Source of the DNA: Candidatus Scalindua japonica
GTDB taxonomy: Bacteria; Planctomycetota; Brocadiia; Brocadiales; Scalinduaceae
NCBI RefSeq assembly: GCF_002443295.1
Contig: NZ_BAOS01000017.1
Coordinates: 124,001 to 188,000 of the forward strand
Length of the DNA stretch: 64,000 bases
Direction: 5' to 3'
Shown here: positions 1 to 64,000 of the stretch, piece after piece
Position numbering within the stretch: position 1 is the first letter of the stretch
How the letters are laid out: each line of letters opens with the position of its first letter
Notes under the pieces: model-generated
What the model was told of the DNA's origin: nothing
Database searches by the model: none
Seen by the model: the letters and a program-made list of their open reading frames with translations, nothing else
Position numbers and translations under genes: made by a program

Positions 1-1036
1 TGCTCAGGATGGCCTTCTGTCCATTCAAAATAGAAACCTCAGGGGCTGAAAGGACGGTGATATCTCCCTGTGATTTCAGCGCCGTTAAGAGATAATTAAA
101 GTCACCATCACTCTTCCCTATCTGAAACAGCTCCGCCACGTCACCCGGTCTTGACTCGCCGGTCGGGGTTGTTGTCTGGCCTAACCGTGGGGCAAAACTC
201 TGTACAATGTTCAAAGGGTTGGTTTTACCCGAAAACGGCCCTATAGATTGAAGCGTCGCCGCCCAGTTAATTCCAAATTCATTACCCGCTTTAAGGGTAA
301 CTTCCAGCAACTTTGCCCTGATATGTATCTGTGTCTTAACTGATGACTTGAAAATGTTTATGTATTCCTCTATCTCATTCATATTTGGCCGATAGTCAGT
401 AACTCTTATGTAACCCACTCTCTTGTTTATTAACAATTTTCCCGTATCACTACTCATAAGTGACCTGATCCCTGATTCAAGTTCTCCCCATACATCTACA
501 GATTCTTCAGTCTCAATATAGCCATAACTTGCACTATCATTTTCCTCTCCTCCGGCCCCTGTGACAGCCAGGACCGAGCTTTTGGATTTCCTGGTAGAAG
601 TGCTGTAAATAAATTCAAAGGTACGTGTTAACATTCTTGGCTGTGAAACCCTGAGAATATTGTCTTCAATAGTGTACTCAAGCCCTAATGGTCTCAGCAA
701 GATTTCAAGGGTCTTGTCAAGCGGCAGATTCTTGAATGATGCAGTTATTTTGCCAGAGGCATCAGGGTCTACAATAACATTATATTCCGGTAACTCTTCG
801 GACAACACATAGAGAACGTCCTTTAGTGCCATATCCTTAACCGATAAGCTAAACAGCTTCTCTCTCTCTTTTACCTCTTCCAGCATTTGAGTTACAGGCA
901 GTTCATCCAGAGTAGAAAGGTTGCCTCTTTTTTCAGGGACTAACTGACTGACCGGCATTTTTTTCAGCTCTTCTTTAGTGGTAGCACATCCGGCAATAAT
1001 GGATACAATAATCATTGCTAAAATAATATTTTTCAT
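1..1036 (-). CDS. mshL: Type IV pilus / MSHA-type secretin lipoprotein, 3' end outside window
   Basis: Partial gene: it starts with ATG at 1036 and stays open to the left edge, giving about 345 residues. GGAGG lies just upstream of the start. The N-terminus is a lipoprotein signal with lipobox IIAGC followed by ATTKEE. Residues of about 60-125 form a secretin N-domain (the segment KDMALKDVLYVLSEELPEY and the following LRPLGLEYTIEDNILRV). Then comes an N-domain with GKLLINKRVGYIRVTDY, and the secretin core begins at VKTQIHIRAKLLEVTLKAG. Secretins form the outer-membrane channel for pilus fibres or type II secretion. The gene is last in an operon of pilin, PilM-N, PilO and PilP genes, so a pilus secretin of the MshL/PilQ group is the best call. 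The C-terminal beta-barrel part is missing from view. GspD of a type II system is the main alternative. Confidence 0.85.
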   Translation of the reverse strand, partial: MKNIILAMIIVSIIAGCATTKEELKKMPVSQLVPEKRGNLSTLDELPVTQMLEEVKEREKLFSLSVKDMALKDVLYVLSEELPEYNVIVDPDASGKITASFKNLPLDKTLEILLRPLGLEYTIEDNILRVSQPRMLTRTFEFIYSTSTRKSKSSVLAVTGAGGEENDSASYGYIETEESVDVWGELESGIRSLMSSDTGKLLINKRVGYIRVTDYRPNMNEIEEYINIFKSSVKTQIHIRAKLLEVTLKAGNEFGINWAATLQSIGPFSGKTNPLNIVQSFAPRLGQTTTPTGESRPGDVAELFQIGKSDGDFNYLLTALKSQGDITVLSAPEVSILNGQKAILS

Positions 1037-1202
1037 TTCTCCTCCTTATGCATGCGTTTAATTGAATGGCTGAGATAGAACTCTCCGGTAATACAACCTG
1101 TATGTTGCCCTGCTCTCCCGTCTAAAGTAATGACTACTGTCTTATCCATCATCTATAAAATACGCGGGTTTGTTCCGCAAAAAAACTTCACTAAAAATTT
1201 TT

Positions 1203-1275
1203 TAAAAATTAACCATTACATTTCAAGTTTTGTTTTGTATAAAAATTAACCATTACATTTCAAGTTTTGTTTTGT
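1203..1275. repeat. Tandem duplication, 36-bp unit, period 37
   Basis: The segment 1203..1238 is repeated without mismatch at 1240..1275, with one base between the copies. The unit is AT-rich and contains AACCATTACATTTCAAG. Only two copies are present. It lies 167 bases upstream of the secretin start and may be a recent slippage product in a regulatory region. Confidence 0.9.
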
Positions 1276-1704
1276 CTTGTTGAAGAATTAATCACTAAAA
1301 CGTAAGCATTGCTTTGTTGCGCAAATGCATTGCCAAAATATTTGTCAAACTCAAAGTTTTTATAAGATGCTTAGATAACAGCATATGCGAGCTAAAGCAT
1401 TTTACTGTTTATACATTTTTATTTGTTTTAACATGTGTCACTCTGGTGCATCCTGAGTTATTTTGAATCTTAGCAGTACAGGGAGGACTGGTGGGTTGGA
1501 ACCTCCAGCTCAATAGTTTCTCATGTTGGTACAAACGACTACCGGAATCCGGCATGGAAAACGTGTGAGAGAGACGAATGCTACAGGCTGGATATAGATG
1601 TCTTACAGAAGGTCAGTGTGAGTAAGCTCAATGTAGAAAGAATGGTACATAGGAAAGCAAAAAGGAAGGACAGGTTTATTTCCTTTCAACTCTACCTCTA
1701 TAGG

Positions 1705-1731
1705 GTCCGGGAAAGCTTACGGGCTTTTTTT
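1705..1731 (+). terminator. Rho-independent terminator-like hairpin, plus strand
   Basis: GTCCG (1705..1709) can pair with CGGGC (1720..1724) around a 10-base loop, with one G-U pair, and is followed directly by seven T residues (1725..1731). The T-run is on the plus strand, while both neighbouring genes are on the minus strand. The structure would therefore end a rightward transcript of the unannotated stretch. The stem is short, so confidence is moderate. Confidence 0.45.
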
Positions 1732-1735
1732 ATTT

Positions 1736-2200
1736 CTACCCCTTTGTCCTCGATATAATCCGCTTAGTAACCTTAAACCTGGCCTTCTGTTCCTGCATAA
1801 GAAGGGTCCTTTTCAACCCATTCTTCCCGGACAAAACTACTCGATCCCTGTTTATTTCGGTCACCTGTTCCTCTCCCACCCAACTGCCTGTTTCTACCCA
1901 TACATGGTTAATATTGGCAATGGATTTCCCATTGCTCCGGAAAATACCTTTTACCCTGCTGGCAACCATTCCCTCTTCCCATTTTCCTGACTCTGAGTAA
2001 GTCTCTACAAAATCCTGTGATTTTTTAAAAAAACTTACGTCAAGGGGGAGAGTAAAAGGACCGCGTACGGACTCTTCTTCCTTTGAAGGATTTAAAACCA
2101 TGTCCTCTCCACCACCATATATATCTGTAAAGCAAATTGATAAAATATTAATGGTAATGATAGTCGTAAATAAAAACAGTCTCGTTTTGATATGTTTCAT
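1736..2200 (-). CDS. pilP: PilP / MshK-like pilus assembly protein
   Basis: About 154 residues with an N-terminal hydrophobic segment (LFLFTTIITINILSICF) that could be a signal anchor. The C-terminal half has the pattern of PilP/GspC homology domains: VKGIFRSNGKSIANINHVW, then GEEQVTEINRDRVVLSG. PilP links the inner-membrane PilN-PilO pair to the secretin. The position between PilO and the secretin fits this role exactly. I chose the ATG at 2200 because GGAG lies nine bases upstream; the ATG at 2215 has no ribosome binding site. A long gap (1037..1735) separates it from the secretin gene. Sequence similarity alone is weak, so the call rests mainly on gene order. Confidence 0.65.
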   Translation of the reverse strand: MKHIKTRLFLFTTIITINILSICFTDIYGGGEDMVLNPSKEEESVRGPFTLPLDVSFFKKSQDFVETYSESGKWEEGMVASRVKGIFRSNGKSIANINHVWVETGSWVGEEQVTEINRDRVVLSGKNGLKRTLLMQEQKARFKVTKRIISRTKG

Positions 2201-2215
2201 AATTAATAACTCCAT

Positions 2216-2373
2216 TTTATAATTTTAAAAATCAGTGGATTTGTCTCTCTTCCGAGAGGATTCCAATTCTGAAGGCATCTCGAAAGAGAGGCGGGTCGTA
2301 TTTGCGAATAAAGTTATCAGGCAGAATCGGCGCCACCCACCTTACAACTATGGATATTAATAAACACAGGCAA
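2216..2373. repeat. Intergenic imperfect palindrome (copy 1 of a small repeat)
   Basis: At 2244..2291 CTCTCTTCCGAGAGG is followed about 20 bases later by ATCTCGAAAGAGAGG, making an imperfect hairpin. The same layout occurs at 46609..46654. The remaining bases of this 158-base gap show no gene. Confidence 0.5.
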
Positions 2374-3024
2374 TCACTTACTGGCGACAATATCACCTGC
2401 TTTCTTTTTACTATAAACGTTTATCATCAGATTTGATACTACCTGTGGATACAGTTTTTCATCACTACTGATTTCCAATGTATCTATGATAAGGAACGTT
2501 GCCAGGTCCTGTAGTACGCTTATGAACTTTTCCAGTTTGTCGTATTTACCCTGCAAATTGATATCAAAGGAGACCTTAATATAACCGGGAACTTGTCCGG
2601 GGATGACAGTACTGGACCCAGTTTCCTCACCTTTATCATTATCAGGTTCAGGCGAAGGTGGTGGCTCTATCACCCTTGTAGACATTTTTAACACCTTTAA
2701 ATCCAGACGCAGCGCTTCTTTTTCTATCGTTTTAATTATGGGAATTATCTCCCCACTTGCAGCTATTTTAGTCCTGATTTTATTGAGTTGGTTTTCAATC
2801 GCCGCTACTTCTTCTTCTATCTTTTTTGTCATGGTAACATGTTTTCTGGCGATACCGATTTTATTTTTGTGATCTTCAATTTCCCTGGATATATCCACTA
2901 TCTCTTTCTTTGAAGGAACGAGAAAAAATTGATAAAATGCTGCCGACAAGGCCAATGAGCCGACAACACCCAGCATAAGGCATTTCTTTTTATCCAGCTT
3001 AGGCATATTTCCTTTTAGTTCCAA
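2374..3024 (-). CDS. pilO: PilO-like pilus assembly protein
   Basis: 216 residues: a short basic cytoplasmic start, one membrane segment at about residues 17-36 (CLMLGVVGSLALSAAFYQFF), a coiled coil at about 40-85 rich in E, K and I, then a folded periplasmic domain with IKVSFDINLQGKYDKLEKFI. This is the layout of PilO, which pairs with PilN in the inner membrane and aligns the secretin with the platform. It lies 12 bases downstream of the PilM-PilN gene. The start is a TTG with GGAGG eight bases upstream; an ATG at 3006 with a weaker AAGGA is the alternative. A proline-rich linker (PPPSPEP) at about residue 121 is unusual. Confidence 0.8.
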   Translation of the reverse strand: MELKGNMPKLDKKKCLMLGVVGSLALSAAFYQFFLVPSKKEIVDISREIEDHKNKIGIARKHVTMTKKIEEEVAAIENQLNKIRTKIAASGEIIPIIKTIEKEALRLDLKVLKMSTRVIEPPPSPEPDNDKGEETGSSTVIPGQVPGYIKVSFDINLQGKYDKLEKFISVLQDLATFLIIDTLEISSDEKLYPQVVSNLMINVYSKKKAGDIVASK

Positions 3025-3036
3025 ATCTATTACCTC

Positions 3037-4734
3037 CTATATAGTATTAGATAGACAACTTATCTGAAATTTCAGACCTTCAGATGTATAATCTTTGTCT
3101 TGTTCCAGGTAGATAAGCCGTACGTCATCAAATTGAATAGAATCTTCAAGGGCAGTCATAAATTCTGAAATTGCAGAGCCTCTTTTATCCAGAAAAAATG
3201 CTGTACCCGTTACCATTATCTTCTTCTTTTCTTCTGTAGATGATTCGGAGAGAAAGCGAATATATTCCAGTCGTATATTGTCTGCGGTATGCAGCCTTAT
3301 CTCTTTTAGTATTATAGAGGTATCTATATCTTCTCTAAGCACTTGAGGGTATAAGTCTCTTTCTGCCAGTAATTTTCTTTTTTTAGAACTCAGCAGAAGC
3401 ACACGTGTATTTGCGGGAGCCAGAGACGACAACTCCTTCTTTCTACCTTCCAATTCAGATCTGGCATTAACCATTCCTCCGGATATGTTTAAATAGAGAA
3501 AAAACATTACCATGGCAGCTACACCGCTGGGGACCGTTAAGGCTGTAATAGAGGCGACACTCTTGTTCTCGTTCTTTTTCTTTCCGTGTAAGAGATTCAA
3601 CTCTTCTTTATTCCACACGGCCAAACCATACACTGTAACCAGAGCCGAGGGGCTCGCTGTAGTAATTTCTTCAGATATTCCATCCGCATATTCTGCACCA
3701 TGGATGGGATTGGCCGATTCTACTTCTATACCAAGCTCACTTGACAGGAAGACCCTTAGGCCTTGCAACTCACAACCTCCACCCGACATACTTATTTTTT
3801 CTACGTTAGATATATGGAATTCAGTTGTATAAAAATCGAAACTCGTCCTGATTTCACTCAACAGCTTTTCTAAAACAGGCATCATCAGCATGGAAAGTTG
3901 TGACAACTGTATACCACCTTCTGTCGTTTTCCTTTCTGTTGGAGAGGGAAATCCGTATTCTCGCTTCAGGGCGTCTGCATCGTCATATGATAGCGTATGC
4001 AGATCTTTCCCGCTTTCGCTTATCGGCGCTGATATCAGTGATTTTGTTACATCATTACCTCCCAGATTAATAGTCCTGGTAAATTCGAGTACTCCATTAT
4101 TAAAGAAACTAATGACAGTCCTCTCATAACCAATATCCACCATGGCGCTAACTTTATCTCTTTCATCATTATTACGTAGTGCAAGCGTTTTCCATTGTAC
4201 TAATGGGGCAACAGTGACCGCAACAGGCTTCAAGCCGGCAGCACGAGCAATAGAGAACTCCTGCTCTACTAACTCTTTGGGAGCAGCAACCAGGATGACA
4301 TCCAGCTTATTTACACCATCCTCATTCTTTTCCCCTACAATCATATAATCCATAGCCATTTTGTCGACGGGGATGGATACATATTTCTGCACCTCAAAAG
4401 GCACTACTTCATCCAGCTCTTCTTCTGGCATTGGAGGCAAGGTAATACGTCGGATGAAAACCTGAGACCCTGATACCATAATAACAACATCTTTGTCCAC
4501 AATGCGTCCTTCCGCCAGGCAATTTTTTATTAACCCGGTCAGTACCTCCGGATTCCTTCCGTTCTGCCTTGCTTCTACAGGTACTTCTGATATTGCCAGG
4601 CACTCTATTTTCTGGTCCGTTCCGTTGACGTTTACTCCTAAGGCCTTTACGGAATAGTTGCCTATATCCAGACCTATCAGACGTTTTCCTTTACTTTTCT
4701 TTGAAATTGAAGAGAACATTTTATTTTTTAACAT
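3037..4734 (-). CDS. pilM: PilM-PilN fusion protein of the pilus inner-membrane complex
   Basis: 565 residues with two parts. Residues 15-375 are PilM, an actin-like ATPase fold: RLIGLDIGNYSVKALGV at the start (phosphate-1 loop), VSAMVDIGYERTVISFFNNG (phosphate-2), and ISMSGGGCELQGL (adenosine loop). Residues 378-565 look like PilN: the segment ELNLLHGKK resembles the conserved INLLP start of PilN, followed by a membrane segment at about 400-418, a coiled coil and a small C-terminal domain with IRLEYIRFLSES. In most systems PilM and PilN are separate and bind through that INLLP tail. Here they are one chain. The gene sits between the PilX-like protein and PilO, in the MSHA-like order. Confidence 0.87.
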   Translation of the reverse strand: MLKNKMFSSISKKSKGKRLIGLDIGNYSVKALGVNVNGTDQKIECLAISEVPVEARQNGRNPEVLTGLIKNCLAEGRIVDKDVVIMVSGSQVFIRRITLPPMPEEELDEVVPFEVQKYVSIPVDKMAMDYMIVGEKNEDGVNKLDVILVAAPKELVEQEFSIARAAGLKPVAVTVAPLVQWKTLALRNNDERDKVSAMVDIGYERTVISFFNNGVLEFTRTINLGGNDVTKSLISAPISESGKDLHTLSYDDADALKREYGFPSPTERKTTEGGIQLSQLSMLMMPVLEKLLSEIRTSFDFYTTEFHISNVEKISMSGGGCELQGLRVFLSSELGIEVESANPIHGAEYADGISEEITTASPSALVTVYGLAVWNKEELNLLHGKKKNENKSVASITALTVPSGVAAMVMFFLYLNISGGMVNARSELEGRKKELSSLAPANTRVLLLSSKKRKLLAERDLYPQVLREDIDTSIILKEIRLHTADNIRLEYIRFLSESSTEEKKKIMVTGTAFFLDKRGSAISEFMTALEDSIQFDDVRLIYLEQDKDYTSEGLKFQISCLSNTI

Positions 4735-4748
4735 GGTTTTTCACTTTC

Positions 4749-6007
4749 TTAATTAGCTGCCACTGCCTCCGACAATGATTGGACGGTTATGATGGGCATT
4801 GACGTACTTAAATCTCTAAAATAATCATTTTCTACTGTAACTGCGGTTGGATTTCCATTTCCATTTATAACACCACCATAATGGATTATGCCTCCAATTA
4901 TATCTGAGTTACCATTGAATGTAATATCACCTTCGCAGATTATTATGGCGTCCATTGTGGCGGTCCCATTCAAAACAACGTCTCCTTTTACCCAGAACAC
5001 CCCCACCCCTTCCGGTTTGAACCAACGGTAAGGTCATTCTCAACATAGGTAAAGTTCGGCATTGCGTTTGTTGGTGCATCAATGTAGTAACTTGGATTTG
5101 ATGGTTCCGGATAATCATCGTTAGCATTGTCAATAGTCAAGTCCCAGGCATTGTAGTGTCCCTGATCAATGGCAATGACCTTAACAAAATCCACATCCAA
5201 TAACTGTGCAGGACGAATAACAATACCGGTCTCAGGGTCAGGGCCAGTATTGTTATCTACCCCGGGAGTACCAAAACTAGTTACAATAGAGCCATCATCA
5301 TTTGTCATGCCAAAACCTCCACCTGTTCCTGCAATACCACCACTCGTTTGTACACCCGGTTGTACTGCGGTGCCAGGAGAAGGAATAATAGTCACCTTTG
5401 TCTTTATCTGTCTTTGTGAGACTGTGGTACCGCCTCTTATAACCTTACCAGTCGCTATTATGGTGTAAACATCTGAGAAACCGTCAAGTGGATTACTCAC
5501 ATCAGTAACGTTATTGATAATGGTAGCATCATCACCATCATCATCTACTATGTCATCATCCGCAAGTGCTGTATCATCATCATTATTACCACGATCTAAA
5601 TCAACATCAGAATTTGTGGAATGCGGAGATGAGCCCGCGAGGTACGGTCTTTCAATCCAGTACTCTGCTCTTTCAGTAGTGCTGGATGATACGACGTACG
5701 GAGCACTCCTTATGCCTGTTGTAGCAGCTGGAAAAAGGGGAGTTCCGGAGGCATTCATACTAAAAAACCTGTACTTTGCATCCTGAAGGGCAAACATTGT
5801 TGCTGTATCAGCCAGGTAATAGGCCTTGTTTGAATTTATGGTTAGAGGTGCAGATACTTTCCAAGTACCCATAATAGAGGTAAAGATACCTCCCATTACT
5901 GACATAAGCACCATTATTACTATGATGGAAGTGAGGGCAATCCCTTCGTTTCTGTTAAAAAATCCAGGAAATTTCTTCAGTAATTTTGTAGTCTTAATAT
6001 TGACCAT
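4749..6007 (-). CDS. PilX/MshP-like minor pilus protein with apparent frameshift
   Basis: The first part (start to about 4988) has a pilin-like N-terminus: NEGIALTSIIVIMVLMSVMG, then NKAYYLADTATMFALQDAKY. It ends prematurely in ENDLTVGSNRKGWGCSG. The adjoining frame continues as GVFWVKGDVVLNGTATMDA and IICEGDITFNGNSDIIGGII, the repeated 'GDV-ING' motif typical of the C-terminus of this family. Adding one G to the G5 tract (C5 at 5000..5004 on the plus strand) joins the two parts as GWGVFWVKGD. The real product would be about 419 residues. A sequencing error, a true mutation or phase variation are all possible. I chose ATG 6007; a TTG at 6013 is an alternative. An acidic Asp-rich linker (about residues 135-165) is notable. 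Confidence 0.75.
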
Positions 6008-6069
6008 TTTCAAATAAAGTCGCTAATAATTTCAGCTTATAAATACACTTCTTACACTTCTTAGTTTAA

Positions 6070-6612
6070 CTAAAGACCATAGTTCCTGGGATAAATTTTT
6101 GTATTCCAATTAGAGCCGCCGTCAAGTACCAGATCTATGATAATTGCGTCAACACTGCTGCCATATTGCGGCACAGCATCGGCAATGAAGGTTGTAACAT
6201 GTTCCGCTATAACATCGCCTGAAGTATCGTTGCCAGGAAGACCTCCATAAGTTGTAGAGCTCTGCCTTCTCAGTTCATTAGTGGATGTATTCCGAATAAA
6301 TTTTACAAACAGGTTTCCGTCCAAACTTGAAGTAACATTTTTTTCAAATATTAGTTGATTTGTTGCTGTATTATTTATGGTTTTTGCCTCTTTTACCTCT
6401 CTACTTATCTTTTCCATTACCATGATGGCATCATCATTTCTCTCTTTTTTCTTCTGCATGGCAATTTGCGCGCTCAAACTTTTGGTAAGGACCCCAAAAA
6501 CAAAAGTCCCGAGTATAGAGGCAATTACAACCACTATAATCATCTCCATCAGAGTGAAACCAGCCTCTCCATCTTGAGTATGTTGACATTTATGTTTTCT
6601 ATTAATTTGCAT
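6070..6612 (-). CDS. Minor pilin, MshO/PilW/GspJ-like
   Basis: About 180 residues with a class III signal at residues 17-38: EAGFTLMEMIIVVVIASILG, cleaved before F with E at +5. The body follows with QKKKERNDDAIMVMEKISREVKEA, the usual helix region of GspJ/PilW/MshO proteins, then a beta-rich C-terminus. Minor pilins of this kind prime fibre assembly. The ATG at 6612 overlaps the stop of the preceding pilin gene by 11 bases, which suggests translational coupling; the longer frame from 6660 would lie within the upstream gene and is unlikely. Third of four consecutive prepilin genes after the platform gene's small partner, counting from the major pilin as the first it is the fourth. Confidence 0.85.
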   Translation of the reverse strand: MQINRKHKCQHTQDGEAGFTLMEMIIVVVIASILGTFVFGVLTKSLSAQIAMQKKKERNDDAIMVMEKISREVKEAKTINNTATNQLIFEKNVTSSLDGNLFVKFIRNTSTNELRRQSSTTYGGLPGNDTSGDVIAEHVTTFIADAVPQYGSSVDAIIIDLVLDGGSNWNTKIYPRNYGL

Positions 6613-7060
6613 TTGGATTATAAAAGTCCTTTGCCAGGATGGCCCAAAGGGTGACAACATCCGCGTTCTCCGAGTTGCTTACGCTTTCAGTAACTCTTAT
6701 GAAATCTGTAGGTGAAGCAGAGTAAGTGAAAGTGCTGCCTGAATGAGACACATATTCTCTCGTGGAGTTTTCAGTATAGAGACGCCCATTCAATGTAACA
6801 GAACTGGGGACATTACCAAGATTGCTGGTAGCGATCGTATAACCGGCATTTTTTAACTCTTCTATTTCTTTCTGTGCCAGATAAGTGGCCGTGGCATATA
6901 TCTCCGGCCTGGTCCCCTGCTTTATTCCAGTGGCAAAGGGTACAACAAGGGTAGAGGAGAGGACTCCTGTTACGGTTATGATCATAACGAGTTCTACAAG
7001 GGTAAAGCCCCTCTCTGACTTCAAATCCCATATCCTATTTTTACAAAAACTATTCTTCAT
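6602..7060 (-). CDS. Minor pilin, MshD/PilV-like
   Basis: About 152 residues from the ATG at 7060, four bases after the stop of the preceding pilin gene. A class III signal is seen near residue 17: SERGFTLVELVMIITVTGVL, with E at +5. The following segment YATATYLAQKEIEELKNAGY is typical of MshD/PilV/GspI proteins. The small C-terminal domain contains SPTDFIRVTESVSN. The longer open frame upstream to 7213 has no pilin features and overlaps the preceding gene, so it was not used. The position between an MshC-like and an MshO-like gene matches MshD. Confidence 0.82.
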   Translation of the reverse strand: MKNSFCKNRIWDLKSERGFTLVELVMIITVTGVLSSTLVVPFATGIKQGTRPEIYATATYLAQKEIEELKNAGYTIATSNLGNVPSSVTLNGRLYTENSTREYVSHSGSTFTYSASPTDFIRVTESVSNSENADVVTLWAILAKDFYNPNAN

Positions 7061-7064
7061 ACGT

Positions 7065-7547
7065 TTACTGTATAGCCGCTCTTCCTGTTGTATTCTCAAC
7101 AATAATATTTTTAAAAGCCCCTTCTGAAGTAATTCTAAGAATTCCACCCGCTCCTGTAACAGGTTCACCAGTGGAATTGAATGTATATATAAGATCTGTA
7201 GTACCAGTACCAACTGGACTAAATATTGCTCTAGAAAATTCCGGTAATTCTTTTGACTCGTTTGACCCTGCAGATGTAATAGTGTAAGTACTACCGTTTG
7301 AGGTAAATGTAATTGTTGTTTCTCTGTACTTGCTCATTGCCATCTCTTGTGTATGACGAATATCTGATTTTACCTGCCTGGCAACACTGTCAAGGTCTAT
7401 AGTATTAATTGCTCCCAATCTGGGCAGGGCAACCGCCGCCATTATCCCCGCAATAGCTATAACCATTACCAGTTCAAAAGTAGAAAAGCCTTCAGAGCGC
7501 CCATACACTATTTTCCGGAGTTTTTTTTCTATTATATTAATTTTCAT
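7065..7547 (-). CDS. Minor pilin, MshC/GspH-like
   Basis: About 160 residues from the ATG at 7547. The class III signal is SEGFSTFELVMVIAIAGIMA, with S-T in place of the usual T-L just before the conserved E. The next segment DLDSVARQVKSDIRHTQEMAM is the hallmark of the GspH/FimT/MshC group. The C-terminal half is rich in T, S and G and looks like a beta fold. The start is uncertain because no strong ribosome binding site is seen; an in-frame ATG upstream at 7613 would add a poor leader. Confidence 0.8.
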   Translation of the reverse strand: MKINIIEKKLRKIVYGRSEGFSTFELVMVIAIAGIMAAVALPRLGAINTIDLDSVARQVKSDIRHTQEMAMSKYRETTITFTSNGSTYTITSAGSNESKELPEFSRAIFSPVGTGTTDLIYTFNSTGEPVTGAGGILRITSEGAFKNIIVENTTGRAAIQ

Positions 7548-7736
7548 TTTCACTAACCTGCGTGGTGGCATGGACAAGTTTTGTTTGTCCGTATTCTCAG
7601 CATATTGTAACATTCCACACGAACAAATGAGTTTTTACATGCCACCCTACCGTTTCAAAAACTTTGAAATTCTACACATCCAGGCAGGCAAACTGAAATA
7701 GTAAACAGTTTACCCACCTGTACTATGTAGAATAAT
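7548..7736. other. Gap downstream of the major pilin with a small hairpin
   Basis: No gene seen. On the minus strand GGACAA and TTGTCC can pair around a seven-base loop near 7573..7591. In pilin operons such a structure after the major pilin often limits read-through, but there is no T-run here, so the role is not supported beyond position. Confidence 0.3.
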
Positions 7737-8168
7737 TTAAAAAGCGGAACTAGCATCTTCTGTTATCAAAGCAGGGGTATCACCACTCCTTGCCGTCCAA
7801 TCCCATTCGAAAGTTGAACCCTTATAATTCAAGATAATGGCGGTTCCTGCGGCGTTTGAAGCAATCTCTCCTGAAGCAGGGGTATCAGTGGCGGTAGCTT
7901 GATACGTTATACCACCGGTGAACGCGGTAGCAGCTAAGACATCGGCTAAAGTGTATGTAGTTGTATTAATCAGAAAATCAGAGTGTTCTGCCTGAATTGA
8001 CGAACTAAGTGCGCTTCCAACTCCCCTGGCGGCACTGAGCTTTGCTGAATCTGACAAACTTAAGAACTTAGGTATGGCAACGGCAGAAATTACCCCGAGG
8101 ATAACAATAACCATAATGAGTTCGATAAGGGTAAAACCTTCTTCACTTTTTTTCCGTTTTGACTGCAT
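7737..8168 (-). CDS. mshA: Major type IV pilin, MshA-like
   Basis: 143 residues with a short basic leader (MQSKRKKSEEG) and the prepilin peptidase site EEGFTLIELIMVIVILGVIS, with glutamate at +5. The next segment VAIPKFLSLSDSAKLSAARG matches MSHA pilins, which carry A-x-PKF-x-(N/S)-L at this point. The rest is a small domain rich in A, T and S. GGAGAAG lies about eight bases upstream of the start. It is the first and best-conserved pilin of the four and is followed by a 189-base gap, so it is probably the main fibre subunit. Unlike some MshA and PilA proteins, it has no Cys pair near the C-terminus. Confidence 0.85.
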   Translation of the reverse strand: MQSKRKKSEEGFTLIELIMVIVILGVISAVAIPKFLSLSDSAKLSAARGVGSALSSSIQAEHSDFLINTTTYTLADVLAATAFTGGITYQATATDTPASGEIASNAAGTAIILNYKGSTFEWDWTARSGDTPALITEDASSAF

Positions 8169-8301
8169 TTTTCTTCTCCTGTAAAAAATTATAAAATTCT
8201 TTAATAATTAACTGCTCAATACCTCTTTCATGGTTCTCTATACTAATCAATACCTCCTTTCTGTCTCTCTCTTTTAAAACAGATTGTTTTGTTTCAAACA
8301 T
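8143..8301 (-). CDS. Small charged protein between pilC and the major pilin
   Basis: 52 residues from the ATG at 8301, only two bases after the stop of the PilC gene, with GAGGTGG as a likely ribosome binding site inside the end of pilC. The product is almost entirely charged and helical (FETKQSVLKERDRKEVLISI, then NFLQEKKNAVKTEKK) without a signal or membrane segment. Its end overlaps the start of the pilin gene by 26 bases. The tight coupling supports real translation; a mere leader that couples pilC to pilin is the alternative. I do not recognise a family. MSHA operons carry a small gene (mshF) at a comparable place, but no similarity can be claimed. Confidence 0.45.
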   Translation of the reverse strand: MFETKQSVLKERDRKEVLISIENHERGIEQLIIKEFYNFLQEKKNAVKTEKK

Positions 8302-8303
8302 AA

Positions 8304-9524
8304 TTAACCACCTCTTTCTGCCAGCTTGGTAAGGTCCCACATGGGTAAGAATATAGCCAACATAAGGAAGAGCACAACTACTCCAAGAAATGCCAGGAGT
8401 ATTGGTTCAATAAGGCTTGCAATATTTTTGATTGAGTAATCAACTTCCATGTCATAATATTCAGAAACCTTGACAAGCATACTGTCAAGTTCCCCGGATT
8501 CTTCTCCCGCTGACATCATCTGTACTACCATAGGGGTAAAAAATTTTGATTTCTTCATGGTGGCGGCTACACTCTCTCCTCGTTGCACACCTTCTCTGAG
8601 ATCACCTATAACCTCGGATATTGGAATATTCCCAACTACGTCCGCACATATCTTCAGGTTCTCCAGGATTGATAGTCCACTTCGATTCAGGGTAGACAAG
8701 GTCCTGGTAAAGACCGACATGGCAATCTTAAGAAAAATAGGCCCAAAGATTGGGACCTTCAGCTTAAGCAAGTCGAGTTGACGACGTCCTAGATAGGTTT
8801 TGGCATATCCTCGATAAGCAAAAAACAGACATCCTGCTCCACCAAGGAGAAGGTACCAGTAGTTTGAAAAGATATCATTAGCGGCTATCAACATCCTTGT
8901 CGCAAGAGGTAGTTCAAGATTAACCTGCTTAAAGATACTCACAAAATTGGGGACCACGAATTTCATGAGTATTAATACGGCAATCAACATTGCGCTTATG
9001 ACTATCTTGGGATAACGTGTGGCAGCCTTTATCTTCGCCTTGGTTTCTGCTGCATGTTCCGCCAGAGAGGCAAGCCTCCCCAGGATATCATCAAGAGTAC
9101 CGGAAGCTTCTCCAGCTCGTATCATATTTATGTAAAGACTGGAGAACACTTTGGGATGTTTTGCAAGCGCGTCAGAGAAAGAAGAACCTGTCTGGATTTC
9201 TGCAGCCAGTTTAAAGAGAATCTCTTTAAAGGTTTTATTCTGCACCTGTTCAGCAAGCCCCTGGATCCCCATGAGCAATGGTATTCCTGCGGAAAAGAGG
9301 GTGGCAAGCTGACGGTTAAACACAATGAGATCTTTGTCCGTTACCTTTGGCTTTAAAAAACTGAATGAAGATGCGCTCTTAACCGCCTTACCTTCTTCCA
9401 GGTGAACAGGAATGTAACCCATTTCCCCCAGCTGAAACCTGGCAATATCCAGCCCCGCAGCTTCCAGAGTCCCTGCAACCGCTTTTCCGTATCCGTCCCT
9501 CGCCCTGTATTTAAAAACCGGCAT
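8304..9524 (-). CDS. pilC: PilC/MshG/GspF inner-membrane platform protein
   Basis: 406 residues, the full length of the family. The N-terminus VFKYRARDGYGKAVAGTLEA is the signature start of GspF/PilC proteins. Two repeated cytoplasmic domains follow: LIVFNRQLATLFSAGIPLL near residue 70 and FTRTLSTLNRSGLSILENLK near 270. Each ends with GE-(A/E)-SG (RAGEASGTLDDIL and SAGEESGELDSML). Three membrane segments lie at about 170-190, 215-235 and 375-395. It forms the inner-membrane platform on which the assembly ATPase acts. No assembly ATPase (PilB/MshE), retraction ATPase or prepilin peptidase is in the window, so these must be encoded elsewhere, perhaps left of the edge. GAGGTG lies seven bases before the start. 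Confidence 0.93.
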   Translation of the reverse strand: MPVFKYRARDGYGKAVAGTLEAAGLDIARFQLGEMGYIPVHLEEGKAVKSASSFSFLKPKVTDKDLIVFNRQLATLFSAGIPLLMGIQGLAEQVQNKTFKEILFKLAAEIQTGSSFSDALAKHPKVFSSLYINMIRAGEASGTLDDILGRLASLAEHAAETKAKIKAATRYPKIVISAMLIAVLILMKFVVPNFVSIFKQVNLELPLATRMLIAANDIFSNYWYLLLGGAGCLFFAYRGYAKTYLGRRQLDLLKLKVPIFGPIFLKIAMSVFTRTLSTLNRSGLSILENLKICADVVGNIPISEVIGDLREGVQRGESVAATMKKSKFFTPMVVQMMSAGEESGELDSMLVKVSEYYDMEVDYSIKNIASLIEPILLAFLGVVVLFLMLAIFLPMWDLTKLAERGG

Positions 9525-9535
9525 TATTCACCTCT

Positions 9536-9919
9536 TTATTTAACTGTCTCATCTAAATATTTTTCAACGGTATTTGTAAGCATATTCAGATCATAAGGCT
9601 TTGCTATGTACTCATTTCCACCACATGCAAGGCCCATTTCCCTGTCGGCATCCTGAATTTTTGAACTTACAATAATAATCGGGATATGCTTGAACCTGGC
9701 ATCAAACTTTAGCAGTCTGCAGAAATGGTAACCGTCCATTTTCGGCATCATAACATCCAGTATTATGAGCTGTGGTTGTTCATTGTTTACCATTGTCAGA
9801 GCGTCTTTTCCGTTTGTAGCCATAGTTACTACGTGTCCTTTTGCCTCCAGGGCAAACTTCAATGTTTCAGCGCTATAATAGTCATCTTCTACCAATAGTA
9901 ATTTTTTGTTCTCACTCAT
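9536..9919 (-). CDS. Single-domain response regulator
   Basis: 127 residues, one receiver domain: acidic pair E11-D12-D13, phosphoacceptor D55 in LIILDVMMPKMDGYHFC, conserved S/T at about 85 in IPIIIVSSKI and K at about 107 in EYIAKPYDLNML. It has no output domain. The start overlaps the stop of the upstream kinase gene by four bases (ATGA), so the two form a kinase-regulator pair. It sits directly upstream of the pilus genes, with 11 bases to pilC, so it may control pilus work by protein contact rather than by DNA binding. Confidence 0.9.
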   Translation of the reverse strand: MSENKKLLLVEDDYYSAETLKFALEAKGHVVTMATNGKDALTMVNNEQPQLIILDVMMPKMDGYHFCRLLKFDARFKHIPIIIVSSKIQDADREMGLACGGNEYIAKPYDLNMLTNTVEKYLDETVK

Positions 9920-11673
9920 TTGTATAAAGGCAGAGTAAAAACGAAATTACTGCCCCCTCTCCCTTTACTTTCTACCCAGATTCTTCCTCCCTGTGCTTCT
10001 ATGATGTCTTTGCATATGCTCAAACCCAATCCTATGCCGTAGTGTTTTTTTGTCGTGGCATTCTCAACCTGATAGAACCTTTCAAATATCTTGTCCTGCT
10101 CCTCAAGAAAAATACCTGCCCCATTATCCTTAACACTGATTTCTACCTCATCTTCCGTAGATTTTGTACTTACTACTATTTCTCCACCATGAGGCGTAAA
10201 CTTAAAGGCATTATCCAGAAGATTCAGCAACGCCTGCCTTGTCCTGTTTGAATCTGCCAGGACTGAAGGATGGCTTCCGTTATTATTGATCAGAGACACT
10301 TTATTCTCTTCAGCCTTGAACCACTGGCTCTCTATAGTGCTTTTTATTATCTTGTCGAGGTCCACCTTTTCCCGCTTTAATGGTACTTTTCGTATTTCTG
10401 AAATGGTTATATCCAGAAGTGTAGTAGTCAGGTTTGACAGATATTCAACTCCATCATTTATTATATGTAAAAATTTCTTCTGAGAGTCCGTGTTCGGCCC
10501 CAGCATCTCCTGGAGCAATAGGTTTACCGCGTTTTTCATAGATGTTATAGGAGAAAGTAACTCGTGAGAAGCGATAGTTATAAATTCTGACTTTACCTGG
10601 TCAAATTTTTTATCCCGTGTAATATCTTTAAACACAACTAAACAGCCTTTTTTTCTCTCGTAGTTAATTTCCCCGTTTATTTCTGAGAACTCTACTTTTA
10701 TTACCCTTACCTCAGGTATCTGAATAGTTATCTCTTCAGAAGTAAGCGAATCCACCTCTCCTCTCAACCATTTTGATATTTTACCCAGTCCTGATTTTTC
10801 CAGTAATTCTTCTGTTTCCTGCTTATCAATGTCCTTTTTGATTTTCCAACCCAGCATCCATTTGACTGCGGGATTTACAACCACAGCATCGTCATCCTGT
10901 GTGATTATTATCACACCTTCAGCCAGGTTCTCTACAGCCAGATTAAACATATTCATGTTTTCAGCAAACCTGGTTTTCGGGTTTTTTATCTTGCCGGCAC
11001 TAACCATAGAGATAGCATTTGAGGCAAAGATGGCAAAAGACTTTAAAAGCCATTCATCATAAGAGGTAAACCGGCCTTTTCCTTTTTTATTTACAACCTG
11101 AATCGCTCCGATTACCTTATTACTCTGCTGTTTGACAGGAATGCATAAGACGGTACTTGTTTTGTATCCCAGGTTGTTATCAAGTTCTGGATCAAACAGA
11201 GGGCTCTGGTAAGCATCTTCAAGCTTGATAGTTTCTGAAGTCTTTGCTACATATCCGGCTAAACCGTTACTAAGAGGTAAGCGTATTTCCCTGACTTCTT
11301 CATTGTAAATAAAAACACACTTGAACTCATCTGCTTCTTCATCCACCAGAAACAGATTACACATATCGGATTCTAATATTCGTTTAGCTTCAGTCATTAT
11401 AAATTTGAAAAGGGATGCCTGATCAATACACTTCATCATTCCAATAGAGGTATTAAAGAGATGCGCCAACTTCTGCTCTGTCTTGCGCGTAATATTGAGA
11501 ACACTTTTAATTAAATCGCTTGTTGTGTAACCTAAATCGATCAATATGTTTCCCAGCGCCTTACCATTTGTTTTCTGTACTTCCAGCGCTTCCTTTATCT
11601 GTTTCTGATTTATAATTTTTTTGTCCAGCAGTAACTGCCCGAACATCTGTTTGTTTTCTTCTTTGACAATCAT
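9916..11673 (-). CDS. Histidine kinase with GspE/MshE N-terminal-like, GAF and PAS domains
   Basis: 585 residues, no membrane segment seen. Residues 10-60 match the double motif of the GspE/MshE N-terminal domain: FGQLLLDKKIINQKQIKEAL and ALGNILIDLGYTTSDLIKSV. A GAF domain follows at about 75-225, ending in VIGAIQVVNKKGKGRFT. A PAS domain covers about 240-350, with VVNPAVKWMLGWK. The HisKA helix carries H370 in FITIASHELLSPITS, and the ATPase domain has DNAFKFTPHGGEI, VKDNGAGI and GIGLGLSICKDI. In MshE this N-terminal domain binds c-di-GMP; here the first-position Arg is replaced by Met10, so binding is uncertain. It is the first gene of the pilus locus and pairs with the receiver downstream. 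Confidence 0.88.
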   Translation of the reverse strand: MIVKEENKQMFGQLLLDKKIINQKQIKEALEVQKTNGKALGNILIDLGYTTSDLIKSVLNITRKTEQKLAHLFNTSIGMMKCIDQASLFKFIMTEAKRILESDMCNLFLVDEEADEFKCVFIYNEEVREIRLPLSNGLAGYVAKTSETIKLEDAYQSPLFDPELDNNLGYKTSTVLCIPVKQQSNKVIGAIQVVNKKGKGRFTSYDEWLLKSFAIFASNAISMVSAGKIKNPKTRFAENMNMFNLAVENLAEGVIIITQDDDAVVVNPAVKWMLGWKIKKDIDKQETEELLEKSGLGKISKWLRGEVDSLTSEEITIQIPEVRVIKVEFSEINGEINYERKKGCLVVFKDITRDKKFDQVKSEFITIASHELLSPITSMKNAVNLLLQEMLGPNTDSQKKFLHIINDGVEYLSNLTTTLLDITISEIRKVPLKREKVDLDKIIKSTIESQWFKAEENKVSLINNNGSHPSVLADSNRTRQALLNLLDNAFKFTPHGGEIVVSTKSTEDEVEISVKDNGAGIFLEEQDKIFERFYQVENATTKKHYGIGLGLSICKDIIEAQGGRIWVESKGRGGSNFVFTLPLYK

Positions 11674-12416
11674 AGGTTATCACAGCCTGTAATTATTTTC
11701 CGGTTATTGAAGATTAAAATGTTATTATTTTGATCCAAAAAAAAGAGCTGGATCAGAAATAAAAAAGATCTCTATAACATTTATCGGTTATGTAACGAGA
11801 AACATTAGTTATTAAATAATTGTGAACAACTAAAAAAGTTAAATACTGACGGACTGCCTGAGAATAGGAGTTTTGTCAGATCTGTAAGGCGTAAACCATT
11901 TAGAATCGATGCATAGCTCTTTTGGTTTTGTATTCTTGCACGACATGCTGGCTGTTGAATACAATTGGTTTTGCGACCTGATTTCATATTTGTTCATTTG
12001 TTAATATCGCACTTAATGTTCCAAAACTTTTTAATTCTGGAAAATAATATCATGATAAACTTAAGTGCGAGTGATTAAAGATGATATGAAAGGAATTGGT
12101 ATAGTCTATAAAAAGGAATATGGGTGTGAATTAAGAAGCACCAGATTCTCTGTTCTAAAAATGAAACAAGGGTGCCTTATATTGAAACACCTGTTAGCTT
12201 AAAATGGGAATATGAATAAGATGTGTTCAGGTGTTTATTGTCCCCAGGCTTCCAACATGTTGTCTCTGCCCGTCAGGTAGCAATGCTATGAGCATGGAGT
12301 ATATCATCCCTGTCTGAACAGCCCGGTCTGGCGGGAACTCATTTCTCCGTGTCCGTGCTTTTCACGCATTACTATGTAATGGAGATTTCAGAAAATAGTA
12401 ATTCAATCTAATATTA
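11674..12416. other. 743-base gap between pilus kinase and tldD
   Basis: No convincing gene. The part next to the kinase is AT-rich and should hold the promoter of the minus-strand pilus locus, but no clear -35/-10 pair stands out. The stretch 12235..12365 is clearly richer in G and C than its surroundings and has several short complementary segments, such as GCCCGGTCTGGCGGG. It may be a small RNA, an untranslated leader or a remnant of a mobile element; I could not name it. An open frame at 11805..11987 has no features of a gene. Confidence 0.45.
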
Positions 12417-13778
12417 TCATCTTCCGCCGATTGTAACATTCTTTATTCTGATATGCGGTCCGCCGTCGCTTACACGCAGGGGTGACTGTCCGCCTTTACC
12501 GCATCCACCAAGCCCTCCGTACAGCACAAGGTCGTTACCGATTGCGTCTATGTTCATTAATGTTTCAAATACATTACCTGTTAATACTACATCGCGGACC
12601 TGTTCACAAATCTTTCCGGCTTTTATTCTATACGCTTCCTCCGCGCTGAAAGTAAACATCTCTGTATTAGTCTGCCCGCCAAGCGACCCCTTTGCGTAGA
12701 TTCCATCTTCTGTTCCGGCCAACATATCTTCAAATGTTTGATCGCGAGATTCCATATAGGTGTTAGTCATGCGAACAATCGGTTCACTGCCATAGCCGAT
12801 AGCCCTCGCGTTTCCGGTCGGGTCTTCGTTCATTTTGGCGGCTGTTTCTCTTGAATGCAGGCGGTTGGCCAGGATTCCATCCTTTATCAGGTATGTTTTC
12901 TGAGTGGGAGTGCCCTCACTGTCATATTTGTTATAGCCGGCTTCTCCTACAAGTGTACCATCGTCTACAATAGACAACTCGTCAGAACCGAAGCGTTTTC
13001 CGATTTTCATAATCTCACGAAGCTTCTGGTTTTCATAGATAAAATCTGCTTCGCTCAGATGTCCAAATGCTTCGTGCGTAAACACACCGCAAAGTTTTGG
13101 ATCAACAATTACGGTATACTTGCCGGCATCCACCGGTTTGGCGGAAAGCAGGTCCACAGCTCTCTTTGTAACCTCTTCACAACTCTCTTCAAAATTTTCA
13201 ACTTTCCTGTACCCTCTGAGATCTCCAATTGAATTGTATGCCTGCTGCACATCCATACCGTCTTTTGCCATTGCCATGACCGAAACACCGCAGAATATAT
13301 TTTCGCAAACGATAAAACTACCTTCCGAGTTCGCGAAGTAAAGCGTACCGTGGGAATCCACATATCTTACACTGGAAGTCTGTATCTTTTTTGAAGATAA
13401 GATGATATTATTGTACTTTTGACATAAATCATGTTTATCAATCAACGAGACGTCTGCCGGATCAAGATCAACCTGTGTTTTTACAATGTCATTAACTATC
13501 CCGGTTTCTGCAAGCGAAACGTCTTTATTACCAACCAGCTTTGCCTGTTCACATGCCATTTTTACATAGCGAGGTAAATCTTCAATATCATTAAAGGCGA
13601 CAAATCCCCACCCGCCATTTACGAGAGCGCGCACACATCCCCCCATCATGCTGCTTTCGCCGATACTCTCCAACTCCTTACCCACATAAGAGACACCGGT
13701 CCCTCTTCCTTCATTAACACGTATTTCTATATGGTCTGCTTTTGCAGATTTTAAAGCATTCTTAATCAATTTTTCCAT
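12417..13778 (-). CDS. tldD: TldD-type metallopeptidase
   Basis: 453 residues. TldD acts with TldE as a zinc-dependent peptidase that trims unfolded peptides and matures some peptide products. The zinc motif HEAFGH lies at residues 235-240 in KLCGVFTHEAFGHLSEADF, followed by the typical GTPTQKTYLIKDGIL region near 290-310. The C-terminus has GGCGKGGQSPLRVSDGGP, the conserved last part of the family. AGGAAGGA precedes the start. It follows ligA by 18 bases and may be transcribed with it. No tldE (pmbA) partner is within the window; homologues of this D-type length can also act as homodimers in some species. Confidence 0.92.
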   Translation of the reverse strand: MEKLIKNALKSAKADHIEIRVNEGRGTGVSYVGKELESIGESSMMGGCVRALVNGGWGFVAFNDIEDLPRYVKMACEQAKLVGNKDVSLAETGIVNDIVKTQVDLDPADVSLIDKHDLCQKYNNIILSSKKIQTSSVRYVDSHGTLYFANSEGSFIVCENIFCGVSVMAMAKDGMDVQQAYNSIGDLRGYRKVENFEESCEEVTKRAVDLLSAKPVDAGKYTVIVDPKLCGVFTHEAFGHLSEADFIYENQKLREIMKIGKRFGSDELSIVDDGTLVGEAGYNKYDSEGTPTQKTYLIKDGILANRLHSRETAAKMNEDPTGNARAIGYGSEPIVRMTNTYMESRDQTFEDMLAGTEDGIYAKGSLGGQTNTEMFTFSAEEAYRIKAGKICEQVRDVVLTGNVFETLMNIDAIGNDLVLYGGLGGCGKGGQSPLRVSDGGPHIRIKNVTIGGR

Positions 13779-13796
13779 TTTGTTCCTTCCTACAAA

Positions 13797-15863
13797 CTAG
13801 AGGTTAATTAATTTTTCAAACTCCTCTGTATTTAAAATTGTTGTTCCCAGTTCTTTTGCCTTTGTCAACTTTGATCCAGGGGATTCACCGGCAATCAGAA
13901 AATCAGTTTTGCTACTTACGGCTGACGATACTCTGCCACCCAGATTTTTTATTATGCCCTCGGCCTCTTTCCTGGTATATCCATTCAATGTTCCTGTTAC
14001 TACGAAAGATTTCTCCGCTATAGGGGAGACACTCTTCGTATGTCGGCTAATCGCGGTAAGATTAACACCTGCGGTCTTTAACTTTCTGATAACATCTTGT
14101 GTATGGCTATTTGAGAAGAAATCTACTAAGCTTTTTGCCGTGATGCTGCCAATTTCGAAAATCTCCTCCAACTCTTCGACAGAGGCGTTCATAAGTTTGT
14201 CAAGTGTGCCGAACTCTTTTGATAACACCTCCGCTGCATGAGAACCGATATTCTGAATACCTAACGCGCAGACCAAAAGATGCAAATCTCTAGACTTACT
14301 CTTTTCTATTTCTGTGATAAGATTTTGAGCAGATTTTTCTCCCATTCTTTCCAGTGGTACAAGGTCATCAACTTTCAATGAATAAATATCAGCATAATCA
14401 TTAATAATCTTTTTATCTACCAATTGCTCGATCAGGGCCGGACCTAACCCCTCGATATTCATTGCGTTTCTACTCGCAAAGTATACTATTCTTCTCTTCG
14501 CCTGGGCGGTACAGAGGGGATTATGGCATTTCAGATAAACCTCTTCTTTAATAACATCTCCTTCACAGGCAGGACATTTTTCCGGAACATCAAACCGTTG
14601 CTCGTTACCGGTGCGTTTCTCCTTCAACACCTTAACTACCTGAGGGATTATCTCTCCCGCTTTCCGAACAATGACACAGTCTCCTACGCGAATATCCTTT
14701 CTCTCAATTTCATCAAAATTGTAAAGCGATGCCCTGCTTACCGTTGTACCGCTGAGCGGGACAGGGTCTAATTCTGCTACAGGAGTTAATATACCTGTTT
14801 TTCCAACCTGCACCTTTATCGTCTCGATCTTTGTGGTCGATTCTTCCGGCTGATACTTGTAGGAGATAACCCAACGCGGCGCTTTACTGGTTGAGCCCAA
14901 TATGCCATGAAGTCCTAATGAGTTAACTTTTATTACCATTCCATCTACCTGATATTCAAGCTCACTTCGTCTGCTTTCCCACAAATTACAGTATGAGATT
15001 GCTTCATCCATGTTTTTGCATAATTTATAGTGCGGGTTTACCGGAAGACCGAACTTTTTTATTGTTTCAAGGCATTCAATATGGTCTGTAAATTTACTAT
15101 CACCATAATATCCAAAGGCATAGGCAAACAGGCGGAGGGGCCGTTTGGCTGTTGTTTGGGGATTAAGGAGTTTAAGAGAGCCTGCAGCGGCATTTCTGGG
15201 ATTTGCAAATAAGGGTTCACCTTCTTCTTCACGTCTTTGATTCAGTATCTGAAAATCCCCGTCCGGAAGATATATTTCGCCACGGATCTCAATACTTGGC
15301 GGTATTCTGATGTGATCATCACACAGAAATCTTAAAGGTATGTCCTTTACCGTTCTTAAATTTGCGGTGACGTCATCTCCCCTGATACCGTTGCCTCTTG
15401 TAGCGCCACGTGTGAAGATTCCATTTTCGTACCACAGTGAAATTGCCACACCATCAATCTTATGTTCTATAACATATTCTATCTCCTCGATCAGCTCAAG
15501 ACTGCCTTCCTGTGCCGAAGTCCGCCCGGCTATGTCACTCAAGCGGGTATTTTTTAATTTTCGTCTTATTCTTCTGTCAAATTCTCTTAATTCCTCCTCT
15601 GAGTATGTGTTTTCAATGCTGAGCATGGGTATCTTGTGTTCAACTGACTTGAATTCCGGAACAGGTTCACCGCTTACACGTTGAGTTGGTGAATCAGGTG
15701 TGATCAATTGCGGGTGGGAATTTTCAAGCATTTCCAGCTGTTTCATCAGTTGATCGTATTCATAATCCTCAATTTCAGGCATGTTTGAAACATAATACTT
15801 TCCGTCGTGGTATCGTATCTTTGCGCGAAGGTATTCAACCTTCTCAATTACATTTTTATTCAC
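13797..15863 (-). CDS. ligA: NAD-dependent DNA ligase
   Basis: 688 residues, the usual length of LigA, which seals nicks in DNA during replication and repair. The catalytic lysine is K135 in EHKIDGVAISLWYENG. An N-terminal Ia domain (YHDGKYYVSNMPEIEDYEYD), the OB fold (VQVGKTGILTPVAELDPV), a four-Cys zinc finger (CPACEGD, then CHNPLCTAQAK), helix-hairpin-helix repeats (ALGIQNIGSHAAEVLSKEFG) and a C-terminal BRCT domain (KSFVVTGTLNGYTRKEAEG, ending near residue 688) are all visible. The start is GTG at 15863, supported by the conserved first helix. A roughly 20-residue charged insertion just before the KxDG motif (about 105-128) is longer than in many homologues. Confidence 0.95.
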   Translation of the reverse strand: MNKNVIEKVEYLRAKIRYHDGKYYVSNMPEIEDYEYDQLMKQLEMLENSHPQLITPDSPTQRVSGEPVPEFKSVEHKIPMLSIENTYSEEELREFDRRIRRKLKNTRLSDIAGRTSAQEGSLELIEEIEYVIEHKIDGVAISLWYENGIFTRGATRGNGIRGDDVTANLRTVKDIPLRFLCDDHIRIPPSIEIRGEIYLPDGDFQILNQRREEEGEPLFANPRNAAAGSLKLLNPQTTAKRPLRLFAYAFGYYGDSKFTDHIECLETIKKFGLPVNPHYKLCKNMDEAISYCNLWESRRSELEYQVDGMVIKVNSLGLHGILGSTSKAPRWVISYKYQPEESTTKIETIKVQVGKTGILTPVAELDPVPLSGTTVSRASLYNFDEIERKDIRVGDCVIVRKAGEIIPQVVKVLKEKRTGNEQRFDVPEKCPACEGDVIKEEVYLKCHNPLCTAQAKRRIVYFASRNAMNIEGLGPALIEQLVDKKIINDYADIYSLKVDDLVPLERMGEKSAQNLITEIEKSKSRDLHLLVCALGIQNIGSHAAEVLSKEFGTLDKLMNASVEELEEIFEIGSITAKSLVDFFSNSHTQDVIRKLKTAGVNLTAISRHTKSVSPIAEKSFVVTGTLNGYTRKEAEGIIKNLGGRVSSAVSSKTDFLIAGESPGSKLTKAKELGTTILNTEEFEKLINL

Positions 15864-16316
15864 AATTAGTTCTCGTTCTTAGCCGGAAAATATGGTATTT
15901 AGAGGTGGAGCTTCCAAGATTATAACAACAGGCACTAAATTGAATAATACACAAGCTCTATGTGAATAACAAAGATATTTTTTCTGAGTACTTAGTTACT
16001 GCTATACCGAGCTATGCAGTATTCCGGTTTTCACATATAAGCAAAAACCCTTGACAATAAAATCTGTTTTTTATACACTTGAGGGCTTGTATTCTAAAGA
16101 TTTGTTTTTAATTTCTTTAGTAGATTTATAAACCCATTGTGGAATGATTTTTTTACCTGCCTTCACATTATTTCCCGCCAGTGCGGGCAACATAACCCTA
16201 TTTAGGCCAGGGATATAGGTTCAGGAACGAATTACCCATTTCTGCTAAAAATATCTTAAAATCATTTTGTTTACCAACTATTTATAAATCATTAACTTTG
16301 CAAGTAAGGGGTTGTA
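15864..16316. other. 453-base divergent promoter region between ligA and the SPOR-like gene
   Basis: AT-rich divergent spacer, no gene seen. It carries a sigma70-like promoter for the plus strand (16051..16077) and a short inverted repeat CCCGCCAGTGCGGG near 16170, similar to the arms of a palindrome at 32247..32295. Nothing else was recognised. Confidence 0.5.
16051..16077 (+). promoter_or_regulatory. Sigma70-like promoter
   Basis: TTGACA at 16051..16056 and TATACA at 16072..16077 are separated by 15 bases, somewhat short of the ideal 17. It would give a leader of about 230 bases for the plus-strand gene at 16317. The -35 box is perfect, but in AT-rich DNA such matches can arise by chance. 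Confidence 0.4.
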
Positions 16317-17084
16317 ATGTTTGGGAAAGAAAAAGAATCAAAAGAGTTTTTTGAAGTATTCAATAAAAAACTACAAACGGATGCTAAATGTGACAGTAAA
16401 GTACTGGAAAGAGACCAGGTGAATCCAACGGTTCTACCCCGACCTAACCAACAAAGAAACCAGGATAGTATTGACGAAAGTAGTAATGCAAAACAACTGG
16501 GGTGGATTAAAGATACGCAAAGAGAGAAAAAAGTTCAATCAGATGCTGAAGAGCCCAGGACACCATCTCGGAATGAAGTTGTTATTAAACAGGAGACGTT
16601 GATCTTTGGTGCGTTAGGCGCCGTTTTTTTATCATTAGTTTGTTTTTTTGTCGGTTATAAGATTGGCAATAAAGATGTGTTAAACCCTGAAACATTGCAG
16701 GAAACTATTGAATATTCTACACTGGAAGGTGGGGTCAAGACTATACCTCAGGACAGAAAGATAAATACAGTAGATTTATCAACTAAAAAACCCGAAAAAG
16801 TACCAGCGAAGAGTGAGGAAAATGTCAAATGGACTCTTCAGATTATATCATATAGTAACACAAAGCAGCATATAAAGAAGGCGCGTGATCTGGCGAAAGC
16901 TATCAAAAACATGACGAACCATAATACCTTTGTGGCAAAAAGGGGTAAGGAAATTGTTGTATGTACGGGTAAATTTAATTCTAAGGATAGTAATGAACTA
17001 AAGAGGGCTTTAAATGAAATCAGCAAGTTAGAATACGAAGGAAAAAAGCAATTCGCAAGTAGCTATCCAATTCAAGTGCGATAA
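16317..17084 (+). CDS. Single-pass membrane protein with SPOR-like C-terminal domain
   Basis: 255 residues. Residues 1-95 are charged and probably disordered in the cytoplasm. One membrane segment lies at about 98-120 (LIFGALGAVFLSLVCFFVGY). A linker leads to a C-terminal domain at about 172-255: VKWTLQIISYSNTKQHIKKA, then TFVAKRGKEIVVCTGKF and the end QFASSYPIQVR. The pattern of an alternating beta strand, a helix rich in A and K, and a second strand resembles SPOR domains, which bind denuded peptidoglycan glycan strands at division sites. The gene is 17 bases upstream of the PVC small basic protein and probably in one operon with it. The SPOR assignment is moderate. Confidence 0.65.
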   Translation: MFGKEKESKEFFEVFNKKLQTDAKCDSKVLERDQVNPTVLPRPNQQRNQDSIDESSNAKQLGWIKDTQREKKVQSDAEEPRTPSRNEVVIKQETLIFGALGAVFLSLVCFFVGYKIGNKDVLNPETLQETIEYSTLEGGVKTIPQDRKINTVDLSTKKPEKVPAKSEENVKWTLQIISYSNTKQHIKKARDLAKAIKNMTNHNTFVAKRGKEIVVCTGKFNSKDSNELKRALNEISKLEYEGKKQFASSYPIQVR

Positions 17085-17101
17085 TGAAGAAAGGATAAAC
17101 A

Positions 17102-17320
17102 ATGAGTATTGACAAAAGTCTTGTATCAAAGAGTAAGTTAGGCAGGCATCGAAATGTTCTTACAAGGACGGAACGCATAAAAATACTGGAAGAAGACGGT
17201 TCGTGGAACGAAAAAAAATCTGTGTACGGCTTACCTAAAGTAAAAAGCATGAAGGTAACGGTTAAGAAAAAGGTGAAGAAGGTTGCTGAAGTTGCTGATG
17301 GTAAGGAAAAGGCGTCCTGA
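17102..17320 (+). CDS. Small basic protein, PVC signature family
   Basis: 72 residues, strongly basic at the end. The segment LGRHRNVLTRTERIKILEED followed by GSWNEKKSVYGLPKVK matches the small basic protein family found in planctomycetes, verrucomicrobia and chlamydiae, proposed as a PVC-group signature. Its exact job is not established; a nucleic-acid or ribosome-related role has been suggested. The tail KVTVKKKVKKVAEVADGKEK is a lysine-rich extension that is longer than the compact core. AAAGGA lies seven bases before the ATG. Its stop shares one base with the start of the aminotransferase gene, which indicates translational coupling. Confidence 0.85.
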   Translation: MSIDKSLVSKSKLGRHRNVLTRTERIKILEEDGSWNEKKSVYGLPKVKSMKVTVKKKVKKVAEVADGKEKAS

Positions 17321-18411
17321 TGATTGCGGATCGAATGCGGGGATTTGAAGCGTCCGGGATAAGAAAGGTATTCGACCTTGCGCAAAAGATTGAGAACCCG
17401 GTTAATCTCAGCATTGGACAACCGGATTTTGATGTTCCTGTTGAGGTAAAGAACGAAGCGATAAAAGCAATAGAAGGAGGTTTTAACCGATATACCAGAA
17501 CTCAGGGCATACCGGAGCTTGGTGATAAAATCCTGGAGAAAGCAAGGAAAGAGCGCGGTATCAAGGGTGAAAGCATAATGATTACATCAGGTGTGGCCGG
17601 AGCTTTAACCCTTGCGTTTATGGTCCTTATTAACCCCGGAGATGAAGTCCTTGTGCCTGACCCGTACTTTGTATCATTTAAACATCTTGTGAATTTCTGC
17701 GGTGGCAAGGCAAAGTTTATTGACACATATCCTGATTTTGAACTCACCCCGGAACGTATTTTACCACTTATCAGTCCGCGTACTAAAATAATCATTATAA
17801 ATAGTCCATCCAATCCTACAGGTGTAGTTTATAACCCTCAACGCCTTAAAGAGATCAGTGACATTGCAGAAAAACATAACCTGATAATTATTTCAGATGA
17901 AATATACAAAAAATTCGTTTACGACATAGAATATCAGAGCATCGGGAAATTTTATGAAAAGACGGTTACCTGTAACGGTTTCTCCAAATCATACGCAATG
18001 ACCGGATGGCGATTAGGCAGTGCAATCGGCCCAGCAAAGATTATTGATGAAATGATGAAACTTCAGCAGTACACCTATATATGTGCTCCCTCATTTGCTC
18101 AAGTAGCCGGAGTAAAGGCTATGGATATTGGTATGGACGCGTATGTAGAAGATTACAAAAAGAAACGTGATTTCGTTTGTAACAACCTTAAAGATCATTA
18201 CAAGTTAATCAAGCCTGATGGCGCATTTTATGCTTTCCCTCAAGTACCCTGGGGAACGGATGAGAAGTTTGTTACGGAGGCAATAAAACATGATTTGCTA
18301 ATCATACCCGGCAGTGTCTTTTCAGAAAAGAAGACCCATTTCAGAATATCCTATGCGGCAACATTTGAGACCCTGGAACGTGGAATTGAAATACTTAACT
18401 CCATGGTGTAA
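17320..18411 (+). CDS. Class I/II PLP-dependent aminotransferase
   Basis: 363 residues of the aspartate aminotransferase fold-type I family. Landmarks: NLSIGQPDFDVP near residue 29, YTRTQGIPELGDKI near 58, the NPTG motif in NSPSNPTGVV near 161, SDEIYKKFVYD near 192, the PLP lysine K223 in CNGFSKSYAMTGWRLGS, and the final arginine region THFRISYAATFETLERGIEI. Substrate cannot be told from sequence. The length is a little below the usual 390. The ATG shares one base with the stop of the small basic protein gene; conserved linkage between the two would be worth testing, since the products have no obvious common task. Confidence 0.9.
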   Translation: MIADRMRGFEASGIRKVFDLAQKIENPVNLSIGQPDFDVPVEVKNEAIKAIEGGFNRYTRTQGIPELGDKILEKARKERGIKGESIMITSGVAGALTLAFMVLINPGDEVLVPDPYFVSFKHLVNFCGGKAKFIDTYPDFELTPERILPLISPRTKIIIINSPSNPTGVVYNPQRLKEISDIAEKHNLIIISDEIYKKFVYDIEYQSIGKFYEKTVTCNGFSKSYAMTGWRLGSAIGPAKIIDEMMKLQQYTYICAPSFAQVAGVKAMDIGMDAYVEDYKKKRDFVCNNLKDHYKLIKPDGAFYAFPQVPWGTDEKFVTEAIKHDLLIIPGSVFSEKKTHFRISYAATFETLERGIEILNSMV

Positions 18412-18414
18412 TAA

Positions 18415-19302
18415 CTAAAAGAACAACTTTATTGTTTCTGCTTCGTTCTTTATATTTTCCTTCAATGTTTGTTGTAATCTGCTTAAGTCCAACAAATTCC
18501 AGTCTATCCCAAACGACTGGGCCAGCTCTATCGCATCACCGTAAAAAAGCTCGGTATTTGTATATTCCCCTTCCTCATCTTCTTCCTGCATTTCGTGAAT
18601 ATGGGTAAGAATATCAGCAACATGTACAATTATAGGAAAATGAGATTTATTATCTGCTTCCTGTGGGTGATGATGATAACCGACCGCATTTATAAGGCTT
18701 TCCGGAAACATCCATTTTTTCAGAAGTCTCATTCCAACTTCATCATGAGTCATCCCAAAGACGTCTTTCTCTCCTTCAAAAGCGGTGTATTTTATTTTTA
18801 AAGGACTCATGATCTCCAATTGCATCATAAATTCACTGGGAAAGGTGATAAACATGGCCAGTTTCCCGATATCATGGACCAGGCCTGCTACAAATAGTTC
18901 ATTACTCTTTATTTTTAAATCGACAGCAATAGCCTTTGCCGCAAGGGCACAATAGAAGGAATGCTTCCAGAATTTATTAATGTCAAACCTTCCGCCTTGT
19001 TTAATATTCTTAAAACTATCAAATGCGACTGTAGAGATCACCAGGTTTCTGATTTCCTTAAAACCCAGGACAGTTACTGCGTGTTGCAGAGAGGATATTT
19101 CTCTTGTAAGACCATAAAATGGCGAATTGGCTATTTTAAGTATCTTTGTAGTAAGAGATACGTCCGGACTTATAATCGCCATGAGATCATTTGCTGAACT
19201 TTTAGGGTCAGCAGTGACTTCTATTACACGAAGAGCCATAGTTGGCAAAGTGGGTATAGATTTAATCCTGGCAATGAGTGTTGAAGCTGCATGAGAGCTC
19301 AC
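18415..19302 (-). CDS. HDOD domain signalling protein
   Basis: 295 residues. The N-terminal two thirds form an HDOD domain: LIARIKSIPTLPTMALRVIE, then ISPDVSLTTKILKIANSPFYG, and the helical core with LFVAGLVHDIGKLAMFITFP where an H-D pair is kept, followed by HDEVGMRLLKKWMFPESLI and VGYHHHP. HDOD proteins act in signal transduction and stress regulation, mostly without known catalysis. The start is GTG with GGAGG ten bases upstream. It is the last gene of a minus-strand signalling block and converges with the aminotransferase gene, with only three bases between the stops. Confidence 0.88.
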   Translation of the reverse strand: MSSHAASTLIARIKSIPTLPTMALRVIEVTADPKSSANDLMAIISPDVSLTTKILKIANSPFYGLTREISSLQHAVTVLGFKEIRNLVISTVAFDSFKNIKQGGRFDINKFWKHSFYCALAAKAIAVDLKIKSNELFVAGLVHDIGKLAMFITFPSEFMMQLEIMSPLKIKYTAFEGEKDVFGMTHDEVGMRLLKKWMFPESLINAVGYHHHPQEADNKSHFPIIVHVADILTHIHEMQEEDEEGEYTNTELFYGDAIELAQSFGIDWNLLDLSRLQQTLKENIKNEAETIKLFF

Positions 19303-19419
19303 GCTGGTCAGTCCTCCAATGGTAAAAAATATTAGTTTTTAAAAAAAACTATACTTCAGCAGTTGCTTCTTTAAAACCTTTTTATTTGTATCCCGTATCT
19401 GATGCGCATTAAACTGTCA

Positions 19420-21045
19420 TTATTTTAATCTAGCCTCACGTATTTTTTCATGTGCTTTTTCTAAAACATCTTCCGACACAGAAAAAAGATTTTGTGTTTC
19501 AATGATATTAAAAAACAGGGAAACCAGCATTGGGTCAAACTGCGAACCGGCCTTATCTGCAAGTTCCACAACCATTTCTTCTGGAGAAAGTTTATTCTTA
19601 TATCGCCGTCCGGATAACATCGCTACAATTGCGTCAGCCATTGCAAATATTCGCGCGCCAAGAGGTATTTCACAATCTTTAAGTCCGTCGGGGTAACCGG
19701 TCCCATCAAAATTCTCGTGGTGATACTGTAGTATAGATTTCTCGTTAGCAAAAAAATCGAATAATTCGATCAGTTCTGATAACATATACGGATGGTCTTC
19801 AAGCTCAGTTCTCTCTTCTTTATGCAACAGTTTGTCTTTAGCATTAAACGTTTTCTTCATCAAAACCTTGAAATTGTCGTGAAAATTTGCCGCACGTTTA
19901 AATGTTTCAATAAAAGCAGGAGGAAGGGAAAGTCTCTCACCGATGAGCATTATGTATCTCTTTACATCGTGATTATGTTGCTTATGCTCATCTCCTCCTA
20001 TATCACGGGTTAAAAGTTCTAAAGATTCTATAGATGACTTTTTCGTTTTCTCTAAAATTAATGAAAGATTTTCCTTCAGGTATTCTAATTTTTTGTTTTC
20101 ACGAATTCTATTACCATCAGATATTCCGGAAGACTGCTTCATATAGACAGTAACCCTGTTTCTTCCTTCTGCCTTAGACCGATACAGGGCCTTATCCGCA
20201 AGCCCCAGAAGCTCTTTACTCTCATGTAATCGGTGGTGCTTTACCGATGCAATGCCTATACTCACGGTTACTGTTGTTGAATGTTTGCCATCGCTATATC
20301 GTTTTTTCTCACATGTAGTACGGATTTTCTCAGCTACTTTCTTTGCTCCGGCAACACCGGTATTCGGGAGAAGCAACATAAATTCCTCCCCGCCATACCG
20401 AATGGCAATATCCGTTTTTCTTTCATCTTGTTCCAGACAGGATGAAAATTCACGCAATACCAAATCACCAAAGTTGTGCCCAAAAGTATCATTCACCTCT
20501 TTGAAATAATCCAAATCTATAAGAAGACAAGACAAGTCGTTTTGGTATCTCATCACACGGGAAAACTCCTTGTCTAGAATATCCACCATATAGTGTCGAT
20601 TGAACAAACCAGTCAGTTTGTCATGGATTGCCTGTTTTTCTAAATTGTCACGTACCGACAAAAGCTCTTCGTTAAGTTCAACAATACGCTTTCCCGCTTT
20701 CAGGCGAACTCTGAGTTCATTGTGATTGAACGGCTTGGTAATATAGTCGTCTGCTCCTGCCTCCATTCCTTCGATTAAATCATCACGATTATCCTTCGAT
20801 GTAAGCAACATGACAAAAACGTATGGCTCTCTGGCCTGTTCTCTGACCTTTCGGCATATTTCTATTCCATCCATACCCGGCATCATCCAATCGAGTATCA
20901 GAAGGTTTGGTGAATCTTCGGATTGAATAATATTCCAGGCCTCAAGACCATCTTTACACGAAACAACTTCAAAACCGATCTGCTCCAATAGATTTTCCAA
21001 TCTGAGTCGTGATATATTTTCGTCTTCCGCAATTAAAATTCTCAT
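19420..21045 (-). CDS. Response regulator with GGDEF and HD-GYP-like domains
   Basis: 541 residues. Receiver at 1-120 with D52 in LLILDWMMPGMDG. GGDEF domain at 140-303 with catalytic GGEEF (218-222) and the inhibitory RxxD site R209-D212 five residues before it, so it should be an active, product-inhibited diguanylate cyclase. The last third (about 320-520) is HD-GYP-like: FHDNFK (388-393) with the H-D pair, EDHPYML, HHENFDGTGYPDG, and AMADAIVAMLSGRRY. The normal HDIGK is changed to HDNFK, so the phosphodiesterase site is partly altered. Enzymes of this layout can make and degrade c-di-GMP. The start overlaps the stop of the HPt gene by four bases. Confidence 0.9.
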   Translation of the reverse strand: MRILIAEDENISRLRLENLLEQIGFEVVSCKDGLEAWNIIQSEDSPNLLILDWMMPGMDGIEICRKVREQAREPYVFVMLLTSKDNRDDLIEGMEAGADDYITKPFNHNELRVRLKAGKRIVELNEELLSVRDNLEKQAIHDKLTGLFNRHYMVDILDKEFSRVMRYQNDLSCLLIDLDYFKEVNDTFGHNFGDLVLREFSSCLEQDERKTDIAIRYGGEEFMLLLPNTGVAGAKKVAEKIRTTCEKKRYSDGKHSTTVTVSIGIASVKHHRLHESKELLGLADKALYRSKAEGRNRVTVYMKQSSGISDGNRIRENKKLEYLKENLSLILEKTKKSSIESLELLTRDIGGDEHKQHNHDVKRYIMLIGERLSLPPAFIETFKRAANFHDNFKVLMKKTFNAKDKLLHKEERTELEDHPYMLSELIELFDFFANEKSILQYHHENFDGTGYPDGLKDCEIPLGARIFAMADAIVAMLSGRRYKNKLSPEEMVVELADKAGSQFDPMLVSLFFNIIETQNLFSVSEDVLEKAHEKIREARLK

Positions 21046-21386
21046 TCAATACATTCCTTCAATTCATTTGCCAGACATTCTACATCTTTAACCAAAGTAT
21101 CAAAAACGTCTTCAACCCCGTCAAATCTGTTTTCCCTACCCATTATCTCCAGTTTTAAAGCCGTTTTAAAAGCGGTATTTTCTACAAAATTAGCGATAGC
21201 TCCTTTCAGCTTGTGAGCTGATTGCTCCAGTTCCTTACTATTGAGGTTGTTTATAGCCTTTTTAATCTTGGAAAGCTGCTTAGGAGTGTCGTCCAGAAAA
21301 ATTTCAATAATTTCTGTTAAAAACCCTTCATCTCCACCAAACTTTTCGAGTATTTCGTCCTTCTCTAATTCTATATTATCGTCCAT
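21042..21386 (-). CDS. Histidine phosphotransfer (HPt) protein
   Basis: 114 residues, a single helical HPt domain with phosphorylatable H58 in LEQSAHKLKGAIANF. The leading part EKFGGDEGFLTEIIEIFLDD is the usual first helix pair. HPt proteins pass phosphate between receivers. The stop overlaps the start of the REC-GGDEF-HD-GYP gene by four bases, so this protein is likely to hand phosphate to that receiver. A possible donor is the nearby hybrid kinase, although that one carries its own HPt. Confidence 0.88.
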   Translation of the reverse strand: MDDNIELEKDEILEKFGGDEGFLTEIIEIFLDDTPKQLSKIKKAINNLNSKELEQSAHKLKGAIANFVENTAFKTALKLEIMGRENRFDGVEDVFDTLVKDVECLANELKECIE

Positions 21387-21659
21387 TTGCGGTTCTTTAA
21401 ATTTCTAATATTGCTACTTACAGATTGAACTTTCAATAGCTTAACAGGCGTACCGTGATTCTTCCAACTAAATTTTTTCTGTTTCCATGAATTTCAATAT
21501 TACCAGAAAATTTCTGACTTACGGTTTGTCCAATGATTTCATGTGTAATTCATTTTTCAGGTTTCCGTCACATTTAATCTTTTTTGTAGACAAACCTGCA
21601 TGCCGAATGAAGCAAAATATATTCCAATACAGTCGGCAATTGTGGTCCAGCGTTTGGTG

Positions 21660-22235
21660 CTAATCACTCAATCTTCCCAGTTGCGAAATCAACTTGTTAC
21701 GAATACCTATCGGTGTCAGGACAAAATCCACATTTCCGGTATAAATGGCAGCCTTAGGCATTCCCCAGATTACACTGGAATTTTCATCTTGAGCATACGT
21801 AACCCCGCCTATAGACTTTATGTGGCTTATTCCTTCCGCGCCATCCTTTCCCATACCGGTCATAATAACTCCCGTAATATTATCCTCGTTAGTTTTTCTT
21901 ACTGATTTCATCGTTACATCTACAGCCGGACGCACATAACATACTTTCGGACCATTAACAAGTTGTATTATCTTGTTGTTCCTGAGTTCCAGATGAACCT
22001 CACTTGGTGCAAAGTAAACCACTCCCGGTTGCATTGTCTCCCCGTGGCAGGCAATCTTAATCTCCATTTTAGTCACACTGTTTAATGTCGTGCATAATGA
22101 CTTGTTCGCGCATTTCATCATATGTTGCACAAGCACGATACTCGCGTCTAAAAGCGGAAAACCATTAAAGAATTCTCTCAATGTTTTAGGTCCACCGGTC
22201 GATATTCCTAAAACTACAATATTTTGTTTTTCCAT
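21660..22235 (-). CDS. CheB-type methylesterase domain protein without receiver
   Basis: 191 residues, only the catalytic domain of CheB. The triad is present: S12 in LGISTGGPKTL, H38 in VLVQHMM and D130 in MTGMGKDGAEG. CheB removes methyl groups from glutamates of chemoreceptors. No CheR, receptor or CheA is in the window, and the regulatory receiver is missing, so the usual control by phosphorylation must come from another chain or be absent. The receiver gene 66 bases upstream (22302..22676) could take this role as a split CheB. The gap of 273 bases downstream shows nothing. Confidence 0.85.
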   Translation of the reverse strand: MEKQNIVVLGISTGGPKTLREFFNGFPLLDASIVLVQHMMKCANKSLCTTLNSVTKMEIKIACHGETMQPGVVYFAPSEVHLELRNNKIIQLVNGPKVCYVRPAVDVTMKSVRKTNEDNITGVIMTGMGKDGAEGISHIKSIGGVTYAQDENSSVIWGMPKAAIYTGNVDFVLTPIGIRNKLISQLGRLSD

Positions 22236-22301
22236 TGCTTTTATTCTAGATAATTAGTTTTTATATCCCGAAATCAACAATCTATTCTGGAATTGTCAAC
22301 C

Positions 22302-22676
22302 CTACTGTACATAATCAATATGCTCTGCCACCGTCTCTAAAAGTTCTTCTGAAGTGAAGGGCTTTCTTACGTAGTTCATTACATACTCAGTCAGTTTCTC
22401 CAGTTTTGGACCGGGGTCATGCACTGCCGTTAACATGCAGATAACATTCCCGCCGTGCAAACCTTCATCTTCAATTATTGAGATCGTATCCCAACCATCC
22501 ATTTTAGGCATCATGATATCCATCAATATCAAACCTCTAAAACCTTCTCTAAGCTTATCCAGGCATCTCTCTCCACTCTCAACAGTGCAGATTGAATAAC
22601 CTTTTGTATTAAGAATGATCTCCACTGTTGACCTGATGGAAGGATCGTCATCCACAACCATTATTTGTTTTTTCAT
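22302..22676 (-). CDS. Single-domain response regulator
   Basis: 124 residues, one receiver. Acidic pair D9-D10, D53 in RGLILMDIMMPKMDGWDTI, T at about 83 in CMLTAVHDPG and K at about 104 in MNYVRKPFTSEELL. No output domain. It lies between the REC-kinase gene and the CheB-domain gene in the same direction, and could be phosphorylated by one of the two kinases upstream and regulate the CheB domain or another partner by contact. Confidence 0.88.
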   Translation of the reverse strand: MKKQIMVVDDDPSIRSTVEIILNTKGYSICTVESGERCLDKLREGFRGLILMDIMMPKMDGWDTISIIEDEGLHGGNVICMLTAVHDPGPKLEKLTEYVMNYVRKPFTSEELLETVAEHIDYVQ

Positions 22677-22758
22677 TTGTCTGCCTCAATAAACATTACC
22701 GAATTCCGAATTGTGGAATTCGTGTTTATACAATTCTCTATTTTGGATTCAATATTTG

Positions 22759-23928
22759 TTACCTTTGTTTCAAACTGCCAACTGAAGCTGGAGTTTCCAA
22801 TTCACCTTGTCTAACAGGGAGCGTAAAGTATATTGTTGTTCCCTGTCCGATTCCCTGACTTTCAACCCATATCCTTCCTCCGTGTTTTTCTATTATACGC
22901 TGGCAGATGGAGAGGCCAAGGCCGGTTGAAGAGCGATCATTCCTTGAATCATCTACCTTATAGAACTCTTCAAATACACGCTTAAGTTGCATTTCAGTCA
23001 TCCCTATGCCATTATCCCTCACAGATACTGTTATAGTTTCACTACTATCAATGATTGCATCAAAATAAACAAATCCCTTTCCGTTTGTGTATTTGACCGT
23101 GTTACTGATGAGGTTATGGAAAACTTCCATAATCAGCATTCTATCTGCCTCAACGTAAAGTGGTGAGGATGTATTGTTCACGACTTTGATGCTATTCTCT
23201 TCAAAGAGAGAAGAAAGGCTTTTTATGACATTTCCGATTTCACTAATGAGATCAACTTTCTCAAGTTTCAAACTTATCCTGGAAGAGTTTAATTGTGCAA
23301 GTTGCAGTGTCATCTCTGTCAGGTTCTTCATATATTTTACATTGTCCATAACCAAATCCAGCATCCTTTTAGATTCAATGTCTTCAGTACGGTTTGCTAC
23401 CATAGGTAAAAGCGCTAAAAGTGGTGTCAGCGGTGTCTTAAGATCATGGCTGAGTTGGTTGACAAATGCGTCCTTTTGACGCAGAAGTTGATTAATCTTA
23501 TCTGTTCTCTGCTCCACACGTTTCTCAAGATCCTGGTTCAGGGTAGCTAACTGGTCCTGTAATTGTTTGGTACGCATGGCTGCTCTGACACGCGCCCGCA
23601 ATTCAAACGAATCAAAAGGTTTTGTTACGTAATCCACGGCACCAAGGTCTAATCCCCTGATACGGCTTCCATTATCATCAGCAGCCGAAAGAAAAATAAC
23701 CGGAATCATACAAAGCACGGTATCATCCTTCAAAGCTTGACAGACTTCAAAACCGGACATTTCAGGCATATCTACATCCAGAAGAATCAAATCCGGCTTT
23801 TCTCGATGGGCAGACTCAAGCGCCCTCTTTCCATCCTCTACACAGAGAACTTCAAGACTCTCTTTTTTCAGATGGACTTTAGCAATTGCCATGATTTTTG
23901 GGTTATCATCAACAATTAAAACCTTCAC
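22759..23928 (-). CDS. Hybrid response regulator-histidine kinase
   Basis: 389 residues, soluble. Receiver at 1-120 with D51 in LILLDVDMPEMSGFEV. A short coiled linker (about 120-150) leads to the HisKA domain with H161 in FVNQLSHDLKTPLTP, and the ATPase domain with NLISNTVKYTNGKGF, VRDNGIGM and STGLGLSICQRIIEKHGG. Such REC-HK proteins are steps in phosphorelays: the receiver gates the kinase. The start is GTG with AAAGGA before it. It lies 200 bases downstream of the large hybrid kinase and may take its phosphate. Confidence 0.9.
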   Translation of the reverse strand: MKVLIVDDNPKIMAIAKVHLKKESLEVLCVEDGKRALESAHREKPDLILLDVDMPEMSGFEVCQALKDDTVLCMIPVIFLSAADDNGSRIRGLDLGAVDYVTKPFDSFELRARVRAAMRTKQLQDQLATLNQDLEKRVEQRTDKINQLLRQKDAFVNQLSHDLKTPLTPLLALLPMVANRTEDIESKRMLDLVMDNVKYMKNLTEMTLQLAQLNSSRISLKLEKVDLISEIGNVIKSLSSLFEENSIKVVNNTSSPLYVEADRMLIMEVFHNLISNTVKYTNGKGFVYFDAIIDSSETITVSVRDNGIGMTEMQLKRVFEEFYKVDDSRNDRSSTGLGLSICQRIIEKHGGRIWVESQGIGQGTTIYFTLPVRQGELETPASVGSLKQR

Positions 23929-24128
23929 TGTTACAATCCTTTCATATCGGGAGTTCAGAAATTAAATATTAACAAATAGTATACCAATCTCCGGAAACTA
24001 CACGGCCTTTCAGGAGGTATGAGACATTTTCCTTACATATAATGGTTTCAGTATTTCCAGGTTAAATTCTCATTTTTAATTCGTATTAACAAGTTGTCGA
24101 TTAACATATTTTACTTCGCATTCCCGAC

Positions 24129-27100
24129 TCAGTAATCAGTAATCATAACATTTGTTTTCCTACTTCGATCTACTGCCTGATAAAGTACTTCAAACTTGTT
24201 CAAAGCTGTTGTGGCGGCCTCCAAGTCCCTTGCTTTAGCTGCTTTCTCCAGTGTTTTCGCGGCCTCAGTTAAAATTGGATATCCATAACTGCCACCTGCA
24301 CCTTTCATCTGATGAGCAAGCCGACAGAGACCGTTATAGTCTTCACTCTCCAATACCTTACGCATAGAAGCTATATCCTCTTTTAATCCGGCAACAAATT
24401 CATCAATAAGTTCCACTAGATCCTCGTCATCCGAATATTCAGAGCAAATCTCTTCCGGAGTACCTTGTTGCCTATCTTTAGATACCTTAACTTCATTTCT
24501 ATTTTCATATCTATCTTCTTTCAATCTACAATCCCTGCCTTGCCGGTCGGCATGAACATCCCCTACCTTTTCAGCAGGCAGTTGCAATTCGGGATTGTTT
24601 TGTTCTTTTTCCCCGTTACTCAGATTCCTGTCTATTGCTTCCGCAAGTTTTTGCACGTTAATCGGTTTGGAGACATAATCGTTCATACCGGCCTCAAGGC
24701 ATTTCTCACGGTCGCCTTTCATAGCATTAGCCGTCATGGCTATTATTGGAATGTTATGATTCCTAACTGCTGAATTCAGATCTCGTATGGTACCGGTGGC
24801 TTCATAGCCATCCATCACCGGCATCTGACAGTCCATCAATACAAGGTCGTAATCAAATTTTTCCAGTGATTCGACGGCCTCCCTGCCATTAGTAGCAAGG
24901 TCCGCATGGTATCCAAGTTTTTTCCCTAATATGCGTAATGCTATCTTCTGATTGACAACATTATCCTCTGTCAGAAGTATACGGATACGCTGTTTATGGT
25001 CTTCTGAAATAGAATATTGAGTAACTATTTGGCCCTCTGTCTCTTTTCCATCCTTTCCAGATTCACCAGTAACAATTCTGAGACAATCAAATAACTGCAT
25101 TTTTTTTACAGGCTTTGTCAGATATGCAGCAACGCCCATTCTTTTAAAATGTTCCGCATCTCCACGCCTGCCAACGGATGCCAACATCACAAGGACAAGG
25201 TCCTGAAGTTCCGGATCAGTCTTTATTTCCCTGCAAAGTAATTCTCCATCTATTTCAGGCATACAATAGTCAAGCAGGGCGACCCGAAACGGATTACCCT
25301 CTTTAGTTGCGGCAGCCAGTTTTTTTATTGCCTCATCACTTGAAGCGGCCTCTTCTACCAGACAACTCCATGATTCCAGATACATTCTAAAGATGTAACG
25401 ATTCGTATTGTTGTCATCAACAATCAGCACTCGAAACTTCTTGATAGAGCCAAGTTCGAATGGTCTCTGTAATTGATCAGGCTGTTTTCTAAGCACAGCG
25501 GTAAACCAGAATGTCGATCCCTTTCCTTCCTCACTTTCAACACCGATCTGACCTCCCATTAACGCTACAATCTGTTTGGAAATTGACAATCCAAGGCCGG
25601 TACCTCCATACTTTCTGGTAGTAGAGGTGTCTGCCTGAGAAAATGGCTTGAATAAACGGTCCATACGATCATCAGGTATACCGATTCCGGTATCTCTAAT
25701 ATCAAACCTCACAGTGACATGCGAATCCGTTTCCTCAGCCATAGTCATATTAACACTGACCTCACCTTTATGTGTAAATTTAATGGCATTTCCCGTAAGG
25801 TTGTTTAAAACCTGTCGCAATCGTCCAGGATCACCATGCAAAAGGGAAGGTACTTCCGGGCTCATAAAGCATGAAAATATCAGGCCTTTCTTTTTTGCCT
25901 TGAAAGCAAAGAGGTCTATAGTACTTTCTTCTGCAATGCGCAGGTCAAAGTCGATATTTTCAATTTCCAGTTTTCCAACCTCGATCTTGGAAAAATCGAG
26001 AATATCATTAATAATTGACAGTAAAGCGTCCGTGCTGTTCTGGACAACCCTGGCATATTCACGCTGTTCATTAGTCAATTTAGTGTCGAGTAATAAATCT
26101 GTCATACCTACGATACCATTCATTGGTGTGCGTATTTCGTGGCTCATGTTGGCCAGAAATTCACTCTTGGCCTGATTGGCAATTTCCGCCCTTTTTTGTG
26201 CTTCCGTTGCGCTTTTCATCTTCGCCAGAGCGTTTTTTTCACCCCTCCTTAACATCTCTTCCATATGTTTCCGTTGTGTTACATCTTCATTGACCGCAAC
26301 AAAATGGGTAATATAACCTGCATCATTATTGACAGGAGAAATTGAAGTATACTCCCAATAGAGTACACCATTCTTCTTCTTATTACAGAACTCACCCCGC
26401 CACTCTTCACCGGACTTAATAGTTTTCCATAAATGTTCGTAATCTTTTAGTGGAGTTTTACCGGATTTTAATATACGCGGTGTTTGTCCCAGCGACTCTT
26501 CCACGGTGTAGCCGGTTAGCTCTGTGAACTTTGGATTGACATATTCAATATTGCCTTCGATGTCAGTAATCATCACGGAGTTTGGGCTTTGTTTAACAGC
26601 TTCTGATAGCTTACTTAAATTCTCTTCAATTCTTATACGTTCTGATATGTCTTCTTTTACTGCAACAAAATGGGTGGTCTCTCCCGCCTTATTCTGTATT
26701 GGAGAAATATTTGCGTGCTCCCAATAAAGTTCTCCATTCTTTTTCTTATTATGGAACCTGCCTGTCCATAAATTACCGGAAGTAATAGTATCCCAAAGTT
26801 TTTTATATTCTTTACAGCTTGTTTCATTTGATTTCAGCACTCTGGGATTCTTTCCGATAACCTCTTCTATAGTGTATCCGGTAAGTTTTGTAAATTTTGG
26901 ATTAACATACTCAATATCACCTTCCTTATTCGTAATAACAACAGATGCAGGACTTTGTTCAACCGCTTGAGACAGCTTGCGTAAATTCTCTTCAATTTGT
27001 TTGCGTTCTGCTATTTCCAGGAACATATTATCACGAGATTCGGTAATCTGTTTCATCATATTACACAAGGTATAGAGCATATGGTTGAAATTTAAAGATA

Positions 27101-28295
27101 ATTCGCCTATTTCATTTGCAGACTCAATTTCAACCTTGTGATTAAGTTGGCCTTCTGCTATACGTTTGAGACCATAAGATAGTTCTTTAATTGGACGAAC
27201 AATACGTCCGGAAAGAATAATTGCTATAATAATAACTACCAGGACAGTTCCACCCAGGATAAAAAAAACAGTGTTACGTAGTATAATGACAGAGGCAAAA
27301 GCCTCGGCTTCTTCAACTTCAGCAATTACTGCAAACGGGACATCTGCTATTTTCATCTGGTTATGAATACCAAGTACCCTTTTACCATGAAAACCATCAT
27401 AGATAAATGCTTTCTCCTCCATGTTGTCCTGCTTTGTTTTTGCAATATGTTCGCTTTGCCATAACCTGGTCTGTTCTGTTTTGATCATATTTTGAAGGAG
27501 AGTTTTTTCTTTATTAAGAATCGAATTTGACCTCATTTTAAGATCGAGGCCAATAAGATAAGTTTCTGCTGTTTTACCCAGTCCAACTTCAGTCTGCATA
27601 ATCTTATCAATCTGAGAGATAGGGAATTGGAATGCAAGTAATCCAATTTTTTCTCCAAAATTATCGATAATAGCAGAAGCAACAAAGCCTGACATAAGAT
27701 CGTCCGAAAGCGAATAAAATTCATAGTCAGAAAATGCAGGCTTTCCTGTTTCAAGGGCTTTTTTACATGCAGCGGCAAATAAAGTATCTGACCTCTTACC
27801 GGTAAACAAGTTGGTGCCTGCACTATCTCCGTCTCCGGCAGAAAAGAATATGTTTCCCCGGTTATCAATAAGATATATATCTTTGTAATCATAAGTACTT
27901 CTATAGTTTGCGATATCATTACCTTGCTCAACAACAATCTGCGTCCATTCAGTACTGTTTACAAAATCTTTAAGAGGTTTATTGCTTTCTTTAAATGCCT
28001 TTCTAAGTTCTTCCATGAGTTCAATTTTTAGCCGCGTTTCTGACTGTTGTCTTAAAGCGGTTAACATACCGGAAAAATAGGAGTGGATATATTCAGTCTT
28101 AATCTTCGCAGTCAACCTCAATGCCTTTTCTGCATCATTATGACGGCTCTTGTACGCATTGTGATAACTGATAACACTCACAACAGTCATGGGTATTATG
28201 GAAAGGACGAGAAACCAGAAGATGAGCGTTCTTCCAAGCCCTCGTTTAAGGATGTTTTTTCTGTTACCTTTACTGCCTTTTTCTTCTGTGTTCAT
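24129..28295 (-). CDS. Large hybrid sensor histidine kinase: CACHE-HAMP-PAS-PAS-HK-REC-REC-HPt
   Basis: 1388 residues. Membrane segments at about 22-44 and 340-362 flank a periplasmic double-CACHE-like sensor domain. A HAMP domain covers about 363-415. Two PAS domains follow at about 440-550 and 565-675; they are closely alike (both have EYVNPKFT-(K/E)-LTGYT) and look like an internal duplication. H719 lies in LANMSHEIRTPMNG, ATPase motifs in NLTGNAIKFTHKGE, IRDTGIGI and GGTGLGLSIS. Receiver 1 has D1009 (LLDYCMPEIDG), receiver 2 D1155 (LMDCQMPVMDG), and a C-terminal HPt has H1328 (LAHQMKGAGG). The whole phosphorelay is on one chain, as in BarA/ArcB types. The signal sensed is unknown. It is the first gene of the signalling block. 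Confidence 0.93.
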   Translation of the reverse strand: MNTEEKGSKGNRKNILKRGLGRTLIFWFLVLSIIPMTVVSVISYHNAYKSRHNDAEKALRLTAKIKTEYIHSYFSGMLTALRQQSETRLKIELMEELRKAFKESNKPLKDFVNSTEWTQIVVEQGNDIANYRSTYDYKDIYLIDNRGNIFFSAGDGDSAGTNLFTGKRSDTLFAAACKKALETGKPAFSDYEFYSLSDDLMSGFVASAIIDNFGEKIGLLAFQFPISQIDKIMQTEVGLGKTAETYLIGLDLKMRSNSILNKEKTLLQNMIKTEQTRLWQSEHIAKTKQDNMEEKAFIYDGFHGKRVLGIHNQMKIADVPFAVIAEVEEAEAFASVIILRNTVFFILGGTVLVVIIIAIILSGRIVRPIKELSYGLKRIAEGQLNHKVEIESANEIGELSLNFNHMLYTLCNMMKQITESRDNMFLEIAERKQIEENLRKLSQAVEQSPASVVITNKEGDIEYVNPKFTKLTGYTIEEVIGKNPRVLKSNETSCKEYKKLWDTITSGNLWTGRFHNKKKNGELYWEHANISPIQNKAGETTHFVAVKEDISERIRIEENLSKLSEAVKQSPNSVMITDIEGNIEYVNPKFTELTGYTVEESLGQTPRILKSGKTPLKDYEHLWKTIKSGEEWRGEFCNKKKNGVLYWEYTSISPVNNDAGYITHFVAVNEDVTQRKHMEEMLRRGEKNALAKMKSATEAQKRAEIANQAKSEFLANMSHEIRTPMNGIVGMTDLLLDTKLTNEQREYARVVQNSTDALLSIINDILDFSKIEVGKLEIENIDFDLRIAEESTIDLFAFKAKKKGLIFSCFMSPEVPSLLHGDPGRLRQVLNNLTGNAIKFTHKGEVSVNMTMAEETDSHVTVRFDIRDTGIGIPDDRMDRLFKPFSQADTSTTRKYGGTGLGLSISKQIVALMGGQIGVESEEGKGSTFWFTAVLRKQPDQLQRPFELGSIKKFRVLIVDDNNTNRYIFRMYLESWSCLVEEAASSDEAIKKLAAATKEGNPFRVALLDYCMPEIDGELLCREIKTDPELQDLVLVMLASVGRRGDAEHFKRMGVAAYLTKPVKKMQLFDCLRIVTGESGKDGKETEGQIVTQYSISEDHKQRIRILLTEDNVVNQKIALRILGKKLGYHADLATNGREAVESLEKFDYDLVLMDCQMPVMDGYEATGTIRDLNSAVRNHNIPIIAMTANAMKGDREKCLEAGMNDYVSKPINVQKLAEAIDRNLSNGEKEQNNPELQLPAEKVGDVHADRQGRDCRLKEDRYENRNEVKVSKDRQQGTPEEICSEYSDDEDLVELIDEFVAGLKEDIASMRKVLESEDYNGLCRLAHQMKGAGGSYGYPILTEAAKTLEKAAKARDLEAATTALNKFEVLYQAVDRSRKTNVMITDY

Positions 28296-29078
28296 CGTTA
28301 TCTAGTTGTTGTTATTACGCGTAGGTCGGGTTTCTTGACCGGCATCTTTTATCAGACAGAATGAAGATACAGAGATTTTGCCCAAGACCTGACTTGTTGT
28401 TAAAACGCCAGTTATCTTGTTATATGCTTAACCTGTATCTTAAACTAAGATCTGGTATAACAGTAACAAGGCAGGTTAAATTAAGTTCTTATACTATCGG
28501 GTGTTGTTTTAATAATATTCAGTCGTTTTAAATTTAGATTTAAACAGAGTTGAGATCAGCAAAATAGCTGCCAATTCCAAGCAATAGAAATGTTTAATTT
28601 CTAGACATTCAGTTAAACCTTAATGGCATTATCATTAAAGATAAACAAAAATTATTAGAATGTCTTTTTTGTAATAACTTGACATATAAGTGTTTATGCC
28701 TGTTGTTGGGTATAGAAAAACTGCCATGTTTATTGTCAAATATTTTTATGTTCGATCTTTTAAGATGGGGTAAATATTTTGAATAACATCTCAATAATTA
28801 AATGATTTAGTTATTGAACCTATGCTTGTCGATTTTTTAAACAAATTGTCTATATAGTTAAAATGATTACGTGTCAATTCAATAGCATGAAGGGAGAAAA
28901 ACAGGATCCTCTTTTGAATATTAAAAACGTTTTGTTGGGTGTTATAAATATTTATTGTTATAGGAATTATCAGTTTTTGTATAGCATTTGATGGTAAAAT
29001 TATTAAAGGCCTTGTATAATAATGCCCATAAGTTTCTATTTCAAATTCACTGTAAGCCAAAATACTTGGAGAGCTTTC
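28296..29078. other. 783-base AT-rich divergent spacer before the multihaem cytochrome
   Basis: No gene is supported; frames on the minus strand at 28609..28794 and 28791..29060 are low-complexity and lack a ribosome binding site. TATAAT occurs at 29014..29019, 60 bases before the start of the cytochrome gene, and could be a -10 box, but no -35 at the right distance is seen. The spacer is among the most AT-rich parts of the window and probably carries control elements for both neighbours. Confidence 0.45.
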
Positions 29079-31439
29079 ATGAAAAGGGTAAAATTACTTA
29101 TCATAGTAGTCTTGACTGTCCTTTTTGGGATCATTGGAGCATGTAAAGCGGTAACTGAATCCGTAAGCATGCAGGCTTCAAGTGTTGAAAGTACCGTAAA
29201 CAAAGTAAATAAAGATAAGGGATGTATGTCATGTCATGAGGGGATTGAGGTTATTAATGACAGAATGCAGCCTTATCTCCTGCTATTTGCCAAACAGAAA
29301 TATGGAAAAGGCAGGGGCTATGAGTGTGCTATATGCCACGAGGGAGTTCCATCATCTGTTAAAAAAGAAGAGTCACATAAGGGCCTTATTCCGAATCCAT
29401 CCAGTATGTGGGTGCTTCACGAGGGAAAGGGCTGCGCGAAGTGCCATGATGGTAAGGGTAGTATTACCACTTTAATGGGGAAACCTCTCGAAACGCCTGT
29501 TGGCGGAGAGATAATGTCAGGTCAAACCGCCACTCTTGATCCGTCAGGGACACTTGGCAGGAATTATACTACGCGATTATCTAAGTCGCTCCATTCACTT
29601 CAGACGGGTATAGTAAACAAAAACCTCTCATCAAATGGTGTAATTTCAAAAGGGACATTTCCTTATGGCAACTTTAATATGGTGGACGAGGACGGTCAGG
29701 TCCCCTCTGTGGGGACAGATAAGTTCAAGGAGTGGACGAAAAAGGCCATTAAGTTAGGATATCTGAGAAGGCTTGACAAAGTGGAGGAAATACCGGATTT
29801 TAAAAAGGGTGTATCTGTATTCGGTTCAGAGGAAAAGGCAGGTTTCGCAGATACCTATAGAAAACAGTGCGCGCGGTGCCATGTCTGGGGGGAGGGAAGA
29901 GACAAGAGGGGTGATCTCAGAGCATCAGGCTGTGCCGCATGCCATATGCTCTATGGAAATGACGGGAAAAACGAAGGAAACGATCCACAAATTAAGAACA
30001 CCGGAGAACGCCCTCATCCTCTAAAACATCGTATTACTACTGCGATCCCCGCGGCTCAGTGTACACACTGTCACACACGTGGAAAGAGGATAGGGACTAC
30101 TTTTGTCGGGATGTTTGAGTTTGACTATATCAAGGATGCACACGCCGCTCCTTTTGATGAAAAGGGAAAGCCGCAGAAGCCTCTCTTTACAAAAGAGTAT
30201 ATGCATGTGCGTAAAGATGTGCACTTTGAAAGAGGTATGCAGTGCGTGGACTGTCACACATCAATAGATGTTCATGGTGATGGCAATATCTATCCGGCGA
30301 CGTTATACCAGGTGGAGATCAGTTGCTATGATTGTCACGGGACTCCGGAGAAATATCCATGGGAGCTGTCCGTAGGACATGGAACTCCAGTAACCCTGGA
30401 GGGTACCAGGGGAACATATAAAAAAAATAACGTAGAATACCTGATTACCTCAAGAGGGAACGTAAAGCAGAACTGGAGAAAAGAGGGTGATAAATCATAT
30501 GTCTATAGCAGATTTAGCGGAAAAAAACATGAAATACCTCTATTGAAAAAAATAAATCTAACCGATACCTTCAAGACAAAACAGGGCAAGATCGCTATGT
30601 CAACTATCCACAAACATATTGAGAAGATGGAGTGCTACGCGTGCCATGCCACATGGGCCCCTCAATGTTTCGGGTGCCATATGGAATATGATAGAAGGGC
30701 GAAGGGTACTGACTGGATTACTACTTCAAAAAAGGTTGATCCCGTAACAGGCAGACAGACAGTAACGAAAAGCGCCGGGAACCTGTCACTGGAAAACCGC
30801 TCTTTTCTCAGGTGGGAAAGCCCGATATTGGGAATGAATTTGAGGGAAAAGGTATCACCGCTTGCGCCTGGCTGTCAGGTATTTTACACATTTATTGATG
30901 AAAAGGGAGAGATTAAGGCTCTCAATAAAACATACACTACTTCAACCGGTCATAATTCTCCAACACTCGCCCCTCTGCAGCCACATTCGATTTCACTGGT
31001 CTCCAGGACATGTGAGGACTGCCACACAAACCCCAAGGCTATCGGATACGGCACCGGAAATTCAAGGAGCGCCGGGAAGCTTCTGGGAGACAGCCCACTC
31101 TTCCAGGATTTGTCGAAAGGCGTATATGGTGATATTCCCGGTGCGAAGACCGGTAACTGGCAAGTCCCTAAGATTACAAGCTTCCCCTTTGCCCTTGATC
31201 AGTTAATTACGCGTAGCGGTAAACAGATACAGAACATGCCATTGCCCGAAGACAGACCGTTAAATGAGAAGGAAAGGAATATTGTTGACAGAGAGGGACT
31301 CTGTATGGGATGTCATCAATACCATGGAACACCGGAATGGGACAACATCATAAAGAAATATGGCAGGGCGAAAACCCCTGAACAGCATGAAAAGATCATT
31401 GAGGAAGCGTTCAAGAGCTTTATTGAGTTGGCAGAATAA
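29079..31439 (+). CDS. Dodecahaem c-type cytochrome lipoprotein
   Basis: About 786 residues from ATG 29079, which has TGGAGA at good spacing. The N-terminus is a lipoprotein signal (LIIVVLTVLFGIIGACKAV). Twelve CxxCH haem sites are seen in order: CMSCH, CAICH, CAKCH, CARCH, CAACH, CTHCH, CVDCH, CYDCH, CYACH, CFGCH, CEDCH, CMGCH. No sign of hydroxylamine oxidoreductase or NrfA core motifs was recognised. Such proteins move electrons across the periplasm or outer membrane. A beta-rich insertion without haems lies at about residues 400-520 between sites 8 and 9. A thioredoxin-fold gene follows on the same strand, which may aid thiol handling. Electron partners cannot be named from the sequence. 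Confidence 0.92.
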   Translation: MKRVKLLIIVVLTVLFGIIGACKAVTESVSMQASSVESTVNKVNKDKGCMSCHEGIEVINDRMQPYLLLFAKQKYGKGRGYECAICHEGVPSSVKKEESHKGLIPNPSSMWVLHEGKGCAKCHDGKGSITTLMGKPLETPVGGEIMSGQTATLDPSGTLGRNYTTRLSKSLHSLQTGIVNKNLSSNGVISKGTFPYGNFNMVDEDGQVPSVGTDKFKEWTKKAIKLGYLRRLDKVEEIPDFKKGVSVFGSEEKAGFADTYRKQCARCHVWGEGRDKRGDLRASGCAACHMLYGNDGKNEGNDPQIKNTGERPHPLKHRITTAIPAAQCTHCHTRGKRIGTTFVGMFEFDYIKDAHAAPFDEKGKPQKPLFTKEYMHVRKDVHFERGMQCVDCHTSIDVHGDGNIYPATLYQVEISCYDCHGTPEKYPWELSVGHGTPVTLEGTRGTYKKNNVEYLITSRGNVKQNWRKEGDKSYVYSRFSGKKHEIPLLKKINLTDTFKTKQGKIAMSTIHKHIEKMECYACHATWAPQCFGCHMEYDRRAKGTDWITTSKKVDPVTGRQTVTKSAGNLSLENRSFLRWESPILGMNLREKVSPLAPGCQVFYTFIDEKGEIKALNKTYTTSTGHNSPTLAPLQPHSISLVSRTCEDCHTNPKAIGYGTGNSRSAGKLLGDSPLFQDLSKGVYGDIPGAKTGNWQVPKITSFPFALDQLITRSGKQIQNMPLPEDRPLNEKERNIVDREGLCMGCHQYHGTPEWDNIIKKYGRAKTPEQHEKIIEEAFKSFIELAE

Positions 31440-31520
31440 ACACTAAATATTTGTTATACGCAAGTTAAGTAGCTATCGCGACAAAAGACTATTTACAAAT
31501 TTAAGATTAAAATTTTTCGG

Positions 31521-31587
31521 AAGTTCCTCCCTCAGAATGACATGCCGCGGTGTTATTCTGAATTAAACGAAGTGAAATGAAAATCTC
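31521..31587. repeat. Dispersed palindromic repeat, copy A
   Basis: CAGAATGACA (31533..31542) pairs with TGTTATTCTG (31551..31560) around GCGG-rich loop bases; the right arm continues as AACGAAGTGAAATGAAAATC. Related copies are at 43078..43118 and 56216..56312, all intergenic. It lies between the cytochrome and the thioredoxin gene. Confidence 0.6.
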
Positions 31588-31617
31588 ACTCGATAAACTT
31601 TTATTCAGGAGGTTAAA

Positions 31618-32169
31618 ATGGTTTTGTTAAAATCAATTAATGTACCGCTAGGGACTAAAGCAATTGATTTCTGTCTGAAGGGTATAGACGGAGAAACGCA
31701 CTCACTTGCTGATTACGATGAGAAAGCAATTTTAGTAATTATTATTATGTGTAATCACTGCCCGTATGTTCAGGCCGTAGATGACAGGCTTGTGCAATTG
31801 CAGAAAAAATTTGCAGAAAAAAATGTCCAGTTTGTCGGAATCAATCCGAATGATGGTGTTAAGTACCCGGAAGATAATTTTGAAAACATGGTCAAAAGGG
31901 CGAAAGAAAAGGGATACAACTTCCCGTATTTAAGAGATGAGGACCAATCCGTAGCTAAAAAATATCAGGCTCAATGCACTCCCGACATATATGTTTACAA
32001 TAAAGAGAGAGAACTATGCTATCACGGCCAGATAGACGACAATTGGCAGGAACCGGAAAAAGCAACATCTCACGATTTAAATGATGCAATTGAAGCACTA
32101 CTGGAAGGCAATAAGCCATCGTCCAATCAATACCCGTCAATGGGATGTTCTATCAAATGGAAAGGGTGA
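31618..32169 (+). CDS. Thioredoxin-fold redoxin (AhpC/TSA-like)
   Basis: 183 residues. Thioredoxin fold of the peroxiredoxin-like type: FCLKGIDGETHSLADYD at the start, the active site CNHCPYVQAVDDRL at about residue 44 with a CxxC pair, VQFVGINPNDG, and CTPDIYVYNKERELCYHG where the cis-proline follows T. Proteins of this kind reduce thiols or act in periplasmic redox control, but no signal peptide is visible, so it is probably cytoplasmic. AGGAGG lies seven bases upstream of the ATG. It follows the 12-haem cytochrome by 178 bases and a palindromic repeat separates them, so co-transcription is uncertain. Confidence 0.88.
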   Translation: MVLLKSINVPLGTKAIDFCLKGIDGETHSLADYDEKAILVIIIMCNHCPYVQAVDDRLVQLQKKFAEKNVQFVGINPNDGVKYPEDNFENMVKRAKEKGYNFPYLRDEDQSVAKKYQAQCTPDIYVYNKERELCYHGQIDDNWQEPEKATSHDLNDAIEALLEGNKPSSNQYPSMGCSIKWKG

Positions 32170-32246
32170 TTGACCAGTAGAGATATATCCAGTTTGTAGC
32201 GGGAAAATAACACCTGAATTGAGCATTTAAAAATAATATTTTCATT

Positions 32247-32295
32247 CCCGCCAGGATGAATCCTTTCGCCAACCCGACAATGAAATTCTGGCGGG
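32247..32295. repeat. Intergenic palindrome
   Basis: CCCGCCAG (32247..32254) and CTGGCGGG (32288..32295) form an 8-bp stem with a 33-base loop, extended by further weak pairing outside. It lies in the 238-base gap between the redoxin and the zinc-ribbon gene. A similar arm is found near 16170. Confidence 0.5.
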
Positions 32296-32407
32296 GACGG
32301 GAAAACAAGAATCTGATAAATCGGGAATGTTATACTTCATAGCATTACAGGTATCAATGGGAACCGCTAATTTACTTTACTTCTAAACTATTAAGGAAGG
32401 AAATAGC

Positions 32408-32587
32408 ATGAATAATATACCCGTACGGATAACAATAGAAGATGATCTTCATATTTGTCCTGAATGTGGGTACAAGGACGGCTTTCATACTTCATTTATA
32501 CGGCAGACAAAAGAACAGTGTAAAATCATCCTGATATGTCCAAGCTGCCATGCCCGTTTTGATCCGGACTGGATGGTTTATGTATAA
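32408..32587 (+). CDS. Small zinc-ribbon protein, 59 residues
   Basis: ATG at 32408 with AAGGAAGGA eight bases upstream, stop TAA at 32585. The product has two cysteine pairs: HICPECGYKDG near residue 17 and ILICPSCHARFDPDW near residue 41, the pattern of a small zinc ribbon. It ends FDPDWMVYV. The clear ribosome binding site and paired cysteines support a real gene. It may bind nucleic acid or a protein partner. Its stop is 11 bases from the stop of the convergent cNMP-PAS gene. I do not recognise a named family. Confidence 0.7.
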   Translation: MNNIPVRITIEDDLHICPECGYKDGFHTSFIRQTKEQCKIILICPSCHARFDPDWMVYV

Positions 32588-32598
32588 GATAAACAGAT

Positions 32599-33921
32599 TC
32601 ATTCTTTCTGAAAATCCAGCCTGGATAATATCTTTGTATCTATACCATATTCACGTTCCAGGATCTCCATATCCAGTTGGTAGATAAGCCAGTTTGTTAT
32701 CTCGCCATCTTCCCCACGTATTTCATATGCTATCTCAAGCCCCTTTGCACCCATACGATGTTTTTTGTCAGCACGAAACAGGGTAAGGATTTTATAGGCC
32801 GCTTTCTCATCTCCCTTAAATTTGATACCGCTGTAGCTGGAGCCAATAATAGCCGCCGCCCTATCTCTTTTTTTTGAAGAGTATGCGCTTACCACTTTTT
32901 TATCGCGATTAAGGAGAGCAAGGCCGATAATTCCATAATGTTCCGGGTTCTCATTTTCAAAATAAATTTGCATCATGACATTAACAGCCGTAAAATTTCC
33001 TGTTGCAAGATATGCGGCTATGTCATTGGCTATATTCTGTGAGCTCTGGATAATACGGACCTCAAAGGTATCTTTCTTGTAATCAAGTATCCTGTTTCCT
33101 CTTGATAAATATGGGAAAGTAAAGAAAAGAGATATCATCGCTACACAGAAAAATAAGATGGAGGGGATTAACCATCTTCTCATCCGTTTATACTTTTTTT
33201 CAAGATCTTTGATATCGGTTACATCTCGACTGAGAAAAATAAAACCTTCCACATTGTGATGGCCGTCATAAAGGACGGTTGTACTGGTTGAAACAATGCG
33301 TTTGTTCCTATCCGGGTGTTTAACGGCCAGCTCTTTTTCCTGTAATGAGTTACCAGCCTGAATGTCCGCTACAAACTGTTCGTAAGCTTGCGGGTCTTGA
33401 TACAAATCGGCCAATGGATAGCCTTTCATCTGCTGCCAGGTCCTTCCATGCAATTTCTCAGCAGCATGATTCCAAGAGAGGATATTTCTCTCTTTATCTG
33501 CCATAATAATCGCATCTGGAAGCTGATCATTAAACTCTCTAAGCCCGTGCATTATCTTAGTGGTCTCTTCCAGCCGTCTGGCAAGTCTCATAGTTATTTC
33601 ATGAGCAATGGGTGGATATTTAAATAATACATTCTTAATCTGATCAGCAGGGACCTTGATGGCTTCTACCTCTTTAAACGCCTTGATTGTAGCTGTCCTT
33701 TTTGATCCGAACAGGTAGGACAGCTCGCCTGCAGTGGTACCGGTATCAGCTAGCTCCGCAATCTTTTTGTCACCTTTATAAACCTCAAGTCTGCCACTTT
33801 TCAGGATGTACATATCCTGAGAATAATCTCCTTCGAGAAATAGTGTTTCCCCTGATGCATATTTTTTAGCATATTGTTGCATGTCCGGCTGGTTAATGAT
33901 ATCCAGCATTTTTTCTTCCAT
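32599..33921 (-). CDS. cNMP-binding, PAS and periplasmic-domain membrane protein
   Basis: 440 residues. Residues 15-120 form a cyclic-nucleotide-binding domain: GETLFLEGDYSQDMYILKSG and GELSYLFGSKRTATIKA. A PAS domain follows at about 130-245 (LPDAIIMADKERNILSWN, then GFIFLSRDVTD). One membrane segment lies at about 252-272 (LIPSILFFCVAMISLFFTF), and the remaining 165 residues should be outside the cytoplasm. No kinase, cyclase or DNA-binding output is present, so this is an odd sensor without visible effector. It is one base after the lipoprotein gene and shares the Mla operon; it may tune lipid transport in response to cell state. GGAGAG precedes the start. Confidence 0.8.
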   Translation of the reverse strand: MEEKMLDIINQPDMQQYAKKYASGETLFLEGDYSQDMYILKSGRLEVYKGDKKIAELADTGTTAGELSYLFGSKRTATIKAFKEVEAIKVPADQIKNVLFKYPPIAHEITMRLARRLEETTKIMHGLREFNDQLPDAIIMADKERNILSWNHAAEKLHGRTWQQMKGYPLADLYQDPQAYEQFVADIQAGNSLQEKELAVKHPDRNKRIVSTSTTVLYDGHHNVEGFIFLSRDVTDIKDLEKKYKRMRRWLIPSILFFCVAMISLFFTFPYLSRGNRILDYKKDTFEVRIIQSSQNIANDIAAYLATGNFTAVNVMMQIYFENENPEHYGIIGLALLNRDKKVVSAYSSKKRDRAAAIIGSSYSGIKFKGDEKAAYKILTLFRADKKHRMGAKGLEIAYEIRGEDGEITNWLIYQLDMEILEREYGIDTKILSRLDFQKE

Positions 33922-33922
33922 T

Positions 33923-34585
33923 TTACTCTCCAGCTAAAGCGCTATGAATAGCGATTCCAATCTCTTTTGACAATTCAGCCATGGCAAGGCTCATGGCCTG
34001 GGCAAGAGCCAATGGGTTCTTCTCTTTACACCTCTCTTTTACTGAAAAACTTCGCTGAAATATAACTCTTTTGTCGGCATCCGGTTCCCTGGCGACCTGT
34101 AAGGTCACGCTTATACTTAGCAGGGCTTCCCAGCCATCATTCGAATCTAACTCAAGAAATTTATCCACTACGCCTTCTACAGTATGCGTGTGTGCGCTTC
34201 CACTGGTGGGTGGGATGACTGCCTTGAATAAGCCGCTCTCTTTAAGGTCCCTGGAGAGAAAGTAAGTCACAAACTCTGCCGGCTTTACCCTCCACTTATG
34301 ATAAAAATATGGTGTACGCTTAAATTGTTGATTGCTATAAATGATTTTAACAGTGTTATAAACTGGCGCAGCACTGAAAAATTTAATCTTCAGAATTGTT
34401 GATTTCCGCTTAGGAGTATCGTCCTTATCAGAGGATATTGCATCATACTCAAGAGTATAATATTCAAACTTTGTATTTGGTTGCTTCAGTGATACACAAC
34501 CACAAAAGGCAAATGAAAATAGTGTCAAAATAATAATAAAACGCACCTTATTCCTCCGATAATATCTACTTAATATTCTTTTCAA
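33923..34585 (-). CDS. ABC-type transport auxiliary lipoprotein (PqiC-like)
   Basis: 220 residues. Lipoprotein signal with SFAFCGCVSLKQPN, either cysteine of CGC could be lipidated. The body contains TLEYDAISSD near the start, VYNTVKIIYSNQQFKRTPYF, then the C-terminal helix LALAQAMSLAMAELSKEIGI, the layout of the ABC_trans_aux (PqiC) family. Members sit beside MCE transporters and bind the outer membrane part of the path. It overlaps the mlaD-like gene by 20 bases. Confidence 0.8.
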   Translation of the reverse strand: MKRILSRYYRRNKVRFIIILTLFSFAFCGCVSLKQPNTKFEYYTLEYDAISSDKDDTPKRKSTILKIKFFSAAPVYNTVKIIYSNQQFKRTPYFYHKWRVKPAEFVTYFLSRDLKESGLFKAVIPPTSGSAHTHTVEGVVDKFLELDSNDGWEALLSISVTLQVAREPDADKRVIFQRSFSVKERCKEKNPLALAQAMSLAMAELSKEIGIAIHSALAGE

Positions 34586-35459
34586 ACTCTTTTTCTATTG
34601 GCGGTTCACTGAAAAGTAGTTGCGATGGCTGAATAGAAACCTGTTCCAGTGTCTGGTCCAGGCTACTACTTGCTTTCTCCAGATATTGTCCGACTACAAG
34701 GATGTAACGGCTGAGGTTTGCAACCTCAGCCTCTGTTCTGGCTATCAGTCCTGAAGCATTTGCCATAAGACTGTTCGTATTACGAAAGACTTCGTTTAGA
34801 GATCCTATACTCTTTTCAATGCCGGTGACGACCTTATCCCATCTTTCCGGATCAAAATTTTTATTTATGTCAGTTAATGAGGTTCTTATATCACCTGAAA
34901 TACCTTTAGCATCAAAATCCTGTAAAGCCTGGTCCAGATGATGTAATGTAACTTTTAAACTATCAGATATGTCGACGATATCTAAAGCATTAAGTTTCTT
35001 TATGATATCATCTGCGCTGCGAAACAACTCGCTGATATTTGATGGCCTTGATGCCAGTACACGGTACTCTGTGGGAAATTTCAGATCCGGGGAACTTGCT
35101 TCTACAGAATCACTCATAAGGTCAAGTTCAATAAATTTGCTTCCAGTAATGCCCACGGCCTTTTGCTGGGCAACCATATTCTCCTCAAGAGTGATATCAG
35201 CTTCTATCTTCAGAACAACCTCTATTAATTTTGAATCGGGAGCAAGTGATATGCGTTCAATATGGCCAATAGCCACACCTCTGTATTTTACCGGAGAATC
35301 TATCTTAAGACCCTGGACAGATTCATTAAAATAGACGGCATAAAATTGCCCCTTTTCGAGAAAACGATTCATCCCCAGAAAAATAATGGTTATCACGGCA
35401 AGAGAGATACCTGCGGCAATGAATAGTCCGACAAAAAATTTAGCTTTCTGATTAATCAT
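34566..35459 (-). CDS. mlaD: MlaD/MCE-family substrate-binding protein
   Basis: 297 residues. One N-terminal membrane anchor (FFVGLFIAAGISLAVITIIF) is followed by the MCE domain at about 35-125: FNESVQGLKIDSPVKYRGVA, VLKIEADITLEENMVAQQ and GITGSKFIELDLM. The C-terminal half is long and helical (about 150-285), longer than in E. coli MlaD, and should form a needle or tube toward the outer membrane. MCE rings carry lipids across the periplasm. It follows mlaF with a 128-base gap. Confidence 0.9.
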   Translation of the reverse strand: MINQKAKFFVGLFIAAGISLAVITIIFLGMNRFLEKGQFYAVYFNESVQGLKIDSPVKYRGVAIGHIERISLAPDSKLIEVVLKIEADITLEENMVAQQKAVGITGSKFIELDLMSDSVEASSPDLKFPTEYRVLASRPSNISELFRSADDIIKKLNALDIVDISDSLKVTLHHLDQALQDFDAKGISGDIRTSLTDINKNFDPERWDKVVTGIEKSIGSLNEVFRNTNSLMANASGLIARTEAEVANLSRYILVVGQYLEKASSSLDQTLEQVSIQPSQLLFSEPPIEKEFEKNIK

Positions 35460-35587
35460 AGTTTAAAACTGACGGGTTTTTAAATTAAACAAATTTTTCC
35501 AGGTGCTTAGCTGCATCACTATAAAACTGAATTATATAAAATCACCTTAAACAATGAGAGGGTTAAATTAACAATATATCATTATTC

Positions 35588-36358
35588 TTATTCAATTTCA
35601 CGATTGAAAAACTGTCTGACAAATAGATTCTGGCTGTTATCACGTAAATAGTGAGGCGATCCTTCTGCAATTATCTTTTTGACCCTTTTATCAAGCATGA
35701 TAACCCGATGTGCAACCGAAAATATACTGGGCAGTTCATGAGTAACAATTATCATGGTTGTATTGTAACTACGGTTAAGACGAATAATCAACTGGTCAAG
35801 CTCTGCTGACGTTACAGGATCGAGCCCGGCAGATGGCTCATCAAAAAACAGGATCTTCGGATTAAGCGCCATTGCACGTGCGAGGCCGGCTCGTTTTCTC
35901 ATCCCGCCACTGATCTCTGACGGCAGATGATTCTCATACCCGGTCAGACTTACCTGAGCAAGTTTCATTTTTACTATATTATCAATAGAAGAAGCAGGCA
36001 AATCCGTATGTTCCTGCATTGGCAGCGCAACATTTTCAGCTACTGTCATTGATCCAAAGAGCGCACCACTCTGAAAAAGTATACCACACTCATGTAAAAC
36101 CTGATGAAGATTGCCTCCCGTACCAGCCGTAATATCAATTCCATTAATTAAAATGTTTCCGGCCATAGGCTGATTAAGTCCAATGAGATGTTTGAGTAGC
36201 GTGGACTTGCCACAGCCACTCCCACCAAGGATTACAAATATCTCACCTTCGTATACTTCAAAATTAATATGGTTTAGTATTACATCCTGCCCATAACCTG
36301 CCACCATTTCCACAACTTTAATAGCAACTTTTTTTTCTTCTGCCTTCATATTGATCAT
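35588..36358 (-). CDS. mlaF: MlaF-type ABC transporter ATPase
   Basis: 256 residues with all ATPase motifs: Walker A GGSGCGKSTLLKH, Q-loop in CGILFQSGALFGSM, signature LPSEISGGMRKRAGLARAMA, Walker B ILFFDEPSAGLDP and H-loop IIVTHEL. The SGGM signature and GALFGSMTVAENV are typical of MlaF. It energises lipid transport through the MlaE permease. An in-frame ATG nine bases downstream is an equal candidate for the start. The gap of 144 bases upstream shows no gene. Confidence 0.93.
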   Translation of the reverse strand: MINMKAEEKKVAIKVVEMVAGYGQDVILNHINFEVYEGEIFVILGGSGCGKSTLLKHLIGLNQPMAGNILINGIDITAGTGGNLHQVLHECGILFQSGALFGSMTVAENVALPMQEHTDLPASSIDNIVKMKLAQVSLTGYENHLPSEISGGMRKRAGLARAMALNPKILFFDEPSAGLDPVTSAELDQLIIRLNRSYNTTMIIVTHELPSIFSVAHRVIMLDKRVKKIIAEGSPHYLRDNSQNLFVRQFFNREIE

Positions 36359-36502
36359 TGTTTTATTGTGATTTACAAATTTCTTCTTTTTTCCTAACTT
36401 TAACCACTTTTGTTCACTTCACACTTTCTGTCTCCGTAAGAATACACGTCGTGCTGGCGAACGGCACCGCAGTCGGGTAGGCACTTATTTAAACTCTGTC
36501 CA

Positions 36503-37651
36503 TCAACCATTCCAATACCTGAGTATAACCACAAGAAGCGAGTCACTCAGGACAATCAGAAAAATGCTGCTTACCACTGCAGACGTAGTTGCTTTTCCTA
36601 CTCCTGAGGCGCCGCCCTTTACCTGAAAGCCCTTAAGACATCCCGTCCAGGAGATGAGAAGAGCAAAAATTCCACTCTTGAACACCCCCCAGAATACATC
36701 AAAAAGCGTAAGGGTGTTGATAGTCTGGTTTGTATAACCACTGACGGTCAGGTCAAGCATTGTAACTCCTACAAGCAAACCTCCGGCAATAGCAAACAGA
36801 TCTGAAAAAAGGGTTAATATTGGCACCACCAGGCAGGCGGCAAACATGCGTGGCAGTACAAGAAAGAAATTCGGGTTAATATTCATGGTAGATAATGCAT
36901 CTACCTCTTCCGATATTTTCATGGTACCTATTTCAGCGGCAAAGGAGGAACCGGAACGACCGGCCACAATTATGGCTGTCATAATTGGGCCCAATTCACG
37001 TGTCATCGAAATACCGACAAGCGAAGCGACGTAAATATTAGCGCCAAACTGCTGGAGTTGTACTGATGACATGAATGCCATGATCAGGCCCAGGAGAAAG
37101 CTTATCAAGCTGACAATGGGTAATGCGTCCAGTCCGACACGTTTCATATTTTCAATTGTATCGTTAAAGCGTAAGGAACCTGGGCTTCGCAAAAACCTTA
37201 GAAAAGAGAAACATGTATCACCAAGAAACGTGAGTATATATCTTATTTCATTACCAACATTAAATACGGAGTTGCCCAGATTGGCAAAAAGGTTATAGGA
37301 TGTTTTATGTGCAGTAATAGATTGTTGGCCTAACACATCAAAATTATGCATAGTAAGAATTTCATTGACCCTTTCAGGAATGTTTACCAGAGAGTAATTG
37401 CCACGCATATTACCCATTATTTTCTTTAGTTCCACCAGTACAGATACTCCATAGTCATCAAGATCGTTTAGCTTTTCCAGGTCAATTACCAGGCTATCCG
37501 GTTTGCGGGTCCGCAACAGAGTGTTGAACTCCTTTATCAGTAGTGCTGCGTTACTAACATCCAGCCTCCCCTTAAAATGGATGGCCAACTTGTCAGAACT
37601 CTCCTTGCTGAAGGTATAGAAACTGGTAAGATTTTTGCTCAAAATAGTCAT
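36503..37651 (-). CDS. mlaE: MlaE-type permease with N-terminal STAS domain
   Basis: 382 residues. The first 105 residues are a STAS domain: LAIHFKGRLDVSNAALLIKE and SLVIDLEKLNDLDDYGVSVL, the MlaB-like part. The permease follows with the MlaE signature EIRYILTFLGDTCFSFL, GLDALPIVSLISFLLGLIMA, then ELGPIMTAIIVAGRSGSSFA and EIGTMKISEEVDALSTM. In E. coli the STAS protein MlaB is a separate subunit that controls MlaF; here it is fused to the permease. Five or six membrane segments are expected. It starts six bases after the HTH gene. Confidence 0.92.
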   Translation of the reverse strand: MTILSKNLTSFYTFSKESSDKLAIHFKGRLDVSNAALLIKEFNTLLRTRKPDSLVIDLEKLNDLDDYGVSVLVELKKIMGNMRGNYSLVNIPERVNEILTMHNFDVLGQQSITAHKTSYNLFANLGNSVFNVGNEIRYILTFLGDTCFSFLRFLRSPGSLRFNDTIENMKRVGLDALPIVSLISFLLGLIMAFMSSVQLQQFGANIYVASLVGISMTRELGPIMTAIIVAGRSGSSFAAEIGTMKISEEVDALSTMNINPNFFLVLPRMFAACLVVPILTLFSDLFAIAGGLLVGVTMLDLTVSGYTNQTINTLTLFDVFWGVFKSGIFALLISWTGCLKGFQVKGGASGVGKATTSAVVSSIFLIVLSDSLLVVILRYWNG

Positions 37652-37657
37652 CTTGTT

Positions 37658-38020
37658 TCAATGATACTGTTTGGTTGTATGGATATATTTTCTTACGGTA
37701 CGTCGATCAAGTTTTGTCTTTCTTGCAACTTCCTCATAGGTCCCACAGCGTTGATATATGTCAAACAACAAAGCTATACGCATGATTTCTCTCTTTTCAC
37801 CGGTGTATGATCCCAGGTCGCCTCTTCCTTCCATTTCAATCTGTTTTATTCGGTCCGCTACAGAGTTGATCATTTTTCGTAATAACTGTTCCCCGGAAAG
37901 GTTCTTGATTCCGGCAATTTTTCTGTTAAGCTCTTGTCGTCTCAAGCTAAAAGGGTTAATAAAAGCAGTTTCCTTTAAAGTTGAGAAAAAATCCTTTTCT
38001 TCCGTATTAAGTACTTTCAT
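37658..38020 (-). CDS. Fis-like helix-turn-helix protein
   Basis: About 120 residues from ATG 38020. The C-terminal 45 residues form a Fis/HTH_8-like motif: IMRIALLFDIYQRCGTYEEV then ARKTKLDRRTVRKYI. The N-terminal part is helical, with no recognised domain. Fis-type motifs are the DNA-binding ends of sigma54 activators, but no AAA+ domain is here. It is the first gene of the Mla operon, six bases before mlaE, and is likely to regulate it or the divergent lipase gene. The ATG at 38020 has GGAA upstream; a longer frame to 38068 is less likely. Confidence 0.65.
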   Translation of the reverse strand: MKVLNTEEKDFFSTLKETAFINPFSLRRQELNRKIAGIKNLSGEQLLRKMINSVADRIKQIEMEGRGDLGSYTGEKREIMRIALLFDIYQRCGTYEEVARKTKLDRRTVRKYIHTTKQYH

Positions 38021-38325
38021 AGAAATTCCAATATTATAACACTTCGACTCGGCCATGCGTGACGACACACTGGACCAAGCTGAAGAATAGTCTTTAGTTG
38101 CCCAACGCCTTAATTGATTTATATTTAATATTCAATTAATGTACATGGCATATACACAAAATGTCAACAACATAGTTAATAACTTTTTGTACATTTTACC
38201 TGAAAACACATAAAATTTTATAAACCATAGCTTTATCAAAACAGCACACCTTTGGCACATCATATGCCTATAAAAGTAAGAAAGAAAAGAGTATCCTTAA
38301 ATATTATTTCAGCTAACTTATTTTA
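38021..38325. other. 305-base divergent promoter region
   Basis: AT-rich spacer between the HTH gene and the lipase gene. It contains a sigma54-like site at 38253..38267. No gene or RNA was recognised. Confidence 0.45.
38253..38267 (+). promoter_or_regulatory. Sigma54 (-24/-12)-like promoter
   Basis: TGGCAC, five bases, ATGC: the spacing between GG and GC fits the -24/-12 promoter, with ATGC in place of the preferred TTGC. It lies about 60 bases before the lipase start. The nearby Fis-like gene makes sigma54 control plausible. Confidence 0.4.
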
Positions 38326-39057
38326 ATGAAACAGATTAAAGTAATAATAATTACCATGATCATGGTTTTTTCAATACAAAATACAATCCCAATTCACCCC
38401 TGTGCTGAAACAAATAGAGAATGCGTTATTATTCTCCATGGTCTGGGAAGAACGAAAAATTCAATGAAGCGACTAGAGAGATCTTTGGTTAAAGCCAACT
38501 ACATTGTCTGGAACAACTCATACCCGTCAAGGTCGGAAAGAATTGAAAAGCTGGCGGTAGAACATATTCAAAAGGGTCTGTCATTTTGTAATAAAGCAGA
38601 AGCGAAAACAATTCATTTTGTCACACACTCTCTGGGTGGCATAATGGTCAGGTATTACCTCCAGGACCATAAAATTGAAAATCTTGGAAAAATTGTAATG
38701 CTAAGCCCTCCCAACAAAGGAAGTGAAGTGGCCGATTTTCTTAAAGACAGATATCTGTACAAATTAATTATGGGACCAGCGGGACAACAGCTGGGAACAG
38801 GACCTGACAGTTTGCCAGGATCAATGAGGACTACTGATGCACGTATCGGGATTATTACCGGAAACAAGACCCTGGACCCATGGTTTTCACCCTTGATACC
38901 GGGACCGGATGATGGCAAAGTATCTGTCGAAAATGCAAAATTGCAGGAAATGTCTGACTTCTTAGTCGTTGAAAGTAGCCACGCCTTTATCATGAAAAAT
39001 ACCCTGGTAATTAATCAGGTTAAATATTTCTTGAAACACGGTTTTTTTGAAAGGTAA
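38326..39057 (+). CDS. Alpha/beta-hydrolase, lipase/esterase type, probably exported
   Basis: 243 residues. An N-terminal hydrophobic stretch (VIIITMIMVFSIQNTIPIH) looks like a signal peptide. The oxyanion turn is in VIILHGLGRTKNSM, the nucleophile serine in FVTHSLGGIMVRYY, and PDDGKVSVENAKL gives a likely acidic residue; the final H is in ESSHAF. This fits the small lipase family related to PGAP1-like acyl hydrolases. It is on the opposite strand to the Mla operon and, with the aas remnant behind it, may once have formed a phospholipid-turnover pair. Substrate cannot be told. Confidence 0.87.
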   Translation: MKQIKVIIITMIMVFSIQNTIPIHPCAETNRECVIILHGLGRTKNSMKRLERSLVKANYIVWNNSYPSRSERIEKLAVEHIQKGLSFCNKAEAKTIHFVTHSLGGIMVRYYLQDHKIENLGKIVMLSPPNKGSEVADFLKDRYLYKLIMGPAGQQLGTGPDSLPGSMRTTDARIGIITGNKTLDPWFSPLIPGPDDGKVSVENAKLQEMSDFLVVESSHAFIMKNTLVINQVKYFLKHGFFER

Positions 39058-39061
39058 GAAA

Positions 39062-40217
39062 ATGGAGAAAACATCATCATTTAAATCGAATGGCTTCAGG
39101 GCACTGTTGACAACTCAATTTCTGGGCGCTTTTAATGATAACGCGTTTAAACTGGTTATCTCACTGATAGCGGTAAACAGCTTTGCTGATAAAGCTGGTG
39201 GAGGAAGTCAATATATCGCCCTGGCTGGCGTGATGGTGGTACTGCCATTTATCCTTTTTTCATCTTATGCCGGGTTCCTGGCAGACAGGTTTAGTAAAAA
39301 ATGTTATCATGTTCTGAGTGAAGGTTGCTGAGGTTGTCGTAATGGGCATCGGAACATTGGCTTTCTGTTTTGGAAATATATATGCCATGATGATAGTGCC
39401 GTTTCTGATGGGGACGGAAAGGGACGAATATTAGATACAAACAATTTCATCGCGTTTTGCAGCATACTTCTGTCGTCAGCAATGCTTTGGCTTTTTGCCA
39501 ATGTATTGAAATGCAGCCCCGCGCTGATATTTGTTATTTTCGAGTTACTCTCTTTTTTTGTAATTGCGTACATTTGCAAACTCCTCCCGGAGTTTCTTTT
39601 AAGGTTTGTCTCATATATCATCACACATACGTTTTACAGAATCAGGGTCATTAGTAGAGAAAATATTCCTGAGGATGGTGGAGCGCTGATTGTCTGCAAC
39701 CATGTTTCTTATAATGATGGCAGCCTTGTGTTTGCGTGTACTCAGAGGTTTATACGCTTTATGATGCGGAGGAAAATGCCCGGTAAATCTGAACTTTACG
39801 GTATCCGCTGAATCTGTATCTGAATCAATTCAGAAATGTGGGATCAAACATATTTATTCATCAAAAGAATTTGTAGAAAAAGCAAATATTAAAGCCCGAG
39901 ACGAAATGGTCTGGGTTGAAGATCTAAGGCAGGAAGTAAGGTTTTTTGACAGGCTGCTTTCTCTCGTCTCTTTTATGCTGCTTCCAGGAATCCTGTTCAG
40001 AAAGCTCTATTTTAACGATATCCGGATTGAAAGCCTTGCTACCGTAATGTTTTCCAGTGGAAGTACAGGAGAACCCAAGGGTGTAATGTTGTCCCATAAG
40101 AATATCAATTCCAATATCGAGGATTTATATCAGGTTTTTCATACACTGAGGAAAAATGATATTATTATGGGGGTTGTCCCCATGTTTCAGTTACTGCCGT
40201 CTCTACTTGTGATGTAA
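39062..40217 (+). pseudogene. aas: Remnant of bifunctional acyltransferase / acyl-ACP synthetase (Aas-type) gene
   Basis: Three pieces of one protein in order, far shorter than the usual 1100 or more residues. (1) 39062..39331: MFS/LplT start, ALLTTQFLGAFNDNAFKLVI and SSYAGFLADRFSKK, ended by a frameshift. (2) about 39482..39811: last membrane helices and the start of a PlsC acyltransferase, with GGALIVCNHVSYNDG (HxxxxD). (3) about 39906..40217: AMP-binding part with P-loop SSGSTGEPKGVMLSHKN, then an early stop soon after. Large internal deletions and frame changes mean no working product. An intact gene would refill lysophospholipids with acyl chains. The first piece begins five bases after the lipase stop. 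Confidence 0.9.
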
Positions 40218-40376
40218 TTGTTCCGTAACGTGTAAATCGATAATTTCATGTTTTGTTGTTTTGTCTGAAAATTATCATCTTGTATCCCTGTCAGATAGAT
40301 GAAAAAGGAGGAATAGTTCTCTCTATGGGATGCGGTCACAATCTTTTGTGAAATGTAATGTATACTGCAGGTTGGG

Positions 40377-40435
40377 TCAAGCAAAGCAGATTTAACACTG
40401 ATTTTCCAAAAGCTTGACAGGTCTGCCTTGCTTGA
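40377..40435. repeat. 14-bp inverted repeat
   Basis: TCAAGCAAAGCAGA (40377..40390) and TCTGCCTTGCTTGA (40422..40435) are inverted copies with one mismatch, 31 bases apart. They lie between the decayed aas gene and the PfkB kinase gene. They could be a bidirectional end-of-transcript hairpin or the ends of a small element. Confidence 0.6.
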
Positions 40436-40467
40436 TCAATCCTACAAATTCGTAATTAGCTGTGATC

Positions 40468-41421
40468 TTAAAATGCCTTCTCACCAAAAGCATCTTCAAA
40501 CCGTTTGTTAAAAGAGTCAGGAGTGTAATTATAGTTTTGCGGACCATAAACCTCTACACAATAAGCGGCACTGACTGAGCCTATTCTTGCCGCATGAACA
40601 ATATCACTGTCTGACAAAAAGAACCCTTTTATTAAACCGGCCCTGTAAGCATCTCCGGCCCCTGTGGGATCTTTAACAGAATTAACATCGGCAGCAGGAA
40701 TATCAATATTCTTAGTTTGACCATGCTCTTTCATTATTACGGTCGAACCGTGTTCGCTTTTTGTCTGTACCAGTATCTCCGTCTTCTCCAGAATATCTTC
40801 TATCGTCATGGAAGTTTTCTCCTGGGTCAACTGCAGCTCATAATCATTACAGATAAAAATCTTGGACCCGTCCATCATCTCTATAAGTTTTTCTTTAGTC
40901 CATGCCGGTAGAGATTGCCCCGGGTCAAAAATATAATCTACTTTTTTCTGTTTATATATATTGGAAAAATTAAACATGTCATCCAGATTTCCCGGTGAAA
41001 CAATGGCAACAGTGTTACTGTGGTCCGCTGATTGAAAATCATAACTGGCACAGAATTTCATTGCACCTGGATTAAATGCCGTTATCTGATTGTCTGACAG
41101 ATCTGTAGTAATATAAGCACCTGCTGTAAGCTCTTCTTCGACAACCTTGATATTATCCGTAGAAATACTGTTCTTATTAAACCACTCTCTATAAGACTCG
41201 AAATCACGACCGGCAGTTGCTACTATTGTCGGGCTTTCACCTTGCAGAGAAAGCGCGTACGCGATATTCCCGGCAGTGCCTCCAAAGTTCTCCTTTAATT
41301 CATTTATCATAAAACAGACATTAAGGACATGCACCTTATCCGGAAGTATGTGATCGGAAAACTTGCCGGGAAAGTCCATAATCCTGTCATAAGCCAGTGA
41401 TCCGGAAACAATAGTATTCAT
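40468..41421 (-). CDS. PfkB-family carbohydrate or nucleoside kinase
   Basis: 317 residues of the ribokinase fold. Motif 1 is GGTAGNIAYALSLQGESP near residue 47, and motif 2 is DPTGAGDAYRAGLIKGF near residue 252, with the catalytic aspartate in GAGD. The start SLAYDRIMDFPGKF resembles adenosine or ribokinase-like members. The phosphorylated substrate cannot be told from sequence. AGGAGAAG precedes the ATG by three bases. Confidence 0.88.
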   Translation of the reverse strand: MNTIVSGSLAYDRIMDFPGKFSDHILPDKVHVLNVCFMINELKENFGGTAGNIAYALSLQGESPTIVATAGRDFESYREWFNKNSISTDNIKVVEEELTAGAYITTDLSDNQITAFNPGAMKFCASYDFQSADHSNTVAIVSPGNLDDMFNFSNIYKQKKVDYIFDPGQSLPAWTKEKLIEMMDGSKIFICNDYELQLTQEKTSMTIEDILEKTEILVQTKSEHGSTVIMKEHGQTKNIDIPAADVNSVKDPTGAGDAYRAGLIKGFFLSDSDIVHAARIGSVSAAYCVEVYGPQNYNYTPDSFNKRFEDAFGEKAF

Positions 41422-41498
41422 CTCTTCTCCTAATAATAAAAAAATTTATCCAGACATAATAACGAATTGTCTTTTAAAAATCTAGAAATATTAATTAT

Positions 41499-41668
41499 GT
41501 AGCGCCCGTTGCCTAAACGGGCATTTCCTCATCAATGAAACAACCGCTGTCTGTAGGGTCCGTTTCCCTAAACGGACTTTCCCGGAATGACCATTTGTTT
41601 TACGAACGTTATAAAAGCGCGTTTGCCCGCCCGGATGAAACCGTTCGGACGGGGGAAACGGGCGCTAC
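41499..41668. mobile_element. MITE-like element with 12-bp terminal inverted repeats
   Basis: About 170 bases bounded by GTAGCGCCCGTT (41499..41510) and AACGGGCGCTAC (41657..41668), perfect inverted copies. The inside holds further palindromes, for example GTCCGTTTCCCTAAACGGAC. There is no reading frame. No clear target duplication was seen. It lies between the PfkB and TolC-like genes. Confidence 0.7.
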
Positions 41669-41692
41669 GTTACAGGAATAAAATAGTGGGAC

Positions 41693-43018
41693 CTACTCTG
41701 CTTCTATTGACAACTCAACACCGACAACCCTTTCTAACCCCGCTACATTAATACCAAAATCAGCTAAAGCCCGGTAGAATGCGTGATTAAAATCAAGCAG
41801 GACTCTCTGGCTGTCAATAAGGTCCAGAAAGCCTACCTGGCCAGCCTGGTATCCACTCTCCGCCGCTTTCATAGACTGTATTGCCTGCGGTATAATACTG
41901 TCCCGGTATAGCTTTACGAGCCTCTCCGCGGTCTGTACTTTAAAGTGAAGATCTTTCACCTCGAAAAGTGTCATATTCTCCCTGTTTTTGTAAGCCATTT
42001 TACTGGACTTCAACCTCGCATTCGCCTCTCTTACACCCGCGTCATGTTTCCTTTTCTGAAATATGGGTACGTTCATGCTCAAGGTCCCTGTATACGAGTC
42101 CCTGCTCTCTCCAATCGGTGATAAAAATACACTCGATGGCATATCATTGATAAATGTATAATTAAGACCAAATGTAAAGTCAGGGTAGTACTGTTTTTTT
42201 GCGAGTTTGTAAGCCGCCTTGTCTCTCTCAATTTTATATTTAAGAATACTGAGATCAGGACTGACCTCTTTAGCTTTTTCGTACAGATCTTTGAGAGAAA
42301 CGGTGAGTTGCTCAATATCCACTTCCTCGGGAGTACCAAGTGGTGAGTCGGGGTGGCGGTTTAATAAAGTATTTATTCTTGCTACAGCAGTCTCTTTAAG
42401 CTGCTCCAGGGATATCAGTTCGTTTATCATTCCGGAAAGCTCTACCTGCGCTTTTAAGACGTCCTGTTGTGTCGATTTACCGGTGGCATATTTTACCTCC
42501 GCAATCTTGACAAACCTCTTTAAAAGGTCTCTGCTCTCCTCGTTTATGCTGATCGATTTATATGCCCAGTATAATTCATAAAACGCGGATTTAGCTTTTG
42601 CTACAATCTCTCTTTCAAGTGTTCTATATCTTCCTCCGGATACTTTCGCTTCACTCCTCGCCACCTCTCCCTTCAATCTGAGTTTTCCGAAGAAAGGTAT
42701 CTTCTGTGATGCCGTTACCCCCGCCTGCTTTTCACCCACACGGGTCTGTACCTGTTCGCCAAAATAGGTAAATCCTATTACAGGATCGTCCAGCGCCTTC
42801 TCCTGTACTATCTTCTCTGTTGACGCGCTCCATCTCAGCTTTGCCGCCTGAAGTTCAGGGTTTGCCCTTAACGCTTCATCTATTACCCATCTGATTTTTA
42901 AGACGTTGGTGTTCTCCTCCGCCGTTACAATGTTTGTGAACATTGCAATAAAGAGTAACAGGGCTGATAAAGACATAAAGAAAGAAAAGAATCTATTTTT
43001 AATAATTCCAGAATTCAT
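41693..43018 (-). CDS. TolC-family outer membrane efflux protein (CusC/CzcC-like)
   Basis: 441 residues with a signal peptide (FFSFFMSLSALLLFIAMFTN). The two repeats of OEP domains are visible: LRIRWVIDEALRANPELQAA near residue 40 and LYEKAKEVSPDLSILKYKIE near 240, each followed by long helices. ASQKIPFFGKLRLKGEVA and YTGTLSMNVPIFQKRK mark the membrane strands typical of the metal-efflux subgroup. TolC-type trimers give the outer channel for RND or similar pumps, but no RND or membrane-fusion gene is here. A copper ATPase lies upstream, with the NACHT gene between. GAGG precedes the start. Confidence 0.9.
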   Translation of the reverse strand: MNSGIIKNRFFSFFMSLSALLLFIAMFTNIVTAEENTNVLKIRWVIDEALRANPELQAAKLRWSASTEKIVQEKALDDPVIGFTYFGEQVQTRVGEKQAGVTASQKIPFFGKLRLKGEVARSEAKVSGGRYRTLEREIVAKAKSAFYELYWAYKSISINEESRDLLKRFVKIAEVKYATGKSTQQDVLKAQVELSGMINELISLEQLKETAVARINTLLNRHPDSPLGTPEEVDIEQLTVSLKDLYEKAKEVSPDLSILKYKIERDKAAYKLAKKQYYPDFTFGLNYTFINDMPSSVFLSPIGESRDSYTGTLSMNVPIFQKRKHDAGVREANARLKSSKMAYKNRENMTLFEVKDLHFKVQTAERLVKLYRDSIIPQAIQSMKAAESGYQAGQVGFLDLIDSQRVLLDFNHAFYRALADFGINVAGLERVVGVELSIEAE

Positions 43019-43403
43019 TGATAACCTCTTTTATTTTGAATTAATCAGTGCTCTACGGGAAGACTTCTCTCGCCAACATGTCATTCTGAAGGAGGAACGA
43101 CTGAAAAATCTCTTCATGGAAACCCTACAAACCTTACAAAACATCAATTGGACCGTCTATATATTCTCATTTTACAAAGTAAAATGCCAGATAGTTTTTT
43201 CCTCTCTTCCCCGGACAAAAGACGCCGAGACTCTTTCCCACGCTTTACTTGTTCACTTGTTTCCACGCAATATCAAATTCTTTTTTCCTGATTTTCCTGC
43301 ATTCCTTAGCGGTAATAATATTTCTCTGCGGAAGGCTACCGCCTTCCATTAAAAAAATAGAGAGAAGCAGAGATACAGAGTAAAGAGGCTTCAGAGATCA
43401 GAG
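43019..43403. other. 385-base gap between the TolC-like and NACHT genes
   Basis: No supported gene. It holds copy B of a dispersed repeat (43078..43118), whose sense strand contains CATTCTGAAGGAGGAACGAC. A plus-strand open frame at 42906..43352 overlaps the start of the TolC-like gene and this repeat and is taken as chance. Confidence 0.5.
43078..43118. repeat. Dispersed repeat, copy B
   Basis: ATGTCATTCTGAAGGAGG, then AACGACTGAAAAATCTC; half of the palindrome seen in copies A (31521..31587) and C (56216..56312). The other arm is lacking here. Confidence 0.55.
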
Positions 43404-46400
43404 TTAAAATGGGGAAAACACAAGACGAAACCCAATAACGTCGTCCCCGTCATCTGGATTGTCCCCGCCACGGTAAGCGCAACGCACGAACCCGCTGATA
43501 TTGTTGAAACAACCGCCACGAATAACTCGGTAACTATCTTTAGATTCATTCAGGTTTTCTCTTCCATCATCCGGAACATATGGATACTCCTTATAAATAC
43601 TTCGTGTCCATTCCCACACATTCCCGCTCATCTCCTCGCAGCCATAAGGAGTTACTCCTGTGGAAAAGCAACCTGCCGCACTGGTAGAGCCGATGCCTGT
43701 GTCGGAGTAATTCGCGCAATTCGTGTCAGGTTCATTTCCCCATGGATAGATGCGTTCCGGATCAGTGTTGGCTTCAAGCGTAGGAACACCAATTTTATTC
43801 ATATCGTTAACAGGTTTCATGAACTTTTTTATAGGTATCTCCAGACCACCACGTATTGCCTTCTCCCACTCAGCCTCGGTTGGTAGCTTTACTATGAGGT
43901 CGCCAGGGAGAATACCCTGATTTTTCCATACCTCATTCAACCATCGTGTAAATGCCAGAGACTCATACCACGTCACTCCGACAACCGGATGATCAGGCAG
44001 GGAAAACGGAATACTGAATTGATATGGCCCTTCTCTGAATGTATCATCCCACCTTCCCTTTACTTTTCCATCCTGCCATATTTTAACATCCTTTGCCTCT
44101 TTCCAATACTCTTCTTTTTTGTATCCACTATCATCTATAAATTTCTGAAATTGTGATTGTGTAACAGGATATTGAGAGATCCAGAAATCATGAGAAAGAG
44201 TATCATTCCGGTGCAAACCCTCTTTTTCACCCATCTGAAAATCTCCTTTCGGGACCAGGCAAAAAGGCATTTCATCTAGAGATATTACCTCTTTTCGCGC
44301 ATCGCCTATACGTGCCAGGTTGACACCGGCAGTTGTTCTCTCACCGGGAGGAAACGCGTTTATAGAGATGATCTCCCGTAGATAAAGTCTTACTTTTTCC
44401 AACTTTTTGCGGTTTGGTTCACTCAATTTAGTAAGATTTGTACTTTCAGCTAGAGCTTCAGCGGCAATGTGCGCGCCCCAGATATCTTCAGTTTTTTTGC
44501 TTATATCTTCCGGTTCGCAATAGCACATCGCATCTACGAATGTCCAGATTATCGAACTTGTTCCGCGGGCAGCTTTGGCACAGGCAAGCAGAGCTACCTC
44601 ACGCCAGCGATTTGGTTCTTTCCTGACCAGTTCGGCTATTTGATCCGGGAAGTCGGTATCTGTAAGATAGCAGGCTGAGAGATACTCCTGGAAAGTGCGA
44701 TGTGGAAATGTATAGACCTTAATACCACGAGGTAAGAGAATCCCTGCACGGTCAACGAGAAATTCTATCAGCCTCGCGGGTTTGACTTCAGGGTTATTAC
44801 TCAAATCTATTAAACCGCTTACCAGATCTTTTTCTGAAATATCAGCAGTCCCCATCACTTCAGGTTGGCATTTATGCACTGTAAAAGCAAGCTCGTTGAG
44901 TAAATTGCGTACCTTGTCCTTGTCTATTTTCAAGAATTCTGCAATGCTGGGTTGTAATACCTTGATCGTGCCATCCGATTTGCGAACTGTCTTGGGGGCC
45001 ACCCACCACTCAAGTAGCAGGTCTACGGTATCGGCATATAGCACTTCGCGTTTTTCCGGGAGGCTGCCGCCGCGCCATGCGTTCAAACTGGCCATAAGGG
45101 TCAGGAGCAGAGGCCGCTCGGCAAGGGCATACAGGCGGTTGTTTCCGGAGATCGTGCGTTTGAGTTTTTCCGCCTTCCCCTGCGCATCTACTCTGTTTGT
45201 GCCTCTTATATTAGCAGTGTGGATATACCAGTGATCAATAAAGTTGTTAATCTGTGCTCGACTGAATGGGGCGAGCACAGTTTCCGAAAATTCAGACAAA
45301 CGCCAGTCCTGCTTCTGATAGGCGTATGTACGGCTGGTAACGATTATACGGCACCGGTGGAACGTATCAGCAAAATCCTCAACGGACTGCCTTATCTGTG
45401 TTCGTCGTTTGTCTGCCTCCGGTACTTCGTCCAGACCGTCAAAGAAAACTAATCCGCCTTTTTCAATCAGCTCCTTTTTCAGATAGGCGGCATACTCTTT
45501 TAATGCGAGTTCCGATTCGACAAACTGCCATATATGATCAGAAGTGGCTTTTTCTCCGACCGGTGGCAGTCCACGGGCCGCGAAATCACGTAAAATTATC
45601 CGGACAGGCATCAATGCTCCATGATTCCATGGTTGGGGTTTTCTTTTCTCTTCATCCTCTTCCGGTAGCGGAGATCTCAGCATCTCAAGATTAATCTTTT
45701 CATCACCGAGAAATTCACCGCTAAAACAGAGGGCCGCGAAATTCACAAATGTACTTTTCCCACTGCCGGGATCTCCAAGAATAACCAGTCTATTGTGTAG
45801 ATCAAGTTGCTCCATCACTGATTGTCGGCGGCCCTCTCTTTCTGGAGATTTCTCCTTAAGCAGATTTTCGTGTTCTTCAGGAGTTAAGGTAATGAGCGCA
45901 GTATACACTGCGTCAAGTTTGAGTTGGGCTTCCTTCTCATCGATTACCGCTTTGGGATCAACTCCGGCAAGGGAGAGTTGCCGGCACTGTTGGAAAAGGT
46001 GGTTAAGATACACGTTGCGGAGGGCTATCGGGTCAAGGCTGTCAGAGGGCTGTATGAATACTGCGTCAGCTTTAATAAAAACATTTTCAAAACTCTGTAG
46101 ATTACCCATTCGGTCCAGTTCTTTCCGCAATGTCTCTTCAAACCATTTTCTGTCATCTTCACGAAGGGATTTTTCGGCATATGTTACAGCATCGAGCTTT
46201 TGAAGGAGTTCATCCAGCTCCTTGCGCAGGTCTTGATTGTTCTCGATTTCAGATTCAATCTTTTTTGCCGCGTCAGCTTCGTCTTTCCAGCCCTGGAGCC
46301 TGTTTGCGAGAAGGCTGGTACCCAGACCAGAAACGAGCTTGCCAAGTTCCATTATTGGGGCCAGATCACCACCATTTACTGCCTGTATTACCGGCAGGAG

Positions 46401-46517
46401 TGCGGAGGCGGAGACAAACGCGTAGATGGACTTTACCCCGGACTCTTTCATCCTTCCACTCCAGCCTTCGAAACGCTTTTTAAGATTTCCCTTCCATGAT
46501 TGGATTGAGAATGGCAT
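43404..46517 (-). CDS. NACHT NTPase with C-terminal formylglycine-generating-enzyme-like domain
   Basis: 1037 residues. Residues 1-230 have no named domain: a hydrophobic stretch at about 28-48 (VKSIYAFVSASALLPVIQA) and coiled-coil helices. NACHT: Walker A GDPGSGKST (248-256), Walker B GLVFFDGLDEVPE (near 355-366) and IIVTSRTYAY, then FPHRTFQEYLSACYL, typical of NACHT winged-helix parts. From about 757 there is an FGE-sulfatase domain: GDFQMGEKEG, ISQYPVTQSQFQKFI, VTWYESLAFTRWLNE, LPTEAEWEKAIRGG, GCEEMSGNVWEWTRS. The last 41 residues (RVIRGGCFNN to the end) resemble a diversity-generating variable region. STAND NTPases of this kind often act in phage defence or signalling. GGAGGTAC precedes the start. 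It lies between copA and a tolC-like gene. Confidence 0.88.
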   Translation of the reverse strand: MPFSIQSWKGNLKKRFEGWSGRMKESGVKSIYAFVSASALLPVIQAVNGGDLAPIMELGKLVSGLGTSLLANRLQGWKDEADAAKKIESEIENNQDLRKELDELLQKLDAVTYAEKSLREDDRKWFEETLRKELDRMGNLQSFENVFIKADAVFIQPSDSLDPIALRNVYLNHLFQQCRQLSLAGVDPKAVIDEKEAQLKLDAVYTALITLTPEEHENLLKEKSPEREGRRQSVMEQLDLHNRLVILGDPGSGKSTFVNFAALCFSGEFLGDEKINLEMLRSPLPEEDEEKRKPQPWNHGALMPVRIILRDFAARGLPPVGEKATSDHIWQFVESELALKEYAAYLKKELIEKGGLVFFDGLDEVPEADKRRTQIRQSVEDFADTFHRCRIIVTSRTYAYQKQDWRLSEFSETVLAPFSRAQINNFIDHWYIHTANIRGTNRVDAQGKAEKLKRTISGNNRLYALAERPLLLTLMASLNAWRGGSLPEKREVLYADTVDLLLEWWVAPKTVRKSDGTIKVLQPSIAEFLKIDKDKVRNLLNELAFTVHKCQPEVMGTADISEKDLVSGLIDLSNNPEVKPARLIEFLVDRAGILLPRGIKVYTFPHRTFQEYLSACYLTDTDFPDQIAELVRKEPNRWREVALLACAKAARGTSSIIWTFVDAMCYCEPEDISKKTEDIWGAHIAAEALAESTNLTKLSEPNRKKLEKVRLYLREIISINAFPPGERTTAGVNLARIGDARKEVISLDEMPFCLVPKGDFQMGEKEGLHRNDTLSHDFWISQYPVTQSQFQKFIDDSGYKKEEYWKEAKDVKIWQDGKVKGRWDDTFREGPYQFSIPFSLPDHPVVGVTWYESLAFTRWLNEVWKNQGILPGDLIVKLPTEAEWEKAIRGGLEIPIKKFMKPVNDMNKIGVPTLEANTDPERIYPWGNEPDTNCANYSDTGIGSTSAAGCFSTGVTPYGCEEMSGNVWEWTRSIYKEYPYVPDDGRENLNESKDSYRVIRGGCFNNISGFVRCAYRGGDNPDDGDDVIGFRLVFSPF
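43425..43530 (-). other. Candidate hypervariable tail (C-type-lectin-fold VR-like) of the NACHT-FGE protein
   Basis: Codes for RVIRGGCFNNISGFVRCAYR followed by GGDNPDDGDDVIGFR. Invariant positions of the RGG...R(C/S)A.R...P....GFR pattern are kept, and at positions where template repeats of diversity-generating retroelements usually code Asn (AAC/AAT), this gene has ATC, AGC, TTC, TAC, GGC, GAC and GTT. That fits adenine-directed change but does not prove it. No template repeat or reverse transcriptase was recognised in the window. Confidence 0.4.
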
Positions 46518-46550
46518 GTCTGGTACCTCCGTGTTTTTTTGTAAAATTTC

Positions 46551-46596
46551 GTTCCCACACAGCTTGCCCGACTGGCAATGTGGCGGGAGCGTGAGA
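46551..46596. repeat. Intergenic palindrome
   Basis: GTTCCCACAC at the left and GTGGCGGGAGCGTGAGAAC at the right form an imperfect hairpin with GCCCGACTGGC in the loop. It lies between the NACHT start and the copA stop, directly beside another repeat (46609..46654). Confidence 0.45.
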
Positions 46597-46601
46597 ACAA
46601 G

Positions 46602-48851
46602 TTAATCTTCTCTTTCGAGAGGAGTCCAAAACTGGACCCCTCTCAAAAGAGAGGAAAATGTGTTCACGTTATTTTTTTCACTCCCTGATTTAAACCTTCT
46701 CAATCTCAGTGAGTTAGTAACCACGGACACCGAACTGAACGCCATGGCTCCCGCCGCGATCATGGGATTAAGGAAACCGCATGCGGCGAGAGGGATTGCA
46801 AGGACGTTATAGCCGAAAGCCCAGAAAAGGTTCTGTTTGATTATCTTCATTGTCTGCCTGCTCAGCTTCAAAGCTTCCCACGCCTTTGTAATATCACCCT
46901 TAACGAGGGTGATATTTGCGGCCTCCATCGCTATTTCGGTAGCTGTTCCGATTGCGAAACTGACATCCGCAGTGGCGAGGGCAGGTGCGTCATTTATTCC
47001 GTCCCCTATCATTCCAACGACATTGCCCTCTTGTTGAAGCCTCTTTATCTCATCACATTTGTCCGAGGGTTTGAGATTTGCGTGAACAGTTTTTATGTTC
47101 ATCTTTTTCCCAATCGCTTCCGCAACTATCTCATTATCACCGGTAAGCATAACAGTTTCAATGCCCATATCCTTGACTCTTTGAATAGCGTTTTCCGACG
47201 TTTCTCTGACTACATCTCCAATACCAATGACGGCTTTTATCTCATTTTCAATGGCTACAAAAGCAACACTCTTGCCCTCACTTTTGATATCTTCAGCCTT
47301 CTGTTTTAAGCCTGAAATATCTATACGGTTTTCTCTCATCAGTCTTTCACTGCCGATTAATACAGTAGACCAGTTATAATTAACCCATATACCCATACCG
47401 GTAACTGTCTTGAAATCTTTTACTTCGTCTATCTCTACATCCAGCGCCCTGACATAGTTTACTATTGCCTTCCCAATGGGATGTTCTGAATGTTGTTCAC
47501 AGCTTCCTATTATGCGTAAAAAGTCTCTCGTCTTTTCATTAAATATTTCTGTTGCCTCTTCTTCACCACTCATTTTATGATACATGTCCGTGACCCTTGG
47601 TCTTCCTTCAGTTATTGTACCTGTTTTATCCAATACAAGTGTATTGATCTTGTGTGCAAGTTCGAGGCTCGTCGCGTCTTTGATCAGTATTCCAGCCCCG
47701 GCTGCCCTGCCGGTACCCACCATGACTGCTGTAGGTGTGGCGAGACCCAACGCGCATGGGCATGCGATCACCAGTACCGCGACTGCGGGAATAATTGCCT
47801 CGCTGAATGGATTGCCTGTCAGCAGCCATACACTAAGGGTCAACAATGCGATGGAAACAACGATCTGCACAAATACCCCTGATACTTTGTCCGCCAACCG
47901 TTGAACAGGGGCCCTCGATCCCTGGGCGTCCTCTACCAGTTTTGCTATATGGGCCAGTACCGTATCTGCCCCGATGTTCTCAGCCTTCATATAAATGAGA
48001 CCGGTTGTATTTACCGTACCACCAAATACCTCGTCATCTTCCATTTTTTTTACCGGCATACTTTCTCCTGTCAACATCGATTCGTCAATGGAAGTGCTTC
48101 CTTCTGTTATTACCCCGTCGACCGGGACCTTCTCACCGGGCCTTATTATAAGCGATTCTCCTACCTCTACTTCAATTACCGGAACCTCTATTGTTGTACC
48201 ATCCCGCACCACTCTTGCCGACTTCGGCTGCAGGTCCATCAGCTTCCTGATCGCCTCACCGGCCTTGCCTTTTGCCTTTGATTCGAAAAACCTGCCGAGC
48301 AGGACCAATGTAATTATTATTGAAGCAGATTCAAAATAGAGAGCGCTTCCTCGATTTAAAAGAGTTATTACACTGAAACCATAAGCAGCGCCTGATCCCA
48401 ATGCAATCAGGGAGTCCATCCCTAACGACCAGTGCTTGATCTGTTTCAGCGCGTTTTTGAAAAAACCGATGCCCGGCCAGAAAATTACAGTAGTTGTTAA
48501 AACGAATTGGCAGATGTCTGAGAATCTGAAATGAAGCATAAACATGCTGATTATGAAGACCGGTACGCTTAGTATTGCTGAGATCAAAAACTTTTTCCAC
48601 TCGGATTGAGCAATCTCTTCTTCGGATAGGGAGGGAGCTTCTCCCTTGACTACGTTATAACCCAGTCCCTCAATAATTTTATGGATCTCTTCAGCAGTAA
48701 CACTGCCCGTAACCGTAGCCCTCTTTGTGGCAAAGTTAACTACAGATTCATTTACCCCTTCCGCGTTACCAATAGCGGCCTCTATCCTCTGCGCACACGA
48801 GGCGCAGGACATTCCTGATATTTCTATAGTAATGTTTTCTCGTTTTGACAT
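46602..48851 (-). CDS. copA: Copper-transporting P1B-type ATPase
   Basis: 749 residues from ATG 48851, which follows poor upstream sequence; the longer frame to 48914 is not supported. One heavy-metal-binding domain with [18 protein letters not shown] (CxxC), eight expected membrane segments, TGES in MLTGESMPV, the CPC metal site in [18 protein letters not shown], phosphorylated Asp in [13 protein letters not shown] motif in [10 protein letters not shown], and hinge [16 protein letters not shown] and S residues after [16 protein letters not shown] fit Cu(I) pumps. The last 29 or so residues after [11 protein letters not shown] are not family-like; about 17 of them are coded by a repeat (46609..46654). 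Confidence 0.94.
46609..46654. repeat. Palindromic repeat inside the 3' end of copA (copy 2)
   Basis: CTCTTTCGAGAGGAGTCC and GGACCCCTCTCAAAAGAGAGG make an imperfect hairpin. The layout and much of the sequence match 2244..2291. It codes the last residues of CopA ([17 protein letters not shown]). Confidence 0.6.
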
Positions 48852-48936
48852 GGGTAATCCGTAATATTGAACGGTTAATGCTCCGCATAAGCAACTACCA
48901 CCTATGTGTAACACGTGCAGTTATGAATAAATATCG

Positions 48937-49179
48937 TCAGCCAACAATGCACAAAGCAAAATATGGTATTATGTTAAACACAAATATGGCAAGTTTAAAG
49001 TACATTATCCCCGCATAGTGAATAGCATCAAATTTATCAGCCGGTATGTTGAACCATTTACCATGTACCCGACACACCCAATCGTGAGCAAATATAATAA
49101 ACAGAAACCAGTAAAGCAGTAATCCCATGTTTATTACGGAACACCACCCTAGAAAGGAACGAACAGTTTCAATCGTCAT
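48937..49179 (-). CDS. Small membrane protein, DUF6868-like
   Basis: 80 residues with two hydrophobic segments (LGWCSVINMGLLLYWFLFII and YFKLAIFVFNIIPYFALCIV) separated by HDWVCRVHGKWFNIPADKFD. The pattern FLGWCSVINxGLLLxWF with HDW and HYAG matches a family of small membrane proteins of unknown function that I recall as DUF6868. AGGGGG lies seven bases upstream of the ATG. It lies 86 bases upstream of copA on the same strand; a link to copper handling is only an inference. Confidence 0.75.
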   Translation of the reverse strand: MTIETVRSFLGWCSVINMGLLLYWFLFIIFAHDWVCRVHGKWFNIPADKFDAIHYAGIMYFKLAIFVFNIIPYFALCIVG

Positions 49180-49764
49180 TTTTCCCCCTTTTTGATAAAG
49201 AAAAGAAATCTATATGAAGAATCCTGTTTTTTTACAAATAAAACTATCGTTTTGTAGATATAAATTGTAGTAAATGACAGTGCTGAATAAACGTGATTTG
49301 TAATAATAGCTACTTTCTGTCATTATAAAAGAGTGAAAGTGCTTTGCAAGACAAAAGACAAAATACTATTGTTTTTTCCATCTAATTACCGTGAGTGCCA
49401 TGCTTACTGGAATCCACTGAAGCCATTAGACTACAATACGACCTGGCAAAAGATGAGATGATTAATAAATACCTGCACAAAACAATTTCACCAGAAAGTT
49501 TATACAAAGACTCTCATAAAGGATTAAAAATCTTCAGAGAAACAGGAGAAGGTTCTTTGATTGACAAGATACTTGTTTTGCCTTGTATCAGTAAGAATAA
49601 GACAGAGTTTTATGCGTATAACTCCTTTTCTGCAATTATAAATAGGGGCAAATGCATGCGACAGGCATGATAAAAGAATGCCCTGATCAGAACCAGGCAA
49701 AGAAGGAGTTCAATAAAACCCTTGAATATTTGAAAAATCACATTTAGAATAGTTATCTTCGGGT
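49180..49764. other. 585-base stretch with an unassigned open frame
   Basis: An open frame on the plus strand at 49395..49670 codes 91 residues (CLLESTEAIRLQYDLAKDEM at the start), helical at first, without a recognised family. It is followed in another frame by MIKECPDQNQAKKEF to 49747. No ribosome binding site is clear. It may be the broken end of a gene that preceded the decayed kinase. Confidence 0.35.
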
Positions 49765-51040
49765 ATGGAAACCCGACCTGGCAGGACTTTCAAGATGAAA
49801 AAAGAAGATGCAAAAAAAATAAAGCTTCTACACTACGCAAAAGGGCAGAAGAAAAACTCATCTCTCAAACAACACCAATTGAGAAAATGTCTGATGCAGA
49901 CGTCCGCAGATTAGCACATGAACTGCAGGCTCACCAGATAGAACTGGAAATGCGGCATGAAGATCTCAAAAAATCACAAAAGACTCTTGAAGAATTAAGA
50001 AGCAGATATTCAGATATTTTTAACCATTAGTGAAAAAGGATTGATTATCAAAGTGAATTTAACATTTGCTTTAATGGTAAATATGGAACGAAGTTTATTA
50101 ATCAAAAAACAGTTGTCAAGATTTATTGAAGGGAATGTCCAGGACATATTCTATCATCATCACCGGCAGGTTTTAAAAACAAAAAACCGGGAAGGCGGTG
50201 AATTAAAGATGTTGAAAAAGGACGATGCCCAATTTCACATGCAATGAGAAACAGAAATAGTATTAAATCCAAATGACCATCAATGCAGGATAATCGTAAG
50301 CGATATTACAAAACGGAAGCACGCGAACGAGACTGTTTGCTGAAAACATGACTATAGGCAATCAGGATATTTCAACCTTGAAATCAGGAGATTACGTCAA
50401 GATAACGCTTGAAGATCAAGGCGAAGGGATATCCAAAGAAGTAATGCAAAAGATATTTGATCCATTTTTTTCGACAAAGAAGAGGGGAAGCGGCCTTGGA
50501 CTTGCATCCTGTTATTTTATAATCAGAAACCACGGCGGATATATCAGTGCAGAATCAGAGGTAGGTGCAGGAACGACCTTCCAAATATATCTTCCTGCCT
50601 TAAAGGAAAAAAGAGTGACAAAAGACAAAGAAGCAGAATACACGATAGTTGGTAACGGAAAAATATTACTTATGGACGATGATGATGCCCTCAGAGATGT
50701 AACAGGTAAGTTACTCATGAACATTGGATATGAAGTTAAGCTCGCCAGGGAAGGTAAAGAAGCGATTAATATGTACAAAGAAGCCAAAGGATCAGGGACC
50801 CCCTTTAATGCTGTCATTCTGGATTTGACAATACGTGGCGGCATGGGAGGCAAGGAAACAATAAAGAAGCTGATTGAATTTGATCCGCAAGTAAAAGCAA
50901 TTGTATTAAGCGGGTATTCAGAAGACCAAATAACCTCTAAATTCAGAAAATACGGTTTCATGAGTATTGTGAAAAAACCATATGAAGTCTGGGAACTTAA
51001 CAAAATATTATGCGATGTAATAACAGGAACAGATGATTGA
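49765..51040 (+). pseudogene. Decayed PAS-histidine kinase-receiver gene
   Basis: Pieces of one hybrid kinase in order. From ATG 49765 the leader METRPGRTFKMKKEDAKK is cut by a frame change in an A8 tract (49812..49819); the next frame gives TLRKRAEEKLISQ and LAHELQAHQIELEMRHEDL, the usual start of soluble PAS kinases, and stops at 50028. A PAS remnant follows (MIIKVNLTFALMVNMERSLL, stop, then IVSDITKRKHANE). The HisKA domain and N-box are gone. From 50348 the ATPase end is intact (VKITLEDQGEGISKEV, STKKRGSGLGLASCYFIIRN) and joins a full receiver with LMDDDDALRDVTGK and VILDLTIRGGMGG. The 3' part (50348..51040, 230 aa) is open and could still be made. Confidence 0.85.
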
Positions 51041-51322
51041 GAAGCCTCGTGATACGTGATACAATTGAGTATTTGTAATTTTAATAAGGAAGTAATGTGT
51101 AACAACAGGATTATTTGTGGGGATTGTATGGCAGAGGAAAAATGTTGAATCAAAAAATAACTGAAAATGGGAAATAAACAGATGGACTCTCATTAACTGT
51201 ATTGTCAAATGGGTAATGCCTATCTACGTCTCCCCACCAGAATACGTATTGTCAGACCTTACCCATTAGTTGCGAAACAAATTACGCATTCGTCTTATAA
51301 TACGCTTAATAAAGAGCAAGAA

Positions 51323-52492
51323 TCATGCCTGACTATCCTCATATAGTGGAGACATCTCTCTCAACCTTTTTATAATAGGAGGGACTGTTTCCAGTACATA
51401 TTCAATATGTGCTTCTGTATTATCTATCCCCAGGCTGAAGAGTATCGAACCCTGGGCTACCGCGTCTTCTACCCCGATTGCGCTCAACACATGTGATGAT
51501 TTCAGTGATCTGGAGGTACACGCCGAACCTGAAGAGACCGCTATTCCCTTCCTGTCTAAGAACAGAAGTATAGACTCTCCTTCAACATATTCTACACTGA
51601 TATTTATATTGTTTGGTAATCGTTTTTCAGGGTGACCGTTAAGATAGATATAATCTACGGAATCCATCAAGCCGTTTAGTAGTCTATCACGCAATGGCTT
51701 TATTTTCGCATTACGCACATCCATCTCTCTCTTTGCCAATTCCGCAGCTTTCCCCATACCCACTATTCCGGGTATATTCTCCGTACCGGCACGACGCCCC
51801 CCTTCCTGCACACCTCCTTCTATAAAAGGCACGATTCTTGTTTTCTCCCTCAGGTATAGCGCGCCTGCCCCTGGTGGGCCATAAAACTGGCTGCCGGACA
51901 GGCTTATGGCATCAGCCATCATTGTGTTAACGTCTACCGGTATATTACCTGCTGACGCCACGGCATCAACATGAAAGGTTATACCTTTCTCCTTAACGAT
52001 TTTTCCGATTTCTTCAATTGGCTGAATAGTACCTATTTCACTATTTGCATGCATTATTGAAACGAGAGCAGTCTCGGGCGTAATTGCCCTTGAAATCTCA
52101 TCCGGATCTACCATACCATATTTATCGACAGGTACATGTGTAATTTCAAAATCCATTTTTTTCAATTTTTTCAGTGGATTAAGAATTGAGAAATGTTCTA
52201 TACTGGAGGTAATTATGTGTTTCCCCTTCTTCTTGTTTGCCGTTGCAAGACCTCTAATAGCAAAATTATTTGCTTCACTTCCACTTGATGTAAATATTAT
52301 CTCTTCAGCTTTTGCTCCTATGAGTGACGCCACTTCTCCCCTTGCGGTCATAACTGCTTTTCCCGCAATCTGCCCGAAATAATGCAGGTTTGAAGGGTTG
52401 CCATAACAGTTTTTTATAGAATCTACCATTGCATCAGCAACTAATGGATGAATTGGCGTACATGACGCATGATCAAGGTATATTTTATCCAT
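51323..52492 (-). CDS. Cysteine desulfurase (NifS/IscS) homologue lacking the PLP lysine
   Basis: 389 residues, full length. The start YLDHASCTPIHPLVADAM, FTSSGSEANNFAIRGLA, SIEHFSILNPLKKL (His near 100), HVDAVASAG and RAGTENIPGIVGMGKAAELA all match the family, and the sulfur-carrying loop is present with C325 in SSGSACTSRSLKSSHVL. But the motif SGHKIYGPKG, whose lysine binds PLP, reads SGSQFYGPPG: Q202 stands at the lysine position and Ser at the histidine. An archaeal IscS (Archaeoglobus fulgidus) also lacks this lysine. Scaffold, sulfur-carrier or a changed reaction are possible. GGAG lies eight bases before the ATG. No iscU or thiI partner is next to it. Confidence 0.9.
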   Translation of the reverse strand: MDKIYLDHASCTPIHPLVADAMVDSIKNCYGNPSNLHYFGQIAGKAVMTARGEVASLIGAKAEEIIFTSSGSEANNFAIRGLATANKKKGKHIITSSIEHFSILNPLKKLKKMDFEITHVPVDKYGMVDPDEISRAITPETALVSIMHANSEIGTIQPIEEIGKIVKEKGITFHVDAVASAGNIPVDVNTMMADAISLSGSQFYGPPGAGALYLREKTRIVPFIEGGVQEGGRRAGTENIPGIVGMGKAAELAKREMDVRNAKIKPLRDRLLNGLMDSVDYIYLNGHPEKRLPNNINISVEYVEGESILLFLDRKGIAVSSGSACTSRSLKSSHVLSAIGVEDAVAQGSILFSLGIDNTEAHIEYVLETVPPIIKRLREMSPLYEDSQA

Positions 52493-52526
52493 TTTTTCTG
52501 CTCCTTTATATTTATATTTATAGTTA

Positions 52527-54767
52527 TTACCGACAGTATCCTTCTATCTTTTCTAAATTCGCGTATTCCAGCGCCAGCTTTTTCATGCCGACATTATTGA
52601 AATCAACATGTACTGTGTCTGAAGAGGGAGCTATCTTTACAACTCTGCCACGGCCAAAAATTGCGTGCTTTACAATATCTCCTGAAACCAATTCAATACT
52701 ATCTCGCGGTTCATCAATCTGGAATTCCGGCAACTCATCATACCCACCCTCTCCCGCATCATATTGATAGTCATCCTCCCCTGCCGATTCTCTGCCTCTC
52801 TTTGTATATTCGGTACGCAGTTTACCATTGTAGGAATTATAGTCTGTTTTATCTATCTCCTCAACAACATCAAAAGGTATCTCACTTAAAAATCTTGATG
52901 GTATACAGGCGGAACGCTGACCGTATTTTGCCCGATATCTGGTATGGGACAGAAACAGGTCCCTTTGCGCCCTTGTAATGCCCACATAGCACAAACGACG
53001 CTCTTCTTCAATATCATCATCCGAATCCTTTGATTGCGAATGGGGCAATAAACCTTCCTCCAGGCCTGTGATGAAAACAACGGGAAATTCCAGGCCTTTT
53101 GCAGCATGCAACGTCATCAGAGTAACGGTATCTATTGTATCGTCCCATTTGTCAATATCAGAAATTAATGCCACCTCCTCTAAAAAACCCTGTAGCGAAC
53201 CTTCCGGGTTTGAAACATCATACTCACTGGCAGCGTTCACCAGTTCCTCAATATTCTCCAATCTCTCTTCGCTATCACCTTCATAAGATTGCACCATATA
53301 ATCTACGTATCTAATTTTCTGAATAACCTGTTTTACAAACTCCATTACCGGATAAACCGGTGACTTACGTAATTCAGCAACAATATTCCGGAAGTTATTT
53401 ACTGATTTGGAACTTTTCGCCTTGATTTCCGGAATTTCACGGACTCTGGAAATCGCCTCTGACATATTGGTATTATGCGATACCGCCCACTCTTTTAATC
53501 GCTTTATAGTCGTTGGACCAATACCTCTTGCGGGGACATTTACAACTCTTTCAAAAGAGAGATCATCATCCGGGTTGGCGCAGAGTTTGAGGTAAGAAAG
53601 GAGATCTTTAATCTCTTTTCTTTTGAAGAATTCAACACTACCAACAATTGAGTAAGGTATTCCAGCCCGTAGCATACAAGCTTCCAACACACGTGACTGT
53701 GCGTTTGTACGATAGAATACCGCTATATCAGAGTGTCTGTTTCCACCCTGAATAAATTCAGAAATTTTTTCAGCAATTTCCTTCGCTTCACCATTCTCAT
53801 CCTCACAATGAATAATCCTGACCTTGCTCCCTTTGCTGTTTTCCGTCCAGAGTAATTTCGGCTTCCTTGAGAGATTATTATTAATTATTTCTGAAGCAAC
53901 ATGAAGAATGTTCTTCGTTGAGCGGTAGTTTTGTTCCAGTTTGACTGTCTTTGTATCAGGATAGTCCTTTTCAAAATTCAGTATGTTCCGTATGTTGGCA
54001 CCGCGCCAGCCATAAATAGATTGATCAGGGTCTCCGGTAGCACATATATTTTCATACTTTTGTGCCAGAAGTTGAGTAATTGCGTATTGCGCGTGATTTG
54101 TGTCCTGATACTCATCAATAAGTATATACCTGAATTTCTCCTGATATTTCTCCAACACTTCTGGAAAATTATTAAATATATGTACAACCTTGAAAAGCAG
54201 ATCGTCAAAATCCAACGCATTATTTGCCTCAAGATATTGCTGATATTTGGTGTATACCTTTGAAACAACGTCATTGTAATAACCTGATTTATACTCCGCA
54301 AATTTTTCAGATGACAGTAACTCATTCTTTGCGTTACTAATAGATGCCGCAACCGCACTCGGCCGCCAGTTAGTAGTATCCAGGTTCAGTTCATTCATGG
54401 CGTCCTTTATGCACTTAATCTGGTCTCCGGAATCGTAAATACTGAAATTTTTTGTAAAGTCCAGATGCTCAATCTCACTACGTAATATCCTGGAACACAT
54501 GGAGTGAAATGTAGAGATCCACATTCCTCTGAGATCAAGAAATTCACCCAACCGCTCTTTCATCTCATTAGCGGCTTTATTAGTGAAAGTTATTGACAGA
54601 ATATTTGCCGGAGGAGTTCCCTTTTCAACAAGGTATCCGACCCTGCGGGTAATTACCCTTGTTTTACCGCTACCAGCCCCGGCAATCACGAGCAATGGGC
54701 CTTCTATATGGGTTATTGCTTCTTTTTGGGCTTCAGTTACGTTGTCCAGGATGTTCATATTACTCAT
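52527..54767 (-). CDS. pcrA: UvrD/PcrA-type superfamily 1 DNA helicase
   Basis: 746 residues. Motif I in LLVIAGAGSGKTRVITRR (residues 25-42), Ia in ILSITFTNKAANEMKER, II in YILIDEYQDTNHAQY, III in CATGDPDQSIYGWRGAN, IV in VKLEQNYRSTKNI, V in VTLMTLHAAKGLEFPVVF and VI in LCYVGITRAQRDLFLSH. The C-terminus ends with GDIVKHAIFGRGRVVKI, the Tudor-like tail that binds RNA polymerase in PcrA. It repairs and restarts DNA replication and backs up stalled polymerase. It starts near an ATG at 54767 with a second ATG at 54758. Confidence 0.94.
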   Translation of the reverse strand: MSNMNILDNVTEAQKEAITHIEGPLLVIAGAGSGKTRVITRRVGYLVEKGTPPANILSITFTNKAANEMKERLGEFLDLRGMWISTFHSMCSRILRSEIEHLDFTKNFSIYDSGDQIKCIKDAMNELNLDTTNWRPSAVAASISNAKNELLSSEKFAEYKSGYYNDVVSKVYTKYQQYLEANNALDFDDLLFKVVHIFNNFPEVLEKYQEKFRYILIDEYQDTNHAQYAITQLLAQKYENICATGDPDQSIYGWRGANIRNILNFEKDYPDTKTVKLEQNYRSTKNILHVASEIINNNLSRKPKLLWTENSKGSKVRIIHCEDENGEAKEIAEKISEFIQGGNRHSDIAVFYRTNAQSRVLEACMLRAGIPYSIVGSVEFFKRKEIKDLLSYLKLCANPDDDLSFERVVNVPARGIGPTTIKRLKEWAVSHNTNMSEAISRVREIPEIKAKSSKSVNNFRNIVAELRKSPVYPVMEFVKQVIQKIRYVDYMVQSYEGDSEERLENIEELVNAASEYDVSNPEGSLQGFLEEVALISDIDKWDDTIDTVTLMTLHAAKGLEFPVVFITGLEEGLLPHSQSKDSDDDIEEERRLCYVGITRAQRDLFLSHTRYRAKYGQRSACIPSRFLSEIPFDVVEEIDKTDYNSYNGKLRTEYTKRGRESAGEDDYQYDAGEGGYDELPEFQIDEPRDSIELVSGDIVKHAIFGRGRVVKIAPSSDTVHVDFNNVGMKKLALEYANLEKIEGYCR

Positions 54768-54836
54768 TTTTATTTAAACGGTAATGAAAAACCGTGTTGA
54801 ATAGTTTTTATTTGCTGAATCAATACGGTGAAATTC

Positions 54837-55481
54837 TCATTTCTTCTGTGCTATCAAACTCACCACTGACTTATTCTCTGCTATCTCACCTTCTCTATAA
54901 AAAAGAATACGGAAATCTCTGAAAGAATTGAGAAGTTCATTGTGCTTCAGTAGATATGCCGGATTTTTGGGTCCGGGCGCGTCTTTTCCATATTTCATCT
55001 GATCAATAGAGTATGTCTCAAACATAACCATACCACCCTTTCTAAGGCCCTCCTTGATCTGGGGGATAAGGTCTTTCTGTGTATAATAAAAACAGGTAAT
55101 GAGATCATACTTATCAGAGGGGATTTTATATTCCTCCAGATCAGCTGCAAATGCGTTCAGCGTCACACCACTTTCCCGAGCGAAAAGCCTGGCTTTCTCA
55201 ACTGCTTTATCTGAAATATCACAACCGTCAACAGCAAAACCGTTTCCGGCAAGAAATACAGCGTTTCTCCCTTCTCCCATAGCCAGTACCAGGGCCTTGC
55301 CTCTCACCAGAATGTCCAACTTATCTTTAAGAAACTTTAACGGTTCTTTACCATAGATATACTCTCTGGAGTTGTAACGTTTGTTCCATCTATTCCTGTC
55401 ATCTTCACCGGCACAAACAATCTGTCCAAAACAGAAGAATAAGAGAGAGAGGGTTATTGTGGAAATTAATATCATTTTCAT
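54837..55481 (-). CDS. SAM-dependent methyltransferase with signal peptide
   Basis: 214 residues. The N-terminus MKMILISTITLSLLFFCFGQ then IVCAGEDD is a good Sec signal, cleaved near VCA-G. The body is a class I methyltransferase: WNKRYNSREYIYGKEPLKFL, motif I ALVLAMGEGRNAVFLAGNG, acidic end of strand 2 in VDGCDISDKAVEKA, AFAADLEEYKIPSDKYD, and ITCFYYTQKDLIPQIKEGLR (the TehB/TPMT-like subgroup). Such enzymes are cytosolic because SAM is cytosolic, so export would be odd. In planctomycetes with internal compartments the signal could direct the protein to another space. It could also be a membrane anchor. Confidence 0.8.
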   Translation of the reverse strand: MKMILISTITLSLLFFCFGQIVCAGEDDRNRWNKRYNSREYIYGKEPLKFLKDKLDILVRGKALVLAMGEGRNAVFLAGNGFAVDGCDISDKAVEKARLFARESGVTLNAFAADLEEYKIPSDKYDLITCFYYTQKDLIPQIKEGLRKGGMVMFETYSIDQMKYGKDAPGPKNPAYLLKHNELLNSFRDFRILFYREGEIAENKSVVSLIAQKK

Positions 55482-55687
55482 ACAGAGCCTGATTGGTCAG
55501 TTTGAGAAACGGAGCCTACATGTATTTATTATTAATCTATATATTAATTAAATAAGGGAACGTTCAAGAAATACTCATCTGCGGCAGATAGGTTTCAACG
55601 TACAACCTGGAATATTTTAGATACAAATTCGGCTAATTTGTGTCTACCACATATTTAGCCCTGGCTCGGCAAGGCCGAGAATGATAT

Positions 55688-56134
55688 CTAGAACTCCGGT
55701 ACGTTAACTCTTTTCCTTAACTCTTCAGCATTTTTTAATACACTTGCCTGTTTCTCTTTCATAGATAATGGCTTTAATTCGGCCAGATTATAACTAAAAA
55801 CCTTGTCATCTTTAAGTTTGCGTGGCCACAATAATTCGGAGAAGAAATCCAGAGGAAATATTTCGTAATAAGGCGCCTTTGTCTCTTCAAATACTATTTT
55901 GCGTTCGTGGGTAAGCGCCCCGTTCTCATCCTTTCTCACTATCATTATTTTTCTGGTGCCATAATATGTAAACGGTATCGTAACGGGACTTTCGCCGATA
56001 AGCTGATCATCAATATATACCAGAGCATTGCTGGGATTTGTCTTAACCGTTATTGATCTGGTTACACAGCCGGAAAAGGCAAAAAGAACAGCGATGAGGA
56101 CCAGGAAATTGATAGATCGTACCGTTTTCATCAT
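55688..56134 (-). CDS. PEGA-domain lipoprotein
   Basis: 148 residues. Lipoprotein signal with FAFSGCVTRS at residue 22 or so. PEGA domain at about 28-80: ITVKTNPSNALVYIDDQLIG then ESPVTIPFTYYGTRKIMIVR, the repeated 'P-x-x-A-x-V-x-x-(D/N)-(G)' surface fold. A short C-terminal part carries YEIFPLDFFSELLWPRKLKD. PEGA domains are found in cell-surface proteins; the function of this lipoprotein is unknown. It lies between the methyltransferase and guaB genes in the same direction, with gaps of about 200 bases each side, so it is probably a single unit. Confidence 0.85.
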   Translation of the reverse strand: MMKTVRSINFLVLIAVLFAFSGCVTRSITVKTNPSNALVYIDDQLIGESPVTIPFTYYGTRKIMIVRKDENGALTHERKIVFEETKAPYYEIFPLDFFSELLWPRKLKDDKVFSYNLAELKPLSMKEKQASVLKNAEELRKRVNVPEF

Positions 56135-56215
56135 GATAAAGTTTACCCTATAAACTACAAGTTGAAATTATTTTATAAATTTATGTATAAATATGTATTG
56201 AAAATCCAAAGTTTA

Positions 56216-56312
56216 GATTCTTCAGTAAAGCGGAGCTTAGCTCACTCCGTTCATCCTTCAGAACGACAGATTAGCATGTCATTCTGAACGTAGCGGAGCG
56301 GAATGAAGGATC
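56216..56312. repeat. Dispersed palindromic repeat, copy C
   Basis: TTCAGAACGACA (56257..56268) pairs with TGTCATTCTGAA (56277..56288), one mismatch, and the arms extend on both sides with GCGGAG blocks. It lies between guaB and the PEGA gene. It is the most complete of the three copies. Confidence 0.65.
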
Positions 56313-56322
56313 AAATTTGAAA

Positions 56323-57849
56323 CTATCCCCTTTTTCTATCACGAGGATAAAAGAGCGCCGCTTCTGGCGCGGTATATGAATGCAGGTCATGGACCGCCCC
56401 TTCCCCCTGAGCGGAAGGTGACCTGGCTTCAAAAGCTAGAGAACCGTCATAAATCGCGTTATGCAGGTCCTTTATTGTCTTGTAACCAATTGTCTGCATA
56501 GCATGCAATAAGCTTTTGATAATATACTCCCCAAAATGAGCAACTGAGCCTTTATCAACTACAGTACCAGACACTCCCTGAGCAATTTTTATTTTATCAT
56601 CATTTGAATAATATCTCTTGTCACCACCTTTATCCATCGCCTCTAAAGATGCCATACCTCGATATTTTTTTAACCTGACACCACCTTCATAATAGTAGTC
56701 ACCCGGAGCCTCATTCGTACCGGCAAGCAATGCGCCAAGCATTACGTCACTTGCTCCCAATGACAGCGCTTTAACTATGTATCCTATATTTGCAACTCCT
56801 CCATCCGCTATTACCGGTATTCCCGCATACTCTCTCGCAAACTTTGCGCAGTGATAGACCGCAGACCCCTGTGCTCTCCCTACGGCCATGGTATCCTGTG
56901 TAATGCAGATAGAACCTGCTCCCATGCCTATCCGAAGCGCATCTACACCCTTATCAATGAGTGATTTACATTGCCTGGCCGTTACAACGTTTCCGCCTAT
57001 AACATCTATTTCAGGATAATTATTCTTTATATACTCTATCATATTGTGCTGGTAAATTGAATCACCCTGAGATGCGTCAATCACTATTACATCCACTCCG
57101 GCATCTACTAACTCTTTCAGTCTTTCCTTGTCTTCATCTCGTGTTGAAATCGCCGCTCCTACCAGCAACTGTTTTTCTTTGTTTTTTGAAGCCAGAGGAA
57201 AATCCTTATTTTTTAACAAATCAGACCTGCTCATTAAGGACACCAGACGTCCTTCTTTATCTATCAGAGGCAACTTGCCTTTTTTTGACTCCTTAAGTAT
57301 TTTATTCCCTTCCGCAAGAGTAATACCCGCAGTTGCCGTAATAAGCCGGTCAACCATAACATCACGTAGTTTTTTTGTTCTATCTAATTCAAAATCTATA
57401 TCCCTCCGTGTAACGATACCTGTTAATTTTGTTTTTAATGTCCCGTCTTCGGTTATTGGTATCCCGGAAAATCCGTATGTTTTTTTTATGTTATCTACAT
57501 CTAAAATTGTGTCTTCCGGACTGAGCGTTACAGGATCGGTAATGAAACCGTTTTCAAACCTTTTTACCAATCTGACTTCCGCAGCCTGCTCTTCAATTGT
57601 GTTATTGTAATGTATTACTCCGATTCCACCCAGGAGGGCCATATAGATGGCCATTTTTGACTCCGTAACAGTATCCATCGGAGAGCTGACAAGCGGTCTC
57701 TTTATCCTGATATTCCTTGTAAGGTTCGTTTCCAGATCAACATCTTCTATAGAAAAACCTATATAGCCGGGCAGCAGTATAAAATCACTATATGTCATAC
57801 CTCCGCCGTCGCCAAAGAACTCTTCCGCGCTAAATCCATTTTCTGGCAT
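56323..57849 (-). CDS. guaB: Inosine-5'-monophosphate dehydrogenase
   Basis: 508 residues. IMPDH turns IMP into XMP with NAD, the key step to GMP. The barrel start [20 protein letters not shown] and [20 protein letters not shown], then two CBS domains at about 95-220, then [40 protein letters not shown] and the catalytic loop [20 protein letters not shown] with the active cysteine, and [20 protein letters not shown]. The flap ends with [23 protein letters not shown] lies seven bases before the ATG. It follows priA by 10 bases. Confidence 0.95.
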
Positions 57850-57859
57850 TATTTATCAC

Positions 57860-60112
57860 CTATATTAACATGTAAGGGTCCACATCTATCATCATCTGGA
57901 CCTTTTTTGAATTTCTTTTTTCGTTTTCAATACTTTTTAAGATCGTATGCAGATTATTGAAACTATCCGCCTTCACTATTAAGTGCCATCTATAGTTGTC
58001 TTTAACCTTGACAATCGGCGCGGGCGCAGGACCTAAAACACCAATTTTGTTTTTATGCAACCCAGATAAAAGCGGACCTCCGGACAGTTTTATTGCTTTC
58101 ATTAGCTTTTCAGCAATTTTGGAGATCTTTTCTTTAACATCCTGGTCATTCTTTCCACGCAAAACAACTCTGGCTAATCGCCCATATGGAGGATAATAAA
58201 GTTGCTTTCTATATTCAAGTTCTTTTTTGGCAAACCCATCGTAGTCGTGTGATGCAGCATGTGTAATACTGTAATGCTCAGGATTGTAAGTTTGAACAAC
58301 GACCTTGCCCCCCTTTGATCCTCTTCCTGTTCTGCCCGCCACCTGACAAAGCAGTTGGAACGTCTTCTCTCCAGCTCGAAAATCCGGCAGATTGATAATG
58401 GTATCAGCAGAAAGTACACCAACCAACGTAACATTCGGAAAATCAAGGCCTTTTGCTATCATTTGAGTGCCTAAAAGGATATCTATATCGCCATTTCGAA
58501 AAGAGCTTAATGCCTTTTCGTGAGAATCCTTCCCTCTCATTGTATCGCTATCCATTCTCAGGAGATTATAATCAGGGAACCTGGTCTTTATCAACTCCTC
58601 CATTCTCTCAGTACCAAAACCCTGAAAACGTATTCCATTAGAACAGCAATCAGGACATTCTCCTGGAACAGGCTCTTCTGAAAAGCAATAATGACATATT
58701 ACCGCATCTCTCTTTTTGTGATAAGTAAGAGATATGTCACATCTTTTACATCTTAATACAAATCCACATCTTCTACAACTTATAAAAGGTGAAAAACCCC
58801 GTCTGTTCAATAGTAGCAACACCTGCTCTTTTCTGGAAAGAGATTGCTTCATACTGAGTTCCAGATAATTTGATATCTGCTTAAGCCCTTTACCTCTGTA
58901 AACTTCACGTCGCATATCAATTATTTCCACCCTGGGAAGAGGTTTGTGCCCAACACGATTCTTCAAATTAACACATTCATACTTACCATTAGACGTATTA
59001 TAGAAGCTTTCAAGAGAAGGTGTCGCTGAGCCAAGCACAACCACCGCATTTTCATATGCAGCCCTGACAACACTCACATCGCGAGCGTTGTAACGCGGAG
59101 ATGTGTCCTGCTTGAATGTATTTTCATGTTCTTCATCAATTACGATAAGCCCCACATCTTCTAAAGGGGCAAACACTGCCGAACGGGCGCCAACGACAAC
59201 ATCTGCATTGCCGTTCTTAATTTCCCACCATTGATCGCTTCTCTGCCTCTCAGTCAAACTGCTATGTAAAACGGACACTCTATCAAAACGGGATTTAAAC
59301 CTTTCAATTGTTTGTGGTGTAAGAGATATTTCAGGGACAAGAACAATGGCCCTCATACCCAAAGTAATCACTTCTGAGATCGCCTGAAGATAGACCTCTG
59401 TCTTACCGCTTCCCGTAACACCTTTAAGCAAAACAACACTATGCTTTCTCTCTCTTAATTTTCTCTTAATTAACCTGATTGCTACTTCCTGCTCTTCGGT
59501 TGATGATAAATGAGCTGTCTTCTTAAAGTGTTTTCCGGCAAAGAGAGAGTCGCTTACCTCTTTTTTATCAAGGGTTATAAAACCACGATCACGAAGTCTG
59601 TTAATACTATCCATTTTGCACTTGCTGATACTTGCTAATTCCGGAAATGTCATCTCGCCTTCTTCAGTGAGGACTTCCAGCACTCTTGCCTGTTTTGGCG
59701 CTCTCTTTTTTATTGTGGAGACCATATCTCTTACCGAAGCTCCATCTCTACACAATCTGACAACGCTTATTGTCCTGGATTTCATACCCTTCCTTACCAC
59801 AGAAGGTAAAAACGATACCAGGGCCTCACCTAAACCGCAGAAATAGAAATTCGACATCCACTCCGCGACTCTTAACATTTTTGAATTCAAGATAGGTGTT
59901 GTGTCGATTACGTGTATTATGTCCTTTAATGTTGTTACGTCTGATATATTGGTCAATCCAACACAATACCCCACAACGGTCCTATTCCCAAAAGGAACCT
60001 TAACCCTTTTACCAATTGCTACCTGGTTTACAAAAGATGGCGGGATTTTGTAGTGAAATTTTTTATTCAGAGGTATATCCAGGACAACCTCAGCAAAGCG
60101 CTCGCAAGTCAT
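57860..60112 (-). CDS. priA: Primosomal protein N' (replication restart helicase)
   Basis: 750 residues. PriA reloads the replisome at stalled forks. The N-terminal DNA-binding part VVLDIPLNKKFHYKIPPSF and GKRVKVPFGNRTVVGYCVGL is followed by the helicase core: Walker A LLKGVTGSGKTEVYLQAI, Walker B LIVIDEEHENTFKQD, ATPSLESFY, and the zinc-binding cysteines CRRCGFVLRCKRCDIS, CHYCFSEEPVPGECPDCCS. The end has LLGTQMIAKGLDFPNVTLVG and VAGRTGRGSKGG. It is the first gene of the unit with guaB. Confidence 0.95.
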   Translation of the reverse strand: MTCERFAEVVLDIPLNKKFHYKIPPSFVNQVAIGKRVKVPFGNRTVVGYCVGLTNISDVTTLKDIIHVIDTTPILNSKMLRVAEWMSNFYFCGLGEALVSFLPSVVRKGMKSRTISVVRLCRDGASVRDMVSTIKKRAPKQARVLEVLTEEGEMTFPELASISKCKMDSINRLRDRGFITLDKKEVSDSLFAGKHFKKTAHLSSTEEQEVAIRLIKRKLRERKHSVVLLKGVTGSGKTEVYLQAISEVITLGMRAIVLVPEISLTPQTIERFKSRFDRVSVLHSSLTERQRSDQWWEIKNGNADVVVGARSAVFAPLEDVGLIVIDEEHENTFKQDTSPRYNARDVSVVRAAYENAVVVLGSATPSLESFYNTSNGKYECVNLKNRVGHKPLPRVEIIDMRREVYRGKGLKQISNYLELSMKQSLSRKEQVLLLLNRRGFSPFISCRRCGFVLRCKRCDISLTYHKKRDAVICHYCFSEEPVPGECPDCCSNGIRFQGFGTERMEELIKTRFPDYNLLRMDSDTMRGKDSHEKALSSFRNGDIDILLGTQMIAKGLDFPNVTLVGVLSADTIINLPDFRAGEKTFQLLCQVAGRTGRGSKGGKVVVQTYNPEHYSITHAASHDYDGFAKKELEYRKQLYYPPYGRLARVVLRGKNDQDVKEKISKIAEKLMKAIKLSGGPLLSGLHKNKIGVLGPAPAPIVKVKDNYRWHLIVKADSFNNLHTILKSIENEKRNSKKVQMMIDVDPYMLI

Positions 60113-60282
60113 TGAAATAAAAGCCCTTACAAATATTTGAAATCATAGTTATTTTGCAGGATAGTATCACAATTATAAAAAAGAGTCAAGACAAGCATCA
60201 TTATACAAGCATATTATCCTTGATTTACCACCCCAATATTTCTATAAAATATCGATATTAAAGAGACGAACCAAACGATACC
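60113..60282. other. 170-base divergent promoter region
   Basis: Short divergent spacer between priA and the amidase gene, AT-rich. It should hold both promoters, but no clear box pair was found. Confidence 0.4.
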
Positions 60283-60891
60283 ATGAAGATAGTTGAACGG
60301 CATGTCAAAATATTTATAGTTGCCATGTTTGTAACAGCATCAGGGCTTCTTATTTATTATCCATTTATCAGTGTTAAAAGGAAGATTCGTGTCACCACTA
60401 TTGATTTAGAAAGATTATGCGAAGTAGACGTAAGTGAGAATAACTGGCAATATGTGGTAATACATCACAGCGCCACTGATGAAGGATGCGCGAATAGCTT
60501 TGACCGATATCACAGGGAACAAAAAAAGTGGTCGCACGGCCTGGCCTATCATTTCGTCATCGGAAACGGTAACGGTTCGGGCAATGGTGTGATTGAAGTG
60601 GGTAACAGGTGGAAAAAACAAATTCATGGCGCGCATACCGCTAATAAAGATCTTAATCAGATTTCTATCGGCATCTGCCTTGTCGGGAACTTTGAAAAGG
60701 ACAAAGGACCTACAGACAATCAATTTACATCTCTTATAAGCCTGATCAATTACTTTTCAAAAAAATATAATATCCCCATATCACATATAGTCAAACATTG
60801 TCAGGTCCTTCAAAAAGGCACGGCATGCCCCGGCAGGCATTTTCCTTACAGACAACTTATTAACAAAATAAGTTCATTGCAGTCACTATAA
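60283..60891 (+). CDS. Membrane-anchored N-acetylmuramoyl-L-alanine amidase (PGRP-like)
   Basis: 202 residues. N-terminal anchor at about 9-29 (KIFIVAMFVTASGLLIYYPF). Amidase_2 fold: QYVVIHHSATDEGCANSF with zinc histidine near 61, HGLAYHFVIGNGNGSGNG, IHGAHTANKDLNQISIGICL, and the metal site IVKHCQVLQKGTACPGRHFP with histidine and cysteine. It cuts the bond between muramic acid and the peptide of murein. Peptidoglycan metabolism genes are informative in planctomycetes, and this gene fits a wall that is not absent. Confidence 0.9.
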   Translation: MKIVERHVKIFIVAMFVTASGLLIYYPFISVKRKIRVTTIDLERLCEVDVSENNWQYVVIHHSATDEGCANSFDRYHREQKKWSHGLAYHFVIGNGNGSGNGVIEVGNRWKKQIHGAHTANKDLNQISIGICLVGNFEKDKGPTDNQFTSLISLINYFSKKYNIPISHIVKHCQVLQKGTACPGRHFPYRQLINKISSLQSL

Positions 60892-61042
60892 AATAAACTC
60901 GGTATTGACAATTTCCAGTCAAGAAAAGCATAGAACGTCAATGCAGACACGAAGATGTTGCCTTCAAAAGGCTTTCCAGTTTTACCCTTAACAAACCAGG
61001 GTCTTTGATATAACAAGAATGACAGCAGAGAGATACATCAGA

Positions 61043-62179
61043 TTACCCATCAACATAATACTCTCTGATACTGACAAAATCTTTTTCTGCCTTAATAAAA
61101 GCATCTACCACATCAGGATCAAAGTGCTTGCCACTGCCATCAACAATGATTTTAATGCTCCTGGTATGAGAAAATGCTTCTTTGTAGCAGCGTCTGGATG
61201 TCAGCGCATCGTATACATCGGACAATGCAAGAATTCGTCCGACCAGAGGAATGTTTTCTCCGGCAAGTCCATGCGGATAACCCGTACCGTCCCATTTTTC
61301 ATGGTGACTCTCAGCAATATCAATACCAATACGTACAAAGTCGTTTCCGGAATGCAGCCGGTACACTTCTCTAAGTGTTTCAGCTCCTATACAGGTATGG
61401 GCTTTCATGGCATTAAACTCTTCATCCGTTAGTTTATCAGGTTTTAGAAGTATACCATCTGCAATCCCAACTTTACCGATATCATGCAACGGGCTGGCAG
61501 CACAAATATTTTCTATATAATTATCGTCTATGATATTCTCATATTTTGTAAGAAAACGGAGTTGTTGACAGAGAAATCTAACATACTCTCTTATCCTTAA
61601 TAGATGTTCCCCTGTTTCCGGATCACGTGACTCAGCAAGTTTTGCCATTGCAAAGATAGTAGCCCGCTGAGCAGCGGTAATCTCAGACACTTGTTTACTG
61701 ACACGGTTCTGCAGTTCCAGGTTAAAGCTTTCAATCTGCTCCTGATATCGGCTCTCTTTATCATGCATCTGCTTTTTTTCCAGGCACGCATCAATCCTGG
61801 CTCTTAGAATAGCATGGACAAATGGTTTGACCATATAGTCATCCGCCCCACTTTCGATACAACGTATTACATTATCCATATCACTAAGTGCAGAGATCAT
61901 TATGACCGGGATATGAGATAAATGTGGATCGTTCTTTATGATTTTCAACACCTGGTAACCATCCATTTCAGGCATACGAATATCCAACAGGACCAGGTCG
62001 CAAGCCTGGTTCTCCAATACGGATAAAGCGTATAATCCATTTTCTGCCATAACAGGCGTATATCCCATAATCTCAATCAAATCATTGAGGATTTTAAGAT
62101 TAATATCGCTATCATCTACAATAAGTATATTGGGCTTCACCGGTCCTGTTTCGTGGTCCATTTTTTTCGAATTGATCAT
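61043..62179 (-). CDS. Response regulator with HD-GYP domain
   Basis: 378 residues. Receiver at 15-135 with D66 in LVLLDIRMPEMDGYQVL. A linker coiled coil (about 140-170) is followed by the HD-GYP domain: AMAKLAESRDPETGEHLLRI, LHDIGKVGIADGIL with H232-D233, THE-type H in AHTCIGAETLREVY, SHHEKWDGTGYPHG (292-304) and ALSDVYDALTSRRCY. All metal-binding residues are kept, so it should degrade c-di-GMP to GMP. It converges with the amidase gene. Together with the REC-GGDEF-HD-GYP protein and the next gene it makes three HD-GYP-type proteins in the window. Confidence 0.93.
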   Translation of the reverse strand: MINSKKMDHETGPVKPNILIVDDSDINLKILNDLIEIMGYTPVMAENGLYALSVLENQACDLVLLDIRMPEMDGYQVLKIIKNDPHLSHIPVIMISALSDMDNVIRCIESGADDYMVKPFVHAILRARIDACLEKKQMHDKESRYQEQIESFNLELQNRVSKQVSEITAAQRATIFAMAKLAESRDPETGEHLLRIREYVRFLCQQLRFLTKYENIIDDNYIENICAASPLHDIGKVGIADGILLKPDKLTDEEFNAMKAHTCIGAETLREVYRLHSGNDFVRIGIDIAESHHEKWDGTGYPHGLAGENIPLVGRILALSDVYDALTSRRCYKEAFSHTRSIKIIVDGSGKHFDPDVVDAFIKAEKDFVSIREYYVDG

Positions 62180-62355
62180 TTCTATAATTCTGTCAGGATA
62201 AAGTTCAGATTCAGTTCATTTTGTGATAGTATCACTTGAATTAGTAATTCCTCCTCTCTGAAAAATGATATTGAACACCTGGTAGAAAACCTGGGTAATT
62301 GTCAACATTGTTTCCATTACTATCATGCACTCATGTTTATCATTCTTAAATGATT

Positions 62356-63315
62356 TCATTTGTGAGGCGAATTACCTAAAAAGCAGATAAACTCTTTAAA
62401 CAGTTCAACATCAAAGCAGTTCTTCATTGTATTCTTCATCTCTACGAGAGCAGAAAATGGTTTAAGCGCGTTTCTATAAGCCCTGTTTGAAGTTATCGCA
62501 TCATATACATCTATAATACGGGCAGCTCTTCCAAACAGGTGAATTTCTTCTCCTGCAATTCCATTTGGGTAACCTGTTCCGTCATAGTTTTCATGATGCT
62601 GGAGTAAAATATTCAGAGATTTTTCCGAGATATTGTCTTCTTTTGATAAAAAATTTACCGCTGTTACAGGATGCCTTTTAACTATCTCAAATTCATCACT
62701 TGTCAAAGAACCTGATTTATTGAGTATATTTGCCGGTACTTCAATTTTTCCAATGTCATGCAAAATCATCCCTGTACCAAGGCTACTCAGACTATCCGGA
62801 CCCAAACCAAGATGTTTTCCAAAAAGCAAACCCAGTACAGACAAATTTACAGAGTGTGTGTAAGTTTGATAATCATGGGCAGTTACTCTTGTCAGGTTTG
62901 AGAATGCCTTTTCGTCGTGTAAAATATAATCAACGGTATTTTCCACCCAGGAAGAAACCCTTTCTACCTTAACTCCTGATTTTGAATCATTCAACAGTTC
63001 CTGAGTCAAATTCTTTGCAACACTATAAACAATAGTCGATTTTTCTCTTGAGCTTTTTCCTTTGTCTGAAAGAATTTTCTTTAAATTCTGCTCCTGATAA
63101 TCGTTAAATGTCTTGTAACTTTTTGCATAGACATAAAGCTTCTTAATATTACTCTCAATTAACTGCTTTCGTCTCTCGCCGCGAAACATTTCGCCACCAT
63201 GACTAAACAAAACATATCTCGGGTTTCCATTAACGTAGCTTTTTATATATAAATCACAATCTACTTCAGTATCTTCTACCAAAGTACTCTCATTGATAGC
63301 TAAAAAGTCCTTCAT
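62356..63315 (-). CDS. HD-GYP domain protein with N-terminal DUF3391-like part
   Basis: 319 residues. The first 110 residues have a small mixed fold (DLYIKSYVNGNPRYVLFSHG then LYVYAKSYKTFNDYQEQ) as found before some HD-GYP domains. The catalytic part follows: DYQTYTHSVNLSVLGLLFGK, MILHDIGKIEVPANIL with H186-D187, RHPVTAVNFLS, LQHHENYDGTGYPNGIAGE and RIIDVYDAITSNRAYR. It is likely a c-di-GMP phosphodiesterase. It has no receiver. AGGAGAAA precedes the start by seven bases. It lies 176 bases upstream of the REC-HD-GYP gene in the same direction. Confidence 0.9.
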   Translation of the reverse strand: MKDFLAINESTLVEDTEVDCDLYIKSYVNGNPRYVLFSHGGEMFRGERRKQLIESNIKKLYVYAKSYKTFNDYQEQNLKKILSDKGKSSREKSTIVYSVAKNLTQELLNDSKSGVKVERVSSWVENTVDYILHDEKAFSNLTRVTAHDYQTYTHSVNLSVLGLLFGKHLGLGPDSLSSLGTGMILHDIGKIEVPANILNKSGSLTSDEFEIVKRHPVTAVNFLSKEDNISEKSLNILLQHHENYDGTGYPNGIAGEEIHLFGRAARIIDVYDAITSNRAYRNALKPFSALVEMKNTMKNCFDVELFKEFICFLGNSPHK

Positions 63316-63571
63316 TCTGCTTATTTCTCCTATTTATAGTAACCTGGCTATTAAACAGGTTTAACCTATCAGAGCTTTAAGCGGTAAGTATTCACTAATA
63401 TGCCCCATATCCATACAGTTCAGTGAAATTCCCATTAGAAAACAGTAAATGGAAGAAAACCAGCTTATATATACGGAATTATCGGTAGTTATTCACAAAA
63501 ATTCACTACTTTCAGGTTTTCGAACCAATTATTTGAAAATTTTCAGTCAACAAAGATGATATATCTTCCTT

Positions 63572-64000
63572 TTATCTTTTACTATTTCTAAAAAGTTTTT
63601 CCAGCATTGATTCCGGATAGATACAAAAGGGATATTCTCTATCCGTTACAATAGAGTTATATGCTAGCTTCTTCTCTAAATTTTCAATTTTTTTTTCCTT
63701 CTTTTTAATCAGGGGACTGATCTTATCTTTCATTAAGGTATTAATCTGTTTTAACCTCTGAAAAGTACGGTGTTTTTCTTTGGTATCGTGTGACACCTTA
63801 GCTATCAGCTTTCTCTTTTCGCTTACCATAGATCTCATTTCTAAGTCTTCCATAATTTCGTCGGATGCATATCTGTCAGGGTTGTAACTCATATCTTTGA
63901 TGTCGTGTTTCAGCGTATTAACATTTTCCTTAGAAACATCAAATGGTGTATAGGGTAAGTGCAGGGTTGCTGAGATTGTTGCGTATTCCGGGGGTTCCAC
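63572..64000 (-). CDS. Partial protein of unknown function with coiled coil, 5' end outside window
   Basis: The last 142 residues of a gene that continues past the right edge; the first codon in view is GTG, but it is probably internal. The start EPPEYATISATLHLPYTPFD is not a membrane or signal segment. A long helical stretch follows at about 40-110 with many K and E residues (KKKEKKIENLEKKL), likely a coiled coil. No family was recognised. It is on the same strand as the HD-GYP genes, 256 bases away. Confidence 0.6.
   Translation of the reverse strand: MEPPEYATISATLHLPYTPFDVSKENVNTLKHDIKDMSYNPDRYASDEIMEDLEMRSMVSEKRKLIAKVSHDTKEKHRTFQRLKQINTLMKDKISPLIKKKEKKIENLEKKLAYNSIVTDREYPFCIYPESMLEKLFRNSKR

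Follow-up and report, generated by a model that had tools for sequence, protein, structure and literature searches.

A gene that joins a NACHT ATPase to a formylglycine-generating-enzyme-like (FGE) domain, and ends in a tail resembling the target of a diversity-generating retroelement (DGR), raises the question of whether its recognition surface is still being rewritten, was rewritten in the past, or merely looks as though it had been. The gene lies in a stretch of 64,000 nucleotides (the window), which corresponds to C17:124001-188000 of a 4.81-Mb assembly. This genome encodes hydrazine synthase alpha, and the host is therefore very likely an anammox planctomycete.

The gene is a single, intact open reading frame of 1037 amino acids with no internal stops (Table 1). 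A sequence-only reading had recognised a NACHT ATPase fused to an FGE-like domain, and profile searches bear this out, since both Pfam families score above their cut-offs (NACHT, 30.6 bits against 26.7; FGE-sulfatase, 157 bits) and both Walker motifs are present, giving the protein the NTPase that characterises STAND/NACHT NLR-like proteins. As in DGR targets, a C-lectin/FGE fold is C-terminal and the variable repeat (VR) stands at the end of the gene. An AlphaFold model, with a mean pLDDT of 76 and low values in the tail and VR, was matched by Foldseek to the folds of NOD2, NLRC4 and NLRP3 and, at lower rank, to the sulfoxide synthases EgtB and OvsA, which have the C-lectin fold in common. 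Pfam gave no match over residues 1-230; in one paralogue on contig C15 of the same genome, this N-terminal position is occupied by NNH5. PADLOC returned only weak matches to the window gene, and Rfam had no match in the gene or in the DGR loci described below.

Table 1. Features of the window gene and of the DGR on contig C15 (window positions, unless another locus is named).
Feature	Position	Strand	Basis
NACHT-FGE protein	43404..46517	-	ORF; Pfam NACHT and FGE-sulfatase above cut-offs; AlphaFold model/Foldseek fold matches
N-terminal all-helical region, residues 1-230, probable adaptor/effector	45828..46517	-	AlphaFold secondary structure; homologous in G021
NACHT NTPase, residues 244-432	45222..45788	-	PF05729
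Walker A GDPGSGKST	45750..45776	-	Sequence; almost invariant among homologues
Walker B FFDGLDEV	45423..45446	-	Sequence; almost invariant among homologues
FGE/C-type-lectin domain, residues 754-1033	43419..44258	-	PF03781, E 9e-46
Variable-repeat-like core, 26 codons flanked by RGG and GFR	43434..43511	-	Alignment to template repeat of G058
Inserted segment, missing at equivalent G004 site	43201..46690		DNA similarity breaks at 46690, resumes at 43200
C15 DGR	L026 (G000:C15:29500-49400) 5042-14428		
C15 template repeat	L026 about 9034-9162		

The tail reads RVIRGG-CFNNISGFVRCAYRGGDNPDDGDDVI-GFR and aligns without gaps to the template repeat (TR) of a related genome, G058. Across the core, adenines of this TR are changed at 15 of 27 positions and other bases at 15 of 51; at codon positions 1 and 2 the figures are 15/27 for adenines and 5/25 for the remainder (Fisher p 0.009, uncorrected, with the G058 TR being the best of five compared). 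The differences are thus concentrated at template adenines, although the test is indirect, the TR coming not from the window's own genome but from a relative about 61% identical at the protein level; against the more distant TRs of L096 and C15 it was non-significant. The adenine excess is specific to the VR because adenines at positions 1 and 2 of the FGE body differ at just 29 of 150 sites (tail excess p=2e-4, uncorrected), while non-adenine bases in the VR change at the same rate as in the body. In all 14 mutable codons (AAY or AGG in the G058 TR), positions 1 and 2 are altered at A only and the third-base class is retained, a score reached by three of 97 FGE tails: the G058 TR, the VR of G058 itself and the window tail. 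The window tail is identical to that VR at only 9 of 26 positions, against about 61% for the gene body. By these sequence comparisons the tail has the character of a DGR variable repeat, its fit at the mutable codons exceeding chance. The tail had been described beforehand as shaped like a DGR target, and the adenine-specific pattern, together with a family composed of DGR targets, upholds that description. The accompanying proposal, that the variable codons are an asparagine template altered at adenines, holds for the adenine-only pattern but needs one correction: three variable codons are GGG, which adenine changes cannot produce from AAC or AAT, and these stand opposite AGG codons of the G058 TR.

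Within the order, the closest relatives are in G058 (61%) and G021 (53%); apart from these and a fragment in G048, the other genomes of the order yielded no close homologue, and the gene was not found in the remaining genomes of the genus at E<=1e-40. A tree built without the VRs groups the window gene with G058 and G021_C26b (100/99), and then with a Rhodobacteraceae MAG, L092 (100/99). In each of these three relatives the homologous target lies beside Avd, TR and RT (reverse transcriptase), G058 retaining an RT remnant only; in G058 and G021 the RT is located further on, past Avd and TR. The G021 TR differs from its VRs almost exclusively at adenines, and in L092, whose Avd and RT are 69% and 63% identical to those of G021, all seven VR differences over a 52-base match fall at TR adenines. 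VRs that depart from their TRs at adenines alone, or almost so, are also found at NACHT-FGE/DGR loci of the Chloroflexota MAGs L096, L098, L129 and L148 and of G003, G019 and G021. No relatives were confirmed on viral contigs, and plasmids and phages gave partial matches only, below about 33% identity. Two of the loci deserve separate mention. The G058 locus (L079, G058:C57, 8140-12706) is a decaying DGR with a frameshifted NACHT-FGE target, an intact Avd and TR, and the C-terminal part of an RT; and L083 (G003:C140), from the same genus as the window, is a DGR with a NACHT-FGE target in which 21 of 22 VR differences are at TR adenines.

The window gene stands between a heavy-metal P-type ATPase gene upstream and a gene for an outer-membrane efflux protein (tolC-like) downstream, and the ORFs around it showed no recognisable defence island. 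In G004, a genome of the same genus, the ATPase and tolC genes are adjacent with an empty site between them, defining an insertion of about 3.5 kb; the GC content of the window gene is 0.467, compared with 0.408 in the flanks. Native intergenic sequence is back about 200 bp beyond the VR, where the relatives carry Avd and TR. Several smaller features of the site were also recorded. The end of the ATPase ORF (46602-46690) diverges from the G004 gene at the start of the insertion, with about 30 unrelated residues added. Relatives have palindromic GTTCCCACGC/GCGTGGGAAC repeats at this intergenic site (L178 and L182 intergenic), and pieces similar to them flank the inserted gene at 43220-43330 and 46540-46600. 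In L182 and L179 the site holds a small ORF of transposase-like appearance without a Pfam match. One candidate homing structure, a hairpin (GGAAGGC-GGTA-GCCTTCC) some 60 bp beyond the stop codon, was dropped, homologues differing in sequence there.

The host's own genome was searched for a mutator. A 60-base pattern in which every base was allowed to derive from A matched only the window itself, both in this genome and in 62 genomes of the order; the G058 TR retrieved nothing significant from the host genome, and no TR matching the tail was found in the assembly. A single Avd was detected, on C15, and reverse transcriptases with a DGR-like motif are limited to the C15 enzyme and a fragment on C34, all of other lineages than the window gene. 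The C34 fragment (L027, G000:C34:55000-74900, 9506-10240) has the motif IGNLNSQ and lacks its N-terminal part. It was discarded as a second mutator, being 35% identical and having neither TR nor Avd recognised near it. The sequence-only reading was right that the window contains no reverse transcriptase, and the genome-wide search it called for did locate a DGR RT, on C15, without a TR to match the tail; its further suggestion that the recognition end is hypervariable and adjustable at present is not supported, since neither a tail-matching TR nor an Avd or RT of the gene's lineage was found in the assembly. Of the two results that the reading named as refuting it, the lack of a usable template was observed.

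A live target could nevertheless escape such searches. As the assembly consists of 47 contigs and is 96.8% complete, a TR/RT cassette could be missing from it, or be carried by other cells of the population, with the tail still being diversified in cis or in trans. In Thiohalocapsa PB-PSB1, diversification does reach some loci lacking RT or TR, either in trans or thanks to an intact locus in other cells (PMC10907252), and the window ORF and its motifs are intact. Against this stand 4.8 Mb without TR, Avd or RT of the right lineage, a search of 62 genomes of the order that returned no TR fitting the tail, and the native sequence that already occupies the place of Avd and TR; we regard continuing diversification as unlikely. 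It is more improbable still that this is an ordinary FGE-domain protein, DGR-like in its tail merely through the conserved RVxRGG...GFR frame. That frame is indeed common in FGE proteins, and this genome has non-target examples of it, but three further FGE tails from the genome reach only 9 of the 14 mutable codons, with non-adenine differences of 0.36-0.40 against 0.20 for the window tail; the tree, moreover, nests the gene among DGR targets, and its VR outpaces the body in divergence at TR adenines only.

Contig C15 carries an apparently complete DGR: a TR, an RT, an Avd that passes the NF033474 cut-off, an HRDC protein and a pair of NACHT-FGE targets, whose N-terminal regions are metallophosphatase-like in the one and NNH5 in the other. 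In the shared part, its VRs differ from the TR nearly always at adenines. As a candidate active system it ranks above the window gene. For all its apparent completeness and similar targets, it is very hard to credit as acting remotely on the window gene, because its TR, rejected as template of the tail, mismatches it at 20 C, 15 A, 13 G and 6 T and has a 3' end that is absent there, and its RT and Avd (40% and 32% identical to the G021 counterparts) are of another lineage.

We conclude that the window gene is probably an orphan and frozen former DGR target of the STAND/NACHT-CLec sensor kind, as its tail, relatives and surroundings suggest. Diversification would have stopped, leaving a binding face that most likely no longer changes, because searches of the assembly brought up neither a TR that fits nor an Avd or RT of the gene's lineage. 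The ancestral cassette may have comprised target, VR, Avd, TR and RT; RT with Avd would have copied TR RNA with errors at adenines, the copy replacing the VR and so generating many ligand-binding faces, before the target gene alone was inserted between the ATPase and tolC-like genes. The FGE domain may bind an invader or signal molecule, upon which NACHT would oligomerise on ATP and the helical N-terminus would relay a defence or cell-death signal; both ligand and output are conjectural. We give an even chance to the fuller history, in which a retroelement-diversified sensor of NLR type parted from its mutator, by transfer or separation of the one gene, and was kept as an immune receptor of fixed specificity in a host where another DGR serves two further NACHT-FGE sensors.

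It has been proposed that NACHT/STAND proteins whose C-lectin ends are varied by DGRs act as adaptive-like immune sensors, and here one genome holds an apparently complete sensor pair on C15 beside a seemingly frozen relative, so that two states can be compared. Adenine-scarred VRs can evidently outlive their mutator, and searches that require an adjacent RT miss such receptors. The range of the system would also extend to anammox planctomycetes, for which our literature search met no report.

The architecture is of a known type, the STAND/NACHT-CLec DGR targets, of which the window gene is an orphan member. Dore et al. 2024 (PMC10907252) proposed antigen sensing for STAND-CLec targets and also described DGR loci left incomplete by the loss of RT or TR. 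The targets of DGR RT clade 5D, such as Thiohalocapsa PB-PSB1 DGR 3 and DGR 6, share with the window protein the central STAND NTPase, the C-terminal C-lectin (FGE) domain with its VR, an N-terminal extension of no assigned kind and the proposed role of antigen sensor (PMC10907252); the window gene differs in its hydrazine synthase-bearing (anammox) host and in its isolation, its surroundings holding neither Avd, TR nor RT, nor another target. In Thiohalocapsa DGR 1, 4, 5 and 7 the target is likewise separated from, or without, RT or TR (PMC10907252), but these loci keep traces, a matching TR elsewhere or intact population variants, whereas at the window locus the target alone was inserted, and the searches gave no TR to match it. 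Bacterial NACHT and Avs antiviral proteins have the same NLR-like tripartite layout of NTPase and C-terminal sensor, although in those characterised so far the sensor consists of repeats, TPR for example (PMC10907252), and the putative sensor here is FGE. Finally, Kaur et al. 2020 (PMC7159879) linked FGS domains, DGRs and conflict systems, and their ternary systems employ the same FGE-like hypervariable domain as an interaction module; there FGS is mostly fused to vWA components with MoxR, whereas in the window protein it is fused to NACHT.

What the first reader, a model, noticed from the sequence alone, without database searches (positions are those of the whole stretch)
51323..52492. Cysteine desulfurase homologue without the PLP lysine
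Q202 stands where the Schiff-base lysine should be (SGSQFYGPPG in place of SGHKIYGPKG), and the neighbouring His and second Lys are also changed, while the sulfur-carrying C325 loop and the rest of the fold are kept. Established precedent: an archaeal IscS lacks the same lysine. The reading was checked on the minus strand and is open through the site, so a frameshift is not the cause.
Basis: partly seen in the sequence, partly recalled or inferred. Interest (0 to 1): 0.65.

Follow-up and report, generated by a model that had tools for sequence, protein, structure and literature searches.

The report
Iron-sulfur helper lacking its catalytic lysine
An anammox bacterium carries a protein that looks like the enzyme that takes sulfur from cysteine to build iron-sulfur clusters, but its essential lysine and several other catalytic residues are gone; the same losses are shared by a large family in many anaerobic bacteria, whose genes often lie beside those of sulfur-carrier proteins, so it probably handles ready-made sulfur instead of making it.

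Summary
Confirmed and extended. The ORF (window 51323-52492, minus) is a full-length IscS/NifS homologue with Gln202 (codon CAG) in place of the Schiff-base Lys. It is not an error: all 30 orthologues read in its own order carry Gln, and of 80 named relatives from several phyla 75 have Gln and 79 lack Lys. With the trait columns left out, these proteins form one clade (support 100/99). All 18 Lys-bearing homologues compared keep the full set. In relatives the gene sits with iscU, often with tusA and dsrE2; none of 18 Lys-bearing loci compared had tusA or dsrE2. I conclude it is not a working cysteine desulfurase but an IscU partner whose Cys325 receives pre-formed sulfur (TusA/DsrE2 or sulfide) and/or ligates the nascent cluster. 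Lys loss has archaeal precedent (Archaeoglobus IscS D199, Methanosarcina IscS1); the bacterial breadth, co-lost residues and sulfur-carrier operon are the new part. No activity was measured.

The parts
51323..52492 (-). iscS-like gene, Gln-type (Lys-less), 389 aa
51887..51889 (-). codon CAG, Gln202, where E. coli IscS has Lys206 (PLP Schiff base)
51890..51892 (-). Ser201 in place of E. coli His205
51956..51958 (-). Ala179 in place of E. coli Gln183
51440..51442 (-). Leu351 in place of E. coli Arg354
51518..51520 (-). Cys325, equivalent of the persulfide Cys328 of E. coli IscS; kept in 80 of 80 named relatives
51965..51967 (-). Asp176, equivalent of E. coli Asp180; kept in 80 of 80
52193..52195 (-). 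His100, equivalent of E. coli His104; kept in 80 of 80
51500..51502 (-). Lys331 in the mobile Cys loop (Glu334 in E. coli); Lys in 78 of 80 named relatives
52527..54767 (-). UvrD/PcrA-type helicase gene directly upstream; same neighbour in many Brocadiales
   Evidence: helicase name from sequence reading
54837..55481 (-). methyltransferase-like gene further upstream, conserved with the helicase in Brocadiales

Best explanation
It is a catalytically retired IscS kept as the working partner of IscU. The fold, the PLP-pocket base, the mobile Cys325 loop and the C-terminal tail in the IscU-binding region are kept. The residues that make cysteine desulfuration possible (Schiff-base Lys, substrate-carboxylate Arg, the Gln to the PLP hydroxyl, the His beside Lys) are lost together. 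Sulfur therefore does not come from cysteine on this protein. It is delivered already mobilised, as persulfide, most likely by TusA and/or DsrE2 (or from sulfide, or from an ordinary NifS in the same cell), to Cys325, which passes it to IscU and/or ligates the forming [2Fe-2S] cluster. Shown here: the residue losses, their fixation in one clade, purifying selection, and the iscU/tusA/dsrE2 neighbourhood in relatives. Inferred: loss of activity, direction of sulfur flow, partner identity in Scalindua.
For: In the 49-row clade R354 is lost in 49, K206 in 48, Q183 in 45, H205 in 44, while C328, H104 and D180 are kept in 49; 18 of 18 Lys-bearing homologues keep all. E. coli K206A and Q183E are inactive (PMC9978102 passages). 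One clade, 100/99 support with trait columns removed. dN/dS 0.06-0.11, silent CAG/CAA variation. Downstream of 12 Lys-less loci: IscU 10, DsrE2 8, TusA 8; of 18 Lys-bearing loci: IscU 8, DsrE2 0, TusA 0. In 80 named loci: IscU 58, TusA 48, DsrE2 24; families confirmed by Pfam on examples. CP070819: no Lys-bearing desulfurase, no SufB/D core, single IscU is the neighbour. C-terminal SPLY tail conserved. Precedent: inactive A. fulgidus IscS gives a Cys ligand to the IscU cluster (PMC7585200 passages) and shares the same replacements.
Against: No biochemistry. In Scalindua itself the gene is not beside iscU or tusA. Most genomes also have Lys-bearing homologues, so it need not be the main machine. 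One clade member (L157) has Lys, four keep Gln183. Full retention of Asp180 and His104 equivalents may mean PLP is still bound and used. Residues that bind TusA in E. coli IscS are not specially conserved. Two divergent Lys-less loci (L187, L188) lack all these neighbours.
Confidence: 0.5

Rival explanations
1. Pure cluster co-ligand or structural partner: it holds IscU and lends Cys325 as fourth ligand to a [2Fe-2S] cluster built from free sulfide and iron, with no persulfide relay. TusA/DsrE2 serve other pathways.
For: This is what is reported for A. fulgidus IscS (PMC7585200 passages; PMC9769115 passages), which shares the same replacements. Scalindua lacks the tusA/dsrE2 linkage at this locus.
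Against: Repeated linkage to tusA and dsrE2 only in the Lys-less loci compared.
Confidence: 0.25
2. A PLP- or PMP-dependent enzyme with other chemistry that needs no Schiff-base Lys, as known for some sugar dehydratases (recalled). Asp180 and His104 equivalents are kept because the cofactor still works.
For: His100 and Asp176 kept in 80 of 80. The figure legend for A. fulgidus 4EB5 shows PLP present without the Lys (PMC9769115 passages).
Against: Arg for the substrate carboxylate is lost in every member and Asn155 in most; the identity at the Lys position drifts (Q, M, G, R, T, S, P, A) across the clade, which does not look like a new catalytic residue. Linkage is to IscU.
Confidence: 0.1
3. 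A regulatory or heterodimer partner of an ordinary NifS/IscS in the same cell, such as a dead subunit that tunes the active one.
For: Scalindua holds four intact paralogues; L121 has a Lys-bearing iscS-iscU directly upstream.
Against: CP070819 and CP070693 show no Lys-bearing NifS homologue. Its own IscU neighbour suggests a separate machine.
Confidence: 0.08
4. An ordinary desulfurase that uses another lysine, Lys331 of the Cys loop being the candidate.
For: Lys331 is present in 78 of 80 named relatives and Glu or Asp in 17 of 18 Lys-bearing homologues.
Against: The Thr/Ser/Pro/Ala sub-group has no Lys there, one homologue with the normal Lys also has Lys there, and the substrate Arg is lost throughout.
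Confidence: 0.05
5. Sequencing error, frameshift or pseudogene.
For: Lys to Gln can be a single-base change.
Against: Clade-wide fixation, silent codon variation, dN/dS 0.06-0.11.
Confidence: 0.01

Closest known systems
Archaeoglobus fulgidus IscS (PDB 4EB5, 4EB7, 4HVK; D199K mutant 4R5F)
   Same: Lys replaced (Asp199), Gln183 to Ala, His205 to Asn, Arg354 to Leu; Cys loop kept; works with IscU (PMC7585200 passages)
   Different: Asp instead of Gln; keeps the Asn155 equivalent; falls outside the bacterial clade in the tree, but a joint clade is not rejected (p 0.329); operon context there not examined
Methanosarcina acetivorans IscS1 (MA0808)
   Same: Lacks the catalytic Lys and lies beside iscU1, as stated in PMC7585200 (passages)
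   Different: Sequence not obtained here; Cys loop reads STGSACFS in that paper; relation to this clade untested
E. coli IscS with IscU and TusA
   Same: Fold, Cys loop, C-terminal SPL tail region; IscU and TusA are known partners (PMC2854127 passages; Foldseek hits 3LVL and 3LVJ)
   Different: E. coli IscS has Lys206, Gln183, His205, Arg354 and gives sulfur to TusA; here TusA is proposed to give it
MIS system (MisS/MisU)
   Same: IscS-IscU pair without the rest of the isc operon, as described in PMC12442378 (passage)
   Different: The defining paper was not held, so whether MisS includes Lys-less forms or this clade is unknown to me
TusA-DsrE2 sulfur relay of sulfur oxidisers (recalled)
   Same: TusA and DsrE2 families present in the operon; DsrE can be persulfurated by sulfide alone (PMC3397948 passages)
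   Different: That relay feeds sulfur oxidation; here it is linked to an IscS-IscU pair

Membership tests
Functional cysteine desulfurase (NifS/IscS, type I) | Aminotransferase class V fold | tested here: met
   PF00266 3.8e-80; model pLDDT 90.6, Foldseek E 1.4e-48 to NFS1
Functional cysteine desulfurase (NifS/IscS, type I) | PLP Schiff-base Lys | tested here: not met
   Gln202
Functional cysteine desulfurase (NifS/IscS, type I) | Arg for the substrate carboxylate (E. coli R354; role recalled) | tested here: not met
   Leu351
Functional cysteine desulfurase (NifS/IscS, type I) | Persulfide Cys in a mobile loop | tested here: met
   Cys325, kept in 80 of 80
Functional cysteine desulfurase (NifS/IscS, type I) | Curated family cut-offs | tested here: inconclusive
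   Below cut-off for the equivalogs TIGR03402 (511 of 530.75), TIGR02006 and NF010611; above for subfamily NF002806 (324.2 of 304)
Functional cysteine desulfurase (NifS/IscS, type I) | Release of alanine and sulfur from L-cysteine | not testable with these tools
   Needs an enzyme assay
Archaeoglobus-type Lys-less IscS | Lys replaced with Cys loop kept, same set of co-lost residues | tested here: met
Archaeoglobus-type Lys-less IscS | Common descent with A. fulgidus IscS inside the Lys-less clade | tested here: inconclusive
   Outside the clade in the tree; AU test p 0.329
Archaeoglobus-type Lys-less IscS | Cys ligates the IscU cluster | not testable with these tools
   Needs a structure of the complex
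MIS (MisS/MisU) | IscS-IscU gene pair without other isc genes | tested here: inconclusive
   Pair present near 58 of 80 named relatives, but not adjacent in the window's genome
MIS (MisS/MisU) | Phylogenetic placement with MisS | not tested
   Defining paper not held; no MisS reference sequences used

The most novel reading that the evidence does not exclude
An iron-sulfur assembly machine without a cysteine desulfurase: in many anaerobic bacteria a Lys-less IscS works in reverse, accepting persulfide sulfur from DsrE2 and TusA (ultimately from sulfide or another sulfur source) on its Cys and handing it to IscU. In at least some genomes this is the only recognisable NifS/IscU/Suf machinery, so cysteine need not be the sulfur source for their clusters.
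Probability: 0.35. Interest if true: 0.85.

Novelty: new variant of a known kind. Interest (0 to 1): 0.62.

Why it matters
These proteins pass a broad subfamily model and would be named cysteine desulfurases, so cysteine is assumed to feed Fe-S synthesis in anammox bacteria, Dehalococcoidia and others. If the enzyme is dead and the sulfur comes pre-formed from TusA/DsrE2 or sulfide, that assumption is wrong for a whole clade of anaerobes, and it gives a bacterial, operon-defined case to test how Fe-S clusters are built without a desulfurase. It also supplies natural contrasts: Lys-bearing and Lys-less copies in tandem (L121), and a genome record with only the Lys-less copy (L133).

Tried and rejected
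Sequencing error, frameshift or pseudogene: rejected by clade-wide fixation, silent codon variation and dN/dS. Replacement lysine: no Lys column is fixed in the clade; only K112 (92%, Arg in E. coli) and K331 (86%) are near-fixed, and K331 is absent from the Thr/Ser/Pro/Ala sub-group. TusA-docking residues of E. coli IscS (W45, E49, D52, D65) gave no useful contrast between Lys-less and Lys-bearing forms. tRNA and Rfam scans of the window found nothing. Promoter/terminator scan around the gene: 22 promoter-like sites (shuffle mean 12.4), no terminator-like site on the minus strand; not used. Two attempts to obtain the A. fulgidus chain sequence through a near query failed because other chains ranked higher.

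Paper searches for a prior account of the Gln-type clade or of its tusA/dsrE2 linkage; none seen in the titles and abstracts listed. The library is open-access PMC only. The MIS paper, Pagnier 2015, Marinoni 2012 and the paper behind 4HVK were not read. The 4HVK title (seen) calls A. fulgidus IscS an 'unusual L-cysteine desulfurase', whereas the Pagnier title (seen as a reference) says it has no desulfurase activity; I rely on PMC7585200's statement.

Full report
Observation. The minus-strand ORF 51323-52492 encodes 389 residues of an IscS/NifS homologue with Gln202 where E. coli IscS has Lys206. The fold call is secure: Pfam Aminotran_5 at 3.8e-80, and an AlphaFold2 model with mean pLDDT 90.6 whose best Foldseek matches are human NFS1, A. 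fulgidus IscS and E. coli IscS. It scores below the curated cut-offs of the desulfurase equivalog models but above that of a broad IscS subfamily.

Not chance. The window's genome (G000, 4.8 Mb, 47 contigs) belongs with Candidatus Scalindua (anammox, Brocadiales); I infer this from the named hits, the closest being 92% identical. A search of 59 genomes of its order, own included, lists a relative at 58% identity or more in 14 of 17 genomes of its family, 29 of 30 of family f5 (one of them partial), 2 of 9 of f2, and none in f3 (1 genome) or f4 (2); these counts are my reading of that table. I read 30 of these loci, own included: Gln in 30 of 30. A scan of the species-genome collection kept the best 80 of 395 relatives: Scalindua, Brocadia, Jettenia, Kuenenia, Loosdrechtia, Dehalococcoidia and other Chloroflexi, Nitrospirae, Deltaproteobacteria, Aerophobetes, Omnitrophota, Clostridia. 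Most are MAGs and some labels may reflect misbinning. Residue at the Lys position: Gln 75, Met 2, Gly 1, Arg 1, Lys 1. The Gln codon is CAG in 46 and CAA in 29; dN/dS among Scalindua pairs is 0.06-0.11.

What else is lost. Aligned to E. coli IscS, the 49-row clade lacks R354 in 49, K206 in 48, Q183 in 45 and H205 in 44; N155 is kept in only 17. It keeps C328, H104, D180 and R240 in 49 of 49 and T243 in 47. The 18 Lys-bearing homologues (E. coli not counted) keep K206, Q183, H205, N155 and R354 in 18 of 18. E. coli K206A, Q183E and H104Q are inactive while R354K is active (PMC9978102, passages); here R354 becomes Leu, Thr, Val or His, not Lys. The roles of R354 and N155 in holding the substrate carboxylate are recalled.

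Tree. 69 type I sequences were used, with the four trait columns removed, by IQ-TREE with 1000 ultrafast bootstraps (quick version). All bacterial Lys-less forms in the set, including the Thr/Ser/Pro/Ala paralogues, fall in one clade with 100/99 support. Its one Lys-bearing member (L157) has also lost the Arg. A. fulgidus IscS, which has the same replacements (A176, N198, D199, L347; chain sequence, positions), falls outside; forcing it in is not rejected (p 0.329). Whether the archaeal and bacterial losses are one event is open.

Own genome. Eight matches at E 1e-5: the Gln form, a Thr form (L002), four paralogues with the complete catalytic set (L003-L006), a partial SufS-like hit with Lys (L007) and a weak distant hit (L008). 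NifU_N domains: one stand-alone IscU (C45) and one NifU (C4). The stand-alone IscU groups with IscU partners of Lys-less IscS (95/83); its nearest row is the IscU beside the Ala-form IscS of G018. So in Scalindua the likely IscU partner is at another locus, and it may serve the Thr form as well. TusA genes are at C22 and C28, a DsrE2-like gene at C28.

Neighbourhood. In Scalindua the gene follows a UvrD/PcrA-type helicase and a methyltransferase. In Brocadiaceae the order is methyltransferase, helicase, iscS(Gln), in some an inserted 180-residue protein, iscU, tusA. In Dehalococcoidia and others it is iscS(Gln), iscU, a small Cys-rich protein, then dsrE2 and tusA in either order. Over 80 named loci, same-strand hits within 6 kb are: IscU 58, TusA 48, Cys-rich protein 35 (some of these overlap the IscU frame), helicase 28, DsrE2 24; loci cut short by contig ends are included in the 80. 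Control: 41 genomes of the class of CP070819 were searched and 30 loci, the best match of each of 30 genomes, were read: 12 Lys-less, 18 Lys-bearing; 11 further genomes had no locus fetched or no match. Downstream of Lys-less: IscU 10/12, Cys-rich 10/12, DsrE2 8/12, TusA 8/12. Downstream of Lys-bearing: IscU 8/18, TusA 0/18, DsrE2 0/18, one of the 18 having no room. The profiles were built from Lys-less neighbourhoods, which favours these somewhat. The two Lys-less loci without any of these genes (L187, L188) have Arg and Pro at the Lys position. L157, the Lys-bearing member of the clade, does have tusA and iscU.

Only machine in some genomes. In two single-contig chromosome records the class V aminotransferase hits are this protein plus, in CP070819, a truncated copy of it, and in CP070693, a distant aminotransferase. 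CP070819 has no SufB/D core; CP070693 has one. Each has one IscU, the neighbour. Both records are MAGs and I did not measure their completeness. This is not the rule: the other 11 genomes in which a Lys-less locus was read each list a further hit of 50-55% identity, whose residues I did not read.

Mechanism. The pattern is a retired active site in a protein whose other working parts are under constraint: the Cys loop, the C-terminal SPLY tail in the region whose deletion was used to map IscU binding in E. coli, and the PLP-pocket base. The precedent is A. fulgidus IscS, described as inactive and as giving a Cys ligand to the IscU [2Fe-2S] cluster; the same paper notes that M. acetivorans IscS1 also lacks the Lys (PMC7585200 passages). 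TusA and IscU are both known IscS partners (PMC2854127 passages), and DsrE can be persulfurated by sulfide alone (PMC3397948 passages). Joining these, I propose that sulfur arrives as persulfide from DsrE2/TusA on Cys325 and goes on to IscU, or that Cys325 only ligates the cluster. The direction of flow is inference.

Verdict. Real, selected, clade-wide, and not a pseudogene. Loss of this Lys in an IscS is known in archaea; the bacterial clade, its co-lost residues and its sulfur-carrier operon were not found in my paper searches (listed under Tried and rejected), which cover open-access PMC only.

Noticed in passing
L038 8462-9646 (G000:C13); also L069-L074: A second Lys-less IscS paralogue with Thr, Ser or Pro at the Lys position (and Thr for Arg354), beside a thioredoxin in 7 of 7 contexts and a DsbD-type membrane protein in 5 of 7. 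A thioredoxin/DsbD-linked Lys-less NifS looks like a separate redox-linked variant.
   Followed up: partly
L214 6590-10651 (G000:C28 236000+): Scalindua cluster of siroheme-synthase-like, sulfite-reductase-like, DsrE2-like and JAMM-protease-like genes, followed by TusA and a Rieske/cytochrome b set (names other than TusA and DsrE2 from sequence reading).
   Followed up: no
L121 upstream of 8001: Tandem arrangement: a Lys-bearing iscS-iscU pair directly upstream of the Lys-less iscS-iscU-tusA-dsrE2 set, a natural contrast in one genome.
   Followed up: partly
L157 5026-6177: The only Lys-bearing member of the Lys-less clade; it still lacks Arg354, and its IscU groups with partners of Lys-bearing IscS. 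Could be a reversion or a recombinant.
   Followed up: partly
small ORF downstream of iscU, e.g. L115, L133: A 61-76 residue Cys-rich (CxxC) protein between iscU and dsrE2/tusA with no Pfam match; unknown, possibly part of the same system.
   Followed up: no
window 43404-46517: A 1037-residue protein that looks like a NACHT-type NTPase fused to a formylglycine-enzyme-like domain; a related ORF lies elsewhere in this genome (L044; cluster c18). Names from sequence reading only.
   Followed up: no
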